Shown: in pieces, positions 1-56,830 of the stretch
How positions within the stretch are numbered: position 1 is the first letter of the stretch
Layout of the letters: every line of letters starts with the position of its first letter
From: an uncultured Nitrososphaerales archaeon
Lineage (GTDB): Archaea; Thermoproteota; Nitrososphaeria; Nitrososphaerales; JACAEJ01
Direction of reading: 5' to 3'
Length of the DNA: 56,830 nucleotides
NCBI GenBank assembly: GCA_938091495.1
Contig: CALLJF010000011.1
Coordinates: forward strand, 1 to 56,830
Translations under genes and position numbers: made by a program
Notes under the pieces: generated by a model
What the model saw: only the letters and a program-made list of their open reading frames with translations
Told to the model about the DNA's origin: nothing
The model's database searches: none

Positions 1-63
1 CTAAGAAAGACTCGAAAAGAGCTGAAAGAAATCCTTTTTATCGATAAGTATGGCAAGGTATAA
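1..63 (+). CDS. C-terminal end of an unidentified gene (partial)
   Basis: The first reading frame is open from base 1 to a TAA at 61-63 and encodes about 20 residues ending in KYGKV. The peptide is charged and looks like a normal protein tail, while the other two forward frames are closed earlier. The rest of the gene lies outside the window, so no family can be named. It could be a chance open frame. Confidence 0.4.
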   Translation, partial: LRKTRKELKEILFIDKYGKV

Positions 64-149
64 GTCAAACGTTATGGCTTTGACAATTTCTTAAACATAG
101 GATTATATATTAATTAAGGTTCAGTTGATCGTAATATTGAGGTGTCAAG

Positions 150-701
150 TTGCCCTATTGTTGGAGATGTGGAAACGAGCTATCTGAGGGTGCAAGGTTC
201 TGCCCTAAATGCGGCGCACAGGTATCAGGACCTGAGCGAGCCGAGAGGACAGGCCTTGAGAGGATAGGTTACGAAGTCAGCCTTCAGGATCACTGGATAA
301 GAAGGATCGTAGCAATAATCATCGACAGTGTCATAGTGGGCGCAATTGCTTGGGTATTGACAGCTATTCTTTTCCTTCCAGTTCTATTCACTGCTGGTTG
401 GCCTTCTTTCTGGGCTTCTCCATGGAACTGGCTTCAATTTCCCTTTGCAATGGGGTTGATATTCATCTTCTACTTCACCATAACTGAATCGGTATATGGC
501 TATACTTTAGGCAAGAGAATCATGAATTTAAGAGTAATAACGCTGAATGGTCAAATCCCTAACTTAGAGAAAACCTTCATAAGAAACATTAGTAAGATCT
601 ACTGGATATTTTTGCTTTTGGATATAATAGGGGGGTTAGCTACTAAAGGTGATCCACGTCAAAAATACACTGATCGCATAGCTGGCACAGTAGTTGTCTA
701 G
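150..701 (+). CDS. Zinc-ribbon RDD family membrane protein
   Basis: A small membrane protein of unknown transport or scaffold role. The N-terminus is a zinc ribbon with two CxxC knuckles (C4/C7 and C18/C21). It is followed by an RDD-type domain from about residue 47, with the basic RRIVAIIIDS entry segment and three hydrophobic segments near 50-75, 98-118 and 150-165. The length of 183 residues is normal for zinc-ribbon RDD proteins. The start is a TTG preceded by a GAGGTG ribosome binding site at 139-144, and a TATA-like stretch lies near 101-117. The next gene follows after 39 nt on the same strand and may be co-transcribed. Substrate or partner is unknown. Confidence 0.85.
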   Translation: MPYCWRCGNELSEGARFCPKCGAQVSGPERAERTGLERIGYEVSLQDHWIRRIVAIIIDSVIVGAIAWVLTAILFLPVLFTAGWPSFWASPWNWLQFPFAMGLIFIFYFTITESVYGYTLGKRIMNLRVITLNGQIPNLEKTFIRNISKIYWIFLLLDIIGGLATKGDPRQKYTDRIAGTVVV

Positions 702-740
702 CAAGAAAGATATCTTAGACGATGAGAACAGGTGCTGTGA

Positions 741-1586
741 TTGACGAAGATGCTGAAGAGAGCTTTAGAGAATATCTTGACAATTGATGAAATCAAGCAA
801 CTATATGGGAGCTTTGATATAATTGGAGATATAGCTGTAATAAAAATCCCTGATGCTCTTTTGGACAAGAAGTTCATAATAGCCAAGGCGATAATGGATA
901 ACATGAAACCAGTAAAGACGGTTTTGAGGCAAGTCACTCCAGTATCAGGAGACTACAGAACGAGAGAGTTGGAGCATATACTAGGAGAGGATAAGACATT
1001 GACATTATACAAAGAGCATTCATGTATATTCAAAGTCGATCTTGCCAAAGCCTACTTCTCTCCAAGACTATCAACAGAGAGGATTAGAATAGCGAAAAAA
1101 GTAAAGAGTGGGGAAACTATAGTGAATATGTTCACTGGTATAGGTTCCTTCTCAATTGTAATAGCAAAGCATCAACCAAACTCAACAGTTTATAGCATAG
1201 ACATCAACCCAGATGCTTATGATTTAATGCTAGAAAATATAAAACTGAACAAGGTTTTCGATAGAGTAATTCCTTTGCTGGGAGATGCAAAATCAATAAT
1301 CCAAGATTCTCTAAGGGGAATTGCTGATAGGGTTTTGATGCCATTACCAGAGAAAGCTATTGATTACTTTGATGTTGCTTTGTTAGCTCTGAAGCCAAAG
1401 GGTGTAATCCATTACTACACACACGTTCACGCCTCTAAGGATGAAGACCCGATTGAGAAGGCTGTGAAAGAAGTTGAAGAGAGATTAAGATTGAATTATG
1501 AAATATTGGAAGCAAGAATAGTTAGAGACGTAGGTCCAAGATGGCATCAATTGGTCCTAGACCTATTGGTAAATAGGGAAACCTAA
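741..1586 (+). CDS. Trm5/Tyw2-family tRNA guanine-37 methyltransferase
   Basis: A class I SAM-dependent methyltransferase of the archaeal Trm5 family, which methylates N1 of G37 in tRNA; some relatives act in wyosine synthesis instead. The SAM-binding loop is NMFTGIGSFS at about 129-138, the acidic strand that contacts SAM is YSIDINP at 151-157, and the NPPY-like active-site loop is VLMPLPEKA at 198-206. The N-terminal region to about residue 100 corresponds to the substrate-binding part. The length of 281 residues is close to short archaeal Trm5 proteins that lack the D1 domain. The start used is TTG at 741; ATG at 750 is an alternative. The 3' end overlaps by 24 nt the decayed MttB gene on the other strand. 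Trm5 versus Tyw2 cannot be settled by eye. Confidence 0.85.
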   Translation: MTKMLKRALENILTIDEIKQLYGSFDIIGDIAVIKIPDALLDKKFIIAKAIMDNMKPVKTVLRQVTPVSGDYRTRELEHILGEDKTLTLYKEHSCIFKVDLAKAYFSPRLSTERIRIAKKVKSGETIVNMFTGIGSFSIVIAKHQPNSTVYSIDINPDAYDLMLENIKLNKVFDRVIPLLGDAKSIIQDSLRGIADRVLMPLPEKAIDYFDVALLALKPKGVIHYYTHVHASKDEDPIEKAVKEVEERLRLNYEILEARIVRDVGPRWHQLVLDLLVNRET

Positions 1587-3024
1587 GGACCTATCTTTAA
1601 TCTTATTCTTCATAAAATTGTCCAGATTCCTTTCAATATCTGGATCGAGTTGCTCTACTTTATGCTCAGACAAAAGCTTTTTTGCATGTATTATGGCTCT
1701 TTTGCAAATGTTTTCTGGCTTGTATTTTCGATCTGACCTTGTCTTTCTTTCCAAAACCAGTGATGGGATGTATTGCTCCTTCTTGAACCAGTTTAGAGTG
1801 TGCTTATTTGTCAAAAAGTTTCCTTCATGAGCTATGATTTTTATTATGTCTATAGCCAATGTTTCGGTTGAAAACTTTATGCCTTTGCTGAGCCTTATAG
1901 CTTGACCACAGATCTCATTGTCTATTGTAAGCTTCTCGAAGCTTTGACAGCTCTCAAAGTCCAGTATTCCAGGACCTGATATTACGTTAATTTCTGCCAA
2001 AGTGCCTATGACTATACCGATGCCAGACTCGAAACCAGACTGAGCATCTACTGTTTTAGAATCACTCAAGCCCAAATAGGCATGAACAGGCAAGCCCAGA
2101 TACTTGCCAATTTCAGAAGAACAGCATTGGATAATTATGCTCTCTATAGCGCTCATAGGCGTAGTGCCAAACCTCATATCAAAGATAGAAGCCGAACTTC
2201 CATAAATCACGGAGCTTTAGGATTGGTCGATTGAGCTAAAACTATCCCACTTAGGGCTTCTGCAGTATGTTGAACGAGTGTACCGGCTAAAGTTGCAGGA
2301 CTTAAGGCTCCTGCTAACGGCATTGGCACTATTTCAACAGGAATCATGAATCTGGAGCAATCTATAAGGTTCTGAGAAGCAACTTCACTCCAAACAAGAG
2401 GTGAATGTGGGAACACATCAAATATTGCCATTGGTTTCTTGACGAGATTCTCTTCACCAATTACTATTGCTAGCATTTTCTTCATGTCACGAACTCCACC
2501 TTTTGTGAAGGTTCCAGTAATAACTGGCTTTGTAGAGTTTTTAACACTGTATAAAGCCTATACCTGCCTACAATTTCTTGATTAACATCAGAAATTACGA
2601 GGGCAGTACTTTGAGCCTTTATGTTGTCTAAAGCTCTGTGAGCCTAACGAAATCAATGAAATCTTTTGAACTCGGCTTTCTAATTTCATCCATATCTGTG
2701 ATTTTAATAGCGGTTGATCTAGGGTTAAAGATTACATTACTTTGCTCTAGCACTATTGCAAGCTTGCCATTCCTATCATGAAGAGATATTTTAGATGGGG
2801 CTTTTACAATACTTTCCTTGATTAGCTCTTCAGGAAGCCTAGCCACCATCCTTTTTGTTAATCTCTCCTCCATTATTACTCACGATTCGTAAAGCCTCTG
2901 AATTGTGATACTTTGCTCCTTTCTCATTTAATAATTCTAAAGCTCCCGCATATATCTCACTTATCTTGTCATTACTTAAGAGTCGAAGACGTGTTGAAAG
3001 ATTGGCGAATGAAAACTTTGACAT
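1563..3024 (-). pseudogene. Trimethylamine/betaine methyltransferase (MttB) family gene broken by four frameshifts
   Basis: Members of this family transfer a methyl group from trimethylamine or a quaternary amine to a corrinoid protein. Four consecutive frames on the minus strand join into one MttB-like protein of about 487 residues, the normal family length. The matches include the N-terminal helix region, a CT-side motif TALVISDVNQE, LKNSTKPVITGTF, PLAGALSPATLAGTL and VIYGSSASIFDMRFG. The joins need one A removed from the A5 run at 2852-2856, one base added near 2632-2636, one A added to the run at 2538-2542, and one base added at 2210-2212. No in-frame TAG suggests a pyrrolysine codon, so it resembles the non-pyrrolysine branch. 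No corrinoid protein gene is adjacent. It is either a real pseudogene or a badly sequenced gene. Confidence 0.85.
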
Positions 3025-3155
3025 TTTATTAACAATTTTCTTTTAGTAAGTATAAAAGCTGTAATGGGTTTGACAATCTACAGTCTTCAGTATCATCTCC
3101 CTCTACAAGATGCCAATTTCTTTATGGATGGATTAAAAATCTGTATTCAACTTAA

Positions 3156-3551
3156 TTATATGGTCTTTTTTCTCGAAGCTACTGCAAATACGATACCCAA
3201 GATGGAGAAAACGAGAATTGGAATTCCATAATTGTAAAACATCCCCATCCATGCATCGCGCAGAAATCCTTCAGGGTGGACGAAACTCCATAGGAGCGGT
3301 AAAATGCCATTTATCAGCAATATAGCCATGCCTACTAGTGTTAATCCAAGAGACCTTCTTTTTATCATGAGGACGCCAGAGACTAGCCCGAACGAGAAAC
3401 CAAATATTCCTATCCACCAAGTGACCAAAGAGTAAGAATCGTTGAACCATAGGTACCTCCCACTATGTCCTACAATTAGACTCAACGACGCTGCAACGAT
3501 GGTTAAGATGCCGCCAGCAATGGGCAGTCCACTCTCTTTAAATTCTTCCAA
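3156..3551 (-). CDS. Hypothetical four-helix membrane protein
   Basis: A 131-residue protein that I do not recognise. It has four predicted membrane segments, near residues 10-27, 43-63, 71-92 and 107-125, joined by short loops, and ends in a basic tail (SRKKTI). The second and third segments are separated by KRRS, consistent with a cytoplasmic loop. Proteins of this kind are common in archaea and usually have no assigned role. The start is TTG. It is isolated between the decayed MttB gene and a divergent AAA+ gene, so context does not help. Confidence 0.65.
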   Translation of the reverse strand: MEEFKESGLPIAGGILTIVAASLSLIVGHSGRYLWFNDSYSLVTWWIGIFGFSFGLVSGVLMIKRRSLGLTLVGMAILLINGILPLLWSFVHPEGFLRDAWMGMFYNYGIPILVFSILGIVFAVASRKKTI

Positions 3552-3680
3552 GGCTATTCACCTTCCTGATTTTATTTGAGAGTCTTCATTTTAAAGTAAA
3601 TTATGATGAGTATTTAACCTAATTGTTGAAAATTGTTGAGCTTTAAGCATTAGAATTGCGATGAAGAAAAGAATTTTGAA

Positions 3681-5351
3681 TTGTCTCAACTCACAACTGA
3701 ATACCCCTATGGTTTAGAAATCAATCCATTTTCCCACGTACCAACTCCCAGCTTAACGGCTGCAAAAGTTCTAGGAGGTAGAAGGTGGAAGGGAGTCAAG
3801 GAAAGGATTTTGATCTGTGTTAAAGAGCTAAATGAATCTATGAATAAGGGGCAGAAGGTTTTCAGCATAGTAAACATAGTTGGACCTTTGGGAACAGGAA
3901 AGACTCATCTTGCTCTTCACATGAAGACTTTAAAAGATGAATTTGAATGCGCCTATGTAGATTTAACGAGAATCGAACCAAAAGACCTTCCGAGCGTTTA
4001 CTTGGCTATAGTTAAAGAATTAAGTGAAGGTTTCTTTCATGAATTGCGCAATAAGCTCATTCTAAAGTTAGGAGATAGGGCTGAAAGGGGAGAAAAAAAT
4101 GCAAGGAAAGCGCTGAGAATTGGCATAATAGATAGGATATTTGGAAGAAGCCCTATCAGAATAGCCCAAGAAATTGTGGAAAAGAAAAGAACCATGAATG
4201 TTTATGCTTTGAGAGAAGCCTTTCCAGATATTCTTGATGACGACGCGTTTGAATCAGTTTTTAATATTCTATCAGAAAATCTAAACTGGTTCTTAGAGGC
4301 AAAAGATTTCAACGAAGCTTTGAGGAAAATAAAAGGTCTCGCTAGAGTCTCATGCAGTCTGGGCAGGGTTTTGCTCATAGAAATAGACGAAATATCTGTC
4401 AACAAACCTTTGATGGATGGATTGAAAGCTATAATAAACGAAAAGCCGCCAGGAGTTGTTTTGGTGACAATTCTGAGATCAGAGATAATGACAGAGATGA
4501 GCAATGCCGATCCTTCTCTCGCCGATCGCCTTCAAAAAGCACCTTTCACATACTTTCTAGCACAACCCGATGATCCTGAAGAAATCTGGGACATCATAAA
4601 AGAGTATCTGAAGTTTCATTATGCAGTGATCAGTGAACAAGACGGTGAAGCACTAAAGAACCTGATAAAGTATGCTTTCAGTGAATTCGGCATGAATAAG
4701 CTTAGGGATGTTCTTGCTTTGATGAGAGAAGCATTCGAAATTGCCAAAGGTAGCGAAAGAATAAGAGAAGACCATCTCATAGGAGCCATAATTAGAATTA
4801 GACCTAATGCAGAGTTAAGGAATAGCTTGATGCGTATACCCATTCCTGATTACTTCAGGATAATAAAAACTAGTACAAAGACTTACGAAGAGATTTCTGA
4901 TAATCTAACGAAAGCTATAAGAGACCTGGGACGATACTTATTCATGAAAGGAGCGATATTTTATGCCCACGGAGCCTCAAGGAGAATAGACACGCCAGGA
5001 GGTTCAAGAAGTTTCCGTTTAGCAGACCTATATTTGGAGGAAAAAGATGGTAGAAAAGTCGTTGTAAACGTTAAAATTTCAGAAAAAGAATGCTTAACAA
5101 GACAGGAGATAGAGGATACCTTAGAGATGATAGAGCATGGAAGGGTAGACCAAGCCATAATCTTGACGAATGCTGCCCATAGCAAAGATCTTGAGCATCC
5201 AAAGTTGATATTTGCAAAGATAGGGGATAAGCATAACATTGCAGACTACATCTACTTTAGCGAGAAGTTTCAAGCCAATAGGTTGAATGAAGAAGACGAA
5301 AAGAATGTAGTAAGACTTGCAAAATGCCTAGGGGTTGGCTACTGGGAATAA
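3681..5351 (+). CDS. AAA+ ATPase with C-terminal restriction-endonuclease-like domain
   Basis: A 556-residue P-loop ATPase that starts with the YGLEINPF sequence often seen at the beginning of archaeal Cdc6/ORC-like or STAND-like ATPases. Walker A is GPLGTGKTH at 68-76 and Walker B is LLIEIDEIS at 231-239, followed by a sensor-1-like strand LVTILRSE and an ADRL segment. The last 110 residues look like a PD-(D/E)xK nuclease fold: an acidic ADLYLEE at 448-454, then a strand with VVNVKIS around K465. The TTG start was taken because homology-like sequence begins right there. The gene is monocistronic. A DNA-processing or defence role is an inference; no catalytic activity is shown. Confidence 0.7.
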   Translation: MSQLTTEYPYGLEINPFSHVPTPSLTAAKVLGGRRWKGVKERILICVKELNESMNKGQKVFSIVNIVGPLGTGKTHLALHMKTLKDEFECAYVDLTRIEPKDLPSVYLAIVKELSEGFFHELRNKLILKLGDRAERGEKNARKALRIGIIDRIFGRSPIRIAQEIVEKKRTMNVYALREAFPDILDDDAFESVFNILSENLNWFLEAKDFNEALRKIKGLARVSCSLGRVLLIEIDEISVNKPLMDGLKAIINEKPPGVVLVTILRSEIMTEMSNADPSLADRLQKAPFTYFLAQPDDPEEIWDIIKEYLKFHYAVISEQDGEALKNLIKYAFSEFGMNKLRDVLALMREAFEIAKGSERIREDHLIGAIIRIRPNAELRNSLMRIPIPDYFRIIKTSTKTYEEISDNLTKAIRDLGRYLFMKGAIFYAHGASRRIDTPGGSRSFRLADLYLEEKDGRKVVVNVKISEKECLTRQEIEDTLEMIEHGRVDQAIILTNAAHSKDLEHPKLIFAKIGDKHNIADYIYFSEKFQANRLNEEDEKNVVRLAKCLGVGYWE

Positions 5352-5458
5352 GTAAGTGATTAGAAATCGATTTAAGGAAGGTAGAGGCTATGCTATTTGA
5401 CGAATTTAACATAAAAATCCCCAAAAGTTTAAGGCAATCCAATCATGCAATATAGTCA

Positions 5459-6100
5459 ATGCTATTGGAACTCTCGGTCTTATTCTTCTCTTCCCTTATC
5501 ATAGGCTACTCTGGAGCATTGATGCCAGGACCAGTACTTATAGTAACCATAAACGAGGCTGCGAAGGGATTAAAGTCTGGCTTTTATGTGTCCGTAGGCC
5601 ACGCTTTCCTCGAACTTATTTTGGTAATCCTTCTTACTCTTGGCTTGGCTGAAATCTTATCTTTAAAGCCCATAGTTGCTCTTATAGGTCTTTTGGGAGG
5701 AGCATTTCTTTCTTGGATGGCATACAACATACTAAAGGGCACCTTAAGGAGAAAAATCTCTTTGAGCTTCAATGTTAAACCAGATAATCATAAAATGAGT
5801 TCTATGGTATTAGGAATCTTCACAAGCTTATTCAATCCCTTCTGGCTCATATGGTGGGTATCTGTTGGAGCAATTTTTCTACTTAACTCCCTTAAATTCG
5901 GCATAATGGGTGTGATGGCATTCTATTTCGGTCATATATTGGCTGATTTGAGCTGGTACGGCTCAGTTTCCTTTGCCATGGCTCGAGGTAAGAATTTTAT
6001 AAGCGATAAGGCCTATAGGACTATTTTAACACTTTGTGGTTCTATTCTTATCTTCTTTAGCGTTTTCTTCATAAAGTCTGGGTTGGAAGCCCTTCTGTAA
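5459..6100 (+). CDS. LysE family amino acid exporter
   Basis: An integral membrane exporter of the LysE/RhtB superfamily, which pumps out amino acids or related small metabolites. The hallmark GALMPGPV lies near residues 19-26 after the first helix, followed by a glycine-rich second helix (GFYVSVGHAFLE). About six hydrophobic segments are visible over 213 residues, the usual family size. It begins at ATG 5459, 107 nt after the ATPase gene. The substrate cannot be told from sequence. A dibasic loop (LRRK) in the middle fits the cytoplasmic loop of the family. Confidence 0.88.
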   Translation: MLLELSVLFFSSLIIGYSGALMPGPVLIVTINEAAKGLKSGFYVSVGHAFLELILVILLTLGLAEILSLKPIVALIGLLGGAFLSWMAYNILKGTLRRKISLSFNVKPDNHKMSSMVLGIFTSLFNPFWLIWWVSVGAIFLLNSLKFGIMGVMAFYFGHILADLSWYGSVSFAMARGKNFISDKAYRTILTLCGSILIFFSVFFIKSGLEALL

Positions 6101-6146
6101 TGGTAAAAAGCCATAAATTTGTTAAGATTTTAATCACAATTAAGAG

Positions 6147-6782
6147 TTGTCGACTCGGATGGGAGACGAAATTCTCATTAAGAAGCAAGAGATCCGTAAG
6201 AGGCTATGGTCAGAGATGGAGAGGAAAGGCATCGCAACCTTTCCTTTACCATGTTTTGGGCGCATACCAAACTTTAAGGGCGCTGAACTCACTGCATTAA
6301 AACTTCAAAGTATAAGCGAGTACAAGAATGCTTCTTCTATAATGGTAGGCCCCGACTCTCCTCAAGCCCCTGTTAGAAGGCTTGCTTTACTCGATGGTAA
6401 ATTATTGGTCATGCCTAGTCCTGGTTTAGAGTCTGGCTATTTGATCATAAGACCTAGTAGAGTCAAGGGCAAAGAAAAGGAGGCTAGCACTATAAGAGGA
6501 GCCTTCAAGTATGGAGAATCGACTAATGCTCCTCCGCCTTTAGATTTGATCCTTGAAGGTTCAGTGGCTGTAGACTTGAATGGATATAGATTAGGTAAAG
6601 GGAAGGGCTTTGGAGATAGGGAGATATCATTGGCTGAAGACATAGCTAAGAAAAGCATTACTGTAGTTACCACTATCCATGATATACAGATAGTAGATTT
6701 CGTGCCAAGAGAGGAGCATGATAAGAAAGTTGACATCATAGTCACGCCTACTAGAATAATAAGAATCTCTTCAAAAGCTTAA
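6147..6782 (+). CDS. 5-formyltetrahydrofolate cyclo-ligase family protein
   Basis: Likely converts 5-formyl-tetrahydrofolate (or a tetrahydropterin analogue in archaea) to the 5,10-methenyl form with ATP. The N-terminus IKKQEIRKRLWSEM is the typical opening helix, and MVGPDSPQAPVRRLALLDGK matches the substrate-binding core. The C-terminal part VTTIHDIQIVDFVPREEHD carries the family's conserved region before the final VDIIVTPTR strand. The length of 211 residues is standard. TTG 6147 or ATG 6159 could be the start; ATG 6159 removes only four residues. It follows the LysE gene by 46 nt on the same strand. Confidence 0.85.
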   Translation: MSTRMGDEILIKKQEIRKRLWSEMERKGIATFPLPCFGRIPNFKGAELTALKLQSISEYKNASSIMVGPDSPQAPVRRLALLDGKLLVMPSPGLESGYLIIRPSRVKGKEKEASTIRGAFKYGESTNAPPPLDLILEGSVAVDLNGYRLGKGKGFGDREISLAEDIAKKSITVVTTIHDIQIVDFVPREEHDKKVDIIVTPTRIIRISSKA

Positions 6783-6903
6783 ACTGACTTGAATTTTTGT
6801 GATAAATTTTTCCAAGCGATCAGAATGAGATCAGTATTAAAGTTCTCTAAAGTCTGTTCATCAGAACTATCCAAAGACATTTTTAACCGCTTGATTGATT
6901 AGG

Positions 6904-7587
6904 ATGAGAGATATGAAGTTAAAGGCGGTTCTTTTTGATTTCGATGGCACAATAATCGATCTTAATTTCAAATATGAAGAATCCCGCATGGCTATTTTTA
7001 AATTTCTCAAAGAATTAGGCTTTAATATATCGTTTTTCACTTTACGTGATACTGCCCAGACTATCTTAGAAAAAGTTGAAAGGCAAATAATAGAAAAATC
7101 CATAAATGTAAAATTATCTGATATCAAGAACAAGATCTGGTTCATCATGGACAAATTTGAAATCGAAGCTGTTAATTCTTCTGAATTGTTAAGGGAAACG
7201 GAATCTATCCTGGATTTTTTATCAGAAAAAGGAGTCAAAAAGGGTTTAGTTACTAACAGCGGGAGGAAAGCTGTTCAACTTGCTTTGATAAAGCATGGCT
7301 TGGAGAATAGTTTTGATGTTATAGTAACAAGGGATGAGGTTGACAAGCTAAAGCCTTTTGGCGATGGCATAAAGTTAGCTTTAAGAGTAATAGACGTCCA
7401 AACTGAAAATGCACTATACGTAGGAGATAGCATTAACGATGTTCTTGCTGCTAAAGATGCAAATGTATACTCTATAGCCATAGGCAGATGGCCTCAACAT
7501 ATCGAAAAATTAAGGAAGTTATCGCCTTCTTATATTGTCAAATCTTTGAGTGAAACTGCAGATTTGTTAAAACAATTGATGGATTAA
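6904..7587 (+). CDS. HAD-superfamily phosphatase (phosphoglycolate-phosphatase-like)
   Basis: A haloacid dehalogenase hydrolase. Motif I is FDFDGT near the N-terminus, motif II is VTNSG, motif III is the lysine in KLKPFGDG, and motif IV is YVGDSINDV. The segment between motifs I and II is a helical cap (C1 type). A related enzyme lies at 15136-15846 and shares the pattern VTN-GRKA and the late YVGDS. The likely start is ATG 6904 or 6913, because a TATA-like TTTTTAA at about 6880-6886 lies the expected distance upstream; a TTG at 6895 is less likely. The phosphorylated substrate is unknown. It ends convergent with DUF99, overlapping by 4 nt. Confidence 0.85.
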   Translation: MRDMKLKAVLFDFDGTIIDLNFKYEESRMAIFKFLKELGFNISFFTLRDTAQTILEKVERQIIEKSINVKLSDIKNKIWFIMDKFEIEAVNSSELLRETESILDFLSEKGVKKGLVTNSGRKAVQLALIKHGLENSFDVIVTRDEVDKLKPFGDGIKLALRVIDVQTENALYVGDSINDVLAAKDANVYSIAIGRWPQHIEKLRKLSPSYIVKSLSETADLLKQLMD

Positions 7588-8168
7588 ATCTTGATAACAT
7601 CTGAAGCAATTTTTGCTCTAGCCAATAGCCTTGCCAATCTTATAGGCTCTGGTATTGCGCCTTGAATGGTGAATTTATCAAGGATTCTTTTAGAAACATC
7701 TAAAGAAATCCCGTAAGGTCTGATGTAAACTACATGATTTGTATGAAGTCTTATAGCCTCTCTTGTACCAAGTCTATTATAGGCTGATAGTTTTTTCTCC
7801 CAAGAATTTGGGAAATGATGCTTTATATGAGGTTCAAGCCCCTCAGACTCCTCAAATGTTATGCTTATCACTGGCATATTTGTCCTATCTCCTAAAGAGT
7901 CTATATCAATGATGTTATACATGCTTATGACGCTCCCTCCTAACATGATCACGTTGATGTCATTCCGATTCAGCCTTCGGAACATGCCTACAATTTCGTC
8001 TGTCGCATCATCTCCCCCTATCTCTGCACTTCCAAATACGAAACCATCTACGATCAGATCACTTCTCATAACTACGCCTGCCAGTACGCTTCTTTTACTT
8101 TGGCTTTTTCTAAAGCTTTCAGCTATCCCTAACGCTCTAACGCCCTTCTTCTCAACGTGAATTCTCAT
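7584..8168 (-). CDS. DUF99 (UPF0215) family protein
   Basis: A conserved archaeal protein of 194 residues with no proven function; the DUF99 fold has been related to endonuclease V-like proteins. The sequence shows the family order: MRIHVEKKGVRALGIAESF at the N-terminus, a VLAGVVMR strand, VDGFVFGSAEIGGDDAT, and VIMLGGSVISMYNIID. The C-terminus has YIRPYGISLD and a helix ending in a PEPIRLARLLA segment. It starts at ATG 8168 and stands alone, convergent with the HAD gene. Confidence in family is high and in function low. Confidence 0.88.
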   Translation of the reverse strand: MRIHVEKKGVRALGIAESFRKSQSKRSVLAGVVMRSDLIVDGFVFGSAEIGGDDATDEIVGMFRRLNRNDINVIMLGGSVISMYNIIDIDSLGDRTNMPVISITFEESEGLEPHIKHHFPNSWEKKLSAYNRLGTREAIRLHTNHVVYIRPYGISLDVSKRILDKFTIQGAIPEPIRLARLLARAKIASDVIKI

Positions 8169-8340
8169 GACATTACTATAATTAACATGGGAATTTAATA
8201 AAACTGACTGAAGCTCATCAGAATAAAATCTTTCCCGATCAACAATATCTCCACTAAGTTCATGGATGCATTCTAGGTCTAATTTGACAACCTATAAAAA
8301 AAGTAAATTCTATTAGAAATATTTTTAATCGTAGAGATAA

Positions 8341-8769
8341 TCATTCAGGCATGACTTTACGTGATACTTTGGACACGGGATGGCTTTTGACACATAGTTC
8401 AAACTTGTCTCTCCAGCCAAAAGGTGTCTTTAAAACATCATAATTCTTAGAATTGAGATGAAGCTTTACATCGTCTATTATTCTCTTAGCTATTTGCGGA
8501 GATGACAAATCGTCCGATAGATGTGCAAAAGAGTGCAAAGCGATGTTCTTCTCTTTAACCTGCCTTGCTATATTCATGATTTCTTCTGCAGATTTCTTGG
8601 CGACTTTTGTTGGATCTTTCTCATCAACTTTTTCTGAGCTGATTAGTACAACAAGAACTGATTCATCAACTTTCCCAGTCATCTCCTCCTCGTCGACTTC
8701 CTCGGAAAGGCGAGTTCTCCCAACCACTTCGTATCTGAAATAGTCACAATGGAGCATGAGCAATCTCAA
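8341..8769 (-). CDS. Stand-alone archaeal threonyl-tRNA editing domain
   Basis: Corresponds to the archaeal N-terminal editing domain of threonyl-tRNA synthetase (D-aminoacyl-tRNA deacylase fold), which hydrolyses mischarged Ser-tRNA(Thr). Visible family features are LRLLMLHCDYFRYE at the start, SSEKVDEKDP, ALHSFAHLSDDL and TPFGWRDKFEL, ending at SHPVSKVSR, just where the synthetase catalytic part would begin in full-length enzymes. Only 142 residues are present. I chose TTG 8769 because it aligns with the usual family start; a TTG at 8796 would add nine unlike residues. Some Crenarchaeota have the same split into separate editing and catalytic proteins; the partner is not in this window. Confidence 0.85.
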   Translation of the reverse strand: MRLLMLHCDYFRYEVVGRTRLSEEVDEEEMTGKVDESVLVVLISSEKVDEKDPTKVAKKSAEEIMNIARQVKEKNIALHSFAHLSDDLSSPQIAKRIIDDVKLHLNSKNYDVLKTPFGWRDKFELCVKSHPVSKVSRKVMPE

Positions 8770-8929
8770 TTTTGTATCTTGTTTAAATGATATCAAAAAT
8801 GGTTATTTGACTTTAGAGTTGTTAAAATCAAATCTCTTCAATTGATAGCTTTGGAACTTTATCAGGGAAATGGACTAGACCCACAAATGCGAAAATCATG
8901 GTTGCATGCAGTCAGTATTTAGAATAAAA

Positions 8930-8945
8930 TTAGTCAATTGACTAA
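8930..8945. promoter_or_regulatory. Perfect 16-bp palindrome upstream of the decarboxylase gene
   Basis: TTAGTCAATTGACTAA reads the same on both strands and lies in the otherwise gene-free 8770-9014 interval. A TATA-like TTTTTAAG occurs near 8978-8985, about 30 nt before the ATG at 9015, so the palindrome sits just upstream of the core promoter. A dimeric regulator could bind here. Two copies of TTGCATG flank it at about 8902 and 8947. Confidence 0.45.
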
Positions 8946-9014
8946 ATTGCATGATTGAATTTTTAGGTGGGATAATGTTTTTAAGCAAAAAATTATTAAG
9001 TATGCCCCAAAGAA

Positions 9015-10340
9015 ATGGTTGAAGTCGCTTATCATTACCTTCCGAAAATAGAGGTTTCAACTCCTATCATCGACCAGCAAGTCCTTTATGATCTGGCCAC
9101 AAAATATGGTACTCCATATTTTATTATAGATGAAGCTACACTTCGCTCGAAATTGAGGGAACTGAAAGATGGATTCAAAGATTTCTTTAACCCTGTCAGA
9201 ATCGCCTTTTCTATGAAGGCTAACTTTAACCCTTCAGTTATAAAGGCCTTTGTTTCTGAAGATGCCCTCTTTGATGTCACATCCATAGGCGAATTATTCT
9301 TCTACTTAAATTGTGGCGGAGCAACTGAAAACGTTATTTACACAAGCGTCACAGAGACCAAAGAGGAGTTTTGTGAAGTACTGGAAAAGGGTGTTAGACT
9401 TATAGTAATTGGCTCATTCAACGGTCTTTTAAACCTGATCGATGCCGCATCAGAAAAAAGAATTATACCAAGTGTGATGATTAGAGTCAATCCTGAAGTG
9501 GGCGTAAAAGCTGAAGTAAGAGCAAGCTATAGATATGGTAAATTTGGGGTACCTTTCAACGGTCATACTACAGACAGCGCATCGAATTTGCTAAGAAAGA
9601 TTATTAACAGCAAGAACTTGATCTTCGAGGGCTTTCACTTTCATTTAGGTTCTCAGATAGAGAATCCCATATGCTTTGTTAACGCTTTAGAAAAACTAGA
9701 GACATTCATCCTAAAAATGCGTAAAGAGTTTCCTGACCTACATATTAAGATCATAGACATTGGTGGTGGCACTCCTGTGTCATATGGCACTCCTGTACCC
9801 AGTCCATCTGAAATCGGTAGTATTGTAACCAAAAAACTCAACTCAATGGTTCAAAATCTTGGAGATCAATTCACGCTTATTGTTGAGAGTGGAAGGTTTC
9901 TATCTGCTGAAGCTTCTATCTTAGTCTCAAAGATAATAAACCTAAAGGTCTACGAAGGGCATAAGTTCATCTTTGTCGATGCGGGTTATCATTTGCTTTT
10001 GGATGCTGCCCTACTTCGTCAAGAATATCCTCAGGAGGTCGTGCCCTATGTAGAGGATACAGAAAACCTAAAGATCAATCTCGCAGGTAGACTATGTGAT
10101 ACTTATGATATCTTTCCTCTATCCCCTGCTTCTAAGCTCTCAGGAGCTGAACTAGGCAAGCTAATAATATTCAGAAATGTTGGTGCCTATTCTATAGTCT
10201 TCAATATGCCATTCCATTGTCAGACAAAACCTCCTATATTGTTTAGGAAAACAAACGGTGAATTCGTTTTAGCCAGAAAAGGTGAAACCATAGAGGAGCT
10301 TTTCGAAGAGGAAGGCGGCAACATTAACACTGGAGTTTAA
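9015..10340 (+). CDS. Fold-III PLP decarboxylase (diaminopimelate/ornithine decarboxylase family)
   Basis: An alanine-racemase-fold PLP enzyme. The PLP lysine is in FSMKANFNP, the HFHLGSQI segment follows the barrel core, the phosphate-binding glycines are in IDIGGGTP, and ESGRFL and LCDTYDIF carry the C-terminal active-site residues, with the conserved Cys-Asp pair. The 441 residues fit both LysA and related ornithine or carboxynorspermidine decarboxylases. The tail after residue 410 (RKGETIEELFEEE) is LysA-like. It starts at ATG 9015 and is monocistronic. No dap genes are nearby, so lysine synthesis versus polyamine synthesis stays open. A palindrome and a TATA-like box precede it. Confidence 0.82.
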   Translation: MVEVAYHYLPKIEVSTPIIDQQVLYDLATKYGTPYFIIDEATLRSKLRELKDGFKDFFNPVRIAFSMKANFNPSVIKAFVSEDALFDVTSIGELFFYLNCGGATENVIYTSVTETKEEFCEVLEKGVRLIVIGSFNGLLNLIDAASEKRIIPSVMIRVNPEVGVKAEVRASYRYGKFGVPFNGHTTDSASNLLRKIINSKNLIFEGFHFHLGSQIENPICFVNALEKLETFILKMRKEFPDLHIKIIDIGGGTPVSYGTPVPSPSEIGSIVTKKLNSMVQNLGDQFTLIVESGRFLSAEASILVSKIINLKVYEGHKFIFVDAGYHLLLDAALLRQEYPQEVVPYVEDTENLKINLAGRLCDTYDIFPLSPASKLSGAELGKLIIFRNVGAYSIVFNMPFHCQTKPPILFRKTNGEFVLARKGETIEELFEEEGGNINTGV

Positions 10341-10449
10341 TTAGCCTTTCAGTCCATCACATTATTTTTTATTATTTCTATGATAGGCGGATTATATTAG
10401 GAAGTTAAACAGTATCTTAGATAAGATATTGATGGAAAAAATGAAAAAT

Positions 10450-11712
10450 TTACTTCATCAAAGAAACTATCAGAGGTAAAACTTCCGACCCCTTTAAGGT
10501 CTTTAAGCTACCTTTGGAAGCCTCTTTTTCAGTAAACCTGCATGTGCCATCTTTGGCTTCACTAATTCCAGATATGAGCAATGGTACAGGATCTGCGCTA
10601 TGATTCTTAATCTGACAAGGCGTCGAATGATCTGCAGATATGGCGATTATAATGTCATCTAAACTGATAAGATTTATCAAAGTTCTAAAGAACCTTAAAT
10701 CAATGTCTTCTATCACCTTTTTCTTCAAAAAGGCATCTCCATCGTGTCCTGGTTCATCAGGTCCTTTTATATGCACATAAACACAATCATAACTCTTTAG
10801 TAACTCGGCAGCCCTTTTCGCTTTTATTTCATAATCCTTGATTCCACCAGCCTCAACCTCTACCATGCCAGTTAGCCTTGCTATCCCTCTCTCTACAGGC
10901 ATGTCCAATAAGCATGCGAACTTTAAGCCGTACTTTTCATCAAGCCTCTTAAGTCTTGGTAAAGAATTTCCTGCATCTCTTAACAATATTGCATTGGCAG
11001 GCTTCTTGCCAGATTTCTCCCTAGACAAATTTACAGGATGATTTTTTAAAACTTCAATCGATTTTTCAGTAAATTCATTAACCAAATCGGCAGATAGCTT
11101 TGTTTCAAATCTATCATCTAAGGCTTGAACCCTCTGTAACTTTAGAACCTCTTGCTCTGTTTTTGCAACCCCAATCCCTCTCAATCTTAAGTATGCTGGA
11201 TCTGAATTAGATATGTTCGATGATAATAATACGCCTTCCACTCTGATCGATAAAGCTGCTCTATGGGCTACAGTCGATACGAATTCAAAAGAAGTCTTTG
11301 GATGAGATAGTTTTACCAGTTTGTTGATAGATTCCGCAAGTATCTCGGCTTCTTCGCTTGATAAATCTCTTCCAGCCCTTCTATCTAATATAGTCATACC
11401 TTTGTCGATGGTGGCAAAATTAGCCCTTAGCGCAAGGTCTCCGTCTCTAAAATCAACTCCTGAACCAATAACCTCTATAACTCCTCTTCCAGCATAGCCT
11501 TCTTTGAATTCATAGCCAAGCATGTTGAATACAGCTATATCTGATTCAGGCGCAATACTCTTGCCTACGGGATAAACAAGACCGCTGAACCCTTTTCTAG
11601 CCAAAGAATCTAAATTCGGTGTATATGCTGCCTCAAGAGGCGTAATATAATTTAGCCTAGGGTCGGGCCTATCGCCCACACCATCAAGCAGAACATAAAC
11701 TAATCTACTCAT
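10450..11712 (-). CDS. apgM: 2,3-bisphosphoglycerate-independent phosphoglycerate mutase, archaeal type
   Basis: Interconverts 3- and 2-phosphoglycerate in glycolysis and gluconeogenesis without a bisphosphoglycerate cofactor. The N-terminal LLDGVGDRPDP metal motif, the nucleophile serine in APESDIAVFN, VHIKGPDEPGHDGD and the metal-binding ISADHSTPC are all present in order. The 420 residues match archaeal ApgM. It begins at ATG 11712, 17 nt after the GH57 gene stop, so the two are probably one transcript. This links sugar polymer turnover to lower glycolysis. Confidence 0.93.
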   Translation of the reverse strand: MSRLVYVLLDGVGDRPDPRLNYITPLEAAYTPNLDSLARKGFSGLVYPVGKSIAPESDIAVFNMLGYEFKEGYAGRGVIEVIGSGVDFRDGDLALRANFATIDKGMTILDRRAGRDLSSEEAEILAESINKLVKLSHPKTSFEFVSTVAHRAALSIRVEGVLLSSNISNSDPAYLRLRGIGVAKTEQEVLKLQRVQALDDRFETKLSADLVNEFTEKSIEVLKNHPVNLSREKSGKKPANAILLRDAGNSLPRLKRLDEKYGLKFACLLDMPVERGIARLTGMVEVEAGGIKDYEIKAKRAAELLKSYDCVYVHIKGPDEPGHDGDAFLKKKVIEDIDLRFFRTLINLISLDDIIIAISADHSTPCQIKNHSADPVPLLISGISEAKDGTCRFTEKEASKGSLKTLKGSEVLPLIVSLMK

Positions 11713-11729
11713 GGCTTATCATCGTTATT

Positions 11730-13043
11730 CTAGCCATAAGAACTTGTCGAGGTTTGCTGAAGCTTTGACTTTCTCATTCTCTGGACTATTGTAGCTACTT
11801 TTCCTTCAAAATCTGTGAAGACTGAATTAAACACGGCAAAGGCTTCGGCTGGAGAGCTATAATATGGTCGCGCTAATTCTGACCCTTCTTTATTTGACAT
11901 ATAAAGAAGATAATCGCTTTGCTGGAAGAGCCTCCATATCTTAGTAATGCCCGCATCATTAATCTCTTTTATATAAGGCGCTAGATTCAAAATCCTATCG
12001 AAGCTTATTCTTTGCATCGGATTATCTAACCATGGACTCATATCTTTACTATTCGCCCAAGATATAGTCTTAACTTCTGGGATTACAATGGTCCCAGTCG
12101 GTTGCAGATTTCTTATGATTTCTGTTGGTATGCCCCATTCTAAATTATCTTTTTTAGCTACCTCTATTGGCAACTTCTTTAGAAATTCGAATATCCCTGT
12201 ATCTTCAGCATTGTATTCGCCAAATGTCTCTATCTCTAAAGCAATCGATATGACGTCTCCAGGCGTAGCAGCAAGCCAATCACAATACTTTTCAGCCGTT
12301 AAAGGGAATTTATCCCATGTATTATCCGAAAATCTGAAAGTTATGTCATCTGACAATCTATGATGCCTAAAGAACAATTTAAGTCCCTTATCGCCTGGCG
12401 AAGAATATACATAATTGGGAGACTTCCAATCAAGGATATTATCCACTTCTTCTGTCAGGACTCCTTCGTAACCAATTTTCTCTACAGCTTTGGCTATAGA
12501 ATCATTGTAAATAAGATCAGTATTTTGGAAAATATTTGGTTCTATTCCAAACAATTTCTTCATTAGTTCACGATGCTGTCTGACCTGTTCAATAAACTCT
12601 GTCATATGTTCTGGATAAACGCCGGCTAATGAGTGATAGTAATTTCCTCCAAGGATCTCTACATGTTTTGTGGCAACTAGCTTTCTTAAAATCCCTATCA
12701 ATTCAGGCTTATACTTTATGGCTTGTTCAACGAAAAGTCCACTCAAACAAAGAGACAATTTAAAGGGTTTATCTGACTTTTCAGTAGAAATTATCATTTC
12801 CAGTAAATAATTAAGAGTTGGATTGTAGCATTTCTTGAATAATCTGTTGAAAACTTCTTGGTTTAATTTATCATCAAAGTATCTATCCATTAGGGATGCT
12901 CCTTCTGCCATCCTTTTAACTCTCTCATAAGGAAACGCTTTGTTGAGCCTTATAGGTTGATGCATAATAAGATAGAGACAAATATGCTTACTATCTACAT
13001 GAACATCTCTTTCTTGCATCTCCGAATTACTCGAGTTTTTCAT
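11730..13043 (-). CDS. Glycoside hydrolase family 57 (alpha-amylase-like)
   Basis: A GH57 enzyme, expected to act on alpha-glucans. The family opening YLIMHQPIRL is followed by the SLAGVYPEH segment and NTDLIYNDSIA. GVLTEEVDNIL may contain the catalytic glutamate and FRFSDNTWD the acid/base aspartate region; the family's ALEIETFGEY also appears. No signal peptide is seen, so it is likely cytoplasmic and may handle glycogen-like storage. It has 437 residues and starts at ATG 13043. It lies upstream of apgM and is divergent from a GalT-like gene, so this area looks like a sugar metabolism locus. Exact substrate is uncertain (amylase or glucanotransferase). Confidence 0.85.
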   Translation of the reverse strand: MKNSSNSEMQERDVHVDSKHICLYLIMHQPIRLNKAFPYERVKRMAEGASLMDRYFDDKLNQEVFNRLFKKCYNPTLNYLLEMIISTEKSDKPFKLSLCLSGLFVEQAIKYKPELIGILRKLVATKHVEILGGNYYHSLAGVYPEHMTEFIEQVRQHRELMKKLFGIEPNIFQNTDLIYNDSIAKAVEKIGYEGVLTEEVDNILDWKSPNYVYSSPGDKGLKLFFRHHRLSDDITFRFSDNTWDKFPLTAEKYCDWLAATPGDVISIALEIETFGEYNAEDTGIFEFLKKLPIEVAKKDNLEWGIPTEIIRNLQPTGTIVIPEVKTISWANSKDMSPWLDNPMQRISFDRILNLAPYIKEINDAGITKIWRLFQQSDYLLYMSNKEGSELARPYYSSPAEAFAVFNSVFTDFEGKVATIVQRMRKSKLQQTSTSSYG

Positions 13044-13212
13044 CTGGTTGTAGGTTCTTATCTGCCTTTATAAGCATAAAAGCATAAGAGCTTATGGGAG
13101 TTTGTATAAACATGTAACCTTTTTTCATATTAAACTACTAATCATCATGCACATATTCTAAAACATCCATAAAGACTATTAATCGTAATACTTAAGATAA
13201 GTAAGATAAAGA

Positions 13213-14253
13213 TTGGGCGAGCTTAGAAAAGATTACTTTACTGATAGATTAGCAATAATCACAAAAGGCGTAACTGAACGCTCTATGGCTCTTAGATTTG
13301 AGGAAGAGATTAGTAAGAAATGCCCCTACTGTCCTGGTCATGAGGATATGAGTTTACCAGCAGAACTTGTACTCGTTCAGAGAGAAGGGGCTTTAATTAA
13401 ACTTGCTGATACGGAAGGAGAAATCATAAAAGATTGGTGTGTGAGAGTCTTGCCCGATAAATTCCCTGTAGTGGCTCTCGACGCTGCTACTACATATGGT
13501 GATGAACCTCTTTATCGCGAACCCGCTTATGGTTATCATTACATCGTTGTAGCTAGCCCAAAACATGATGAGTTCTTTTCAAGGATGAGTCTAGATCAAT
13601 GGGTAAACGTGCTCTCAGTAGTTCAAGATAGGGTTAGATGGCTATATGGCCAAAAAAACGTGTCATATGTCTCAATTTTTGCTAATCATGGGAAGAATGC
13701 TGGCGCTTTGGTCGAGCATCCACATCTTCAAATTATTACTTTACCTCGCTTGCCTCCTGTTATAGAACAAGAGGCATCTAAAGTACAAAAATCTATGAGT
13801 GAATTGGGTATCTGCCCCATGTGTAATGTATTGCACATTGAATCAGGCGGTCCAAGACAGATCCTTGCTACAGATCATTTTATTGCCTTTAGTCCATGGG
13901 CCCCATCCTATGCTTTTGAATACTGGATTTTCCCAAAGAAGCATCAGACTAGCATCCTTAGAATCACTCAAAAAGAAATCAAAGATTTGGCGTTGACACT
14001 GAGATCAACACTAGGTGGCTTATCCAACGTTCTGAACGATCCATCTTACAGTATGATATTCCATATATCTTCTGAGAAAAAAACTACAAGACAACTTCAT
14101 TGGCATATAGAGATTTACCCGCAGCACAAAAGGCTGAACGGTTTTGAGATAGGTACAAAGACATACATAAATCAGCTTTCGCCAGAGCAGGCAGCTGAAT
14201 TGCTTGGCAGTGCATCCAGGAAGGAGCTTGCAAAACTTCTTGGCATCTCTTAA
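13213..14253 (+). CDS. Galactose-1-phosphate uridylyltransferase (GalT) family
   Basis: A HIT-superfamily nucleotidyltransferase expected to swap UMP between UDP-glucose and galactose 1-phosphate, or to act as a sugar-phosphate adenylyl- or phosphorylyltransferase. The active-site HPHLQI motif follows NHGKNAGALVE, a zinc-type CPYCPGHE is near residue 37, a second CPMC lies in the middle, and the C-terminal HWHIEIYP is the second HIT histidine set. It has 346 residues. The start is TTG 13213, about 25 nt after a TATA-like TACTTAAG, so the mRNA may be leaderless. A sugar nucleotidyltransferase follows after 12 nt, forming a likely operon. Confidence 0.88.
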   Translation: MGELRKDYFTDRLAIITKGVTERSMALRFEEEISKKCPYCPGHEDMSLPAELVLVQREGALIKLADTEGEIIKDWCVRVLPDKFPVVALDAATTYGDEPLYREPAYGYHYIVVASPKHDEFFSRMSLDQWVNVLSVVQDRVRWLYGQKNVSYVSIFANHGKNAGALVEHPHLQIITLPRLPPVIEQEASKVQKSMSELGICPMCNVLHIESGGPRQILATDHFIAFSPWAPSYAFEYWIFPKKHQTSILRITQKEIKDLALTLRSTLGGLSNVLNDPSYSMIFHISSEKKTTRQLHWHIEIYPQHKRLNGFEIGTKTYINQLSPEQAAELLGSASRKELAKLLGIS

Positions 14254-14265
14254 AGTGGAAAGTAG

Positions 14266-14997
14266 GTGAAAAAATCTATGACAAAACAGAATCTGAAAGC
14301 TGTAATCCTGGCGGGAGGTCTTGGGACAAGACTTCATCCATACACCCTCTTTATGCCCAAGCCCATGTTGCCATTGGGAGATAAGCCTGTTCTTGAGCAC
14401 TTGATATCTTGGCTATACAATAATGGAATAAAAGAGATGGTTATTTGTGTGAGCTATTTGAGAAGAATGATAGAAGATTATTTCCGAGATGGGAAGGAAC
14501 TAGGAGTTAAGATCGCCTATGCAAGGACAAATACGCCCATGGGTACAGCAGGTCAATTGAAAAGTGCAGAGAAGTTCATAGATGGAACTTTCTTATGCGT
14601 TTATGGAGATTCAATTTATGATTTTGATGTGAAAGATATGATAGACTTTCATTATAAAAAAAAGGCACTAGCAACCATAGCTTTGTTACCATATAAAACA
14701 ACTCTAAAGTACGGTTTCATAGATATCGATAAAAATGAACTCGTTAAGAAATGGAGAGAGAAGCCTAGCATAGAAGGCCTAATTAACATTGGTTGCTACG
14801 TCATGGAGCCAGAGTTTCTAAATTATGTGCCAAAAGATACCAGGTTAGGAATGAATTTTGCCTTCGAGAAAGCCATAGAAAAAAAGGAGAAAATATATGG
14901 CTATAATGCTAAAGGCAACTTTATAGATATTGGGGATAAGAGAGGCTATATTGGAGTTTATAAAAAGTTTCTAGGTAAATTGGGAGACATACTTTGA
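14266..14997 (+). CDS. NDP-sugar pyrophosphorylase (nucleotidyltransferase)
   Basis: Activates a sugar 1-phosphate with NTP. The nucleotide-binding signature ILAGGLGTRLHPYT and the PKPMLPLGDKPVLEH motif lie near the N-terminus, and GDSIYDFD carries the metal-binding aspartate. The 243 residues make a single Rossmann-like domain without the left-handed helix C-terminal domain found in longer relatives. It starts at GTG 14266 (ATG 14278 is possible), 12 nt after the GalT-like gene, suggesting a joint role in nucleotide-sugar supply. Glucose, mannose or galactose specificity cannot be read from sequence. Confidence 0.88.
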   Translation: MKKSMTKQNLKAVILAGGLGTRLHPYTLFMPKPMLPLGDKPVLEHLISWLYNNGIKEMVICVSYLRRMIEDYFRDGKELGVKIAYARTNTPMGTAGQLKSAEKFIDGTFLCVYGDSIYDFDVKDMIDFHYKKKALATIALLPYKTTLKYGFIDIDKNELVKKWREKPSIEGLINIGCYVMEPEFLNYVPKDTRLGMNFAFEKAIEKKEKIYGYNAKGNFIDIGDKRGYIGVYKKFLGKLGDIL

Positions 14998-15135
14998 CAT
15001 AGAATTCGGCTTAACTTGGCTACGATCAAATCTTATCTTGATTTAAAATCATGCAAAAGTTTACCGTTTCTTGACGACTCAGTCAAATGCCTTTATCTCA
15101 TTTGTTCAGATTAACTCTGAAACATCATCGTCGTC

Positions 15136-15846
15136 TTAACTATTATCTCTTTTCGCGTTATTATACCTTATTTTCCTTTTGAGGCTATCAAGCAAGGCTA
15201 TAATATCTCTTAAAGAATATATGAGATAATCTGGCTCCGACTTAACCAAAATTTTGATAGTTGATACCCCAGTCGGTACAGCCACAGAAATGACTTTAGC
15301 TATCTTCGCTGCAAGAATGTCTATGACGCTATCTCCAACATATATTGCTTCTTTTGCATTAATTCCTAAAACTTCTATAGCCTTTTTTATGCTACCTCCA
15401 TCTGGCTTTAGTTCCTTTGAATCCTCCCTTGTGATTATTACATCGAAGAAATCATTCAATCCAAACTTTTTTGTGACAATGCTTGTTGCTTTACGCCCAT
15501 TATTCGTCACTATTGCCAACTTCAGCCCAAGATTTTTGATTTTAGCTAGAGTTTGAAGTGCATCAGGCTGAATACTTGTTTCATTTGCAGCCTTTAATTC
15601 TATCTTCTCCAGAATGTCCCAGAAAGACTTTTTCAGATCTGAGAAGGTTCTTATATCGGTACGCTCTTCTATCATCTTAAGCATAGAGTATAAGTTTAAT
15701 TTTTCAGACAAATTATCAATGTTTATGCCTTTTCTTCTTATCGCTGCAATAGCCTCTTTTCGGGCTCTTATGAAATCTAATGTGAATTTTACCAAGGTTC
15801 CATCGAGATCAAAGATTACTGCCTTTATGCTCAAACTCTCCGCCAT
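15136..15846 (-). CDS. HAD-superfamily phosphatase
   Basis: The second HAD hydrolase in the window. Motif I is IFDLDGTLV, motif II is VTNNGRKAT, the motif III lysine is in KELKPDGG, and motif IV is YVGDSVIDI. The cap between residues 25 and 95 is helical. It resembles the enzyme at 6904-7587 in domain order and spacing, so the two may be paralogues. It begins at ATG 15846, only 27 nt from the divergent primase-polymerase gene. The substrate is unknown. The C-terminal tail is basic and probably disordered. Confidence 0.83.
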   Translation of the reverse strand: MAESLSIKAVIFDLDGTLVKFTLDFIRARKEAIAAIRRKGINIDNLSEKLNLYSMLKMIEERTDIRTFSDLKKSFWDILEKIELKAANETSIQPDALQTLAKIKNLGLKLAIVTNNGRKATSIVTKKFGLNDFFDVIITREDSKELKPDGGSIKKAIEVLGINAKEAIYVGDSVIDILAAKIAKVISVAVPTGVSTIKILVKSEPDYLIYSLRDIIALLDSLKRKIRYNNAKRDNS

Positions 15847-15873
15847 AACCTTGGATAAGTCAAGGATATTAGC

Positions 15874-17022
15874 ATGTTGTTATCAAGGAAATTTATGGCA
15901 ACAGTTTCTGACAGGGTTTTATTGTTATTGTCGATAAAGGAAGAAGGGAAGAGTATAGGCATAGATCATATATTCGAGAAAGTTCGTAGAGATGTATTGT
16001 TCACAGATAAAAGAGAGATCGATAAAGATGAAGTGGAGAGGACTGTAAAAGACCTGATCTCTAAAGGACTGGTAGAGCGTTTTGATAATGGTTACTCTTT
16101 AAGCGAAGAAGGAGAAAAGACCATGGAAAAGATAATCCTTGAAAAGGAGAAGGAATTGAACCGCTCTTACACCATGATCTGGTTGGCTAAGAAATACTAT
16201 CCTTATGTTGCGAGGCTCATGATCCCCTTCCTTAAGGATAGAGCAATATCTGCTGTAAAAATATTCTCTGGGAAGAAGGACCCTATAAAAGAAGTGGATG
16301 CCATATTCGTGCGTTATACAAAGTATAAGCCTAAGCCAGTTTTTATAACCATAGATTCAGAGAGTAAGCTCATGTCATTGGTTTTTGATCACTGTATAGA
16401 TTTCATACCCTATGTGCATAAAATCGATGTTCATGAGCCAGATTTCTTCATTCTCGATCTTGATGCAGGATCAGAAATATTAAAGAGTCAGAAGGCCTTT
16501 GATTTTATAAAATTCGTTACTTTTGAATTATCGAGCCTACTTATAGAGCTAGATGTAGCGCCTATAGTTAAATTTAGTGGTTCAAGGGGCTTTCAGATAT
16601 GGGCTAGCTTTGACAATAGTGAATTAAGGGATAGAGGAGATTTATTCAAAATTTATAGAGAGATAGCCATGGCCATTCAAAACAAATTGGAAGAAAGACT
16701 TCAAAGTAAGATTGATCAAATGGTTTCCATCTTTCCAGATATAGTGCATCGTGGCAAACAGATAACAACATCAACAGTTGCTCACAAAGAGGAAAGAGCT
16801 TCTCAAATTTTGGTAGACTGGTCATCTTTAAAGCCAATGGGAGATGTAAGGGCTCCTTTTTCAATTCATTACAAGACAGGCTTAGCATCCTTGCCCATTC
16901 CTAAAGATAAGATAAATGATTTTGATGTAAAAGAAGCTCATCCAATAAACATCATCAAAAATCTTGGAAGATATGAGAAAGCAGCAAATATGAAAAAATG
17001 CAATCCTCCAAAGCTAGTCTAA
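15874..17022 (+). CDS. Archaeo-eukaryotic primase/polymerase (LigD PolDom-like) with N-terminal winged helix
   Basis: A 382-residue protein with two parts. Residues 13-95 look like a winged-helix DNA-binding domain. The rest matches the archaeo-eukaryotic primase fold as in PriS and the LigD polymerase domain: the metal-binding DLD at 195-197, SGSRGFQIW at 235-243, a third motif ILVDWS at 312-317, and RAPFSIHYKTGL at 326-337. These elements are in the right order for nucleotidyl transfer. It is shorter on zinc motifs than canonical PriS, and no PriL, Ku or ligase gene is adjacent. It may be the replicative primase small subunit or a repair polymerase; the LigD-like reading is my preference. 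TTG 15874 or ATG 15895 is the start. Confidence 0.72.
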   Translation: MLLSRKFMATVSDRVLLLLSIKEEGKSIGIDHIFEKVRRDVLFTDKREIDKDEVERTVKDLISKGLVERFDNGYSLSEEGEKTMEKIILEKEKELNRSYTMIWLAKKYYPYVARLMIPFLKDRAISAVKIFSGKKDPIKEVDAIFVRYTKYKPKPVFITIDSESKLMSLVFDHCIDFIPYVHKIDVHEPDFFILDLDAGSEILKSQKAFDFIKFVTFELSSLLIELDVAPIVKFSGSRGFQIWASFDNSELRDRGDLFKIYREIAMAIQNKLEERLQSKIDQMVSIFPDIVHRGKQITTSTVAHKEERASQILVDWSSLKPMGDVRAPFSIHYKTGLASLPIPKDKINDFDVKEAHPINIIKNLGRYEKAANMKKCNPPKLV

Positions 17023-17083
17023 AGAGATCTTTCATAGTTTATTTATATGCATGATATGACTATACTTTTGAAGGAAGCATATC

Positions 17084-17896
17084 ATGAGCACTTATAATCT
17101 TCCTATGCTAGAAGTCTTGAACCTTTGGAAAAGTTACAACGGTCATCAGGCAGTAAAAGGACTCGATCTTGATGTTAAACGAGGAGAAATCTTCGGATTG
17201 CTAGGCCCCAACGGGGCTGGTAAGACAACTACGCTGAAAATAATAGTAGGGCTCTTAAGGATGGATAAAGGGATAGTCAAAATCGGTGGAGTAGACATAT
17301 TTGAGCAACAATACGATTACAAAAAGCATGTTGGCTACTTGCCCGAGAACCCTACTTTGCCTGAGTACTTGACCGCTGAGGAATTTTTAGGGTACGTAGC
17401 AAAGATAAGAGACATTCCACCAAATGAAATTAAGGAAAGGATCGACTACCATCTTAATCTCTTCAACCTTGAAAAAAGAAGAAAAGATCTCATTGTTACA
17501 TTTTCAAGAGGCATGAAGCAGAAACTAGCCCTCTCAGCCGCTTTAATTCATGAGCCATCCCTCCTAATCTTAGACGAACCTCTTATAGGAATAGATCCAA
17601 CAGGGCAGCACCAAATCAAAATCAAGTTGAAGGAAATGGTAAAAGAAGGGCGTTCAGTTCTTGTTTCAACACACATGGTCGATACAGCAGAAAGGCTTTG
17701 TGATAGAGTAGGCATAATAAATAACGGCAGAAATGTAGCCTCTGGTAGCTTAGAAAAGTTAAGGCGCATAGCTGAGATGGGCGAGGACTCCACTCTAGAG
17801 CAGATATTTCTGAAGCTGACTGAAGAGGCTGAAGAAGTTGTCGAGGAGAAACCTGTGCGAAGGAGATTATTCGGTCTATTTAGGAAGAGAAGATAA
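17084..17896 (+). CDS. ABC transporter ATP-binding protein
   Basis: The nucleotide-binding subunit of an ABC transporter. It has Walker A GPNGAGKTT, the Q-loop region near YLPENPTLPEY, an atypical signature FSRGMKQK, Walker B LLILDEPLIGIDP and the H-loop STHMVD. The C-terminal extension after residue 235 is acidic, then very basic (RRRLFGLFRKRR), perhaps contacting the membrane. It overlaps the permease start by one base, so the two are translated together. The arrangement of one ATPase and one large permease is typical of archaeal ABC-2 type exporters. The cargo is unknown. Confidence 0.93.
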   Translation: MSTYNLPMLEVLNLWKSYNGHQAVKGLDLDVKRGEIFGLLGPNGAGKTTTLKIIVGLLRMDKGIVKIGGVDIFEQQYDYKKHVGYLPENPTLPEYLTAEEFLGYVAKIRDIPPNEIKERIDYHLNLFNLEKRRKDLIVTFSRGMKQKLALSAALIHEPSLLILDEPLIGIDPTGQHQIKIKLKEMVKEGRSVLVSTHMVDTAERLCDRVGIINNGRNVASGSLEKLRRIAEMGEDSTLEQIFLKLTEEAEEVVEEKPVRRRLFGLFRKRR

Positions 17897-19452
17897 TGGG
17901 AAAGATCACAACTATTTTAATCTTCAAAATAATGCAGTACTTTGGTCCCCTCAGATCATCAAAGGCTAGTCTTCTTTTAGGCATCTTGACGTTCTTAGGT
18001 CTTAATTTTGTAGGATTTTTCTTTGGCTTAGGTTTACCTAGTACGCCTTTTTGGACAGAGCCTGATCGTCTAATTGACATACTCTCAGCCTTCCTCTCTG
18101 TATTCCTTGCAATAAGTCTAGTCTTGAGCTTAAGAGGAGGAGTTACAGCTTTTCAAGCAGAGCTGGACTTCTTCTTTACTTCGGCCATAAAGCCCAGACA
18201 GTATGTTTTGTCAGACCTGATCTTTCAATTCATAGTCCTTCACCTTCTATTTTCGCCCTTCATTCCTTTTATCATAGGTTTGGCTTTGAGGTTAGGCATA
18301 ACTGCTCTGACTGCTTTGATTGCAGCTTTTATTTACGAAATGTTTGTCTTCCTAGTGTTACTGAGCATGCAATCTCTTGGTATTCTAAATCTCATTACCC
18401 CTCACAAGAGGACTAAGGTCTTGATTATAGCAATAATGGTTGCTCTCATCTTGCCGAGCTTGAGTTTTATACACTCTTTTCCTCTGAAATATTCTGATTT
18501 ACCATATCCATCTACTTTTGCAGCAAAAGCAATTGTCCATTTGTTAGAGCAAAGTCCCGTTGAATTGTTGAGCATATTTTCTCTCGGAGCTTTTATTGCC
18601 ATTGCTTTTATTTTTCATTACATAGTATCGAGAAAGGACCTTTTTTATTATGTCAGACCCACTGTGATGCTATCCTTTTTTGAGAGCAGACCCCAGGCTC
18701 AAGCTATTCAGCAGAGGAGGATGCTTGAAAGATTTGGACCCATGACGACCTTTCTGACCCTAGACCCTACAAAAGGTTCATTGACAAGCTTTATGATAAA
18801 AAAGCATTTCATACGTATAATCAGAGATGGAAGTCTACTCCCATTGATCATACTCTTCGTAGTTTACGGAGCAGTTAGCATGCTTTCTCTGAACTTTTCA
18901 CTAACCTCAAGTGCAAGGGAGATTGAATCAGCTCTTTTCACTTTGACCTTCTACAGTGCTTTGGTTCCTTCTATGCTGGCTATGTCATGGAACTCTTATG
19001 AAAGAGAAAATCTATGGATACTTTTGACTTCTGGTGGGCGAATAATCGAGTACTTTAAATCCTTCTTTGTAGCTTCTTTAGTTCTTGCCCTCATCATGCC
19101 TTGGGGGCTTTTAATTATCTCCCTTCCGTTCATTGGCCTATCATCCTTATGGCTTATATTAAGTGCACTTGCTATTGCTTCCTTCTCTTCTGCTTTTGCA
19201 ATTCTAACTTTAATCTTAATAAGTGTACCAAAGGAAGGTAGCCTATCTGCTGGGTACCTTTTTGTCATAATCCTGCCTATAATAGGTGCTTATATTGGGG
19301 CCTCACCGTTTCTGGCTATGCTGGTAATAGTTTCAGACTATCTGATACAGTCTCAATTATTATTCGCTGTAATTCTAATAGGATATCTAGCATTAGCATT
19401 GTTCGGGCTTTTAAAACTGATAGAAAAGAAGGCCAAGTCCATCAAGATATGA
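17896..19452 (+). CDS. ABC-2 type transporter permease
   Basis: A 518-residue polytopic membrane protein with about twelve hydrophobic segments, starting at ATG 17896, which shares its A with the TAA of the ATPase gene. It lacks soluble domains apart from a loop near residues 255-285 (RPQAQAIQQRRML). Sequence is poorly conserved, as usual for these permeases, so identity rests on the gene pair. It is probably an exporter. It ends 5 nt before the stop of the convergent nuclease gene. Confidence 0.85.
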   Translation: MGKITTILIFKIMQYFGPLRSSKASLLLGILTFLGLNFVGFFFGLGLPSTPFWTEPDRLIDILSAFLSVFLAISLVLSLRGGVTAFQAELDFFFTSAIKPRQYVLSDLIFQFIVLHLLFSPFIPFIIGLALRLGITALTALIAAFIYEMFVFLVLLSMQSLGILNLITPHKRTKVLIIAIMVALILPSLSFIHSFPLKYSDLPYPSTFAAKAIVHLLEQSPVELLSIFSLGAFIAIAFIFHYIVSRKDLFYYVRPTVMLSFFESRPQAQAIQQRRMLERFGPMTTFLTLDPTKGSLTSFMIKKHFIRIIRDGSLLPLIILFVVYGAVSMLSLNFSLTSSAREIESALFTLTFYSALVPSMLAMSWNSYERENLWILLTSGGRIIEYFKSFFVASLVLALIMPWGLLIISLPFIGLSSLWLILSALAIASFSSAFAILTLILISVPKEGSLSAGYLFVIILPIIGAYIGASPFLAMLVIVSDYLIQSQLLFAVILIGYLALALFGLLKLIEKKAKSIKI

Positions 19453-19457
19453 TTTGG

Positions 19458-20144
19458 TCATTTAACGATTAAAATCATATCAAGCATACCATCAAGCTCA
19501 TTAAGAAAATTAGAGAATTTATCAATTGGCACTATAGGAACCTTGCTTACAAAGAAGACTTTCTCGCTACAGAGTGTGACTATTACAGGAATTACATACA
19601 ATAAGTTAAACTTTTTAGCTTCATCGGCCCTTAGTAGATTCTCAACTCTTTTTATCTGGGCTTCTGCCATCTTTGATATGCTTGATGCTCCCATCGAACG
19701 ATGCCAGTGCTTACAATCTATGGCCAAACCCTTTCCATCTTTAACTGCCAATACGTCTATCTCTGCCCTGGGATGCTTTAGCCTAAAGTTCTGATGAACT
19801 ATGTAGCCATTATATATCATAATAGTAGAGATGAATTCTTCGAAGTCCCTCCAGCTCAAGACTCTTGAGACTTCATCAATACTCGAACCTAGCCTTAAGG
19901 CTAAAACTGAAACCAATAATTTTGCTCCCTTTTCGAATTCAACAGCATTCCCATCAAACTTAGCTACATTCTCGCCTTCAAGAAAGATCAATATTTCTTT
20001 TAAAACTTCAAAACCTAGCCCACTTTTAGAAGCAATCTTCATCAAATCATGCTTACCATCTACAATAAATGGAATCAGTTTGATTAAAGCAACAGGCCTC
20101 GTCTCGATCTCCTCTGACCAAATTCTTTTATTTCGAAAGTACAA
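19458..20144 (-). CDS. Winged-helix plus Mrr-like restriction-endonuclease-fold protein
   Basis: A 228-residue protein. The first 75 residues suggest a winged helix (KHDLMKIASKSGLGFEVLKE). Residues 98-150 show a PD-(D/E)xK core of the Mrr type: the acidic helix WRDFEEFI, then EIDVLAV with D130, and AIDCKHW with D143 and K145. These are the residues expected to bind metal, so an active nuclease is plausible. Similar single-gene proteins are widespread in Crenarchaeota and Thaumarchaeota without a methylase partner, and none is seen here. It may act in DNA repair rather than in restriction. It is divergent from the signal peptidase gene by 49 nt. Confidence 0.75.
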   Translation of the reverse strand: MYFRNKRIWSEEIETRPVALIKLIPFIVDGKHDLMKIASKSGLGFEVLKEILIFLEGENVAKFDGNAVEFEKGAKLLVSVLALRLGSSIDEVSRVLSWRDFEEFISTIMIYNGYIVHQNFRLKHPRAEIDVLAVKDGKGLAIDCKHWHRSMGASSISKMAEAQIKRVENLLRADEAKKFNLLYVIPVIVTLCSEKVFFVSKVPIVPIDKFSNFLNELDGMLDMILIVK

Positions 20145-20193
20145 TGTAAAAATTTATCTATTTAGTTATTAAGCCTAGAGCGAGAACTAGGAC

Positions 20194-20745
20194 ATGAGTG
20201 AAGAAAAATTTCAAAACGACCAAAACGATCAAATTAATAGGAAAAATTTGATCAAGGCAATTACTTATATTGCAATCTTAATAGCCATCATGAGCATCAT
20301 CTGGCTATTACCAAGAGTCGCTTTGGGGACATCTACACCCTTCTTCAGCGTATCTAGTGAGAGCATGATTCCTACTTTAAATGTTGGCGATTATATAGTG
20401 ATTAAGTATGAGCCATTTAATGAATTGAAAGTAGGCGACATAATAGTATTCCATAGTCCTATAAATCCTAACGATATAATAGTACATCGCATCAACGATA
20501 CCAAAATTTACATCGGGCAAGAAGTTCTAATAACCAAAGGGGATAACAATCTTTACCCCGATCCTTGGTATGTGGAGCAAGAACATTATATAGGAAAATA
20601 TACAGGGTTCAAAATTCCTTATTTAGGTTATCTTGCTTTGCTCTTCCCTTTTCCTGTTAATTACATATTCATCATAATTGTGATTTTGATAATATTTCTT
20701 ATTGAATTTCTACCTGAAAAGAAAGAAAATAAGATGAAGTCTTAA
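20194..20745 (+). CDS. Signal peptidase I, ER/archaeal type
   Basis: Cleaves signal peptides on the outer face of the membrane. It has an N-terminal membrane helix at about 22-40, then the catalytic serine in SESMIPT (S57), the box VGDYIVIKY, and the second catalytic residue as histidine in IVHRI (H98), which marks the Ser-His ER/archaeal class rather than the bacterial Ser-Lys class. A C-terminal membrane helix lies at about 150-172. It has 183 residues and starts at ATG 20194. The tbp gene follows 50 nt later with its own promoter. Confidence 0.92.
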   Translation: MSEEKFQNDQNDQINRKNLIKAITYIAILIAIMSIIWLLPRVALGTSTPFFSVSSESMIPTLNVGDYIVIKYEPFNELKVGDIIVFHSPINPNDIIVHRINDTKIYIGQEVLITKGDNNLYPDPWYVEQEHYIGKYTGFKIPYLGYLALLFPFPVNYIFIIIVILIIFLIEFLPEKKENKMKS

Positions 20746-20747
20746 CT

Positions 20748-20766
20748 ATTTAAATAGTATTTAAAT
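20748..20766 (+). promoter_or_regulatory. Tandem TATA boxes of the tbp promoter
   Basis: Two identical ATTTAAAT boxes occur at 20748-20755 and 20759-20766, 11 bp apart, each inside a palindrome (12 and 14 bp, sharing AGTA-type flanks). The second box is 30 nt before the preferred TTG start of tbp. One helical turn between boxes would place two TBP molecules on the same face. This may serve autoregulation. Confidence 0.6.
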
Positions 20767-20795
20767 ACTAGTCTATCTTAAATGAGGTGATCTTC

Positions 20796-21353
20796 TTGCC
20801 AATTACAAAAGCTATTGTAAGTATAGAAAACGTAGTCGCTTCTGCCACTGTTAATCAAGCTATCGATTTAAACATTATTACAAGGCTCTTTCCAGACGTT
20901 GAGTATCGCCCAGACCAGTTCCCAGGACTTGTATTCAGATTAAAGGCTCCTAAGACCGCTACCTTAATCTTCAGTTCCGGTAAGATGGTGTGCACAGGCG
21001 CAAAGTCTGAGGATCAAGCCATAAAAGCCGTCAAGACCGTTGTTAGTAAGTTAAGAAAAGGTGGCGTTGAGATACTAAACGATCCAATCATAGAAATACA
21101 GAACATAGTCGCCTCGGCAAGTCTTGGCGGAAAGGTTCATCTTGAGGAAGCAGCCAGACTATTGGAGAGATCCATGTATGAGCCTGAACAGTTTCCTGGC
21201 TTGATCCATAGGATGATTGATCCTAAGACAGTCATACTCTTGTTCGCGAGTGGGAAGCTCGTATGTACGGGCGCAAGAAAAGAAGCTGACGTCTATAAAG
21301 CCGTTAATAATCTCCATGACTTGCTTGAGGAAAAAGGGCTTATGCTATATTAA
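20796..21353 (+). CDS. tbp: TATA-box-binding protein
   Basis: General transcription factor that binds the TATA box and recruits TFB and RNA polymerase. The saddle is made of two direct repeats, each with the pattern NVVASA / NIVASA, the EYRPDQFPGLVFR / MYEPEQFPGLIHR stirrup, and FSSGKMVCTGA / FASGKLVCTGA. The 185-residue length is normal for archaeal TBP, without the acidic tail of some Euryarchaeota. I prefer TTG 20796 because GAGGTGAT at 20784-20791 lies the right distance before it; GTG 20787 overlaps that site. Two TATA boxes stand upstream. Confidence 0.97.
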   Translation: MPITKAIVSIENVVASATVNQAIDLNIITRLFPDVEYRPDQFPGLVFRLKAPKTATLIFSSGKMVCTGAKSEDQAIKAVKTVVSKLRKGGVEILNDPIIEIQNIVASASLGGKVHLEEAARLLERSMYEPEQFPGLIHRMIDPKTVILLFASGKLVCTGARKEADVYKAVNNLHDLLEEKGLMLY

Positions 21354-21362
21354 CACTATTTT

Positions 21363-21995
21363 TTATTGTTTAGTTTTCACCATGCCATATATTGCCTTTT
21401 TTTGATCCTCTCTAATTACGTCCATCTCATAGAGGAGGTCTGCGAGCTCAGTTATCTTAGCGAGAGCCTTAAGCCTTATACTTGAGGCTGCTAACCTCTC
21501 CCTTCCTCCTTCCATTCTATCTATCAAAACCAAAGCATCTTCTACAATTCCTCCCTCACTTCTTATAGCTTCGGTAGTTCTTATAATTGAGCTACCTGTG
21601 GTTACAAGATCATCTAAGATCAAAACCTTCCAACCAGGTCTCAACAGGCCCTCAACTCTCTTTTGAGTACCATGCTCTTTTGGCTCTTTTCTAACGTATA
21701 AAAGAGGTTTTTCGAGCTTGTATGCTACTGCTGTAGAATAGGTTAATCCAGCGGTGGGTATTCCACCGATGGCGTCTATTCTATCTAGACCTATCATGTT
21801 TTCAAGGGCTTCAACAAATGCATCAATTATCCTCTTGAAGATTTCAGGAAGGCTGGGTACTATACGAAGATCGATATAATAAGAACTCATCTTTCCACTT
21901 GTGAGAGTAAAAGCTCCGAATCGGAGAGCCCCTGTCTTAACAAGGACTCTCCCAAGCTCCCTAATCAATTCGACTCTTCTCTTATCCCAGCTCAA
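21363..21995 (-). CDS. pyrE: Orotate phosphoribosyltransferase
   Basis: Makes orotidine 5'-phosphate from orotate and PRPP in pyrimidine synthesis. The PRPP-binding signature is VLILDDLVTTGSSI, the mobile loop with RKEPKEHG precedes it, and FTLTSGKMSSYYIDLR is the usual N-terminal motif. The 210 residues fit the archaeal enzyme. The start is TTG 21995, about 27 nt from a TATA element shared with the divergent gene, so a leaderless mRNA is likely. No other pyr gene is adjacent. Confidence 0.95.
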   Translation of the reverse strand: MSWDKRRVELIRELGRVLVKTGALRFGAFTLTSGKMSSYYIDLRIVPSLPEIFKRIIDAFVEALENMIGLDRIDAIGGIPTAGLTYSTAVAYKLEKPLLYVRKEPKEHGTQKRVEGLLRPGWKVLILDDLVTTGSSIIRTTEAIRSEGGIVEDALVLIDRMEGGRERLAASSIRLKALAKITELADLLYEMDVIREDQKKAIYGMVKTKQ

Positions 21996-22018
21996 AAAGA
22001 ATCACTTTTCTCTACATA

Positions 22019-22037
22019 CTTATTTATTTATATAAAG
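22019..22037. promoter_or_regulatory. Overlapping divergent TATA elements between pyrE and the LarA-like gene
   Basis: The 63-bp gap between two divergent start codons holds a single A+T run, including TTATTTATTTATATAAAG. Boxes at the usual 25-30 nt distance from each start must overlap in this run: about 22019-22026 for pyrE and 22028-22037 for the plus-strand gene. Both mRNAs would then be nearly leaderless. Confidence 0.55.
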
Positions 22038-22058
22038 ATAGTTTAACTTTTTTTGTAA

Positions 22059-23216
22059 ATGGAAATCTGGTTACCTTATGGTCGAGTTGAAGTTTCCGTT
22101 GACATAAGAGCTGAAAATTTAGCAGAAGTGTTAGAGTCAAATTTACAGAAACTCGATGATCGATCTCTTTATGAGAAATTAAATAGCATTGAAATCACAG
22201 GGAAATCGATGATAATGCTGTGCGATGTGACAACTGCAACGCTTAAGGTTTTGAAGTCTCTCATGGATTTGCAGATGGAAAAAGGCAGATCGAAAGATAT
22301 CGTCATAACTGTCCAGAAAAATCATCTTAAAAGAGTGAAGAAAGCCCTTGAAGAGAAGTTTGAGAACATCATTGCCATCGGGGAACCTCTTTTAGATTCT
22401 GGTATAGCTGATGGTTTTCCAGTTAAAGTGCCCAAAATCTTTTCAGAGTATAGAAAGGTCATGATCTCGGAAGTTAGCTTTGACCCATTGTTCGGCTTTG
22501 GAGGAGGACCTTCTTCTCTCATTAGAGCCATAGACCTTAAATTGGTAGAAGAAGCATTCAAGAGACGCCTTGACGACAACCCTAATCCTGGATCGGATAC
22601 GAACGCAGCTTGGTTTGCATCAAGAGTGGCAGAGGAAATTGGCGAAATCTATTCGATAGAAGTTCTAAATACAAAAGGCGAAGTTTCAAACATATTTCTT
22701 AGCGACATAATTGATGCCCATTTAGAAGCATCGAAGAAGCTTTACGAATCTGGGAAGAAGGTTCTACATCAGCCGGCCCGTGCGATGGTCGTAAGTTTAA
22801 GCGATCCTTCAAAGAGCTTGACTTTATCCTCGTCATTGAAATCACTTTGGAATGCCATAGGAAGTTTAGATGAAAAGGGAATAGCTGTTCTTTTAGCAGA
22901 GTGTTCCGAAGGTCTAGGCTCAGAGGCCTTCAAGCTTTATGTTACGAATAGGTTGAAGTTAGAGGAGTTTATCAAACATGGAAAGTACGTTATAGGTCTT
23001 GAAGATTTATTGTATCTCAAAAATGCTCTACAATCGCATAATATTTTGCTTGTCTCTACTTTACCAAATTATTACTCAGAGACAAAGCTAGGATTACGCA
23101 CTTTTAAGAAAGTTAGCGATGCCTTAGATCATGTAATAACTAACCTTGGGGCGAGAGTAAAGCTATGTGTAGTGGTAGACGCATCTAACACTCTTTTAAT
23201 GACTCAAAACCATTAA
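22059..23216 (+). CDS. LarA-like (DUF2088) family protein
   Basis: Resembles the N-terminal half of the nickel-pincer lactate racemase LarA: WLPYGRVEVSVDIRAENL at the start is the typical opening strand, and the order of Rossmann-like segments follows (IVITVQKNHLKRVK, VMISEVSFDPLFGFGG). However, the LarA segment with His, Gly-rich loop and catalytic Lys (usually pH-aGySGGaK) here reads FDPLFGFGGGPSSLIR, without the His and Lys. It may have lost racemase activity or use other residues. It has 385 residues and starts at ATG 22059 behind a TATA box. No larB, larC or larE maturation gene is seen nearby. Confidence 0.65.
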   Translation: MEIWLPYGRVEVSVDIRAENLAEVLESNLQKLDDRSLYEKLNSIEITGKSMIMLCDVTTATLKVLKSLMDLQMEKGRSKDIVITVQKNHLKRVKKALEEKFENIIAIGEPLLDSGIADGFPVKVPKIFSEYRKVMISEVSFDPLFGFGGGPSSLIRAIDLKLVEEAFKRRLDDNPNPGSDTNAAWFASRVAEEIGEIYSIEVLNTKGEVSNIFLSDIIDAHLEASKKLYESGKKVLHQPARAMVVSLSDPSKSLTLSSSLKSLWNAIGSLDEKGIAVLLAECSEGLGSEAFKLYVTNRLKLEEFIKHGKYVIGLEDLLYLKNALQSHNILLVSTLPNYYSETKLGLRTFKKVSDALDHVITNLGARVKLCVVVDASNTLLMTQNH

Positions 23217-23342
23217 TCAATTTAGAATAAGATAAGCGCAGGACATTCCAAGTTCGACCCTTTTCTATTATGAATCAAGTTTCTTACGGTTTCCAAACCT
23301 TTAAAAGTTTTAAAAACCTATTTGTGGCATAAGAATCACGTG

Positions 23343-23846
23343 ATGGAGTTGCAGAAGGTATCCCTTAGGAAGATAGGCGATTACACGATAAGAAGGTGTA
23401 AAAGAGAGGATATGCCTCTTGTCATCTCGATAAATTTGACCAGCTTACCTGAGCATTACTCCGACCTTTTTTTCGAAGAAATTTTGAATGAATTGCCTGA
23501 AGCCTTTCTTGTAGCCGAAAAGGATGGCATAGTAGTTGGCTACATAATGTGCAGGATTGAGTATGGCTCATCTATCCTCCGCAAGCTTAGACTAGCTAGA
23601 AAAGGGCATATAATCTCTGTAGCAGTGCTAGAGGAACACCGCAGAAAGGGTTTAGGGCAGGGTCTGGTTGAAGAGGCATCACAAGCATTGAAGAATAGGA
23701 ACTGCTCAGAAATCTACCTCGAAGTAAGGGTCTCTAACTCAGAAGCTATAAGACTCTACGAAAAGCTGGGTTTTAAGGTCGTATCTAGGCTCAGATGGTA
23801 CTATCGAGATGGAGAGGACGCATACATGATGGCAAAGGCTCTTTAA
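23343..23846 (+). CDS. GNAT N-acetyltransferase (RimI/archaeal NAT-like)
   Basis: A GNAT acetyltransferase that probably acetylates protein N-termini. The CoA-binding motif A is SVAVLEEHRRKGLGQGLV, with the RRKGLG pyrophosphate loop, and motif B is LEVRVSNSEAIRLYEKLGF, the RimI hallmark. The C-terminal YYRDGEDAYMMAK is also typical. I used ATG 23343 since two TATA-like boxes (TTTAAAAG, TTTTAAAAA) lie at about 23300-23317; a TTG at 23322 is an alternative. The length is 167 residues. It is monocistronic and has no neighbouring ribosomal gene. Confidence 0.88.
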   Translation: MELQKVSLRKIGDYTIRRCKREDMPLVISINLTSLPEHYSDLFFEEILNELPEAFLVAEKDGIVVGYIMCRIEYGSSILRKLRLARKGHIISVAVLEEHRRKGLGQGLVEEASQALKNRNCSEIYLEVRVSNSEAIRLYEKLGFKVVSRLRWYYRDGEDAYMMAKAL

Positions 23847-23897
23847 GTATCTGACTCAATACTGTTCAAATGCTAGATTTAAAGCCTCTTCCATATA

Positions 23898-24018
23898 TCA
23901 AAACGACTTTATGTCCGGCCATTCCTCTTCAATTCTTCTGCTATATCCGTGCTTCTTCAGATACTTTGCTCCCGCTGCCTTCGACTGTTATTTGCTTATC
24001 AGTAACTAGGTAAGAGAC
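23898..24018 (-). pseudogene. Short protein remnant of unknown family
   Basis: On the minus strand, two frames join into a coherent C-terminal tail if one G is removed from a GGG run: KWVSYLVTDKQITVEGSG and then AKYLKKHGYSRRIEEEW, ending PDIKSF and a TGA at 23898-23900. The composition looks coding, with no start codon upstream because a TGA precedes it. I do not recognise the family. It lies between the acetyltransferase and the DUF123 gene, and could be a remnant of a gene now lost. Confidence 0.3.
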
Positions 24019-24027
24019 CCATTTATT

Positions 24028-24519
24028 TCAATTATTTTTGATAAGATTTGAATTATGCAAAAAGTAAGAGTTAGCCATTAAATTCATATTACTATAAACA
24101 TCAACAATACTTTTAGCTATCTCATCGAGATTATCTCCTATATAGTATAAGTGGCTCCTACACCCTTCTTTACAGTCGCTAACTCCAAACCCTTTTATAG
24201 GCTTCGCAGTCATGCTGGCTATCTTTCTTACAATCTTACACTCATGTCCTGTATTACTCGCTGCACAAATTATCGCTTCGATGGATGAATATTCGTTGTT
24301 CAAAAGGTAATCTATGTGCCAAAAGCATTTTTTATCTTTCTTTATATGTCTCTGAATCCTCCTCATTAACCCTCCTGAACCTAAAGCGGAGCCTGTGTAG
24401 GTGTACCATCCTTTCTCAAATTTTAATGAGCCTAGGCTTCCTACTTTCAAATTTACTTTCTTGGTCAATCTTATTATAAGAGTGTATACCCCTTTGCCAT
24501 TCTTGATTTCTAACTCGAT
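24028..24519 (-). CDS. DUF123 GIY-YIG-type nuclease-like protein
   Basis: A small protein of the DUF123 family, related to GIY-YIG nucleases and often fused to endonuclease III. The GIY half is GVYTLIIRL and the YIG half GWYTYTGSALGSGGLMRRI; the HIDYLL and GCRSHLYYI segments with conserved His and Cys follow. The GIY strand lies upstream of the first standard start (TTG 24468), so the real start must be further upstream. The frame is open to an ATC at 24517-24519, preceded by AGGTGG about 6 nt before it. No ATG, GTG or TTG exists in that stretch. So either ATC initiates or one base is wrong. Confidence 0.75.
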   Translation of the reverse strand: MELEIKNGKGVYTLIIRLTKKVNLKVGSLGSLKFEKGWYTYTGSALGSGGLMRRIQRHIKKDKKCFWHIDYLLNNEYSSIEAIICAASNTGHECKIVRKIASMTAKPIKGFGVSDCKEGCRSHLYYIGDNLDEIAKSIVDVYSNMNLMANSYFLHNSNLIKNN

Positions 24520-24544
24520 TTAGACCACCTTTATTGTTTAAGTT

Positions 24545-25981
24545 CTAAGGGATGGGTATGGGTGAATCCTTCTCTGGTATTATGACGTTTGTAATATCTT
24601 TGAATAGTTCATGAAAAGCTTCGGGATGCTCTGTATGAATTGGTATGAGTATTTTCGGTTTAACTTCATTTACGAATCTTATCAAATCCAAAGGGGTTGC
24701 ATGGCCTGAACTATGGAGGCGATACACTATTAAACCATATAAAGCTAGTGAATTGATAAAACGATCCTCATCGTACTCTTCCTCTTCGCTCACATGCTCA
24801 GAAATACTTTGTATGTAAAGAGAACCTTTTGGAGGAGTTGTACTAAAGACGTTAAACCTACCAGAATCAAGTAACACTGTTCTTTCCTTAGGATTAATTA
24901 TCGCCTTATCATCAAGGATTTCCATATCCTCGTGTTTCTCTATAAGCTCCTTCTCCCATCTCATAAACCTACCTTTTGCGAAAAGCTTCACTTCATCTTT
25001 CAGCTTCGGTATGCCGTGCAATAACCTTGCTTCCAGTCCAGACCGCTTTATCTTATCAAGAATATAGGCGACTCTAGTAGTAATAGCTATGGTGCTATTA
25101 AGGCTCTTTGCGACTCTCACGAAGGCGTTAATCCTATCTATATCACTCGATTTAACTTCTATTATCGCTAATTTATTGCCCAATTGAAAACTTTTTTCAA
25201 TCAATTCATGAGCGTCTTTTTCAACCTTTTCTTCGGAGCCTACACGCCCTACGTTCATGTTCGTACCCTCGACTATTAACACATCAAGATTCTCTTCTCT
25301 TAGTCTATCTTCAAACTTCTTTGATAAATTCTGAGCAGGTCCATGGAATCTGAAGTCACCAGTGTATGCAATTCTTGCTGATGAGCTTTCTATAACAAAA
25401 CCATAAGCACCAGGGACGCTATGATCTACTGAATAAGGAATAACTCTTAGCCTATCGCTTTCTATCCCCGTGCCATCATGAAACTTTAAGATTTTTAATC
25501 TTGGCTCAATTTCATCCTTCTTTAGCAAATTCCAGTAAAGCTTATTCTCTAAAGTTACATCCTTTCTTGTTTCAATGTTTGAAGAATAGATTAACTCCGA
25601 CATAGATCCCATATGAATGTTTAGATCACTTCTGAGAAGAGTAACAAAGCCTGAATGATCTAGATGAGGATGAGTGATGAATACGTGCTGTAAGGGACAA
25701 GCAACCCTTGGCTCTAATATCTCTGTCCCTTCATAATCAACGTACAAAGGCAATTTTTGCCTCTTCGATGTCTTTATTTCTGGCAATAGGCGAGTCTTAA
25801 TCAATTCTTTTTGAACTGATTTTGTGGGCATAGTAAATGGAAATTGGAAAAACTTTCTATACTTGTCAAAGTCTTTGCCTAAGTCAAAGATGATCATAGA
25901 TTCCTTATCTTCTAAAAGTATGGAGTTTCCACCTATCTTCCCTGCCCCTCCAAATAGTGTAATGTAGCAGTCTAAGGGCAT
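24545..25981 (-). CDS. RNase J-like beta-CASP metallo-beta-lactamase ribonuclease
   Basis: A zinc-dependent nuclease of the metallo-beta-lactamase fold, probably acting as a 5'-3' exoribonuclease. The metal-binding THPHLDHSG is motif II, the DHSVPGAYGF histidine motif III, and AYTGDFRFHG motif IV. The beta-CASP region between about residues 215 and 390 leads to LHSSGHATP and PIHTEHPE, the two histidine motifs typical of RNase J. The N-terminus LFGGAGKIGGNS is the family opening. The 478 residues match archaeal RNase J. It begins at ATG 25981 and is divergent from tldD. Confidence 0.87.
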   Translation of the reverse strand: MPLDCYITLFGGAGKIGGNSILLEDKESMIIFDLGKDFDKYRKFFQFPFTMPTKSVQKELIKTRLLPEIKTSKRQKLPLYVDYEGTEILEPRVACPLQHVFITHPHLDHSGFVTLLRSDLNIHMGSMSELIYSSNIETRKDVTLENKLYWNLLKKDEIEPRLKILKFHDGTGIESDRLRVIPYSVDHSVPGAYGFVIESSSARIAYTGDFRFHGPAQNLSKKFEDRLREENLDVLIVEGTNMNVGRVGSEEKVEKDAHELIEKSFQLGNKLAIIEVKSSDIDRINAFVRVAKSLNSTIAITTRVAYILDKIKRSGLEARLLHGIPKLKDEVKLFAKGRFMRWEKELIEKHEDMEILDDKAIINPKERTVLLDSGRFNVFSTTPPKGSLYIQSISEHVSEEEEYDEDRFINSLALYGLIVYRLHSSGHATPLDLIRFVNEVKPKILIPIHTEHPEAFHELFKDITNVIIPEKDSPIPIP

Positions 25982-26103
25982 AGCAACTTATAGATAAAGC
26001 AGAGTTATATTTAATTCATTATCTAAATATGAAGAACTTTTAGATGATTGGGCTAGTTAATAATTAAATAAAACAATTATAATATTTCTGAATAGCGATC
26101 AAT

Positions 26104-27546
26104 TTGGATGAGGATTTGCTGTTATCAGTTATAGACCTTGCTCAAAGGCTTGGCGCAGAATATGCAGAAACTAGGCTACACAGAACAAAACAGTTGGGCT
26201 GTCTATTAAGAAACGGGGTTCCAGAGCCAGCTTTAATAGGAGATGCTTACGGCATAGGCATAAGAGTGATTCACTCTGGCGCTTTAGCCTTCTCCGCTAC
26301 AAACGATTTATCAAAAGAGAACGTCAAGAATATGGTTGAGAAAGCTGTTAAAAGGGCTAGAGCGTCGTCGCCACTTTTAAGGCATAGGGTTCTTTTAAGT
26401 GAGGAAAAATCAATCAAAGCTGATTGGAAGTCAGAAGAGAAAAAAAGTGTAGATAATGTTGACTTTGACGACCTTTTTGGTTTATTAAAAGATATCGATA
26501 ATCTTATAAAAGATGGGAAGAACGATGTCTCTTTTCCTAATAGACTACTGGCATCCTCGATCCTTCTCGAAGAAAAAATATACATTAATAGCAACGGGAC
26601 GATGATGAAGAGTAGAGTACCAAGGGTGGGTTTTAGTAGTTACATTACAACCTTTTATAAAGGCAAGATTACTACCATAACCATACCTTCAGGCTATTCT
26701 CAACTTGGAGGGAGTGGTGGATGGGAGGCGATTGAGAGATTAGAGATTTTCGATTATGTTGAAAAGGAAGCTGAAAATCTTTCTCTAGCGGTTAAAAGTG
26801 AGCAGAAGCCACCAAAAGAAATAGTAGACGTGATCCTTGGTCCTCAAGTCAGCGGCATAATAGCCCATGAGTCAGCTGGCCATCCTGGAGAAGCTGATAG
26901 AATTCTTGGAAGAGAGGCAGCTCAGGCAGGTGAATCCTATCTTAAGCCTAATGATCTTGGCATCAAAATTGGAAGCAAAGAAGCCCATGTGAGCGATGAC
27001 CCTACTATTCCCCATTCCAATGGCTTTTACCTCTACGATGATGAAGGAGTTCCTGCTAGGAAGAGGAAGCTAATAGATGCAGGGATAATTCGTGAATTTT
27101 TGCATAATAGAGCAACAGCCTATGAATTCAAAATCTCAAGCAACGGTTCATCAAGGGCTACAAGTTATGATAGAGAGCCCATTGTAAGGATGGCGAATAC
27201 CTTCGTAGAGCCTGGTGATTACTCTCTAGATGAGCTTTTTGAGGACGTTAAGCTAGGTGTCTACATAAAATCCTTTATGGAGTGGAATATAGATGACAAA
27301 CGATTGAATCAAAGATACGTTGGTCTTGAAGCTTACTTGATAGAGAGAGGAGAGATGAAAGGAACGGTAAAGAAACCCGTTCTAGAGATAACAACTCCTA
27401 GGCTATGGAGTAGCGTTGATGCAAGGGGTAAAGAAGTTGAGTTTTTAGGCGCAACTTGTGGCAAGGGAGACCCCATACAAGGAATTCCGGTCTGGACTGG
27501 GGGACCAAACATGAGACTTAGGGCCATAAGATTAGGTGAGAGGTAG
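26104..27546 (+). CDS. tldD: TldD metalloprotease subunit
   Basis: Catalytic subunit of the TldD/TldE heterodimeric protease (U62), which degrades unfolded or modified peptides. The zinc-binding motif HESAGH is at about 259-264 in GIIAHESAGHPGEADR, and the third ligand region with EFLGATCGKGDP lies near the C-terminus. The length of 480 residues is normal. The start is TTG 26104, about 25 nt after a TATA-like ATTATAATATT. tldE begins at the base after the tldD stop, so the pair is an operon. Confidence 0.94.
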   Translation: MDEDLLLSVIDLAQRLGAEYAETRLHRTKQLGCLLRNGVPEPALIGDAYGIGIRVIHSGALAFSATNDLSKENVKNMVEKAVKRARASSPLLRHRVLLSEEKSIKADWKSEEKKSVDNVDFDDLFGLLKDIDNLIKDGKNDVSFPNRLLASSILLEEKIYINSNGTMMKSRVPRVGFSSYITTFYKGKITTITIPSGYSQLGGSGGWEAIERLEIFDYVEKEAENLSLAVKSEQKPPKEIVDVILGPQVSGIIAHESAGHPGEADRILGREAAQAGESYLKPNDLGIKIGSKEAHVSDDPTIPHSNGFYLYDDEGVPARKRKLIDAGIIREFLHNRATAYEFKISSNGSSRATSYDREPIVRMANTFVEPGDYSLDELFEDVKLGVYIKSFMEWNIDDKRLNQRYVGLEAYLIERGEMKGTVKKPVLEITTPRLWSSVDARGKEVEFLGATCGKGDPIQGIPVWTGGPNMRLRAIRLGER

Positions 27547-28875
27547 ATGGAGATAATCGAGCTAGCCGATTTGGCGCTAAAAGAGGCGTTAAAGCTTGGG
27601 GCAACAGACGTATCATCTATATGTGTTAAAACGAATGGAAATCTAATAAGGTTCAGCAACAACTCTATTACTGTTAGTAAGAACATAAAGAACTTAGAAC
27701 TCTTTCTTTATTTGGCTAAGGATAAGAAGAGGATAATGGGTTCTTCATCCAATCCAAACATAGAAGAGATAAAAAAATTCACTTCAAACTTGATAAAGGC
27801 TTGTGAAGCATTATCGCCAAGTCCAGATTATACACCTTTACCAAGAATAGAGACTCAATACCTTTCTCATGGATTTTATGATCAAAAATTAGCTGGAGAT
27901 GAGATAGATCTGGTAGAATTTGTAGAGGGCGCTATAGATGCAAGTTTACGAGCAGGAGCGAATAGAGTCGCGGGTTCTTTAATGACTTCAGAAGAAAATT
28001 TAGCGATTCTTACATCAGGCAATGCTACTGGTCAAGATAAAAGGACGAAAATATTGCTCAACGTAAGGGCTTTTTCTGGAGATGCAAGTGGCCATGGGCT
28101 GTCTTGCTCTTCAAATCTCAAAAATTTTAACCCTTATGAGGCAGGCAAGGAAGCAGGAGAGTATGCGAAAGCATCAATTAATCCCAACCCTTGGGAAGAA
28201 GGAGTTTATGATCTTATTACACTACCAACCGTAACAGCGGACATAATTCAGCATGTTGGATCTTTTGCCTCAGCATTTGCAGTAGATTCTGGCTTGTCTT
28301 TTTTGGCTGATAAGATTAATCAAAAAGTAAGCGTAAATGACTTTACTTTAAGAGACTATGGTGTAATAGAAGGAGGATTTGATGGTCGGGGTTTTGACGA
28401 CGAGGGATTTCCAACACGTGAGAATGTGATAATTGAGGAAGGAGTTTTAAAAACTTACCTTCATAATAGTACTACAGCGAAAAAGTTCGGCACATCTTCA
28501 ACAGGCAATGCAGGGATAATAGACCCTCACCCATGGAACCTTGTGGTAGATCCTGGGTCTATGAGCATAGATGATATGATAAGAGAAGTCAAGAAGGGCG
28601 TAATGGTAACTAACAATTGGTACACAAGGTTTCAAAATCTGAGGACTGGCGAGTATTCGACTATACCCAGAGATGCAGCCTTTCTTATTGAGAACGGAAA
28701 GATAAAGCATCCAGTTGTAGGGCTAAGAATCAGTGATAGCCTTCCAAGACAATTAGCAAATATCACAGCTATATCTAAGGAGAGAAGATGGATTAAATGG
28801 TGGGAAGTATCTGTCCCAACTCTTGCTCCTTCTATGCTTATAAAAAGCGTTGTAATAACTAAGGCTTTAGGATGA
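27547..28875 (+). CDS. tldE: TldE/PmbA protease partner subunit
   Basis: Noncatalytic partner of TldD (PmbA family). It shares the fold of TldD but lacks the HExxxH motif: the corresponding region reads DIIQHVGSFASAFAVDSGLSFL. It also has the characteristic DPHPWNLVVDPG and GVMVTNNWYTRFQNLRTGEYS segments. The 442 residues match the family. It starts immediately after tldD, so the ATG overlaps nothing and translation is likely coupled. Together the two subunits form the chamber protease. Confidence 0.93.
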   Translation: MEIIELADLALKEALKLGATDVSSICVKTNGNLIRFSNNSITVSKNIKNLELFLYLAKDKKRIMGSSSNPNIEEIKKFTSNLIKACEALSPSPDYTPLPRIETQYLSHGFYDQKLAGDEIDLVEFVEGAIDASLRAGANRVAGSLMTSEENLAILTSGNATGQDKRTKILLNVRAFSGDASGHGLSCSSNLKNFNPYEAGKEAGEYAKASINPNPWEEGVYDLITLPTVTADIIQHVGSFASAFAVDSGLSFLADKINQKVSVNDFTLRDYGVIEGGFDGRGFDDEGFPTRENVIIEEGVLKTYLHNSTTAKKFGTSSTGNAGIIDPHPWNLVVDPGSMSIDDMIREVKKGVMVTNNWYTRFQNLRTGEYSTIPRDAAFLIENGKIKHPVVGLRISDSLPRQLANITAISKERRWIKWWEVSVPTLAPSMLIKSVVITKALG

Positions 28876-28895
28876 CGTGAATGTCTGAGAGTAAA

Positions 28896-28938
28896 ATATA
28901 AAAGTAAGAAAAATCGGCAATTATAATATAGGTGATCT
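28896..28938 (+). promoter_or_regulatory. Promoter and ribosome binding site of the thermosome gene
   Basis: ATATAAAA at 28896-28903 is a good archaeal TATA box, about 40 nt before the ATG at 28941, and GGTGAT at 28931-28936 is a strong ribosome binding site. This is one of the few genes here with both elements, so it has a short 5' leader. Confidence 0.6.
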
Positions 28939-28940
28939 AG

Positions 28941-30608
28941 ATGTCTACAACAGCAATTCCGGCAGTTACATCAAGTGGGCAGCCGATACTCATCCTTAAA
29001 GAAGGATCTACGCAAACTCGTGGTAGAGAGGCTCAAAGGAACAACATAATGGCGGCTAAGCTGATAGCAGAAATAGTAAGGTCTTCCTTAGGACCAAGGG
29101 GCATGGATAAGATGCTCGTAGATACCCTAGGAGACGTTACTATAACCAACGATGGAGCCACCATATTGAAGGAAATCGATGTTCAGCATCCATCTGCAAA
29201 GATGATGGTTGAAATTGCCAAGACCACTGATAATGAAGTTGGAGACGGAACAACCTCTGCAGTAGTCCTAGCGGGGGCTCTCTTGGAGAGAGCGGAGGAG
29301 CTTATCAATAAGGATGTCCATCCAGCGGTCGTAGTAGATGGCTACAGAAAAGCTGCTGAGCAGGCTTTGAAGATTCTTGATAAGATAGCAGTGAAAATCC
29401 CTCCTGAGCAAAAGGACTGGTTGATCAAGATAGCTAAGACTAGCATGGAGACAAAGATGGTCTCCCAAGAGAGCGGAATTTTGGCAGAACGTGTAGTCGA
29501 CGCCCTTCTTCAGGTTGCTGAAAAGTCAGATGGAGCATACAAGGTTGACATAGATGATGTTAAGGTAGAGAAAAAGGCAGGTGCATCTTTGGCTGAGACC
29601 CAACTCATAAAAGGCCTAGTGCTGGATAAAGAAGTTGTCCATGCAGGAATGCCTAAGAAAATTAAGAATGCGAAAATAGCCCTTATAAATGCTCCTCTTG
29701 AAATAGAAAAGACAGAATTCGATGCCAAGATCAACATAAACAATCCTGAGCAGATAAAGCTATTCTTAGAAGAAGAAAACCGTATGCTAAAGAGTATGGT
29801 GGATAAAATTGCTGAAGTAGGGGCCAATGTTCTTGTCTGTCAAAAAGGTATCGACGATATAGCTCAGCACTATCTGGCAAAGGCAGGAATAATGGCTGTT
29901 AGAAGGGCAAAGCAGAGTGATATGGACAAGCTGGCAAAGGCTAGCGGAGGCAGGGTCGTAACAAACCTTGAAGATTTATCAGCCAACGATCTGGGATTTG
30001 CCGAGCTAGTTGAGGAAAGAAAGATAGAAGAAGACAAATGGGTTTTCATCGAAGGATGCAAGAATCCGAAGGCTGTAACAATATTGATAAGAGGTGGGAC
30101 TCAGAGGATCGTTGATGAGGCAGAAAGATCTGTGCACGATGCCCTTTGCGTAACAAGGGATGTTATGCAAAAACCAGCCATAGTAGCAGGCGGTGGAGCT
30201 CCTGAAGCTCATATCGCTCATGAACTAAGGGAATGGTCTCATACTCTTTCTGGAAGAGAGCAACTAGCCGTTCAAAAATTTGCAGAATCCATGGAAGTAA
30301 TACCGCTCACACTTGCTGAGAATGCGGGGCTCGATCCTATAGATGCTCAGGTGGAGTTAAGGTCAAAGCATGGCCAAGGCATGGTCTGGGCTGGCATCGG
30401 AATCTTTGATGGAGGAATCATAGATACTTACGAAAGGGGTATCTTCGAGCCATTGGCTGTAAAGGAGCAGATTATAAAGTCAGCCACAGAAGCCGCTTGC
30501 ATGATACTTAGAATCGATGATGTAATAGCTGCTGGCAAGATGAAGGAGACAGGAGGAAAGCCAGGCAAGGGCGCAGAAGAAGCGACACCTCCTAGTGGAG
30601 AAGACTAA
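28941..30608 (+). CDS. Thermosome (group II chaperonin) subunit
   Basis: ATP-dependent protein-folding chaperonin. ATP-binding motifs include [25 protein letters not shown] and [14 protein letters not shown], and [10 protein letters not shown] lies in the second equatorial part. The helical protrusion of the apical domain lies around residues 240-275. The last 20 residues are [10 protein letters not shown]-type, charged and glycine-poor, without the GGM repeat found in some thermosomes. The 555 residues are standard. The gene has its own promoter and ribosome binding site. Confidence 0.97.
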
Positions 30609-30710
30609 TCCCAAAATCCTTCCCCATTTTTTATTCCTAGCTTTTATGCTAAAAAATTATCTATTAGTGTTTATTATGCCTTGGACAAGTCTCTAAATCC
30701 GGTGTAAAAC

Positions 30711-32051
30711 TTGCAAAAACATGATATTATAATTGTAGGTGCCGGCACTGCTGGATGTCTTGCAGGGATGGCCAGTGCTGAACATAGTTCAAAAGTTTTA
30801 ATGCTTGATTGCAAAGACTTCAAGGAAATAGGTAAGAAAGTCTGTGGTGATGCTATAGGGGCTCATCATTTTAAGAATGTCAAGCTAAAGACCCCTCCGA
30901 ATAACGTTGTGAGAAGTAAGTTTAATGCAATAGTTGTCTGCTCTCCATCAGGCAAACATGTCTATAAGGTTGAAGGAGAGGGTTACGCTTTAAATAGATA
31001 CGAATTTGGTCGTTGGCTTTTAGATCAAGCTCTGGATAAAGGTGTAGAATTAAAGCCAAATACAAAGGTAACATCTCCTATTATAGAAAAAGATAGGGTT
31101 GTAGGAGTTAGAGCTTTGAATAATAAGACTGGAGAGGTTCAATCTTTCTCATGCAAAGTTGTTATAGATGCTAGTGGCTGGACAGGAGCTATAAGAAGAG
31201 CATTGCCTGAATTTCCTGGTCTTGTAAAGGAACCAGAATGGGCAGACTTTGATATATGTTATAGAGAGATAAGGAAGTTAAGGAATAGTGTGAATGATCC
31301 GGGTTTGGCCAAGATTTACGTGGATGCAAGGATAGCGCCAGGGGGCTATTGGTGGTTTTTTCCTCAGGGCGAAGATTTGGTGAATATAGGAATAGGAGTT
31401 CAAGGAGGCCGTGGAAACGACCCTAAAAATCTTTTTAGAGAAAATCTTTCAAACCTCCCAATCCTTAAAGATTCAGAAGTTATAGATGCAGGCGGTGGGG
31501 TTGTACCAACTCGAAGGTCTCTCCACTCTATAGTGGCTTTTGGAGCTATATTTGCTGGAGATTCTGGTTTTACAGCAAATCCCATAAGCGGTGGTGGCAT
31601 AGGACCATCTATGATAGCAGGGAAAATAGCAGGAAACGTCGCTGCACAGAGCTTGAACGAAGAAGATCCTAAAAAGACTTTGTGGAAAGCTAACAAGGAA
31701 TACGTCAAAGCTTATGGAATGAAGGCTGCGAGTTTAGAGATCTTCAAAATCTTCCTACAAGAATTGAGTAATGATGATTTGGAGTTTGGCATGGAGAAGA
31801 AATTGATAACAGAAGCAGATCTGACAAGGCTCAGCAATGGCAAGAATCTATCTATAAAGGAGAAAGCTGTGAGGATAATAAGAGGTCTAAGAAGACCTAG
31901 CGTTCTTATGCATTTGGCAGCAACTGCTAGCTATATGAGAAAAGTTAAGAAGCTTTATGAGAATTATCCCGACGAAGAAGGTTATGAGGATTGGTCTAAA
32001 TCTGTTTATGATCTGTTCTCTGATTTTAAGAGGAAGATCAAGCCTAATTAA
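30711..32051 (+). CDS. Geranylgeranyl reductase family (archaeal lipid saturation)
   Basis: An FAD-dependent reductase expected to saturate the isoprenoid chains of archaeal membrane lipids. The FAD-binding motif VGAGTAGCLAG is near the N-terminus. GKKVCGDA is the conserved cysteine motif, and GGYWWFFPQGEDLVNIGIG is the substrate-cavity YxWxFP element. The second FAD motif is FAGDSGFTANPISGGGIGPS. The 446 residues are typical. It begins at TTG 30711. It stands alone; the downstream gene faces it. Digeranylgeranylglycerophospholipid is the most likely substrate. Confidence 0.88.
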   Translation: MQKHDIIIVGAGTAGCLAGMASAEHSSKVLMLDCKDFKEIGKKVCGDAIGAHHFKNVKLKTPPNNVVRSKFNAIVVCSPSGKHVYKVEGEGYALNRYEFGRWLLDQALDKGVELKPNTKVTSPIIEKDRVVGVRALNNKTGEVQSFSCKVVIDASGWTGAIRRALPEFPGLVKEPEWADFDICYREIRKLRNSVNDPGLAKIYVDARIAPGGYWWFFPQGEDLVNIGIGVQGGRGNDPKNLFRENLSNLPILKDSEVIDAGGGVVPTRRSLHSIVAFGAIFAGDSGFTANPISGGGIGPSMIAGKIAGNVAAQSLNEEDPKKTLWKANKEYVKAYGMKAASLEIFKIFLQELSNDDLEFGMEKKLITEADLTRLSNGKNLSIKEKAVRIIRGLRRPSVLMHLAATASYMRKVKKLYENYPDEEGYEDWSKSVYDLFSDFKRKIKPN

Positions 32052-32112
32052 GGCTAAACGTAATCCTCTTTCTTACGTCGATTCCCAATTCTATTGTCAG
32101 AGTGTTTGATCG

Positions 32113-32730
32113 TTAAGTTCCAGGATTGGCACTTTCTTTTAATTTCTTCCTCGATCCTGACCTTGTAGAATTGTTAGACCTAGTTTTACGCGATCTTTTT
32201 ATTTTCGATTCAGGCTGAATGTTTTGAGAGAGTGTATCTTCATGTTGAACGGGCCGGGCATTTTCAGACTGCGTGTTCTCGGGCTGAATGGCTAAAGGCT
32301 GTATAGAATCGTTTTGATTGGTTGGAATAATCTGAGAGGGTATATTTTCAGGCTGAGTAACTAATGGCAGTATGGGATCATTTTGAGTCGATTCAGGCGT
32401 AGCAGGAACATCTTGAGATAGCGTATTTTCATTCTGATTTACTATGGGCTGTACAGTGTCGTTATGAAGTTGCTCTTTATGAGCAACTTCCAATGTCTGT
32501 ATTGACTTCTCTACTTTTGAATCTTGTTCTTTATTCTCTTCAGTTACTCTTTGAGGACCAACTTCATTTACTAGCGATGCAATTGGTGAGGATGATGGAG
32601 GCTCGATTTCTACCTTGGGAGAAGGGACAGGACTATTCTCACCTACAGATAGCGTAATAGGCAAACTTGATGTTCTAAACAACCAGCCTTTTATTTTACC
32701 TAGTATTCCCATTTCATGTTCGAATGACAT
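32113..32730 (-). CDS. Unknown low-complexity repeat protein with basic tail
   Basis: I do not recognise a family. The 205-residue protein starts with a short hydrophobic amphipathic segment (MGILGKIKGWLF), then a long proline-, glutamine- and serine-rich region with three imperfect copies of about 23-27 residues with the pattern ND-x-x-x-P-x-x-x-Q-x-EN-x-x-S. It ends in a strongly basic tail (KIKRSRKTRS). Start ATG 32730 is preferred because a TATA-like TTTAAAG lies about 30 nt upstream; TTG 32769 is an alternative. The repeats suggest an extended flexible linker, and the tail may bind nucleic acid or membrane. It is not an obvious secreted protein. Confidence 0.6.
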   Translation of the reverse strand: MSFEHEMGILGKIKGWLFRTSSLPITLSVGENSPVPSPKVEIEPPSSSPIASLVNEVGPQRVTEENKEQDSKVEKSIQTLEVAHKEQLHNDTVQPIVNQNENTLSQDVPATPESTQNDPILPLVTQPENIPSQIIPTNQNDSIQPLAIQPENTQSENARPVQHEDTLSQNIQPESKIKRSRKTRSNNSTRSGSRKKLKESANPGT

Positions 32731-32961
32731 TAGAATAATATGTGATGAATGGTCAACTTCTTTAAACAATTATGTTAAATCTCGACAAATGTGAACCCTC
32801 TGTTTTGGCGAATTGTGTACTGGTTTTACTGTAATAACTTAGTCATCATATTGGAGCTTGTTTCACCACATAAGCTCTCCCTACAATTCAGAATTTAACG
32901 GTACAATAGCGAGACTAGGGAATGATCTTGCTTTTTTGTTTCGTCAACATTAGAATAGGTA

Positions 32962-32971
32962 TTTTTAAATA
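32962..32971 (+). promoter_or_regulatory. TATA box of the ACT-domain regulator
   Basis: TTTTTAAATA lies about 30 nt before the TTG at 32997. This spacing points to a leaderless mRNA beginning at that TTG, and it excludes an upstream ATG at 32922 as a start because that ATG precedes the box. Confidence 0.5.
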
Positions 32972-32996
32972 CAATTATGAATACATTTGTCTAGAT

Positions 32997-33503
32997 TTGT
33001 GGAAAAGAATTCAAACGCAGTTCAAGAAGCAGAAAGGAAGGTTAAATGTAGTAAAGAAGATGATAGAGCTTGGTATAAGGGTAGACGAAAATGGCAAGCT
33101 TTATGTGGGTGAGGCAGAAGTTGACGATACTGCCATTGCCAGAGCTGCTGGCGTTGATAGGAGGGTTATAAGAAGCACGACCAAACAAATTCTAGATAAT
33201 TCAGAACTACGTGAAATATTCACAAGAATAAAACCTGTTGGGGCAAGCCTGGTCGAGGTAGCAAAGATTCTTGATTATAGTGTTTTAGTGATAAGATCAG
33301 ACCCTCATAAGCCGGGAGTCATAGCTAGCGTAACAAGTGTTTTAGCAAAACATGACTTAGTTGTAAGACAAGCCTTGGCCGATGATCCTGATCTGGTTCC
33401 TGAGCCTTGTTTAACTCTTGTGATAGATGGCAAGATACCAGCAAAAGCCATAGATGAGATAAGGTCTTTACCATTGGTTAAAAGCTTGACAATGCTAAAG
33501 TAG
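32997..33503 (+). CDS. HTH-ACT domain regulatory protein
   Basis: A small protein conserved in TACK archaea. The first 70 residues form a helix-turn-helix-like part (MWKRIQTQFKKQKGRL opening, then AIARAAGVDRRVIRSTTKQI). The C-terminal part is an ACT-like amino acid sensing domain starting near VLVIRSDPHKPGVIASVTSVL. The start at TTG 32997 matches related proteins that begin with Met-Trp and fits the TATA box. It likely senses an amino acid and regulates genes, but its targets are unknown. It is isolated between a divergent unknown gene and the SerS end. Confidence 0.75.
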   Translation: MWKRIQTQFKKQKGRLNVVKKMIELGIRVDENGKLYVGEAEVDDTAIARAAGVDRRVIRSTTKQILDNSELREIFTRIKPVGASLVEVAKILDYSVLVIRSDPHKPGVIASVTSVLAKHDLVVRQALADDPDLVPEPCLTLVIDGKIPAKAIDEIRSLPLVKSLTMLK

Positions 33504-33533
33504 TTATTAAAAACAAGATAAAATTGCTTTTTA

Positions 33534-34820
33534 CTAACTTGTTTTCATTCTTCTTCCTATCGCTTCTAATCCGTTCATGTAAGGCTTAAGGACTTCAGGT
33601 ACTCTGATAGAACCATCCTTTTCTTGATAGTTTTCCATTATTGCTATCAGCGCTCTCTCAGTAGCTATAGCAGTACTGTTCAATGTGTGGACAAAACTTG
33701 GCTTTTCGTTGGGCTTGTCTCTGTACTTTATATTTAGCCTTCTCGCTTGATAATCCAAGCAATTGGAGCAACTAACCATCTCTCTATATTTTCCTTGACC
33801 CGGCAACCAGGCTTCTAGATCATACTTCTTTGCGGCAACGGTTCCAAGATCTCCAATGCATACATTCATTATTCTATAAGGTATTCCAAGAAGCTGAAAT
33901 ATTTCTTCAGCATTTTTTATTAATAGTTCATGCTCTTTCCATGAATCCTCTGGTCTTGAGAATACAAATTGCTCTACCTTCTCAAATTGATGAACTCTGA
34001 AGATTCCTTTTGTATCTCTGCCATGCGCTCCTGCCTCTTTTCTATAGCAAGGGCTTATTCCAGCATACTTAAGAGGTAATTGCTTACCATCAAGAATCTC
34101 ATCCTTATGAAGACCAGCTATGGCATGCTCAGAAGTAGCCAAGAGGTAAAGGTCCTCTTCTTCAATCTTATAGATAGCATCCTTAAAATCAGATAGAGCG
34201 ACACAGCCAGCCACAACTTCCCTTCGAAGCATGTACGGAGTTTGTATCATTGTAAAACCTTTCTTTTTCATGAATTCTAATCCAAATCTGATAAGAGCAA
34301 GGTTGAGCAAAACCAGTTCTCCTTTTAAATAGTAAAACCTTGCCCCTGCTACTTTCGCTGCTCTTTCTACGTCTATCAATCCCAAGTTAAGTCCAAGATC
34401 GATATGATCTTTAGGCTGAAAATCAAATCTAGGCAGTTCTCCCCATCTTCTTATTTCAACGTTATCGTTTTCGTCCTTCCCTGGCGGGACTGTCTTGTCA
34501 GGCATATTTGGTATGATCATCATTATATCCTGAATCTTTTGTTCTAAATCCTTGATTTTCGCATCAATCATTGAAATTTCATCTGAAAGCTTCTTCATCT
34601 CTTCTATCTCTTTCTGTGCATCCTTGTTTTCCCTCTTGAGTTCTGCAATCCTCAAAGATACAAGATTTTTCTTGTGCTTTAGCTTTTGAGCCATAGTTAT
34701 GAGATCTCTCCTTTCTTTATCATTTTTTATCAAATCATCCAAAGGTACACTCATGTTCCTCATCCTTAGCATCTCTCTAATCAAATCCTGATTCTCACGG
34801 ACGAATTTTATATCCAACAT
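33534..34820 (-). CDS. serS: Seryl-tRNA synthetase
   Basis: Charges tRNA(Ser) with serine. The N-terminal half (residues 30-105) is a long coiled-coil arm rich in Lys and Glu. The class II core carries motif 2 FRVHQFEKVEQ, a TSEHA serine-binding segment, and motif 3 LNSTAIATERALIAIMENY. The 428 residues correspond to the common (bacterial-like) SerRS type, not the rare methanogen type. It begins at ATG 34820, downstream of a Pcc1-like gene, and ends the minus-strand information-processing run. Confidence 0.97.
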   Translation of the reverse strand: MLDIKFVRENQDLIREMLRMRNMSVPLDDLIKNDKERRDLITMAQKLKHKKNLVSLRIAELKRENKDAQKEIEEMKKLSDEISMIDAKIKDLEQKIQDIMMIIPNMPDKTVPPGKDENDNVEIRRWGELPRFDFQPKDHIDLGLNLGLIDVERAAKVAGARFYYLKGELVLLNLALIRFGLEFMKKKGFTMIQTPYMLRREVVAGCVALSDFKDAIYKIEEEDLYLLATSEHAIAGLHKDEILDGKQLPLKYAGISPCYRKEAGAHGRDTKGIFRVHQFEKVEQFVFSRPEDSWKEHELLIKNAEEIFQLLGIPYRIMNVCIGDLGTVAAKKYDLEAWLPGQGKYREMVSCSNCLDYQARRLNIKYRDKPNEKPSFVHTLNSTAIATERALIAIMENYQEKDGSIRVPEVLKPYMNGLEAIGRRMKTS

Positions 34821-34885
34821 AATCTTATACCGATCTAATCTTTTTCATATGAATTTGAAGTTTCATATAAGTTGATCGCATCAAA

Positions 34886-35182
34886 TTATTTGGTTCTGTT
34901 TAGCTGTTCAATCTCTTTTAGAGTGTTTAAAGAGGCTTGACAACATGTTAATAGATCATCTATCGTTGAAATTAACGTTTCTAATCTATCAATTGAGGAA
35001 AAATCTACGACCAAAAACCTCCCATTAAGGCTCATATCTATGTTTAATCCTTTAGGCAGGTCTATGTTATCAGGTTTAAGAGAGCTATAAAGAATTTTAG
35101 GAATTACTTCATCCTTACACTGTATTATCAATTTAACCCTTATTTCCATCAAATCATCTAAAGGTAAATCTCTTACCCTCAT
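34886..35182 (-). CDS. KEOPS complex subunit Pcc1
   Basis: A 98-residue Pcc1-like protein, part of the KEOPS complex that makes t6A37 in tRNA. The core DNIDLPKGLNIDM followed by LVVDFSSIDRLETLISTIDDLL matches the small alpha-beta Pcc1 fold, and CQASLNTL is the ending helix. It overlaps the DHH nuclease gene by 29 nt, showing tight coupling. Kae1 and Bud32 of the same complex are encoded 2.5-4 kb upstream in the same strand run. The start at 35182 gives an uncommonly long N-terminus (MRVRDLPLDDL); an internal ATG may be the real start. Confidence 0.72.
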   Translation of the reverse strand: MRVRDLPLDDLMEIRVKLIIQCKDEVIPKILYSSLKPDNIDLPKGLNIDMSLNGRFLVVDFSSIDRLETLISTIDDLLTCCQASLNTLKEIEQLNRTK

Positions 35183-36587
35183 TTACTTCTCTTAACCTAT
35201 CCTCTATAACCTTTAAGAAATCGTTTAACCTTTGAGGAGGAATTCTGGCTCCAGCAGCTACATCATGCCCTCCCCCAACTCCATCAAATTTACTGGCTTC
35301 AGCCATGATCAAACCTAGATTCAAAGCAGGGCTACAGCCTTTCGTCTTCCTTGCTGAAAAACTTATGTCATTATCATTCGTAATAGTTCTAACAAAAAGA
35401 GCCTTTCCCTCAAACTTGGTAATTCCACTCAGTATTGAAGATATAGCTCCTAGCATTTTTTCATCTATTAGACCGTCACCAACTATCATAAGGTGCCATC
35501 TTCCTTCAACCACTCTTTTTTCATCACCCAAAATAGTTTGGACATAATTGTTAAGAGTATACTTATACTCTGCCAAAATCCTCTCGCCTTCTTGTAAGGC
35601 GAAATCCCTGTCTCCGAGACAGATAGAAACTCCCACTCCCCCATTTCCCGTTCTTCCACAAGCGTTCAACAAAGTGGCAAACTCTCTACCATCCCTTAAA
35701 GAAGTATGCTCATCCTCTTTCTCCAAGGTGTATATGTTTCCTATCAGTTCCTTCACTTTGTCTGTAGCACTAGGAGCCAAAGTAAGATAAGGTATTATTG
35801 CCTCAACGATTTTCCCTTTTTCTTCTTCTGAAAGTTCAGCTATAGTCTTCCATCTTGCTCCCTCCTTAAGCCTTATGCCTGCCGATGTAAGAGTAGCAAG
35901 GCAAGAATCTCTATTCCCTGTCAATCCTGGTATAAAAGGTGTAGTTGTGGAGGCTATGGCTTCGTGTATGGGCTTTGTCTCTCTTCCATAGAACATCAAA
36001 TCCTTTGTGACTCTCAAGCATCCACTCTCCATTGCATCTTTTACTATGATCTCATTCAATCCTATCAAAGATCTACCTTCTCCTTGGTCTTGCTTATCGC
36101 CAAGGGCGCCTACTATAGCTAAACATGATAAGTCTATGTTGTTCTTATCCATATTCGAAGCTACTATATAGCTCATGCCAGCAGCGCTGATCTCCCTTGT
36201 GCCATCTATGGCAAACTGCCATGAGTTGATGACATTGTCAATACCCTTTTCATCCTCACTAATCTGGTGATGGTCTATGGCAACCCATTTATCATCAAGG
36301 ATCTCTTTCATCTGTCTTCCCATCCCTGCTCCTAGCTCACAAAATATGTAAAAATCATAATCTTCTTCCTTCAGCTTATAAATGGTTTTTAGCTTTAAGC
36401 TGTTAGTAATTCTAACAACAAAGCGCCCATTCTTTCTTAATATCGCTTTGGCTATTATACTAGCAGAAGCAATGCCATCAGCATCAAGATGGCCAAGTAT
36501 GATTATATTCTTCTTTTCTTTTACCTTCTGATCTATAACTTCGCCAATTCTCTTCGCTCTATTGAGTAATTCATTAACGTTGACCAT
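35154..36587 (-). CDS. DHH phosphoesterase, archaeal RecJ/GAN-like nuclease
   Basis: A RecJ-like single-strand exonuclease family member; archaeal versions (GAN) join the replicative GINS-MCM complex. Motifs are HLDADGIA at 33-40, DHH at 105-107, a conserved EISAAG segment and the DHHA1 motif GGGHDVAAGA near residue 447. Hence both catalytic (DHH) and substrate-binding (DHHA1) domains are present. The 477 residues match the archaeal family. The gene lies between rps15 and Pcc1, a common archaeal arrangement. Whether it is the GINS-associated copy cannot be told here. Confidence 0.87.
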   Translation of the reverse strand: MVNVNELLNRAKRIGEVIDQKVKEKKNIIILGHLDADGIASASIIAKAILRKNGRFVVRITNSLKLKTIYKLKEEDYDFYIFCELGAGMGRQMKEILDDKWVAIDHHQISEDEKGIDNVINSWQFAIDGTREISAAGMSYIVASNMDKNNIDLSCLAIVGALGDKQDQGEGRSLIGLNEIIVKDAMESGCLRVTKDLMFYGRETKPIHEAIASTTTPFIPGLTGNRDSCLATLTSAGIRLKEGARWKTIAELSEEEKGKIVEAIIPYLTLAPSATDKVKELIGNIYTLEKEDEHTSLRDGREFATLLNACGRTGNGGVGVSICLGDRDFALQEGERILAEYKYTLNNYVQTILGDEKRVVEGRWHLMIVGDGLIDEKMLGAISSILSGITKFEGKALFVRTITNDNDISFSARKTKGCSPALNLGLIMAEASKFDGVGGGHDVAAGARIPPQRLNDFLKVIEDRLREVNEGKRFTFR

Positions 36588-36597
36588 TCTCTCAGCT

Positions 36598-37047
36598 TTA
36601 CATCAATTGAGCCACTACTGTAACATACTTCCAATCTTCTGGTAATAATCCTCTAGATTTGTAGTACTTTGAGAGTCTATGGATCTTGGCTTCTAACAAT
36701 TCTAAAGATCTAACATTCTTTCTATCGCCCTTGTGGGCTTTAAGATGTTCTTGTAATCTCTTAGCCTTCTTTATTAATCTGTCAAGTTCCTCGGGAAGAG
36801 AAGGTCTTAAGCCGTTTTCTTCTAGAATCTCCAAAATCGATTTTCCTAATACGGGCTTGACCAAAGGCACACTGTACTCATCCCTCAGTCTTAATCCAAT
36901 TTCACTAGGAGTTAAGCCATCCTTAGCCATCTTGACAATTTGAGTCATAATTTCATCAGCACTATAAGTTGACCAAGTAGGAGCCCGCTTCGACGTAGGG
37001 CGTATTGAATGAGATTTTCCTCTTCTATGTGAATGTATACGAGCCAA
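36598..37047 (-). CDS. rps15: 30S ribosomal protein S15 (uS15, archaeal)
   Basis: Small-subunit ribosomal protein. Starting from TTG 37047 the sequence begins MARIHSHRRGKSHSIRP, exactly the archaeal/eukaryotic uS15 N-terminus, and continues with the APTWSTYSADEI extension, LTPSEIGLRLRD and the C-terminal RNA-binding helices with HLKAHKGDRKNVRSLELLE and RLSKYYKSRG. It has 149 residues. A longer frame starting at 37074 would add nonhomologous residues. The RecJ-like gene begins 10 nt after its stop, so these are co-transcribed. Confidence 0.96.
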   Translation of the reverse strand: MARIHSHRRGKSHSIRPTSKRAPTWSTYSADEIMTQIVKMAKDGLTPSEIGLRLRDEYSVPLVKPVLGKSILEILEENGLRPSLPEELDRLIKKAKRLQEHLKAHKGDRKNVRSLELLEAKIHRLSKYYKSRGLLPEDWKYVTVVAQLM

Positions 37048-37125
37048 TCCTAAGATTGGATGAAAGATCATCACACATAAAGATTTCGTTATTATTTTAT
37101 AGCGTACCTTGAACTCGGCTTGTGT

Positions 37126-37698
37126 TTATGCTATAGATTTTAAAAACCATCTTGCAAACTTTCTCAAAGCAATCGCTCTATGCGAGTATTTGTTCTTATC
37201 TTCTAAGGACATTTCTGCAAACGTCTTTTTTGATCCCTTTGGTATAAATATAGGATCGAATCCAAAGCCTGACTTGCCTCGTGGTTTTCTTGTGATCTTT
37301 CCTTTTACAACGCCTTGATAGGTCTTTACCGCTGAAGAGTTGCCAAAGGCAACGACAGACCTGAATTCAGCATCTCTATCGTCTTTCCTCCTCATGAGTT
37401 CAATGATGCCATCGATGCCTAAAGTCTTATGAACATAGGATGAATAGGGTCCAGGGAAGCCGTTAAGTGCATTTATGAACAGTCCGGCATCCTCAACTAT
37501 CATGGGTAATTTATCACTTATCAAAGCTTTTTTTAAAGCGTGAAGAGCTATCTTTTCTAGATTCTCGCTTTGGATTTCTTCAACTTTTCTATTTATTATC
37601 CTCAACTCAATGCCATAATTCTTGAGAACGTCTCTAGCTTCATTGAATTTGTGCTTATTACTTGTTACAAAGTACAATAATTTACTCAACACGGGCAT
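37126..37698 (-). CDS. rdgB: XTP/dITP pyrophosphatase (RdgB/HAM1)
   Basis: Removes noncanonical purine nucleotides (XTP, dITP, ITP) to keep the pool clean. The substrate-binding motif FVTSNKHKFNEA is at the N-terminus, VEDAGLFINALNGFPGPYSSYV is the active-site loop, and GFGFDPIFIPKGSKKTFAEM and HRAIALRKF complete the family pattern. The 190 residues fit. It overlaps the bud32 stop by 17 nt, so it is translated from the same mRNA as Kae1 and Bud32, a known archaeal arrangement. Confidence 0.95.
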   Translation of the reverse strand: MPVLSKLLYFVTSNKHKFNEARDVLKNYGIELRIINRKVEEIQSENLEKIALHALKKALISDKLPMIVEDAGLFINALNGFPGPYSSYVHKTLGIDGIIELMRRKDDRDAEFRSVVAFGNSSAVKTYQGVVKGKITRKPRGKSGFGFDPIFIPKGSKKTFAEMSLEDKNKYSHRAIALRKFARWFLKSIA

Positions 37699-38317
37699 AT
37701 CTGCCTCTTCTTTCTATCTCTTTTATCTTTCTAACTAAATCTTTTATCATGTTCATGCCAGCGATCTCTGCATAGCCTTTTAGTATCTTATTGAAGGCTT
37801 CATCAGCAACCTCTATATGAGCACTTTGTAATACTCCTCTCATCAAATGAAGATCTACAGCCATGTCCTCAAGTCTTTGGGAAAAGAATGCTAGACCAAA
37901 ATCTATAAAGACCAATCTATTTTTGACAACCAAGAAGTTGGAAGTAGTCAAGTCGCCATGAATTATGTTGTTTTTATGAAGCCTTGCTATGCATCTTCCA
38001 ACTTCTGAACATAAAGCATCAATGTTATCCATCTTTCTATCTGAAATCATCTCTTTAAGCCTTACACCTTTGATATATTGCATAACTATCTCTGCCTTAT
38101 TCTGATCAATGAAATATACTAAAGGTGTTGAAACTCCTGCCTTTCTTGCATTCATCAAAAAAGATGCTTCATGCAAAGTCCTTTTCTTTCTTATTTCAAC
38201 GTCTAATTCAGACTGTCTATATGGCTTTGGCTTTCTTATCTTTAGAATAGCCTCTTTTCTAAACCATTCTCCAAGGTAAATGTCTGCTTCTGCGCCTTTT
38301 CTTATCAATCTCTCCAT
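37682..38317 (-). CDS. bud32: KEOPS kinase Bud32
   Basis: An atypical RIO-like kinase of the KEOPS complex that regulates t6A formation by Kae1. The catalytic HGDLTTSNFL loop and the DFG-like IDFGLAF are visible, and ATP-binding lysine is in AILKIRKPK. The 211 residues are the normal stand-alone size. Here it is separate from Kae1, though the two genes overlap by 13 nt; in some archaea they are fused. The C-terminus ends with RRGRYARVE, typical of the family. Confidence 0.95.
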   Translation of the reverse strand: MERLIRKGAEADIYLGEWFRKEAILKIRKPKPYRQSELDVEIRKKRTLHEASFLMNARKAGVSTPLVYFIDQNKAEIVMQYIKGVRLKEMISDRKMDNIDALCSEVGRCIARLHKNNIIHGDLTTSNFLVVKNRLVFIDFGLAFFSQRLEDMAVDLHLMRGVLQSAHIEVADEAFNKILKGYAEIAGMNMIKDLVRKIKEIERRGRYARVE

Positions 38318-39321
38318 TTTACATCAACCTTGTCTAGCCTCCAAGACTGTTTCACAAAACTCTTCTCAATATCCACTGAAATGTTTGCCGAATGAGCTAG
38401 TAATCCTGTCCAAGCGATTTGAGCGCCACAGTCTCCACTATACTCTTTTGGCACTACGAAGAATTTTGCATCATGTCTTTTGCTAACCTCCATCAGCATT
38501 TCTTGTAACCTTTTATTTGCTGCTACGCCACCAGCCAACAAAACTTCTTTCTTTTCAGTAAAGGCAAGGGCTCTCTCGGTAACCTCTGCCAGCATGGCAA
38601 AGGCAGTCTCTTGAATAGAAAAGCACAGGCTATCTAAATCCTTGCCCTCTTTGAACAATTTTTTTGCGGTTGTTAATATGCCAGAAAAAGAAACATCGTT
38701 GCCCTTCACGGTGTATGGCAAAGATATATATTTGGATGATTTTTTTGCTAACTCTTCTATCCTTTGCCCTGATGGAGAACTAAATCCAATTTCTCTCCCA
38801 AATTGATCTAAGAGTTGCCCAACAGTGAGATCAAGAGTCTCCCCAAATACCCTCCATCTACCACGAGAGAAGGCTGTAATAATAGTGTGACCACCAGAGA
38901 CCAGTAGCACTACGGGATCTTTTGCTCCGGTCAACATTATAGCTAATTCAATATGACCTATGGCATGGTTTACAGGAACTAAAGGTTTATCATAATAGAG
39001 AGCTAGTGCTCTAGAAACAGTCGCTCCAACCCTTAAGCAAGGTCCCAAACCTGGACCTGCTGAGAAGGCTATGGCGTCAACTTCCTTCATATTCAGTCCT
39101 GCTTGGATTAAAGACTGTTTGACAACTTTTGGTGCTACTTCAATATGATGTCTTGATGCCTCTCTTGGATGAATCCCTGATCCAGGAGGGGGCGTATAAA
39201 TGCTTTTTACATCTGATAGAATCCTTCCATCGGATTTTAAGATTGAGCATGAAAAGGTATGCGCTGTAGACTCACATCCCCAGCAAAAAATTCCTTTATC
39301 TATTTCTAATCTATTCTTCAA
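38305..39321 (-). CDS. kae1: KEOPS threonylcarbamoyl transferase Kae1
   Basis: The catalytic subunit that transfers the threonylcarbamoyl group to A37 of ANN-decoding tRNAs. Metal-binding HAIGHIELA is present, the ATPase core GESTAHTF-like strand reads CESTAHTFSC, and the VLLVSGGHTIIT and VLLAGGVAANKRL phosphate motifs follow. The 338 residues are usual. It starts at TTG 39321, just upstream of Bud32. Kae1, Bud32 and Pcc1 in this strand run give three of the KEOPS subunits; Cgi121 is not seen. Confidence 0.96.
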   Translation of the reverse strand: MKNRLEIDKGIFCWGCESTAHTFSCSILKSDGRILSDVKSIYTPPPGSGIHPREASRHHIEVAPKVVKQSLIQAGLNMKEVDAIAFSAGPGLGPCLRVGATVSRALALYYDKPLVPVNHAIGHIELAIMLTGAKDPVVLLVSGGHTIITAFSRGRWRVFGETLDLTVGQLLDQFGREIGFSSPSGQRIEELAKKSSKYISLPYTVKGNDVSFSGILTTAKKLFKEGKDLDSLCFSIQETAFAMLAEVTERALAFTEKKEVLLAGGVAANKRLQEMLMEVSKRHDAKFFVVPKEYSGDCGAQIAWTGLLAHSANISVDIEKSFVKQSWRLDKVDVKWRD

Positions 39322-39536
39322 TCCGCATTACAGAACAAGATAGTCAAAGGCTATTATTTAATCATCACATATACATAAAATTGACTATTCTTTCGATCAA
39401 TAAAGGATGACAGTGAGCAATTCTGCTTTCCTAGTTTGGCATCTAGAAATCAAGATGAGGAACATTGGGACGTAGGGTAACTCGTCTGGCCAGATTACTG
39501 AACAGTATTGGCTGAGAGAAAAAGGGAGAGGGGTGA

Positions 39537-40922
39537 TTAGTAAGGCAAGGTTTCTAACCACGGGTATAGTTCCCTTAGCCTCCTTATAGCCTTCTTCACT
39601 TCCTCTTCTGGGTACTCGTAAGGTGGTAATTTGCCTCGGAGGTAATCATCGTAGGCTTGCATATCGAAGTGGCCATGGCCACACAGCAGGAAGAGTATGA
39701 CTTTTTCCTCTCCTGTCTCTTTGCATCTCAATGCTTCATCAATGACACCCTTTATGGCATGAGATGGTTCGGGAGCTGGTATTATGCCCTCTGTTTTAGC
39801 GAACAGCCTTGCGGCGTCAAAGACCTCCGCCTGATTATAGGCTCGTGTCTCTAACTGCTTCTCCTGAGTCAAGACGCCTAAGGTGGGCGCTTTACCATGG
39901 TAGCGTAAACCTCCAGCATGAATCGGTGGTGGTATGAAATCATGGCCCAAAGTATACATCTTAAACAAGGGTGTAAGCCTTGCCGTGTCACCATGGTCAT
40001 ACATATATTCCCCTTTGGTGATAGAAGGACAAGCCGTAGGTTCGATAGCTAAAAACTTGACATCTTTTGGGGCTTTTCCTGAAACTTTGTCATAATAGAA
40101 GGGCCAGAAGAGACCTGAGAAGCTACTGCCTCCGCCTATGCACCCTATTATTACATCTGGGTAATCATCTACCAACTCAAGTTGCTTTTGGGCCTCTTGT
40201 CCTACTACGGTTTGGTGTAATAGAACATGATTAAAGACACTGCCTATGCCATAGTTCGTTTCTTCATGAGTAAGAGCATCCTCTACAGCTTCGCTGATAG
40301 CAATTCCCAGGCTTCCAGGATGCCCAGGATTTTCTGCTAGAATCTTTCTACCTGCCTCTGTATTGGCACTCGGGCTGGCATGAACTTCAGCTCCCCAAAG
40401 CTCCATCAAAACTCTTCTATAGGGTTTCTGATCGTAACTCGCCCTCACCATGTATACAGTACATTTAAGATCAAAACACATGCAACCAAAGGCTAAAGCA
40501 GAGCCCCATTGTCCAGCTCCCGTTTCCGTAGCCAGACGTTCTTTACCTTCCTTCATGTTGTAGTAGGCTTGTGCAACGGCAGTGTTGGGTTTGTGGCTTC
40601 CTGGGGGGCTGACGCCTTCATACTTATAATAGATCTTGGCTGGGGTCTTCAGAGCTTTCTCCAATCCAACAGCTCTATAAAGTGGGGTCGGTCTCCATAG
40701 GCGGTAGACATTTCGAACCTCTTCAGGGATGTTTATCCATCTTTCCTTACTAAACTCTTGAGCGAGGATCTCCTTAGGGAATATCAGGGGGGCGACTCCC
40801 GGTCCAGGCGCCTTCTTCGACGGATCTATTGGAGGAGGTAGCGGTTTAGGCAAGTCGGGTAGTATGCAGTACCATTGCTTAGGTATTTCTTCCTCATCCA
40901 AAAGTACTTTCCTAGAGATCAT
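39537..40922 (-). CDS. TrpB2-type tryptophan synthase beta-like protein
   Basis: A PLP enzyme of the TrpB2 class, about 60 residues longer than TrpB1 and lacking the usual strong partnership with TrpA. The PLP lysine is K111 in [13 protein letters not shown], and phosphate contacts lie in [10 protein letters not shown]. The 461 residues and the extra N-terminal segment identify TrpB2 rather than TrpB1. It may make tryptophan from indole and serine, or deaminate serine. The classic trpB1 in the operon at 48381 is interrupted, so this gene could supply the missing activity. It begins at ATG 40922. Confidence 0.88.
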
Positions 40923-40929
40923 ATAAATT

Positions 40930-40970
40930 CACTTTATGCCACTTTATGACGTAAATGTCCATTTATATAC
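40930..40970 (-). promoter_or_regulatory. trpB2 promoter: TATA box and two direct repeats
   Basis: On the minus strand a TATA-like GTATATAAAT lies at 40959-40970, about 40 nt before the start codon. On the plus strand two CACTTTATG copies at 40930-40938 and 40940-40948 lie between this box and the start, close to the expected transcription start. A regulator bound there could block transcription. Confidence 0.4.
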
Positions 40971-40989
40971 TTTCCTAAGAACATAAGTT

Positions 40990-41015
40990 GTGCCCTCCAA
41001 CCCTATGGAGGGCAC
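40990..41015. terminator. Perfect 10-bp inverted repeat (possible terminator or operator)
   Basis: GTGCCCTCCA (40990-40999) and TGGAGGGCAC (41006-41015) pair fully around a 6-nt loop, a much more G+C-rich hairpin than its surroundings. It lies 36 nt beyond the end of the decayed DUF169 gene and 20 nt upstream of the trpB2 TATA box. No T tract follows on the minus strand, so a classical terminator is unsure; a regulator site is an alternative. Confidence 0.5.
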
Positions 41016-41050
41016 GTAGCTATTACTCCCTATTTCTGCGAAACTGCTCT

Positions 41051-41480
41051 CTATTTCATGCGCGATAGCAAGTCTGACATTCCCAGAATCCTTTTCTGCA
41101 CGATTTTCCAAGAATTTGTAGTCAAGAAGCTTTCTTCCATGTTCTGGACCATTCTTTTGAACTTGTGCATAGGTACCGAAAATGAGAACGTGCTCTCTGA
41201 AACAAAGGGACGAACTGTGACATCAAATAAACCTATGACAGCTCTTGGATGAGTAGAGTTTTTCTCAAGGAATGGATATTGTACGATTGAGGAACATCCC
41301 GAGCCAAAAGGTGAAAAACAGCGTTCGGTTCAGCCTCGTCAAAGCCTGCTAGTGCGAAGAGACCTAAAAGGACATCGGGACACGTAAAAATTACTACATC
41401 AGGTTCATCAGACTCATCCAACAAATCCCATCTCTTGAAAACGATGAACTTTGCAGGAGCCTCTCAGGTTCACCTGCTGC
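41051..41480 (-). pseudogene. Decayed DUF169 family gene
   Basis: Two frames join into the C-terminal half of a DUF169 protein: APAKFIVFKRWD, DESDEPDVVIFTCPDVL and FDEAEPNAVF, then after a one-base deletion at about 41311-41316 (a T5 run that should be T6 or TTTTTG) PFGSGCSSIVQYPFLE, THPRAVIGLFDVTVRPF, FSFSVPMHKFKRMVQNMEE and a tail to TAG at 41051-41053. A second one-base loss (GG to G) near 41465-41470 blocks the upstream part, and no clear N-terminus is found. DUF169 proteins are of unknown function. It is a probable pseudogene between trpB2 and a divergent COG1325 operon. Confidence 0.75.
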
Positions 41481-41507
41481 CTAACTGACTACTCAGCATA
41501 GCGTCAA

Positions 41508-41642
41508 TCAGGATTTGAACCAAATTAAACCCAAGGTTTGCAATTCTACAATTGCTTCTTGGCCTTCTTCCAGAATAGATGGACCCTTCCTATCTTTTGG
41601 GTGTGTTGATACAAGTTTTATCAATCTTCTTTGCGCATTCAT
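41508..41642 (-). other. Unrecognised short frames in the gap between the DUF169 remnant and the COG1325 gene
   Basis: One open frame of 44 codons (41642 to 41508, MNAQRRLIKL to WFKS) and an overlapping one with KWLRYSEMLAHECAKK are visible, both without known homology to me. They may be remnants of the same decayed gene or chance frames. The T-loop-like GGTTCAAATCC at about 41510-41520 (minus strand) has no matching tRNA arms. Nothing else is seen in this roughly 300-base gap. Confidence 0.2.
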
Positions 41643-41733
41643 GAGCAAGCATCTCAGAGTATCGCAGCCATTTATGTTTGGACTTTAACCCACAAGTATT
41701 TCTAGGAGAATTGATTATAGATGTAAGAAGCAA

Positions 41734-42156
41734 ATGGAGTTTTCTTCAATTGAAATTACTTGGATGATTCATGCAACAGAGGAAGGAGAAAAAGTTGTAA
41801 AGAAGATAGTCGAGCGCCTCCATTTAAGTAATTATGATGTGAAATCTTTTAACTTAGAAGGCCATTTTGGCAATCCTATTCTTCTTTATAAGGCTAGATT
41901 GATTGGTGCTGAGGCAAGTAAATTTGTTCATGTCTTGTTCTCTTCTCTAAGTGATACGGACAAAAAGATTCTGAAGCGTGAGCTGTCAAAGCATTTAGAT
42001 GAACACGGTGCTTTTTACATTCGTATAGACAAGCAATTGTTATGTGAAGGTAAAATCGAACTCTCAGAGAAAGACGCTATAAAAATAAAGCTCAAGCCTA
42101 AGAACGGATTAAAATTTGATGAAAAGGTATCGTACTACAGGGGGTTGTTAAAATAG
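41734..42156 (+). CDS. COG1325-type RNA-binding protein (exosome-associated)
   Basis: A 140-residue protein of the COG1325 group, an archaeal RNA-binding fold found beside exosome and RNase P genes. The family pattern is ITWMIHATEEGEKVV, then LEGHFGNPILLYKARLIG, and HGAFYIRIDKQLLCEGKIEL. It starts at ATG 41734, with a TATA-like GATTATAG near 41711. It is followed without gap by the RNase P protein Rpp30, whose frame overlaps the stop; the two are in one operon with Pop5. Confidence 0.83.
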   Translation: MEFSSIEITWMIHATEEGEKVVKKIVERLHLSNYDVKSFNLEGHFGNPILLYKARLIGAEASKFVHVLFSSLSDTDKKILKRELSKHLDEHGAFYIRIDKQLLCEGKIELSEKDAIKIKLKPKNGLKFDEKVSYYRGLLK

Positions 42157-42794
42157 GCGCCATAGATCTTCACGTAAATTTAACTGATGAATTTAAGAGA
42201 ACCATAAAAATAGCTAAGTTCTTAGGTTTCTCTGTTCTTGGCTTAGATTTAGAAGATAATTGGGATTCAAAGGAAAAAGTTACAAACGTGTGTAAAGAGG
42301 AAAAAGTGCAGTGTATCTTCAGAGCTAATATAAATGAATTTAAAAAATCGAAGGCTTTAAAGAGAGATCATCTAATATACACAGCAAGAAATGTAGACGA
42401 GGCTAGGTCATATAATGTTCCCTTCTATTTGTTAGAGGCTGGTAAGGACATGAATGAAACTCTTAAAGTGATAGAATTCTGTGCAAGGCAATCAAACATA
42501 AATCTTGCAATTGAGTTTGATTTCGCTCCTTTGCGTCTACACAATGAATTTTCTTTCGCAAGTTATATGAAATGTTTGAAAAAGTTAGTAAATGTTTGCA
42601 AAAGAAGGCAAATTGTTACTATATTCTCAAGCGGAGCAAAAAATTCCAATGAGCTAGCATCCCCAAGGGTACTCTACAGCTTTTACAAGATTTTAGGTGG
42701 AAATCTAACGAAAAGAGAAATTTTGCACGAGATTCCTAATAGGGAAGTAATCGAGAAGATTGATCGAGGTCCAAAGATAATTGGTAGATCATAA
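42153..42794 (+). CDS. RNase P protein component 3 (Rpp30)
   Basis: Protein subunit of archaeal RNase P, which trims the 5' end of tRNA precursors. It is a TIM-barrel protein; AIDLHVNLTDEFKRT is the conserved first strand, followed by AKFLGFSVLGLDLED, ECARQSNINLAIEF-like core and PRVLYSFYKILGG near the end. The homologous part begins at about 42153, before the first standard start (GTG 42288), where the only codon available is ATA within the overlapping stop AATAGG. So it starts by ATA, by reinitiation, or by -1 frameshift from the upstream gene. The length from there is about 213 residues, as expected. Pop5 overlaps its stop. Confidence 0.82.
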   Translation: MGAIDLHVNLTDEFKRTIKIAKFLGFSVLGLDLEDNWDSKEKVTNVCKEEKVQCIFRANINEFKKSKALKRDHLIYTARNVDEARSYNVPFYLLEAGKDMNETLKVIEFCARQSNINLAIEFDFAPLRLHNEFSFASYMKCLKKLVNVCKRRQIVTIFSSGAKNSNELASPRVLYSFYKILGGNLTKREILHEIPNREVIEKIDRGPKIIGRS

Positions 42795-43111
42795 TGAAGT
42801 ACGAGAGAAAGAGATACATATTGGTTCATTATGAGATGCAAAATGACCATAAGGAACTCGAAACAGAAATTACGGCTAGGGTAAAAGACCTTTTTGGTGC
42901 CATAGGTCTACAATCCATCGATTTGAAGCTCGTCAAAATGGAACCTAATTTCCTCATCATTCGTTGTAGTCACAAGCATGTCGATGAAGCATTCTTTGCA
43001 TTAAGTTCAATAAAGTTTGAGGATTCTACTTTCCTTCCACTAAGAGTTTCAGGAACGATAAAGAAACTCAAAAGAGTTATGGCTAATTTCGTTAAATACA
43101 GAAACCTCTAA
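42794..43111 (+). CDS. RNase P protein component 2 (Pop5)
   Basis: Archaeal Pop5, an RRM-like protein that pairs with Rpp30 in the RNase P holoenzyme. The N-terminus YERKRYILVHYEMQND is typical, and FLIIRCSHKHVDEAFFAL matches the central strand-helix region. It has 105 residues and starts at ATG 42794, sharing its first base with the Rpp30 stop, so translation is coupled. COG1325, Rpp30 and Pop5 form an operon also seen near exosome genes in other archaea. Confidence 0.88.
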   Translation: MKYERKRYILVHYEMQNDHKELETEITARVKDLFGAIGLQSIDLKLVKMEPNFLIIRCSHKHVDEAFFALSSIKFEDSTFLPLRVSGTIKKLKRVMANFVKYRNL

Positions 43112-43334
43112 ATCATAGACTACAATATATATAGCGGGATGAAGTGCTCGCTGCCCCAGACTGAGCCTACAATTAGCTCACGTAGGCGTTGAAGACCTCG
43201 CGACGACACTGACCATGATCAATGCAATATCGCTTTTAATCTTCTTAGGGGCGTTGATGAAAGAATAGCAAAGTTCACATCGTCCAGATCTATAAAGCTC
43301 AGCGAATGGCACAAGCTTAAGCCTCTTCTATGAT
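43112..43334 (+). other. Intergenic region with possible frame-shifted coding remnant
   Basis: This 223-base gap between convergent genes shows a patchwork of open pieces on the plus strand: KCSLPQTEP in one frame, LSLQLAHVGVEDLATTLTM in a second and LLRGVDERIAKFTSSRS up to KLKPLL and a TGA in a third. Joined with small shifts they give about 65 residues that look coding but match no family I know. A TATA-like ATATATATA stands at about 43123-43132. It may be a remnant of a lost gene. Confidence 0.2.
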
Positions 43335-43796
43335 TTAAATCTCTCTTACCTTTTGGATTAATTGACTGATCATAAGTTTTAATTTTTCTTCTTTTTCTTT
43401 ATTAGAGGCAAGAATTAAATCAGCAAGCTCTGTAAAGATTTTCGCTAAATCTTTTTCTGTAACTTGAGCCATGACGCTAATGAATATGAATTGTCTCTTA
43501 AGGACTTGATCCGCGACCTTAATGAATGAGGACAGTATGGCCATGCCTTTGTTCGTAGTTATGTATCTTTTTACACTCGCATCAGGGCTTATTACCTCAG
43601 AGATCATTCCCTTCGAAGAAAGTTCATTCAATATAAAATATATGGAGCCTGGGCTTGGCCTCCATTCATTATTGGTGTAAAGGTTGATCTGGTCTGAAAT
43701 ATCAATGCCACTCACAGGCATCTTGGATGCAGCTTTTAGAATGAAGACCTTAAGCAACCCTCTTGGCGCGCTTAAGAATTCAGCCGATTTCAACAT
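43335..43796 (-). CDS. PadR family transcriptional regulator
   Basis: A winged-helix repressor of the PadR family. The N-terminal domain has the SAPRGLLKVFILKAA opening, the PSPGSIYFILNELSSKGMIS recognition region, and the conserved KRYITTNKGMAIL wing. The C-terminal half is a long dimerisation helix (KEKEEKLKLMISQ). I chose ATG 43796, about 28 nt from a TATA-like TTAATAA at 43821-43827 on the minus strand. It is divergent from the trp operon, and an inverted repeat lies over the trp TATA box, so it is a good candidate for the tryptophan regulator. Its ligand is unknown. Confidence 0.87.
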   Translation of the reverse strand: MLKSAEFLSAPRGLLKVFILKAASKMPVSGIDISDQINLYTNNEWRPSPGSIYFILNELSSKGMISEVISPDASVKRYITTNKGMAILSSFIKVADQVLKRQFIFISVMAQVTEKDLAKIFTELADLILASNKEKEEKLKLMISQLIQKVREI

Positions 43797-43855
43797 AATT
43801 AATTTGATCTTCAAAAGAGGTTAATAATTCTTATCGAGGCAACCAATGAACATAT

Positions 43856-43883
43856 ATGTACACAAAAGTCTTAAATAGTACAT
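43856..43883 (+). promoter_or_regulatory. trp operon promoter with inverted repeat (candidate PadR operator)
   Basis: ATGTAC at 43856-43861 and GTACAT at 43878-43883 form an inverted repeat that encloses the TATA element CTTAAATA at 43870-43877. An ATG at 43900 sits about 26 nt after that box, so the mRNA is probably leaderless. PadR proteins commonly recognise ATGT-ACAT type sites, and a PadR gene is divergent next door. Binding would compete with TBP. Confidence 0.6.
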
Positions 43884-43899
43884 TGATCAAGCGTTGGCG

Positions 43900-45319
43900 A
43901 TGGAGGAAGAAAAGTTGGGTGATTTAGTTTGGTTACGAGCGATATAATGGCCCATCTAATCTTAAACTGAACCTTAAATCCTTCCCATACATTCCTCCAA
44001 TTCAAATCTTCAAAAAGATTCATAAGAAATTTGAGACTGCCTACATACTAGAATCAGTCACAGGTCCAAAGAAATTAGCCCAGTACTCCTTTATAGGATT
44101 TGAGCCTAGACTCATCTTAAAGGCGAAGGGTAAAGAGTTAGAGATAAAGGATTGTAAAGAAGGATTTTTGGAAAGGAAGAATGCAAAGGACCCATTACGC
44201 ATTATAAAAGAGATACAAGGCGGTTTTATTCGTGATCAAAGATGGCCAAGACTGATTGGAGGGGCTGTTGGCTATGTATCCTATGACGCTATTGAATACT
44301 GGGAAAGAATCAAATCGAGTAAGAATGATTTAGGCTTTCCCTATATGGAATTTGGCATCTTTGATGATGGTATAGCATTCGATCATATAAATCATAAAGC
44401 ATTTTACTATTTCCAAGAAGAGGATCGTAGCAAAGAGATAAAATCTGATCTTGAAGAGCCTGAAAATATTGACGATCTGTATTATTCTCAGCCAAAAGTG
44501 AATATAGAATTCAATTCTTTTTGTGAGAAAATATCAAAGGTAAAAGATTACATATTTTCTGGAGATATATTTCAAGCAGTTTTATCTAAGAGATACGATC
44601 TCAAGATAAAAGGTGACCTTATTCACTTCTACGAGTCTTTAAGAAGAATAAACCCTTCTCCTTACATGTATTTCATAAAGATGAGTGATAGACAGATAGT
44701 CGGGTCTAGCCCAGAGATGCTCGTAAGAGTGGATAATGGAATTGTTGAGACATTCCCTATTGCTGGCACAAGACCTAAGCTCAAAGATAAAACTATGAAT
44801 GATATTATGCAAAAAGAGCTTCTTATAGATCCGAAAGAGTGTGCGGAGCATGTAATGCTAGTGGATTTAGCAAGAAACGATATAGGTAAGGTATGTGAGT
44901 TCGGTAGTGTTCATGTTTCAGAGTTTATGAAAGTTCATCAGTATAGCCATGTACAACATATAGTTTCAAGAGTTTTAGGTAAGTTAAAAAAGGACAAAGA
45001 TGCCTTTGATGTGTTTAGAGGAGTATTCCCTGCTGGAACAGTTACTGGAGCCCCTAAGATAAGAGCCATGGAAATAATAGATGAATTGGAACCTTCAAGA
45101 AGAGGACCTTATGCAGGAGCTATAGGATACTTCTCTAACAATGGAAATGCAGATTTTGCCATAACAATAAGAACTTTGGTAGCGAGTAGGGATAAAGCAT
45201 ACATTCAGGTAGGATCAGGAATAGTCGCTGATTCTGACCCATCAAAAGAATGGCTAGAGACAGAGTACAAAGTAGAGGCTTTAATGAAGGCTTTAGAGGT
45301 ATCTGGAAGGGTTTTTTGA
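43900..45319 (+). CDS. trpE: Anthranilate synthase component I (frameshift near start)
   Basis: Catalyses the first step from chorismate to anthranilate with TrpG. Frame 2 codes the full protein: IQIFKKIHKKFETAYILES, then VTGPKKLAQYSFIGFEP, and the chorismate-binding core with GGAVGYVSYDAIEYW, RRINPSPYMYF, ETFPIAGTRPK, DLARNDIGKV and FPAGTVTGAPKIRAMEI. All are intact, including the feedback-region-like ES(V). The likely start, ATG 43900 after the TATA box, is in frame 1 and encounters a stop at 43945 unless one T is removed from GTTTGG at about 43928-43930. So a one-base change near codon 9 interrupts it. No standard start exists in frame 2 before TTG 44168, which would drop about 85 conserved residues. 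Confidence 0.85.
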
Positions 45320-45907
45320 ATGAGGATTCTCATAATAGATAATTATGATTCCTTCGTCTACAATTTAGTTCAGTATGTAGGCGAACTGGGGGCTGATCCT
45401 TTAGTTTATAGGAACGATCAGATAAGCCTTGATAATATTGAGAGGATGAAGCCTAATGGCATAATATTATCTCCTGGTCCTGGTACCCCTGAAAATGCAA
45501 AGTACTTTGGTATTTGTTCATCGATTATAAGGCAAATGGGCTGTAAGATTCCTATATTAGGCATATGCTTAGGACATCAAGGGATAATTCATTCCTTTGG
45601 AGGAAAGATAGTTCGTGCAAATAACATAATGCATGGCAAGACGAGCATGATAAAACACGATGGAAACGGAGTCTTAAAAGGAATAAAGAATCCCTTTAAA
45701 GCTACTCGCTATCATTCACTTATTGGGGATAAATTAACACTTCCTTCTTGCCTTAAGATTACTGCTGAGTCTTTAGATGATGGTGAAATAATGGGAGTAA
45801 GGCATATCTCATACCCTATAGAAGGCTTACAATTCCATCCTGAATCCATTCTCACAGATAATGGCAAGAAGATAATAGAAAACTTCCTAAAGAGTGTTTC
45901 AAAATGA
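45320..45907 (+). CDS. trpG: Anthranilate synthase component II, glutamine amidotransferase
   Basis: Supplies ammonia from glutamine to TrpE. It is a class I glutamine amidotransferase with the nucleophile cysteine in GICLGHQGI and the His-Glu pair in QFHPESILT near the C-terminus. The N-terminus ILIIDNYDSFVYNLVQYV and SPGPGTPENA are hallmarks. The 195 residues are typical. It starts at ATG directly after the trpE stop. An aminodeoxychorismate synthase role (PabA) is possible in principle, but the operon makes TrpG most likely. Confidence 0.95.
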   Translation: MRILIIDNYDSFVYNLVQYVGELGADPLVYRNDQISLDNIERMKPNGIILSPGPGTPENAKYFGICSSIIRQMGCKIPILGICLGHQGIIHSFGGKIVRANNIMHGKTSMIKHDGNGVLKGIKNPFKATRYHSLIGDKLTLPSCLKITAESLDDGEIMGVRHISYPIEGLQFHPESILTDNGKKIIENFLKSVSK

Positions 45908-46965
45908 TAAGGGAAGGGATTCAGAAGGTTGTAGATGGTAAGGACCTTAGCCATTTAGAAGCTCAAACTATAATGAAAGAGTTAATGTCAGGCAATGCAA
46001 CCAACGCTCAGATAGCCTCTTTTTTGACTGCTTTAAGGATGAAAGGAGAGAGCATCGAAGAGATTTCAGCCTTTGCCAGAGTTATGAGGGATTTCTGCCT
46101 TAAGATTCATCCTCATGTCAATAAGCGTATCATAGACATAGTTGGTACAGGTGGAGATAGAATCAAATCCTTTAATGTGAGTACGACAGCATCTTTCATA
46201 GTTGCTGGTGCTGGTGCAATAGTTGCAAAACATGGCAATCGATCATTCACAAGTAAATGTGGCAGTGCGGATGTTCTTGAGAAATTGGGCTATAACTTGA
46301 ATACAGAACCTAGCATTATTGAGAAATCTATTGAGCAGGTAGGAATAGGATTCATGTTTGCGCCAAGGTTTCATCCAGCCATGAAGTATGCTTTAGAACC
46401 AAGGAAAGAGATAGGAATAAGAACGATCTTCAACATTCTAGGTCCAATAACTAACCCAGCAAATGCAAGCGGGTACCTATTAGGTGTTTATGAAAGGAAA
46501 TTAACAAAGCTCATGGCTTATGTTCTAAAGAATCTCGAAAGTGAAGAGGCTATGGTGGTTCATGGCTTAGATGGATTGGATGAAATCTCAACTATAGGCA
46601 AGACCGAGATGGCATGGTTAAAAGAAGACGAGATAAGCGTAATGGAATTATCTCCTAAAGACTTTGGAGTTAGGCTGGCAAAGCAAGACGAGATTGAAGG
46701 TTCTAATCCAGAAGAAAGTGCCGAAATTGTATTCAGAATTCTAAACGGATTTTACAAGAAAGGCGATCCGAAGATGGATATGGCTTTGGTAAATGCAGCC
46801 AGTGGAATCGTTGTTGGCGGGCTTACTGATAAATTCGATGAAGCAATGGAGTTGGCTTACGAATCCGTTAAGAGCGGTGCTGCTTATAGCAAGCTCAAGA
46901 TGATGATAAAATTCTGCGAAGGAAGCATGGAAAAGTTAGAGGAGTTTGAAATTAAATTTGGTTGA
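45904..46965 (+). CDS. trpD: Anthranilate phosphoribosyltransferase
   Basis: Adds PRPP-derived ribose phosphate to anthranilate, the second step of the tryptophan pathway. The PRPP loop GTGGDRIKSFNVSTTAS is present, as is KHGNRSFTSKCGSADVLE, the anthranilate and metal region. The N-terminal small helical domain opens with LEAQTIMKELMSGNATNAQ. The 353 residues are standard. The ATG overlaps the TGA of trpG, so both are translated in a coupled fashion. Confidence 0.96.
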   Translation: MIREGIQKVVDGKDLSHLEAQTIMKELMSGNATNAQIASFLTALRMKGESIEEISAFARVMRDFCLKIHPHVNKRIIDIVGTGGDRIKSFNVSTTASFIVAGAGAIVAKHGNRSFTSKCGSADVLEKLGYNLNTEPSIIEKSIEQVGIGFMFAPRFHPAMKYALEPRKEIGIRTIFNILGPITNPANASGYLLGVYERKLTKLMAYVLKNLESEEAMVVHGLDGLDEISTIGKTEMAWLKEDEISVMELSPKDFGVRLAKQDEIEGSNPEESAEIVFRILNGFYKKGDPKMDMALVNAASGIVVGGLTDKFDEAMELAYESVKSGAAYSKLKMMIKFCEGSMEKLEEFEIKFG

Positions 46966-47743
46966 TTTTTTAGACTTTATGATTCAAGATGTGAAGAGAA
47001 CCATTAAGGAAGGATACTATAATGTTCAATTTAATGAGAGAAGGTTACAAAGGAGCTTAAAAGATTCTATTGTAAAATGCAAAAAGATTCCTATCATAGC
47101 TGAGATAAAGCTCGCATCTCCAAAAGATGGTATATTAAAAAAAGAAATAGATGTGAGAGAGATGGCAATCGCTATTGAGAAGGGAGGGGCGGTAGGAATA
47201 TCTGTACTCACCGAACCAAAGCACTTTAAGGGTTCTTTAGAGATTTTATCCATAGTGCGAAAAACTGTGGATTTACCTATTCTTATGAAGGACTTCATAA
47301 TAAGTCCAGTTCAGATAGAAGCTGCTGATAAGATTGGCGCTGATGCTGTTCTTTTGATAAAGTCCATATTTGACCGTAAATTTAGTAAAATAAATTTAAA
47401 TGAGATGATCGAAATAGCAAAGTCAAAAAGTATTGAAGTTTTACTTGAGGTTCATAACGAGGATGAATTTCTCTCATCTCTTCAAACGGAAGCTGACATG
47501 ATAGGTATAAACAATAGAGACTTAACAACTTTAAGTGTCGATCTTGAGGTCACAAAGAGAATATTGAGTAAGATAGAGAATAGAGGGAGAACAATAGTAA
47601 GCGAAAGCGGGATTAGCCATCCTACTGATGTAAAAGCATTATACAGTTTTAACGTTAAAGCCTTTCTCATAGGTAAAGCCATTATGACTGCAAGAGATGT
47701 TGAAACCAAGGTTCGTGAATTCGTGGAGGCTACATTATGGTAA
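46946..47743 (+). CDS. trpC: Indole-3-glycerol-phosphate synthase
   Basis: Closes the indole ring to form indole-3-glycerol phosphate. It is a TIM barrel: PIIAEIKLASPKDGI contains the catalytic lysine, VGISVLTEPKHFKGSLE, LLIKSIFD, EVLLEVHN, GINNRDLTTL and VSESGI follow in order. The 265 residues fit. The start is TTG 46946 or an internal TTG 46958, overlapping the end of trpD. The order trpC then trpF is seen in other archaeal trp operons. Confidence 0.95.
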   Translation: MKLNLVDFLDFMIQDVKRTIKEGYYNVQFNERRLQRSLKDSIVKCKKIPIIAEIKLASPKDGILKKEIDVREMAIAIEKGGAVGISVLTEPKHFKGSLEILSIVRKTVDLPILMKDFIISPVQIEAADKIGADAVLLIKSIFDRKFSKINLNEMIEIAKSKSIEVLLEVHNEDEFLSSLQTEADMIGINNRDLTTLSVDLEVTKRILSKIENRGRTIVSESGISHPTDVKALYSFNVKAFLIGKAIMTARDVETKVREFVEATLW

Positions 47744-48384
47744 GAGTCAAAATATGTGGCATAACCAATGAAGAGGATCTTAAGAATTCAATAATTGCCG
47801 GAGCTGATGCTCTCGGCTTTGTAATAGATGTGAATTCATCGCCAAGAAGTATTAGCATAGATAGAGCTAGAGAATTAATGGAAAAGGTTCCTATATTTAT
47901 AAGCAAAGTGGCTGTAACTGTTCTTAATGATTTTGATCGAATCATTGAAATAAAGAATAGGTTAAAGCCTGAATACATCCAAATTCATGGGGATTTTGAC
48001 TTCGATGATGATTACATGCTTAAGGCTTTATGTGATATGCGCATGATAAGGGCAATAACATTAAAATCAAATCTATCATTGGAATCTGTTTTAAACGAAG
48101 CAGAGAATTTTGACGCTATTCTCATTGACTCTTATAAAGAAGGCAAGTATGGAGGAACAGGGATGGTTAACGACTTTAAAGTTTGCAGAAAGATCAGAGA
48201 AGCGATAAGTCCAAAGCCATTGATATTGGCTGGCGGCTTAAATCCAGATAACGTTGAAGAGGCGATACGCATAGTCAAACCATTTGCAGTAGATGTTAGC
48301 AGCGGGGTTGAATCATCTCCAGGCATAAAGGACTATGAAAAGTTGTCAAATTTTGTAGCTAGTGCTAAGAGGGTTAAGAATTGA
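47737..48384 (+). CDS. trpF: Phosphoribosylanthranilate isomerase
   Basis: Isomerises phosphoribosylanthranilate for TrpC. It is a TIM barrel with the catalytic cysteine in [13 protein letters not shown] at the N-terminus, the [17 protein letters not shown] segment and the C-terminal [15 protein letters not shown] phosphate-binding loop. The 215 residues are typical. ATG 47737 overlaps the trpC stop by 7 nt. It is separate from TrpC, unlike the enteric fusion. Confidence 0.95.
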
Positions 48385-49580
48385 AGGAATTTATGAAATA
48401 TCCAATAGATGGAAAATATGGAAAATATGGTGGGCGATTTATGCCAGAGACTTTGATGAGCGCTGTTCTTGATTTAGAAAAATCGTACTTGAAACTGAAG
48501 AATGACCAAGAATTCAAAAAAGAGCTTGATTACTATCTATCAGAGTACGCTGGCAGACCTACTCCACTATATTTCGCTAAGAACTTGTCGAAAAAAGTAG
48601 GAGGTGCAAAGATCTATCTTAAAAGAGAGGATTTATTGCATGGAGGAGCCCATAAGATAAATAACACTCTAGGTCAAGCTCTAATGGCAAAGAAGATGAG
48701 AAAGAATAGAGTGATAGCTGAAACTGGAGCTGGTCAACATGGTGTAGCAACAGCCATGGCATGTGCAGTTCTTGGTTTAAAAGCTGAGATATACATGGGA
48801 AAAGAAGATATTGAGCGCCAGAAACTCAACGTTTTTCGAATGAATCTATTGGGCGCGAAAGTCCATCTAGTTGAGTCTGGATCAAGGACGCTAAAGGATG
48901 CAATAAATGAAGCCCTTAGAGACTGGGTAGCTAATGTTAAGACAACTTATTATCTCATAGGCTCTGTCGTTGGTCCTCACCCTTACCCTATGATAGTTAG
49001 AGACTTTCAAAGCGTAATAGGAAAAGAGATCAAATCACAGATAATAGAGAAAGAGAACAGATTGCCAGATGCCTTAATTGCTTGTGTAGGAGGAGGGAGT
49101 AATGCCATGGGTACCTTTTACCCATTCTTAGACGATCATAATGTCAAATTATATGGTGTTGAAGCAGGAGGGCATGGTATAGAATCAGGAGCGCATGCAG
49201 CTTCTCTTTGTGCCGGAGATGAAGGAATCTTACATGGAATGCTTACATACCTTCTTCAAGATGAGCATGGTCAAATCAGTACAACCCATAGCATATCTGC
49301 TGGTCTCGATTACCCTGGCGTTGGACCTGAACACTAATTTCTGAAAACCATTGGCAGAGCGAAGTATGTGAGCATAAATGATGATGAAGCTGTCAAGGCT
49401 TTTATTGAACTATCTAAAACTGAGGGTATAATTCCGGCTTTAGAACCTTCCCATTCTTTAGCCTTTGCCATAGAACTGGCTGAAAGCATGAAAAAAGATG
49501 ATTTGATAGTTGTAACTTTATCTGGTCGTGGGGATAAAGATGTGCAAGTTGTAGCAGATTATCTTAAAGTGAAGATTTGA
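48381..49580 (+). CDS. trpB: Tryptophan synthase beta chain TrpB1, interrupted by an in-frame TAA
   Basis: Makes tryptophan from indole and serine, in complex with TrpA. The sequence is full-length (399 codons) and shows K92 in [30 protein letters not shown] and, at the end, SGRGDKD. At codon 319 (49335-49337) a TAA replaces the residue after the conserved GPEH motif, and the same frame continues normally with [11 protein letters not shown] to a TGA at 49578-49580. A single C to A change in TCA would explain it. Without readthrough the last 80 residues, including the serine that contacts PLP nitrogen, are lost. The remainder shows no other damage. A TrpB2 gene 8 kb away may compensate. Confidence 0.88.
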
Positions 49581-50395
49581 TGAGCATAAAGGAAACTTTT
49601 AAGAGGCTTAAGGATAGGGGTGAGGGCGCCCTCATTGGTTATATAATGGGAGGTGACCCTAGACCTGATCTTACACCAAAGATAGCTGAAGCGTTAATAG
49701 AAGGTGGAGCGGACGTATTAGAGCTAGGAATCCCCTTTTCAGATCCTGTAGCAGATGGTCCAACGATTCAGGCAGCAAATTTAAGAGCTTTGAAATCTGG
49801 GACAACTCCTACAAGAGTCTTAGAAATAACCAATCAAATTAAAGGCTGTCATAATATACCTGTCGTTATCCTTACTTACTACAACATCATCTTTAGAATA
49901 GGTTTAGAGAATTTCTTCGATAAAGCAAAGAAGAGTAAAGTCGATGGTATAATTGTGCCAGATTTGCCAGTGGAAGAAGCTCAAGATTACAAATTTATAG
50001 CCAATAAACATGGCATTGATACAATATTTCTTGCCTCTCCTTCCACGAGCATTGTTAGGTTGAAGAAAATTATCGAGTGCACTTCAGGCTTTCTCTATAT
50101 TGTATCTCTCTTTGGTGTAACTGGCGCTAGAAAGACACTTAGAAGATCAACTATTCGCCTTATAGAAAGAATAATACCTTACATTAAGGGTGAGACACCT
50201 CTTGCAGTAGGCTTTGGCATTTCTCAACCATATCAAGTTAGAAGCATCATAGAGGCAGGAGCAGATGGGGCTATAGTAGGAAGTGCTTTTGTAGAAATAA
50301 TTCAGAAAAATGAATATAATGAGGATAACATGCTAAACAGCATAAGGAATTATGCAAATGAATTGAAAAAAGCCACCATTTTGGAAGGCGAATAA
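49580..50395 (+). CDS. trpA: Tryptophan synthase alpha chain
   Basis: Cleaves indole-3-glycerol phosphate to indole and glyceraldehyde 3-phosphate. The catalytic Glu is in VLELGIPFSDPVADGPTIQ, the aspartate in VDGIIVPDLPVEEA, and FGVTGARKTL is the flexible loop. AVGFGISQPYQV and ADGAIVGSAFVEII close the phosphate site. The 271 residues are typical. ATG 49580 shares one base with the trpB stop, so TrpA is intact though TrpB is interrupted upstream. It ends the trp operon. Confidence 0.95.
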   Translation: MSIKETFKRLKDRGEGALIGYIMGGDPRPDLTPKIAEALIEGGADVLELGIPFSDPVADGPTIQAANLRALKSGTTPTRVLEITNQIKGCHNIPVVILTYYNIIFRIGLENFFDKAKKSKVDGIIVPDLPVEEAQDYKFIANKHGIDTIFLASPSTSIVRLKKIIECTSGFLYIVSLFGVTGARKTLRRSTIRLIERIIPYIKGETPLAVGFGISQPYQVRSIIEAGADGAIVGSAFVEIIQKNEYNEDNMLNSIRNYANELKKATILEGE

Positions 50396-50547
50396 AAATT
50401 TATATATGTGCAAGCTTCTAATTGCCGTCATTTAAGATAAGAGGCGATTGACTTTATTTGCCGAACTGGATCCCGCATAATTCCGATGGATTCTTCGCCT
50501 ACTTCTGAAACTAAATGCTTTTTCTTTAACTTCTATTACTAGAGAGG
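50395..50547 (+). promoter_or_regulatory. Second promoter and leader before aspartate kinase
   Basis: The 160-base gap between trpA and the aspartate kinase gene holds a TATA-like AAAATTTATATATG at about 50395-50408, followed by a leader of about 125 nt with an inverted repeat AGGCGA (50442-50447) / TCGCCT (50495-50500), and a ribosome binding site GAGAGG at 50542-50547. Thus the second half of the cluster has its own promoter and an unusually long leader for this window. Confidence 0.5.
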
Positions 50548-50555
50548 TTTTCATC

Positions 50556-51770
50556 TTGGAAAAGCCCATAATTGTGGTGAAATTCGGTGGTTCTGTTCTC
50601 ATGAATGAGGAGAATCTGAAAAAGGCTACAGATATGATAAAATCTGAAGTGGAAAAAGGTTCAAGGCTCGTGCTAGTTGTCTCAGCGCTTAAGGGTCAAA
50701 CAGATGAACTCCTCAATTTAGCCAACAAAGTAGCGCCAGATGTATCTTTATCTTACCTTGATGAGATTTTGGCCATGGGTGAGAAGACCAGCGCTCGCAT
50801 CATGTCTGCCGCTCTTGCTTCAAAAGGTCTAAATCCCTACTTAATAGATACAGAATCCCCTCATTGGCCCATAATTACTGATGACAAGCACGGTGACGCT
50901 AATCCATTACTAGATGAAACTTCAAGAGCTATAGAAGAAAAACTGATCCCCGTAATAGAGTCAGGCAAGATACCTGTAATATGTGGTTTTATTGGCAAGA
51001 GCAAAACAGACAAAGTAACCACTATGGGAAGGGGAGGGAGCGATACAACCGCTGTACTATTAGGTAGTTGTTTAAATGCAAAGGAGGTTGTCCTCGTTAA
51101 AGATGTAGGCAGCATTCTATCAGCGGACCCATCAAAAGTCGAGGGTTCAGTCCCAATTGATATACTAGATCCAGAGGAAGCCTATATCCTAACTGCAGGA
51201 GGGGCGAAGATTCTTCAAGCTAAGGCTCTCAGGTACAAAAAGGATGATTTGATAATAAGAGTAATTAGCCTTGAAAATAAGAGCCTCACATCAGGCGGGA
51301 CTTTGATCGGCAAAGGCTCTCTTGGATATGAGATAGAGTGTTACGATAAACCTGTTACAATGGTTACTATAGTAGGTACTGAGGCGTCGAATCCTCAATC
51401 ATTAGCTTTGTTGGCATATGAGGTTCAAAGATCTGGGGGCGACATAGTATCAATTACTTCTGATGAGAAATCCTCGATTCTTTACATATCAAATGGTAAA
51501 AAACTCCTTAACAACTTGCACAAATTGATGGTGGAGAAGAGGATAGGAAAGGCAGTAAGCTCCTTTGAGGACTTGTCCATGGTGTCGATTAAGGGGAGGC
51601 AGTTGGAGACCAACCCAGGAATAATACAAAGATTCATAACACCTCTAGCTGATCAAGGCATAAACATTTACGGTCTAGTCACCATAAGCTCTTCTATCAA
51701 AATCTTTATTTCAAATAAAGAAGTAGAAAAAGTTCTTACCTTGCTTAGAAGAGCATTGAAGGGTGAATGA
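50556..51770 (+). CDS. Aspartate kinase
   Basis: Phosphorylates aspartate as the first step toward aspartate semialdehyde. The kinase core has VKFGGSVL at the N-terminus, LAMGEKTSARIMSAAL, TMGRGGSDTTAVLLG and GGAKILQAKAL. The final 135 residues form two ACT domains (VTIVGTEASNPQSLALLAY and YGLVTISSSIKIFIS), suggesting allosteric control. The 404 residues are typical. The start is TTG 50556 with a ribosome binding site 8 nt away. In this context it feeds the archaeal dehydroquinate route as well as lysine and threonine. Confidence 0.93.
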   Translation: MEKPIIVVKFGGSVLMNEENLKKATDMIKSEVEKGSRLVLVVSALKGQTDELLNLANKVAPDVSLSYLDEILAMGEKTSARIMSAALASKGLNPYLIDTESPHWPIITDDKHGDANPLLDETSRAIEEKLIPVIESGKIPVICGFIGKSKTDKVTTMGRGGSDTTAVLLGSCLNAKEVVLVKDVGSILSADPSKVEGSVPIDILDPEEAYILTAGGAKILQAKALRYKKDDLIIRVISLENKSLTSGGTLIGKGSLGYEIECYDKPVTMVTIVGTEASNPQSLALLAYEVQRSGGDIVSITSDEKSSILYISNGKKLLNNLHKLMVEKRIGKAVSSFEDLSMVSIKGRQLETNPGIIQRFITPLADQGINIYGLVTISSSIKIFISNKEVEKVLTLLRRALKGE

Positions 51771-52828
51771 GCATGAAAAGAATCAAGACCGCAATTCTTG
51801 GAGCAACTGGAATGATAGGACAGAATTATCTATACCTTCTCTTAAACCATCCTTGGTTTGTAGTTACGACTCTAACAGGGGGGGAATCTGCTGGCAAAAG
51901 ATATGGTTCTACAGGCAAATGGTTAATGTCTCCAGATATGCCTGAGCAGTATAAAGACGTAATCGTCAAGCCTACAGAACCAAAAGAAGTTGATGCAGAT
52001 CTGATCTTTTCAGCTTTACCGACTTCTGCAGCAAAAACAGTAGAGCCAAAGTTTGCAGAGGCAGGCTTTCACATAATAAGTGATTCCAGTGCTTTCCGTT
52101 TATATGATGATGTGCCAGTGGTCATACCTGAAGTGAACCCTGATCATCTAAGTCTATTAGATGTTCAAAGACGTAAGAGGAAATGGAACGGTTTCATCGC
52201 TTCAAATCCAAACTGCACTGCTCTAGGCCTGACTATCGCCTTAAAGCCTATACACGACTTGTTAACGATAAAGAAGATGGTAGTTACAACTATGCAGGCT
52301 TTATCAGGAGCAGGCATCCCAGGGGTTCCCTCTCTCTCAATAACCGATAACGTCATACCTTTCATAGCTGAAGAAGAGGAGAAGGTTCAATTGGAGCCAT
52401 GTAAGATACTAGGAAGCATAGAAGGAGATAGAATAAAGCCAGCAGATATAAAAGTTGAAGTGTCTTGTAACAGAGTTCCAACCATAGACGGGCACTTAGA
52501 ATCAGTGTATATTGAGACTAAGGAAAGAGTTAATGTGGACATAGTAAAAGATGCCCTAAGGTCTTTTAAAGGAAAACCTCAAGAGTTCAAGCTTCCAATG
52601 GCTCCAACTCAGCCCATAATAGTTAGAGAAGAAGAAGATAGGCCTCAACCTCGCCTTGATAGACTTGCAGGTTCTGTACCAGGAATGAGTGTAACTGTTG
52701 GCAGAATTCGCCGTGGATTAGACGCGAACTCTCTTTGGTTGCATGTCTTGAGTCACAATACAATAAGGGGAGGCTCAGGCTCGTCTATACTTTTAGGAGA
52801 ATTAATAGTAGCCTTGAAGATGATATAG
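51767..52828 (+). CDS. asd: Aspartate-semialdehyde dehydrogenase
   Basis: Reduces aspartyl phosphate to aspartate semialdehyde with NADPH. The Rossmann motif GATGMIGQNYLYLL is at the N-terminus, the catalytic cysteine in SNPNCTALGL and the histidine in DGHLESVYIE are visible. The 353 residues match the archaeal/fungal type. ATG 51767 overlaps the TGA of the aspartate kinase gene, showing translation coupling. Its product is one of the two substrates of the ADH synthase encoded next. Confidence 0.95.
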   Translation: MSMKRIKTAILGATGMIGQNYLYLLLNHPWFVVTTLTGGESAGKRYGSTGKWLMSPDMPEQYKDVIVKPTEPKEVDADLIFSALPTSAAKTVEPKFAEAGFHIISDSSAFRLYDDVPVVIPEVNPDHLSLLDVQRRKRKWNGFIASNPNCTALGLTIALKPIHDLLTIKKMVVTTMQALSGAGIPGVPSLSITDNVIPFIAEEEEKVQLEPCKILGSIEGDRIKPADIKVEVSCNRVPTIDGHLESVYIETKERVNVDIVKDALRSFKGKPQEFKLPMAPTQPIIVREEEDRPQPRLDRLAGSVPGMSVTVGRIRRGLDANSLWLHVLSHNTIRGGSGSSILLGELIVALKMI

Positions 52829-52837
52829 TGAATTAGT

Positions 52838-53626
52838 ATGGTTTGGGGAAAAAGAGTTCGCTTAAACAGGATTACATCTAATGGAAAGATGATATGCATA
52901 CCTATGGATCATGGCGTTACCATGGGGCCTATGAAAGGATTAACAGATATGGATTATATTATCAAAAAAGTTAGCGAGGGAGGAGCAACATCAGTTCTAG
53001 TACACAAAGGCATAATTCACTCACTGAAAGAGCCGCCAAGAATCGGAATGATAATGCACCTAACAGGTAGCACCAATTTAAGCTTGGCTCCTAATAGGAA
53101 GGTTCAGGTTGGATCCGTTGAAGAAGCTGTAAGGCTTGGTGCCGACGCAGTATCTGTGCATATTAATATAGGATGCAAAGAGGAGCATGAGATGCTTGAA
53201 ATTCTTGGAAATCTGGCTTGTGATTGTGATGCACGAGGAATGCCCCTTATAGCCATGATGTATCCAAGAGGAGAGAACATAAAGGATCCTAATAATCCAG
53301 AAGTAATAGCTCATGTAGCAAGAATAGGGGCTGAGCTTGGTGCAGATATTATCAAAACTGTGTACACAGGAGATCCAGAATCTTTTGAGAAAGTTGTTAA
53401 AGGTTGTCCTGTGCCTATAGTGATAGCTGGGGGACCAAAGTCTAAGACTGACAGCGATGTATTAGAAATGGCTTATGGTGCAATAAAGGCAGGCGCTATA
53501 GGAGTAGCTTTTGGTAGGAACGTTTTTCAACATGATCACCCAGATGCTATGGTTCGTGCACTGCACATGATTATAATGCAAGGTAAGAGCGTGGAAAAGG
53601 CTTTAGAGGTCTTAAAAATTGGCTAA
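52838..53626 (+). CDS. 2-amino-3,7-dideoxy-D-threo-hept-6-ulosonate (ADH) synthase
   Basis: Archaeal aldolase that condenses aspartate semialdehyde with a fructose-derived sugar to start the alternative shikimate route (AroA' in methanogens). The FBA-like barrel shows MDHGVTMGPMKGL, VHKGIIH, DAVSVHINIG, GAELGADIIKTVYTG with the Schiff-base lysine region, and VVIAGGPKS and IGVAFGRNVFQ phosphate loops. The 262 residues match. It begins at ATG 52838, 9 nt after asd, and overlaps the next gene by 8 nt. Confidence 0.93.
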   Translation: MVWGKRVRLNRITSNGKMICIPMDHGVTMGPMKGLTDMDYIIKKVSEGGATSVLVHKGIIHSLKEPPRIGMIMHLTGSTNLSLAPNRKVQVGSVEEAVRLGADAVSVHINIGCKEEHEMLEILGNLACDCDARGMPLIAMMYPRGENIKDPNNPEVIAHVARIGAELGADIIKTVYTGDPESFEKVVKGCPVPIVIAGGPKSKTDSDVLEMAYGAIKAGAIGVAFGRNVFQHDHPDAMVRALHMIIMQGKSVEKALEVLKIG

Positions 53627-54701
53627 GAAAAATCCCGATAGAGAGATCATAATTATCTTGCCTAACGAGAAGAGCATTGCCTCTGAAATTTTAAAGAATG
53701 CCCTTGAGAATAACATTAAATCATTTTTATGTGACCCAAAATTGATAGACAATGATGTTCGTAGTAAAGTTAGATTGTTTTCACCATCTAAGGAAGGAGA
53801 TGTTGTATTAATAGACTCTTTAGACAAAGTTGAAGGAGTCAAAAGAATAGGTAAAGCATTCGCTTTAAGTGTTAAAATTTCAAAGAAAGAGGATGAAGAT
53901 GTTGTGATTAATGCCTCTAAACAAGGAGCTGTAGGCGTTTTGATTGAAACTGAGAATTGGAAGATAATCCCATTAGAGAATTTAGTGGCTCAATTACATA
54001 AGAAGAATACAAAGCTTTATGCGAAGATAGAGCATTTGGAAGAAGTTCAAACTATGTTTGGGGTGCTTGAACTAGGCGTTGATGGTGTAGTATATGCTCC
54101 AAAAAGTCCTGAGGATATAAAAAGCCTCGTAGGCTATCTCTATAAACAAAAAAGGCTTGAATTAATTCCTGTGAAGATAAAAGAAGTGAAAGATGTTGGA
54201 ATGGGTGATAGAGTTTGCATCGATACTGCATCTATGTTAGAGATTGGCGACGGAGCACTTATTGGTAGTCAATCTGACTTATTCTTCCTTATTCATAGTG
54301 AGACAATAGGCTCTGAGTTCACTTCCCCAAGACCTTTTCGTGTTAACGCTGGAGCAGTTCATAGTTACATACTTTTACCGGATGCTAAAACAAAGTACTT
54401 ATCCGAAATCGAAGCAGGAGATAAAGTCTTGATTGTGAACAGCCAAGGCATTGCTAAATCAGCCATTGTAGGAAGAGCGAAGATAGAAAGGAGGCCCTTG
54501 CGCTTAATAAAAGCAACATACAATGGACGCATAGCGAGCATATTAGTTCAAAACGCAGAAACAATAAGGTTAGTTGGTAAGAACGATAAGTTGATTTCTG
54601 CTACAGAAATAAAGCCTGGAGATGAGGTATTGGCTTATGTCCATGCACCTAGCGGTAGACACTTTGGTATTCAAGTAGATGAGCATATAATAGAAAAGTA
54701 G
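53619..54701 (+). CDS. 3-dehydroquinate synthase II (AroB'-type)
   Basis: Converts the ADH synthase product to 3-dehydroquinate by oxidative deamination in archaea that lack AroF/AroB. The family shows GVDGVVYAPKSPEDI, VKDVGMGDRVCIDTASML, GEGALIGSQSDLFF-like GDGALIGSQSDLF, and PFRVNAGAVHSYILLPD with TKYLSEIEAGDKVLIV. The 360 residues are typical. The start is TTG 53619, inside the previous gene, so it is translated together with ADH synthase. Confidence 0.93.
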   Translation: MAKKNPDREIIIILPNEKSIASEILKNALENNIKSFLCDPKLIDNDVRSKVRLFSPSKEGDVVLIDSLDKVEGVKRIGKAFALSVKISKKEDEDVVINASKQGAVGVLIETENWKIIPLENLVAQLHKKNTKLYAKIEHLEEVQTMFGVLELGVDGVVYAPKSPEDIKSLVGYLYKQKRLELIPVKIKEVKDVGMGDRVCIDTASMLEIGDGALIGSQSDLFFLIHSETIGSEFTSPRPFRVNAGAVHSYILLPDAKTKYLSEIEAGDKVLIVNSQGIAKSAIVGRAKIERRPLRLIKATYNGRIASILVQNAETIRLVGKNDKLISATEIKPGDEVLAYVHAPSGRHFGIQVDEHIIEK

Positions 54702-54712
54702 ATAATTTCAAA

Positions 54713-55408
54713 ATGCTCAAAAGAAGATTAAAGATATGCACATCTATAGGTGTTAGAAAGATAGAAATGCTTAACGAAAAGATTGAAGAAGCTCTCGATC
54801 TTGGTTCAGATTTATTTGAGGTAAGAGTTGATTATTTAGACCGAATAAACTTTTCGATTATAGAAGAAGCTATAAAAGAGCGCGTTGATAGATGCATATT
54901 AACGTGCAGAGCCAAAAGCGAGAGTGGAGAGTTCAAGGGTAGCGAAGAAGAAAGACAAAAAGTGTTATTGAATCTCTCAAAGTTTAAACCTGCTTACATG
55001 GATGTCGAGTTAAGCCTTGCCCAAAATAATCCTGATCTTTTGAGTTCGATAAAGAATTCAGAAGCTTCGATAATCTTGTCCTGGCATAACTTTGAAAAAA
55101 CTCCTTCTTTCCAATTTCTTAAAAGCACTCTTGATAAAGCCAAACCTCTGGGAGACATAGTAAAGATCGTTACAATGGCTAAAGATTTTTCTGATAATAT
55201 CTCGATTTTAAATTTGTACAAGCATTCAAAACCTAATAAACTAATTGCTTTTTGTATGGGTGATAAAGGGCAGATATCAAGGATTCTTTGTCCAATACTT
55301 GGTAGTCCATTTACATACGCTTCATTACCAGGCTCATCTACTGCACCAGCTCAGATCATGGTTAAGGAGTTAAGAGAGATTTATGAGCTACTCGAATTGT
55401 ATTATTAG
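54713..55408 (+). CDS. aroD: 3-dehydroquinate dehydratase, type I
   Basis: Removes water from dehydroquinate. It is a type I (class I aldolase) enzyme: the pattern LFEVRVDYLDRI near residue 37 is the substrate strand, LTCRAKSESGEFKGSEEER follows, LSWHNFEKTPS holds the catalytic histidine, and DIVKIVTMAKDFSDN has the Schiff-base lysine. The 231 residues fit. It starts at ATG 54713, 11 nt after DHQ synthase II, and overlaps aroE by 26 nt. Confidence 0.95.
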   Translation: MLKRRLKICTSIGVRKIEMLNEKIEEALDLGSDLFEVRVDYLDRINFSIIEEAIKERVDRCILTCRAKSESGEFKGSEEERQKVLLNLSKFKPAYMDVELSLAQNNPDLLSSIKNSEASIILSWHNFEKTPSFQFLKSTLDKAKPLGDIVKIVTMAKDFSDNISILNLYKHSKPNKLIAFCMGDKGQISRILCPILGSPFTYASLPGSSTAPAQIMVKELREIYELLELYY

Positions 55409-56252
55409 CAATAAAACTCGTCTATGTTGTGTAATAGGTCACCCAGTAGATAAATCCTTGTCCCCGATAATGCATAACGAGGCCTTTAGGGCTAAAGGTC
55501 TTGATTATGTCTACCTTGCCTTCGATGTTGATACTTTCCATTTGAAGGAAGCTGTAGAAGGTCTAAGGGCTTTGAAGGTTAAAGGCTTCAATGTCACAAT
55601 GCCTCATAAAGTTGCCATTTTAAATCTTCTAGATAGAATTGATGAAGATGCATCTTTGGTTGGTGCTGTGAACACTGTAGTCAATGATGATGGTGAACTT
55701 ATTGGTTACAATACAGATGTAAATGGAATTATATCTGCATTAGAAGCAAAGGTTCATTCTTTAAAGGGTTTGAAAGCTTTGTTGATAGGGGCTGGGGGAG
55801 CTGCTAGAGCATGCATAGTGGCACTAGTTTTGAAAGGTTGTAAAGAGATCATCATTATGAATCGCAATTTTGATAAGGCAAAGTTAATGGCAGAGGATTT
55901 GAGTAAGAAGCTGAAGATGAATTATATTTTAGAGGAGCTTAGCATGGACTCTTTAAAGAAAGCTATAAACTCTGTAGATATTATCATAAATGCAACTCCT
56001 ATAGGCACTTATCCAAATTTAGATGAGAGCATTGTTCCACAAGAATTGATAAAGAAAGATATGGTAGTCTTTGATGTAGTCTATAATCCTAAGAAGACAA
56101 AGCTGATTAGAGATGCTGAAAAGATGGGTGCAAAGGTCATCCCTGGGTATGAAATGTTTGTAGGACAAGGAGCTGCTTCTTTTAAGCTCTGGACAGGAAT
56201 AGATGCGCCTGTTGATATAATGGGAAGAGCAGTTCTTAAAGCTCTAGGGTGA
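55383..56252 (+). CDS. aroE: Shikimate dehydrogenase
   Basis: Reduces 3-dehydroshikimate to shikimate with NADPH. Substrate binding is shown by HPVDKSLSPIMHNEAF and FNVTMPHKVAIL, with the catalytic Lys and Asp in the latter and in YNTDVNGI. The nucleotide loop is LIGAGGAARACIVAL. The C-terminal PGYEMFVGQGAASFKLWTG is typical. The 289 residues are usual. The ATG lies 26 nt inside aroD. A kinase gene follows 4 nt later. Confidence 0.96.
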   Translation: MSYSNCIISNKTRLCCVIGHPVDKSLSPIMHNEAFRAKGLDYVYLAFDVDTFHLKEAVEGLRALKVKGFNVTMPHKVAILNLLDRIDEDASLVGAVNTVVNDDGELIGYNTDVNGIISALEAKVHSLKGLKALLIGAGGAARACIVALVLKGCKEIIIMNRNFDKAKLMAEDLSKKLKMNYILEELSMDSLKKAINSVDIIINATPIGTYPNLDESIVPQELIKKDMVVFDVVYNPKKTKLIRDAEKMGAKVIPGYEMFVGQGAASFKLWTGIDAPVDIMGRAVLKALG

Positions 56253-56256
56253 TTTT

Positions 56257-56830
56257 ATGAGAGGAAAAGGAATAGCTTTCGGCGCTATATCTATAGTGAA
56301 CGCCATTGCAACTGGCAATGGTGCTGCCCTTGGGGTTCAGTTAAAGACAGAAGCCGAGGTAGAATTGATAGAGAATTCTGATCAAATAGATGTAAAGATC
56401 ATTGGTAGCGATAACGAAGAAGATAAGATTTTAGCCAAATACGCTGTAAAAGAAGTTTTGACTGATTTAGGCTATAAGAATTATGGCGCAAGAGTTACTA
56501 CAAAGTCTGATATTCCCATTGGAAAAGGTCTCAAAAGCTCGAGCGTTGCTTCAAACGCAATAGTGTTGGCAACTTTGACTGCTTTAAAGACGAATTTAGA
56601 CGATTTAAGAATAATAAATTTAGGTGTAGATGCTTCCATAAAGGCAGGCGTAACCATAACTGGAGCTTTTGACGATGCTTGCGCATCTTATTTTGGAGGA
56701 TTGGTTGCAACCGATAACATAATCGGATAATAGAGAAAAGAGAGATTCTGGAAGGAGATTATCATATAGTAATATACGTCCCCCCTGAAAAGGCTTATAC
56801 AAAAGATGTTGACAAAACTAAACTTAAGAA
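56257..56830 (+). CDS. Archaeal (GHMP-type) shikimate kinase, frameshifted and partial
   Basis: Phosphorylates shikimate; archaea use a GHMP kinase instead of the bacterial P-loop enzyme. The ATP motif is IPIGKGLKSSSVASNAIV near residue 90, the N-terminus RGKGIAFGAISIVNAIATG is typical, and ITGAFDDACASYFGGLVAT is the third motif. After DN at 56713-56718 the frame meets TAA at 56728, whereas one base added near 56719 continues smoothly with NRIIEKREILEGDYHIVIY, then VPPEKAYTKDV, to the window edge. So a one-base loss (perhaps in an AA or CC run) breaks the gene. About a third of the protein is beyond the window. Confidence 0.88.

Follow-up and report, generated by a model that had tools for sequence, protein, structure and literature searches.

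A widespread archaeal Prim-Pol with an N-terminal winged helix is a candidate Ku-independent DNA-repair polymerase

Locus and domain organisation

The stretch of DNA analysed here (the window; 56,830 nucleotides from an uncultured Nitrososphaerales archaeon) encodes a 382-residue protein, wH-Prim-Pol, in which an N-terminal winged helix (wH) precedes a Prim-Pol (AEP) domain. The features are as follows, numbered by window position.

15874..17022, + strand: wH-Prim-Pol gene, 382 aa (Pfam LigD_Prim-Pol, 1.3e-17; ortholog alignment)
15895..16158, + strand: N-terminal wH, residues 8-95 (AlphaFold2 and Foldseek; invariants in 40 orthologs)
16159..16971, + strand: Prim-Pol (AEP) domain, residues 96-366 (Pfam, hhalign, AlphaFold2, Foldseek)
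16399..16413, + strand: DFIPY, residues 176-180; I178 where LigD has its ribonucleotide-selecting His (His651 in Pa, His111 in Mt)
16456..16464, + strand: motif I, D195-L-D197; pair of metal-binding Asp, present in 40/40
16576..16602, + strand: motif II, SGSRGFQIW, residues 235-243; Q241 in place of the LigD PolDom/PriS His
16807..16824, + strand: motif III, ILVDWS, residues 312-317; third catalytic Asp, D315, in 40/40
16849..16884, + strand: RAPFSIHYKTGL, residues 326-337; best likeness to eukaryotic Prim1 (SPFSVHPKTGR); H332 against the LigD Arg
19458..20144, - strand: Mrr_cat/NERD-type nuclease, a repeated Nitrososphaerales neighbour

Translation probably starts at 15895 rather than at 15874, because the second Met of the frame (M[AV]T..DR) is the first residue of most orthologs. 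A preliminary description of the locus had placed DLD, SGSRGFQIW and ILVDWS in the order of archaeo-eukaryotic primases, and this order is present, with the segment at residues 326-337 following. It had also proposed the winged helix, which is borne out by an AlphaFold2 model of residues 1-100 (pLDDT 88) and by PDB matches that are mostly to MarR/PadR/RosR/CggR/MexR-type wH proteins (probability ~1.0, with a top E-value of just 4e-3). A weak Pfam match to PBECR1 over the same region (20.1 bits, below the cut-off of 27.6) and matches to other wH families (HTH_45, MCM_C) were put down to the general resemblance among winged helices.

The gene is under purifying selection, with a dN/dS of about 0.10-0.14 that includes the wH part. 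Invariant residues occur in the polymerase domain and in the wH, where K22, H32 and R39 are unchanged throughout the 40-ortholog alignment; since both parts hold such residues, the two domains were probably already joined in the ancestor of the family.

Relationship to LigD polymerases and primases

Among known profiles, Pfam LigD_Prim-Pol covers residues 107-355 of the window protein and is also found in all 40 orthologs, whereas DNA_primase_S reaches 14.7 bits against a cut-off of 26.8 and gives weak matches in 22 of the 40 orthologs. The NCBIfam model ligD_pol matches the window protein at 3e-12, under its curated cut-off. Profile-profile alignment with hhalign extends over 225 columns of the LigD PolDoms (99.4%, E 7e-22) and over 54 columns only of PriS. 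The AlphaFold2 model built from the 40 orthologs (mean pLDDT 94.4, pTM 0.91) leads in Foldseek searches of the PDB to the Methanocella NHEJ polymerase, the Pseudomonas LigD polymerase domain and mycobacterial Prim-PolC (E about 1e-11, query TM 0.49-0.57), with eukaryotic and archaeal PriS much weaker (TMq 0.33-0.43). These matches span the polymerase part only (~300 columns), so the wH is not a piece of the ordinary PriS fold, as the preliminary description had allowed it might be, nor of the PolDom fold. Of the two families that it had named, PriS and PolDom, profiles and modelled fold together point strongly to the branch of the LigD/NHEJ polymerases and mycobacterial Prim-PolC as the nearest, with PriS more remote. 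In a tree made by a quick method and having long branches, to be read without a root or a branching order among LigD, PriS and wH-Prim-Pol, the LigD rows group together with full support, as do the PriS rows among themselves, and the wH-Prim-Pol clade is separate from both.

Active site and nucleotide pocket

The catalytic residues D195, D197 and D315 are retained in 40/40 orthologs. The surrounding pocket carries a series of substitutions relative to LigD. (i) The motif II His, present in 16/16 LigD domains (SGGKGxH) and throughout the PriS sample, is Gln in 40/40. (ii) The position of Pa-LigD His651 is occupied by I178, which is Ile or Val in 40/40 and is His in 13/16 and Asn in 3/16 of the aligned LigD sample. 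(iii) The second 2'-OH contact, Ser768 (Thr236), aligns with D324, which is Asp in 36 orthologs and Leu in 4. (iv) The Arg conserved after motif III in LigD becomes a Prim1-like His, H332. (v) A Lys found in 16/16 LigD domains, which we take to be the 5'-phosphate-pocket Lys (Mt K26), falls in the sequence alignment at position 102, which is Val in 37 orthologs, Met in 2 and Ile in 1. With this Lys gone, recognition of an end or gap would have to rest on the wH or on some other surface.

His651 is the source of the ribonucleotide preference of Pa-LigD, and the H651A mutant inserts UMP and dTMP equally (PMC7072297). Because the contacts through which LigD selects the 2'-OH are replaced, and given this precedent, wH-Prim-Pol is predicted to have a weak or absent ribonucleotide preference and to use dNTPs with an efficiency similar to, or above, that for NTPs.

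Distribution

The family comprises 40 orthologs of 32-96% identity from Nitrososphaeria, other Thermoproteota, Hadarchaeota, Njordarchaeota/Asgard, Aenigmatarchaeota and a few Euryarchaeota. A scan of genome contigs together with genome searches recovered orthologs in 12 of 300 sampled Nitrososphaeria genomes; the family to which the window belongs is most likely Ca. Methylarchaceae. They are also borne by another thermoproteotal family (coded f25), and none was found among the genomes sampled from f2, the largest family in the order. A profile search of one euryarchaeal phylum returned clear members in 4/390 genomes; the Methanocaldococcus jannaschii control matched PF21686, which may reflect a different AEP, and the 390-genome sample may not include Methanocaldococcus. 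One archaeal family member lies on a 3.5-kb contig of a 'Deltaproteobacteria' MAG (L045; QMLL01000326.1), beside an aenigmarchaeal-type secretion ATPase gene, and this contig is probable archaeal binning contamination.

No description of wH-Prim-Pol was found in the open-licence literature, and an earlier mention in a 2005 survey of AEPs (doi 10.1093/nar/gki702) is possible. The word 'new' in the preliminary description holds for the subfamily and not for the fold or the kind of enzyme.

Genomic context

The gene has no Ku, ligase or PriL beside it, in agreement with the preliminary description. Its closest neighbours in the window are a HAD phosphatase and an ABC transporter, neither of them a repair gene, and the wider setting is chromosomal housekeeping (TBP and orotate phosphoribosyltransferase-type genes). 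Elsewhere, several associations recur. Endonuclease V lies upstream and divergent at 252-335 bp in 6/8 hadarchaeal-type loci and at 1.0-1.6 kb in the other two. In f25 loci the divergent neighbour is an HhH-GPD glycosylase, 118-137 bp away, and two more loci have it no further off than ~2.5 kb. The f25 genomes also have a co-directional DJ-1/PfpI gene, mostly 56-76 bp away. In one f25 genome (G302), a LigD-type 3'-phosphoesterase and a photolyase are encoded 3 kb downstream of the family gene. The Mrr-like nuclease is 6-14 bp distant in f10/f9/f13-type loci and 2.4-3.5 kb distant in f1/f7, including the window's own family; it is a possible functional partner.

Ku was not detected in the organism's own genome (96.6% complete). 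The same genome encodes two full-length ATP-dependent DNA ligases, both on other contigs, and a stand-alone LigD-type 3'-phosphoesterase (L194:5909-6292, G000:C6; PF13298, 1e-40), with LigD as well as Ku absent. Within the class, the phosphoesterase co-occurs with the family (9/12 against 69/288 genomes; Fisher p 4e-4), an association inflated by relatedness. Ku is found in 4 of the 37 family-bearing genomes. It directly adjoins a stand-alone minimal NHEJ-type ATP ligase in two hadarchaeal genomes and one aenigmarchaeal genome (L161, L163, L164), and a second aenigmarchaeal genome also bears Ku. In none of these four genomes does a further PolDom pass the Pfam cut-off.

Proposed function and alternatives

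We interpret wH-Prim-Pol as an archaeal subfamily of the Prim-Pol superfamily that acts as a chromosomal, Ku-independent DNA-repair polymerase in short-gap or excision repair, a reading to which we give a probability of roughly 0.55. The wH would hold duplex DNA next to a nick or short gap made by base-excision or alternative-excision enzymes, and the two-metal site (D195, D197 and D315) would extend the 3' end by one or a few nucleotides. An ATP-dependent DNA ligase would then seal the nick, and where the stand-alone LigD-type 3'-phosphoesterase is present it might trim the 3' end. By analogy, the working mode most likely resembles the short-gap repair of Prim-PolC. In favour of this reading are the nearest profile and fold, the separate PriS-PriL pair, the scarcity of Ku, the altered pocket, the stand-alone phosphoesterase of the same genome and the repair setting given by endonuclease V, the HhH-GPD glycosylase and the phosphoesterase with photolyase near family genes. 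Some points weigh against it: the neighbours vary by lineage and are mostly divergent rather than operonic, their recurrence within clades may be shared inheritance, the nearest genes in the window are not repair genes, and the Lys by which known PolDoms hold on to gaps is apparently lost.

The most direct alternative, that the protein is the replicative PriS of the cell, draws on a few shared motifs and on the weak DNA_primase_S matches in the orthologs, and is extremely improbable. The window protein falls well short of the profile cut-off, and the genome (1.39 Mb) encodes a canonical PriS of 394 aa next to a PriL of 338 aa on a separate contig away from the window (G000:C46), a pair that rules out wH-Prim-Pol as the sole PriS. 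The preliminary description had suggested a repair or defence polymerase if the protein were not the cell's only PriS, and it is not. A zinc-binding Cys/His insertion after DxD, present in this PriS (CKEEHDKWVCKDC...), is absent from the window protein. A PriS distinct from wH-Prim-Pol occurs in 34/37 family-bearing genomes, the exceptions being two partial MAGs in which the family protein is the sole match and the 'Deltaproteobacteria' MAG. This separate replicative PriSL, together with the retained catalytic site, the AEP fold, the Prim1-like segment at residues 326-337 and a wH of DNA-binding type, would suit a damage-tolerance primase-polymerase that, like eukaryotic PrimPol, primes anew at stalled forks or carries synthesis past lesions there. 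We regard such a role as distinctly unlikely, as the closest fold and profile are those of gap-filling PolDoms rather than PriS, no zinc finger is seen, and base-excision-type enzymes are neighbours in two lineages.

End joining deserves more weight where Ku exists. wH-Prim-Pol could be the polymerase of archaeal end joining, partnered by Ku and a LigD-type ligase where these are present and surviving with other end-bridging proteins in Ku-less lineages. Its closest fold is an NHEJ polymerase, and it is the sole candidate for this role in the four Ku-bearing genomes, since they have no other PolDom over the cut-off. As an account of the whole family this seems unlikely, for Ku was detected in only 4 of the 37 bearers and not in the organism's own nearly complete genome, the gene adjoins neither Ku nor an NHEJ-type ligase at any examined locus, and both the 5'-phosphate Lys and the NTP-selecting His are absent. 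In the Ku-bearing hadarchaeal and aenigmarchaeal genomes it is a live rival to the repair reading. The defence half of the earlier suggestion fares poorly, and the repair half fits the evidence. Many archaeal AEPs are cargo of mobile elements (PMC5862659) and the Mrr-type nuclease is a repeated neighbour, yet no relatives were found in phages, viral contigs or plasmids, PADLOC gave marginal AEP-like matches only, and the distribution is deep and taxonomically coherent in a housekeeping chromosomal setting; a mobile-element or anti-phage defence primase is therefore very improbable.

Comparison with known systems

The closest known system by profile and structure is the LigD PolDom and the Methanocella paludicola NHEJ polymerase (PDB 5dmu; Pa-LigD, 2fao), with the same Prim-Pol fold and three catalytic Asp. 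wH-Prim-Pol departs from these at several residues: the motif II His is Gln, the NTP-selecting His is Ile/Val, Ser768/Thr236 is Asp, the 5'-phosphate Lys is Val/Ile (by alignment) and the conserved Arg is His. It also has an extra N-terminal wH and lacks a fusion or operon with Ku, ligase or phosphoesterase, the phosphoesterase and ligases being encoded on other contigs. Mycobacterial Prim-PolC (PDB 5op0, 6sa0) is likewise a stand-alone PolDom-type protein and gives the top TM-score (0.57/0.65). It functions in short-gap repair (PMC7442782, PMC5663958), with LigC as its partner and a 5'-phosphate pocket formed by N20, K23, Y25, K35 and P65 (PMC5663958, PMC7442782). wH-Prim-Pol differs in lacking an operonic LigC, in having Val/Ile at the position of the LigD pocket Lys and in the added wH. 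By the features tested, it belongs to neither the LigD nor the Prim-PolC family. With PriS and eukaryotic Prim1 it shares the SGSRG and RAPFSxHxKTG segments and the Asp triad, but it has no zinc-binding insertion or PriL partner, has the motif II Gln and is a distant fold match. AEPs associated with mobile genetic elements (e.g., PrimPol-PV1; PMC5862659) belong to the same superfamily, whereas wH-Prim-Pol is chromosomal, LigD-like rather than PriS/PrimPol-PV1-like, and free of helicase or PriCT fusions.

According to a 2025 paper, Ku occurs in very few archaea, and no Ku-independent archaeal NHEJ pathway had been reported (PMC12019639). For archaea without Ku, wH-Prim-Pol is a specific and widespread candidate repair polymerase that has apparently not been described so far, and the family yields two sharp predictions, namely that ribonucleotide preference is lost and that gaps are bound without the known 5'-phosphate pocket. 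Automatic annotation that calls it a 'non-homologous end-joining DNA ligase' or a 'primase small subunit' would be misleading. More tentatively, many archaea, Ku-less ones included, may possess an undescribed excision or end-repair pathway, in which a Prim-Pol with its own DNA-docking wH and a remodelled, dNTP-tolerant site (SGSRGxQ) works, where these occur, with base-excision enzymes, the stand-alone LigD-type 3'-phosphoesterase and, in certain lineages, Ku with a minimal ligase. On this view, NHEJ of the LigD type would be one specialised offshoot of a more ancient repair Prim-Pol of the archaea. We hold this broader proposal to be possible, at odds well below even.

Related proteins in the genomes analysed

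Large Nitrososphaerales genomes of family f4, among which no wH-Prim-Pol was found in the sample, carry the phosphoesterase domain within frames of 900-1000 aa. At one f4 locus (L184), a single protein combines a phosphoesterase and a ligase with the beginning of a PolDom, as in a bacterial-type LigD. The closest relatives by profile (E 1.2e-23) are proteins of ~300 aa without a wH in genomes of family f43, which belongs to another class of the phylum (L069-L080 except L077). They have lost the second Asp of DxD (DIK/DVK) and the third Asp, and SGSRG is replaced (FDGMNG), so they are apparently a conserved, catalytically dead Prim-Pol family. Within the window's own genus, a further genome (G625) encodes two more AEPs with SGRRGFH motifs (L157:562-1653 and L158:3-917); the first consists of a PriS-like domain with a fused PriX domain (PF18689, 2.3e-14), and the C-terminal part of the second is similar.

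Follow-up and report, generated by a model that had tools for sequence, protein, structure and literature searches.

A single in-frame TAA in the operon-borne trpB1 of an uncultured archaeon: a recent null allele or a consensus error

The tryptophan operon carried by the window (the whole stretch of 56,830 nucleotides of archaeal DNA analysed here) raises the question of why a tryptophan synthase beta-chain gene, trpB1, that appears sound in every other respect should be interrupted four-fifths of the way along by a TAA codon. The frame runs from a TTG at 48381 to a TGA at 49578-49580, and the TAA sits between the GPEH motif and [11 protein letters not shown] (translation around the stop: ...[21 protein letters not shown]...[20 protein letters not shown]). 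The bases and the translation confirmed what the original prediction had described, namely a TAA directly after GPEH in a frame that is otherwise open, and a gene with no further damage: this TAA is the sole internal stop, and there are zero frameshifts. A chance open reading frame was rejected, since the read-through frame matches the TIGR00263 profile over its full length (643.6 bits, positions 1-384, cut-off 392, with the one TAA inside) and shares about 95% identity with its intact counterpart in the sister genome G001. The truncated part alone still scores 536.1 bits. The features of the region are collected in Table 1.

Table 1. Coordinates of the trp genes and of the parts of trpB1 in the window
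Feature	Position	Strand	Basis or remark
trpE, intact	44168..45319	+	PF00425, PF04715
trpG, intact	45320..45907	+	PF00117; TIGR00566
trpD, intact	45904..46965	+	TIGR01245, 413.8 bits
trpC (indole-3-glycerol phosphate synthase), intact	46946..47743	+	PF00218, 238.9 bits
trpF, intact	47737..48384	+	PF00697, 144.8 bits
trpB1 (tryptophan synthase beta chain), TTG start, single in-frame TAA	48381..49580	+	translation; TIGR00263
Predicted truncated TrpB1, 318 aa; PLP-lysine region kept, S371 equivalent lost	48381..49337	+	
In-frame TAA, codon 319	49335..49337	+	TCA in both congeners; A/S/C in 109/109 related loci
Orphaned C-terminal part, 80 sense codons, conserved, with LEPSH and SGRGDKD motifs	49338..49580	+	
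trpA, intact	49577..50395	+	TIGR00262, 302.8 bits
TrpB2 paralogue outside the operon, intact, 461 aa	39537..40922	-	TIGR01415, 643.9 bits; NF009057, 714.8 bits

Alignment with the TrpB1 of P. furiosus places the stop at residue 309 of that protein (offset 10) and its active-site residue S371 (PMC1854888) at position 381 of the window's gene, well past the stop, in agreement with the earlier claim that a PLP-contacting C-terminal part is lost. The frame over the C-terminal active-site motif (SGRGDKD, at about 381, and the E of LEPSH) is thus interrupted at codon 319, and because the last 80 residues, including the active-site serine of SGRGDKD, would be missing, the product should be inactive. 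The effect may extend beyond the beta chain. The ATG of trpA begins at 49580, the base with which the trpB TGA ends, and since trpA thus starts inside this stop codon, early termination may also reduce trpA translation; TrpA would be lowered by the stop 243 bases upstream if trpA translation needs ribosomes that finish trpB.

The window is contig 11 of a 1.386-Mb (about 1.39-Mb) draft genome in 59 contigs, with a completeness of 96.6% and a contamination of 1.71%. Almost all of this contig can be aligned with contig 11 of G001 (JZ2_bin.220247, record JARVKD010000001.1), at about 94-95% nucleotide identity. G001 is listed in PMC9478090 as JZ-2-bin_220, 'Ca. Methylarchaeum tengchongensis', whose source is a hot spring in Tengchong, and the window's archaeon is congeneric with it. 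A further genome of the same family, HK01M, is a 'Ca. Methylarchaeales' MAG, from a group proposed as methyl-reducing methanogens (PMC9478090).

A closer inspection of codon 319 in relatives gave a uniform picture. Both genomes of the same genus, G001 and G002, read TCA (Ser) there, so that one C-to-A change at 49336 suffices, and the origin from TCA proposed in the original prediction is borne out by these close orthologues. The proposal that Ser or Ala is usual at this site held as well: of 109 related archaeal and bacterial trpB loci, 81 encode Ala at this position, 27 Ser and a single one Cys, and none has a stop. No exact copy of the DNA surrounding the stop was present in any of the other loci compared, and in the relatives search an internal stop was absent from 44 of the 45 genomes with a TrpB1 above the cut-off, the exception being the window's own. 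The trpB of G001 (L146) carries a lesion of another kind, a one-base deletion at about 9860 (window 49563), near its 3' end, which shifts its stop a few codons upstream with the loss of only the last residues.

The substitutions in trpB bear on the age of the stop. The dN/dS between the window's genome and G001 is 0.083, and with G002 as outgroup 27 synonymous and 6 non-synonymous changes, plus the stop, fall on the branch leading to the window's genome, and 18 and 9, respectively, on that of G001. Free drift of trpB along the whole branch of the window's genome should have left about 95 non-synonymous changes; the 6 observed limit a neutral phase to at most about 12% of that branch (95%, one-sided). 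The part after the stop, taken alone, holds 3 changes and gives a less informative limit of 44%, and constraint before and after the stop on this branch does not differ significantly (Fisher p = 0.14). The other trp genes are under ordinary constraint, with similar ratios on both branches and no relaxed selection, trpA included, which is expected of a very recent loss and equally of no loss. An old pseudogene was rejected on these substitution counts. trpB1 was under strong purifying selection until recently, and the low non-synonymous count leaves a stop that is very young, or not real, or a protein that still works. If TrpB1 is dead, its death falls in roughly the last 12% of the branch since the sister genomes split, and any loss of tryptophan synthesis, which the original prediction had also considered, is dated by these data as very recent.

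The most probable reading, to which we give about an even chance, is a very recent nonsense (null) allele of trpB1 whose base is real, and an error in the consensus is nearly as likely. The latter, according to which the population has a serine codon and a normal TrpB1, is a serious contender that falls somewhat short of an even chance. It draws on the draft state of the assembly, on the ordinary selection acting on the remainder of trpB and of the operon, and on the stop being the only lesion, at a site with a sense codon in every relative. Artefact-like stops do occur in MAGs, as in the trpB of the Clostridiales MAG MI.10_12 (L088, 3877-3945), where a run of 13 codons close to the counterpart of the window's TAA holds two in-frame stops and several unusual substitutions; these stops are probably an assembly or sequencing artefact.

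Lesion rates, sampled on stretches of the window's genome and G001 over 125 conserved genes, each 120 codons or longer and intact in G001, speak against a high error rate, since no further single-stop lesion was found among them; moreover, a random error seldom yields a stop (about 1 in 25, an estimate). However, one stop in about 110 kb of coding sequence is also compatible with consensus errors at a rate near 2e-4 per base (again an estimate, with 1 in 25 substitutions giving a stop). Three of the 125 genes were flagged in the window's genome: trpB, an mttB-like gene and a third whose stop lies at residue 26. This last looks like a start-site difference and was discarded, as were apparent internal stops in some other gene comparisons, which lie near the 5' ends and likewise resemble start-site differences; only trpB and the mttB-like gene are broken. 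The latter (window 1563-3024, minus strand) belongs to the MTTB family (trimethylamine methyltransferase-like, PF06253), is intact in G001 (490 aa) and carries four frameshifts, from deletions of one or two bases, as well as a gap of six bases, with a pairwise dN/dS of 0.16. Its four frameshifts indicate that real gene decay occurs in this genome, and they were counted in favour of a real allele. On the same contig, a 437-aa gene at 11730-13043 (minus strand) is intact in the window's genome; its G001 counterpart, reduced by small deletions and a gap of about 460 bases, is a decaying or misassembled gene.

Readthrough, offered in the original prediction as one way out, found no support in tRNA, context or structure. 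The frame downstream of the stop is intact and conserved, as functional readthrough or recoding of UAA to a full-length TrpB1 would predict, but a recent origin of the stop predicts this equally, and with the stop missing from both congeners there is no conserved recoding signal. TAA is the stop of 31 of the 54 window genes compared and aRF1 is present in the genome (470 bits), on which grounds a genome-wide reassignment of TAA was rejected. The base after the TAA is U, and the RNA downstream folds no better than its shuffles (z = 0.38), so that a structured readthrough element was discarded too. A tRNA with a UUA anticodon was not recognised among 38 tRNA genes, some of the intron-bearing ones being assigned by eye and a few left unplaced, in an assembly of the completeness given above; the survey is not airtight, because many tRNAs have one or two introns. 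Such introns, sometimes two per tRNA, were seen in L141, L121, L138, L139, L142, L152, L157, L158 and L159, and they lead to wrong anticodons in ARAGORN, including a false tRNA-Pyl call: L141, a candidate suppressor reported as 'Pyl (CUA)', was rejected after its reading by eye with two introns gave a tRNA-Gly(UCC) similar to archaeal tRNA-Gly. Pyrrolysine decoding was rejected as well, since the profile search of the genome gave a best PylS match of 29 bits against a cut-off of 178 and the codon is UAA, not UAG. The titles and abstracts of the literature gave no directly relevant case of UAA readthrough in archaea. Functional readthrough or recoding is therefore very unlikely. Slightly less probable still is its specific form in which UAA would be read through at a useful level and termination efficiency would set tryptophan synthesis; the output of trpB1 would then be two protein forms, one short and one full-length.

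The intact downstream frame also contains a possible GTG start at 49368, from which a C-terminal piece of 70 aa could be re-initiated and form an active TrpB1 together with the 318-residue part. No clear ribosome-binding site was seen by eye before this GTG, and the relatives have neither a conserved start nor a gap, which leaves a split enzyme as the most improbable of the explanations considered.

The paralogue TrpB2, at the coordinates given in the original prediction, lies on the minus strand, is intact and scores above the cut-off of its family. Its dN/dS against G001 is 0.10, and TrpB2 occurs alongside TrpB1 in 6 of the 7 genomes of the family; it is thus ancestral there, and the redundancy is old. 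A search for a second intact trpB1 in the window's genome found none; beyond trpB1 itself it gave only TrpB2 and a weak match of 29% identity. A takeover of de novo tryptophan synthesis by TrpB2, with TrpB1 being discarded, is an improbable account that overlaps with the recent null allele. The intactness, constraint and wide occurrence of TrpB2 in the family are in its favour, as is the description of TrpB2 enzymes as O-phosphoserine-dependent tryptophan synthases (Busch 2014, as cited in PMC11917138). Nevertheless, the coexistence of both enzymes across the family indicates that TrpB2 alone has not released TrpB1 from selection, and non-operon TrpB2 binds TrpA least (PMC1854888).

Nine relatives in the order have a TrpB2 above the cut-off and no TrpB1 in the search; eight of them lack trpA and trpC above the cut-off, several of these nine genomes being incomplete, and in the exception, G031, TrpB2 adjoins both genes. 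A lone TrpB2 in this order therefore tends to accompany loss of the de novo pathway, and indole salvage fits better than a simple takeover. PMC11917138, with reference to Busch 2014 and to Hettwer and Sterner 2002, describes TrpB2 as having a high affinity for indole, and the TrpB2 of the window probably salvages indole rather than replacing TrpB1. The earlier suggestion that TrpB2 takes over is weakened accordingly. TrpB2 and its upstream flank (window 39537-41250) diverge from G001 far more than the rest of the window does (dS 0.50 against about 0.15; identity from about 39801, taken in steps of 200 bases, is 82-88%), which suggests allele replacement through recombination in one lineage.

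Under the preferred reading, a recent null allele, a single C-to-A transversion in TCA, the codon of Ser-319, would have given an otherwise well-kept, operon-borne trpB1 an ordinary UAA stop. A standard aRF1 would read this UAA and release a TrpB1 of 318 residues, so that the allele would be a strain-level knock-out, very young relative to the split of the sister genomes. The cell would retain TrpB2, and tryptophan could still be made from indole where indole is available. We infer that the base is in the organism rather than an error of the consensus. If so, the first step of tryptophan-pathway loss has been caught in an uncultured lineage that has putative methyl-reducing methanogens among its relatives, with the beta chain dying while trpA, the remaining operon and TrpB2 are still intact. 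If the base is an error, a lone stop in one draft assembly is no ground for claims of auxotrophy or recoding. In either case the evidence speaks against a new decoding mechanism, and this is an ordinary single nonsense change or a sequencing error.

With TrpB1 enzymes (TIGR00263; P. furiosus TrpB1, PDB 1V8Z and 1WDW) the window's gene shares homology over its full length through the stop, the position in the operon and the active-site motifs, and it differs from them by the TAA and by the shortened product predicted from it. As with the TrpB2_o class (TIGR01415), a second beta-chain-like enzyme is present outside the operon; it is a separate gene, 33% identical to TrpB1, in a class whose binding to TrpA is reported to be weak or absent. 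The resemblance to the pyrrolysine and selenocysteine recoding of methanogenic archaea lies in relatives that are putative methyl-reducing methanogens with mttB-like genes, whereas the codon here is UAA and not UAG or UGA, with neither a PylS above the cut-off nor a cognate tRNA found. Compared with recent nonsense pseudogenes, the window's trpB1 is known from the consensus of one draft assembly and so may be a consensus error; it has in common with them a lone stop that is missing in its closest relatives, whose copies are intact, in an otherwise intact and formerly constrained gene with no long-lasting relaxation of selection.
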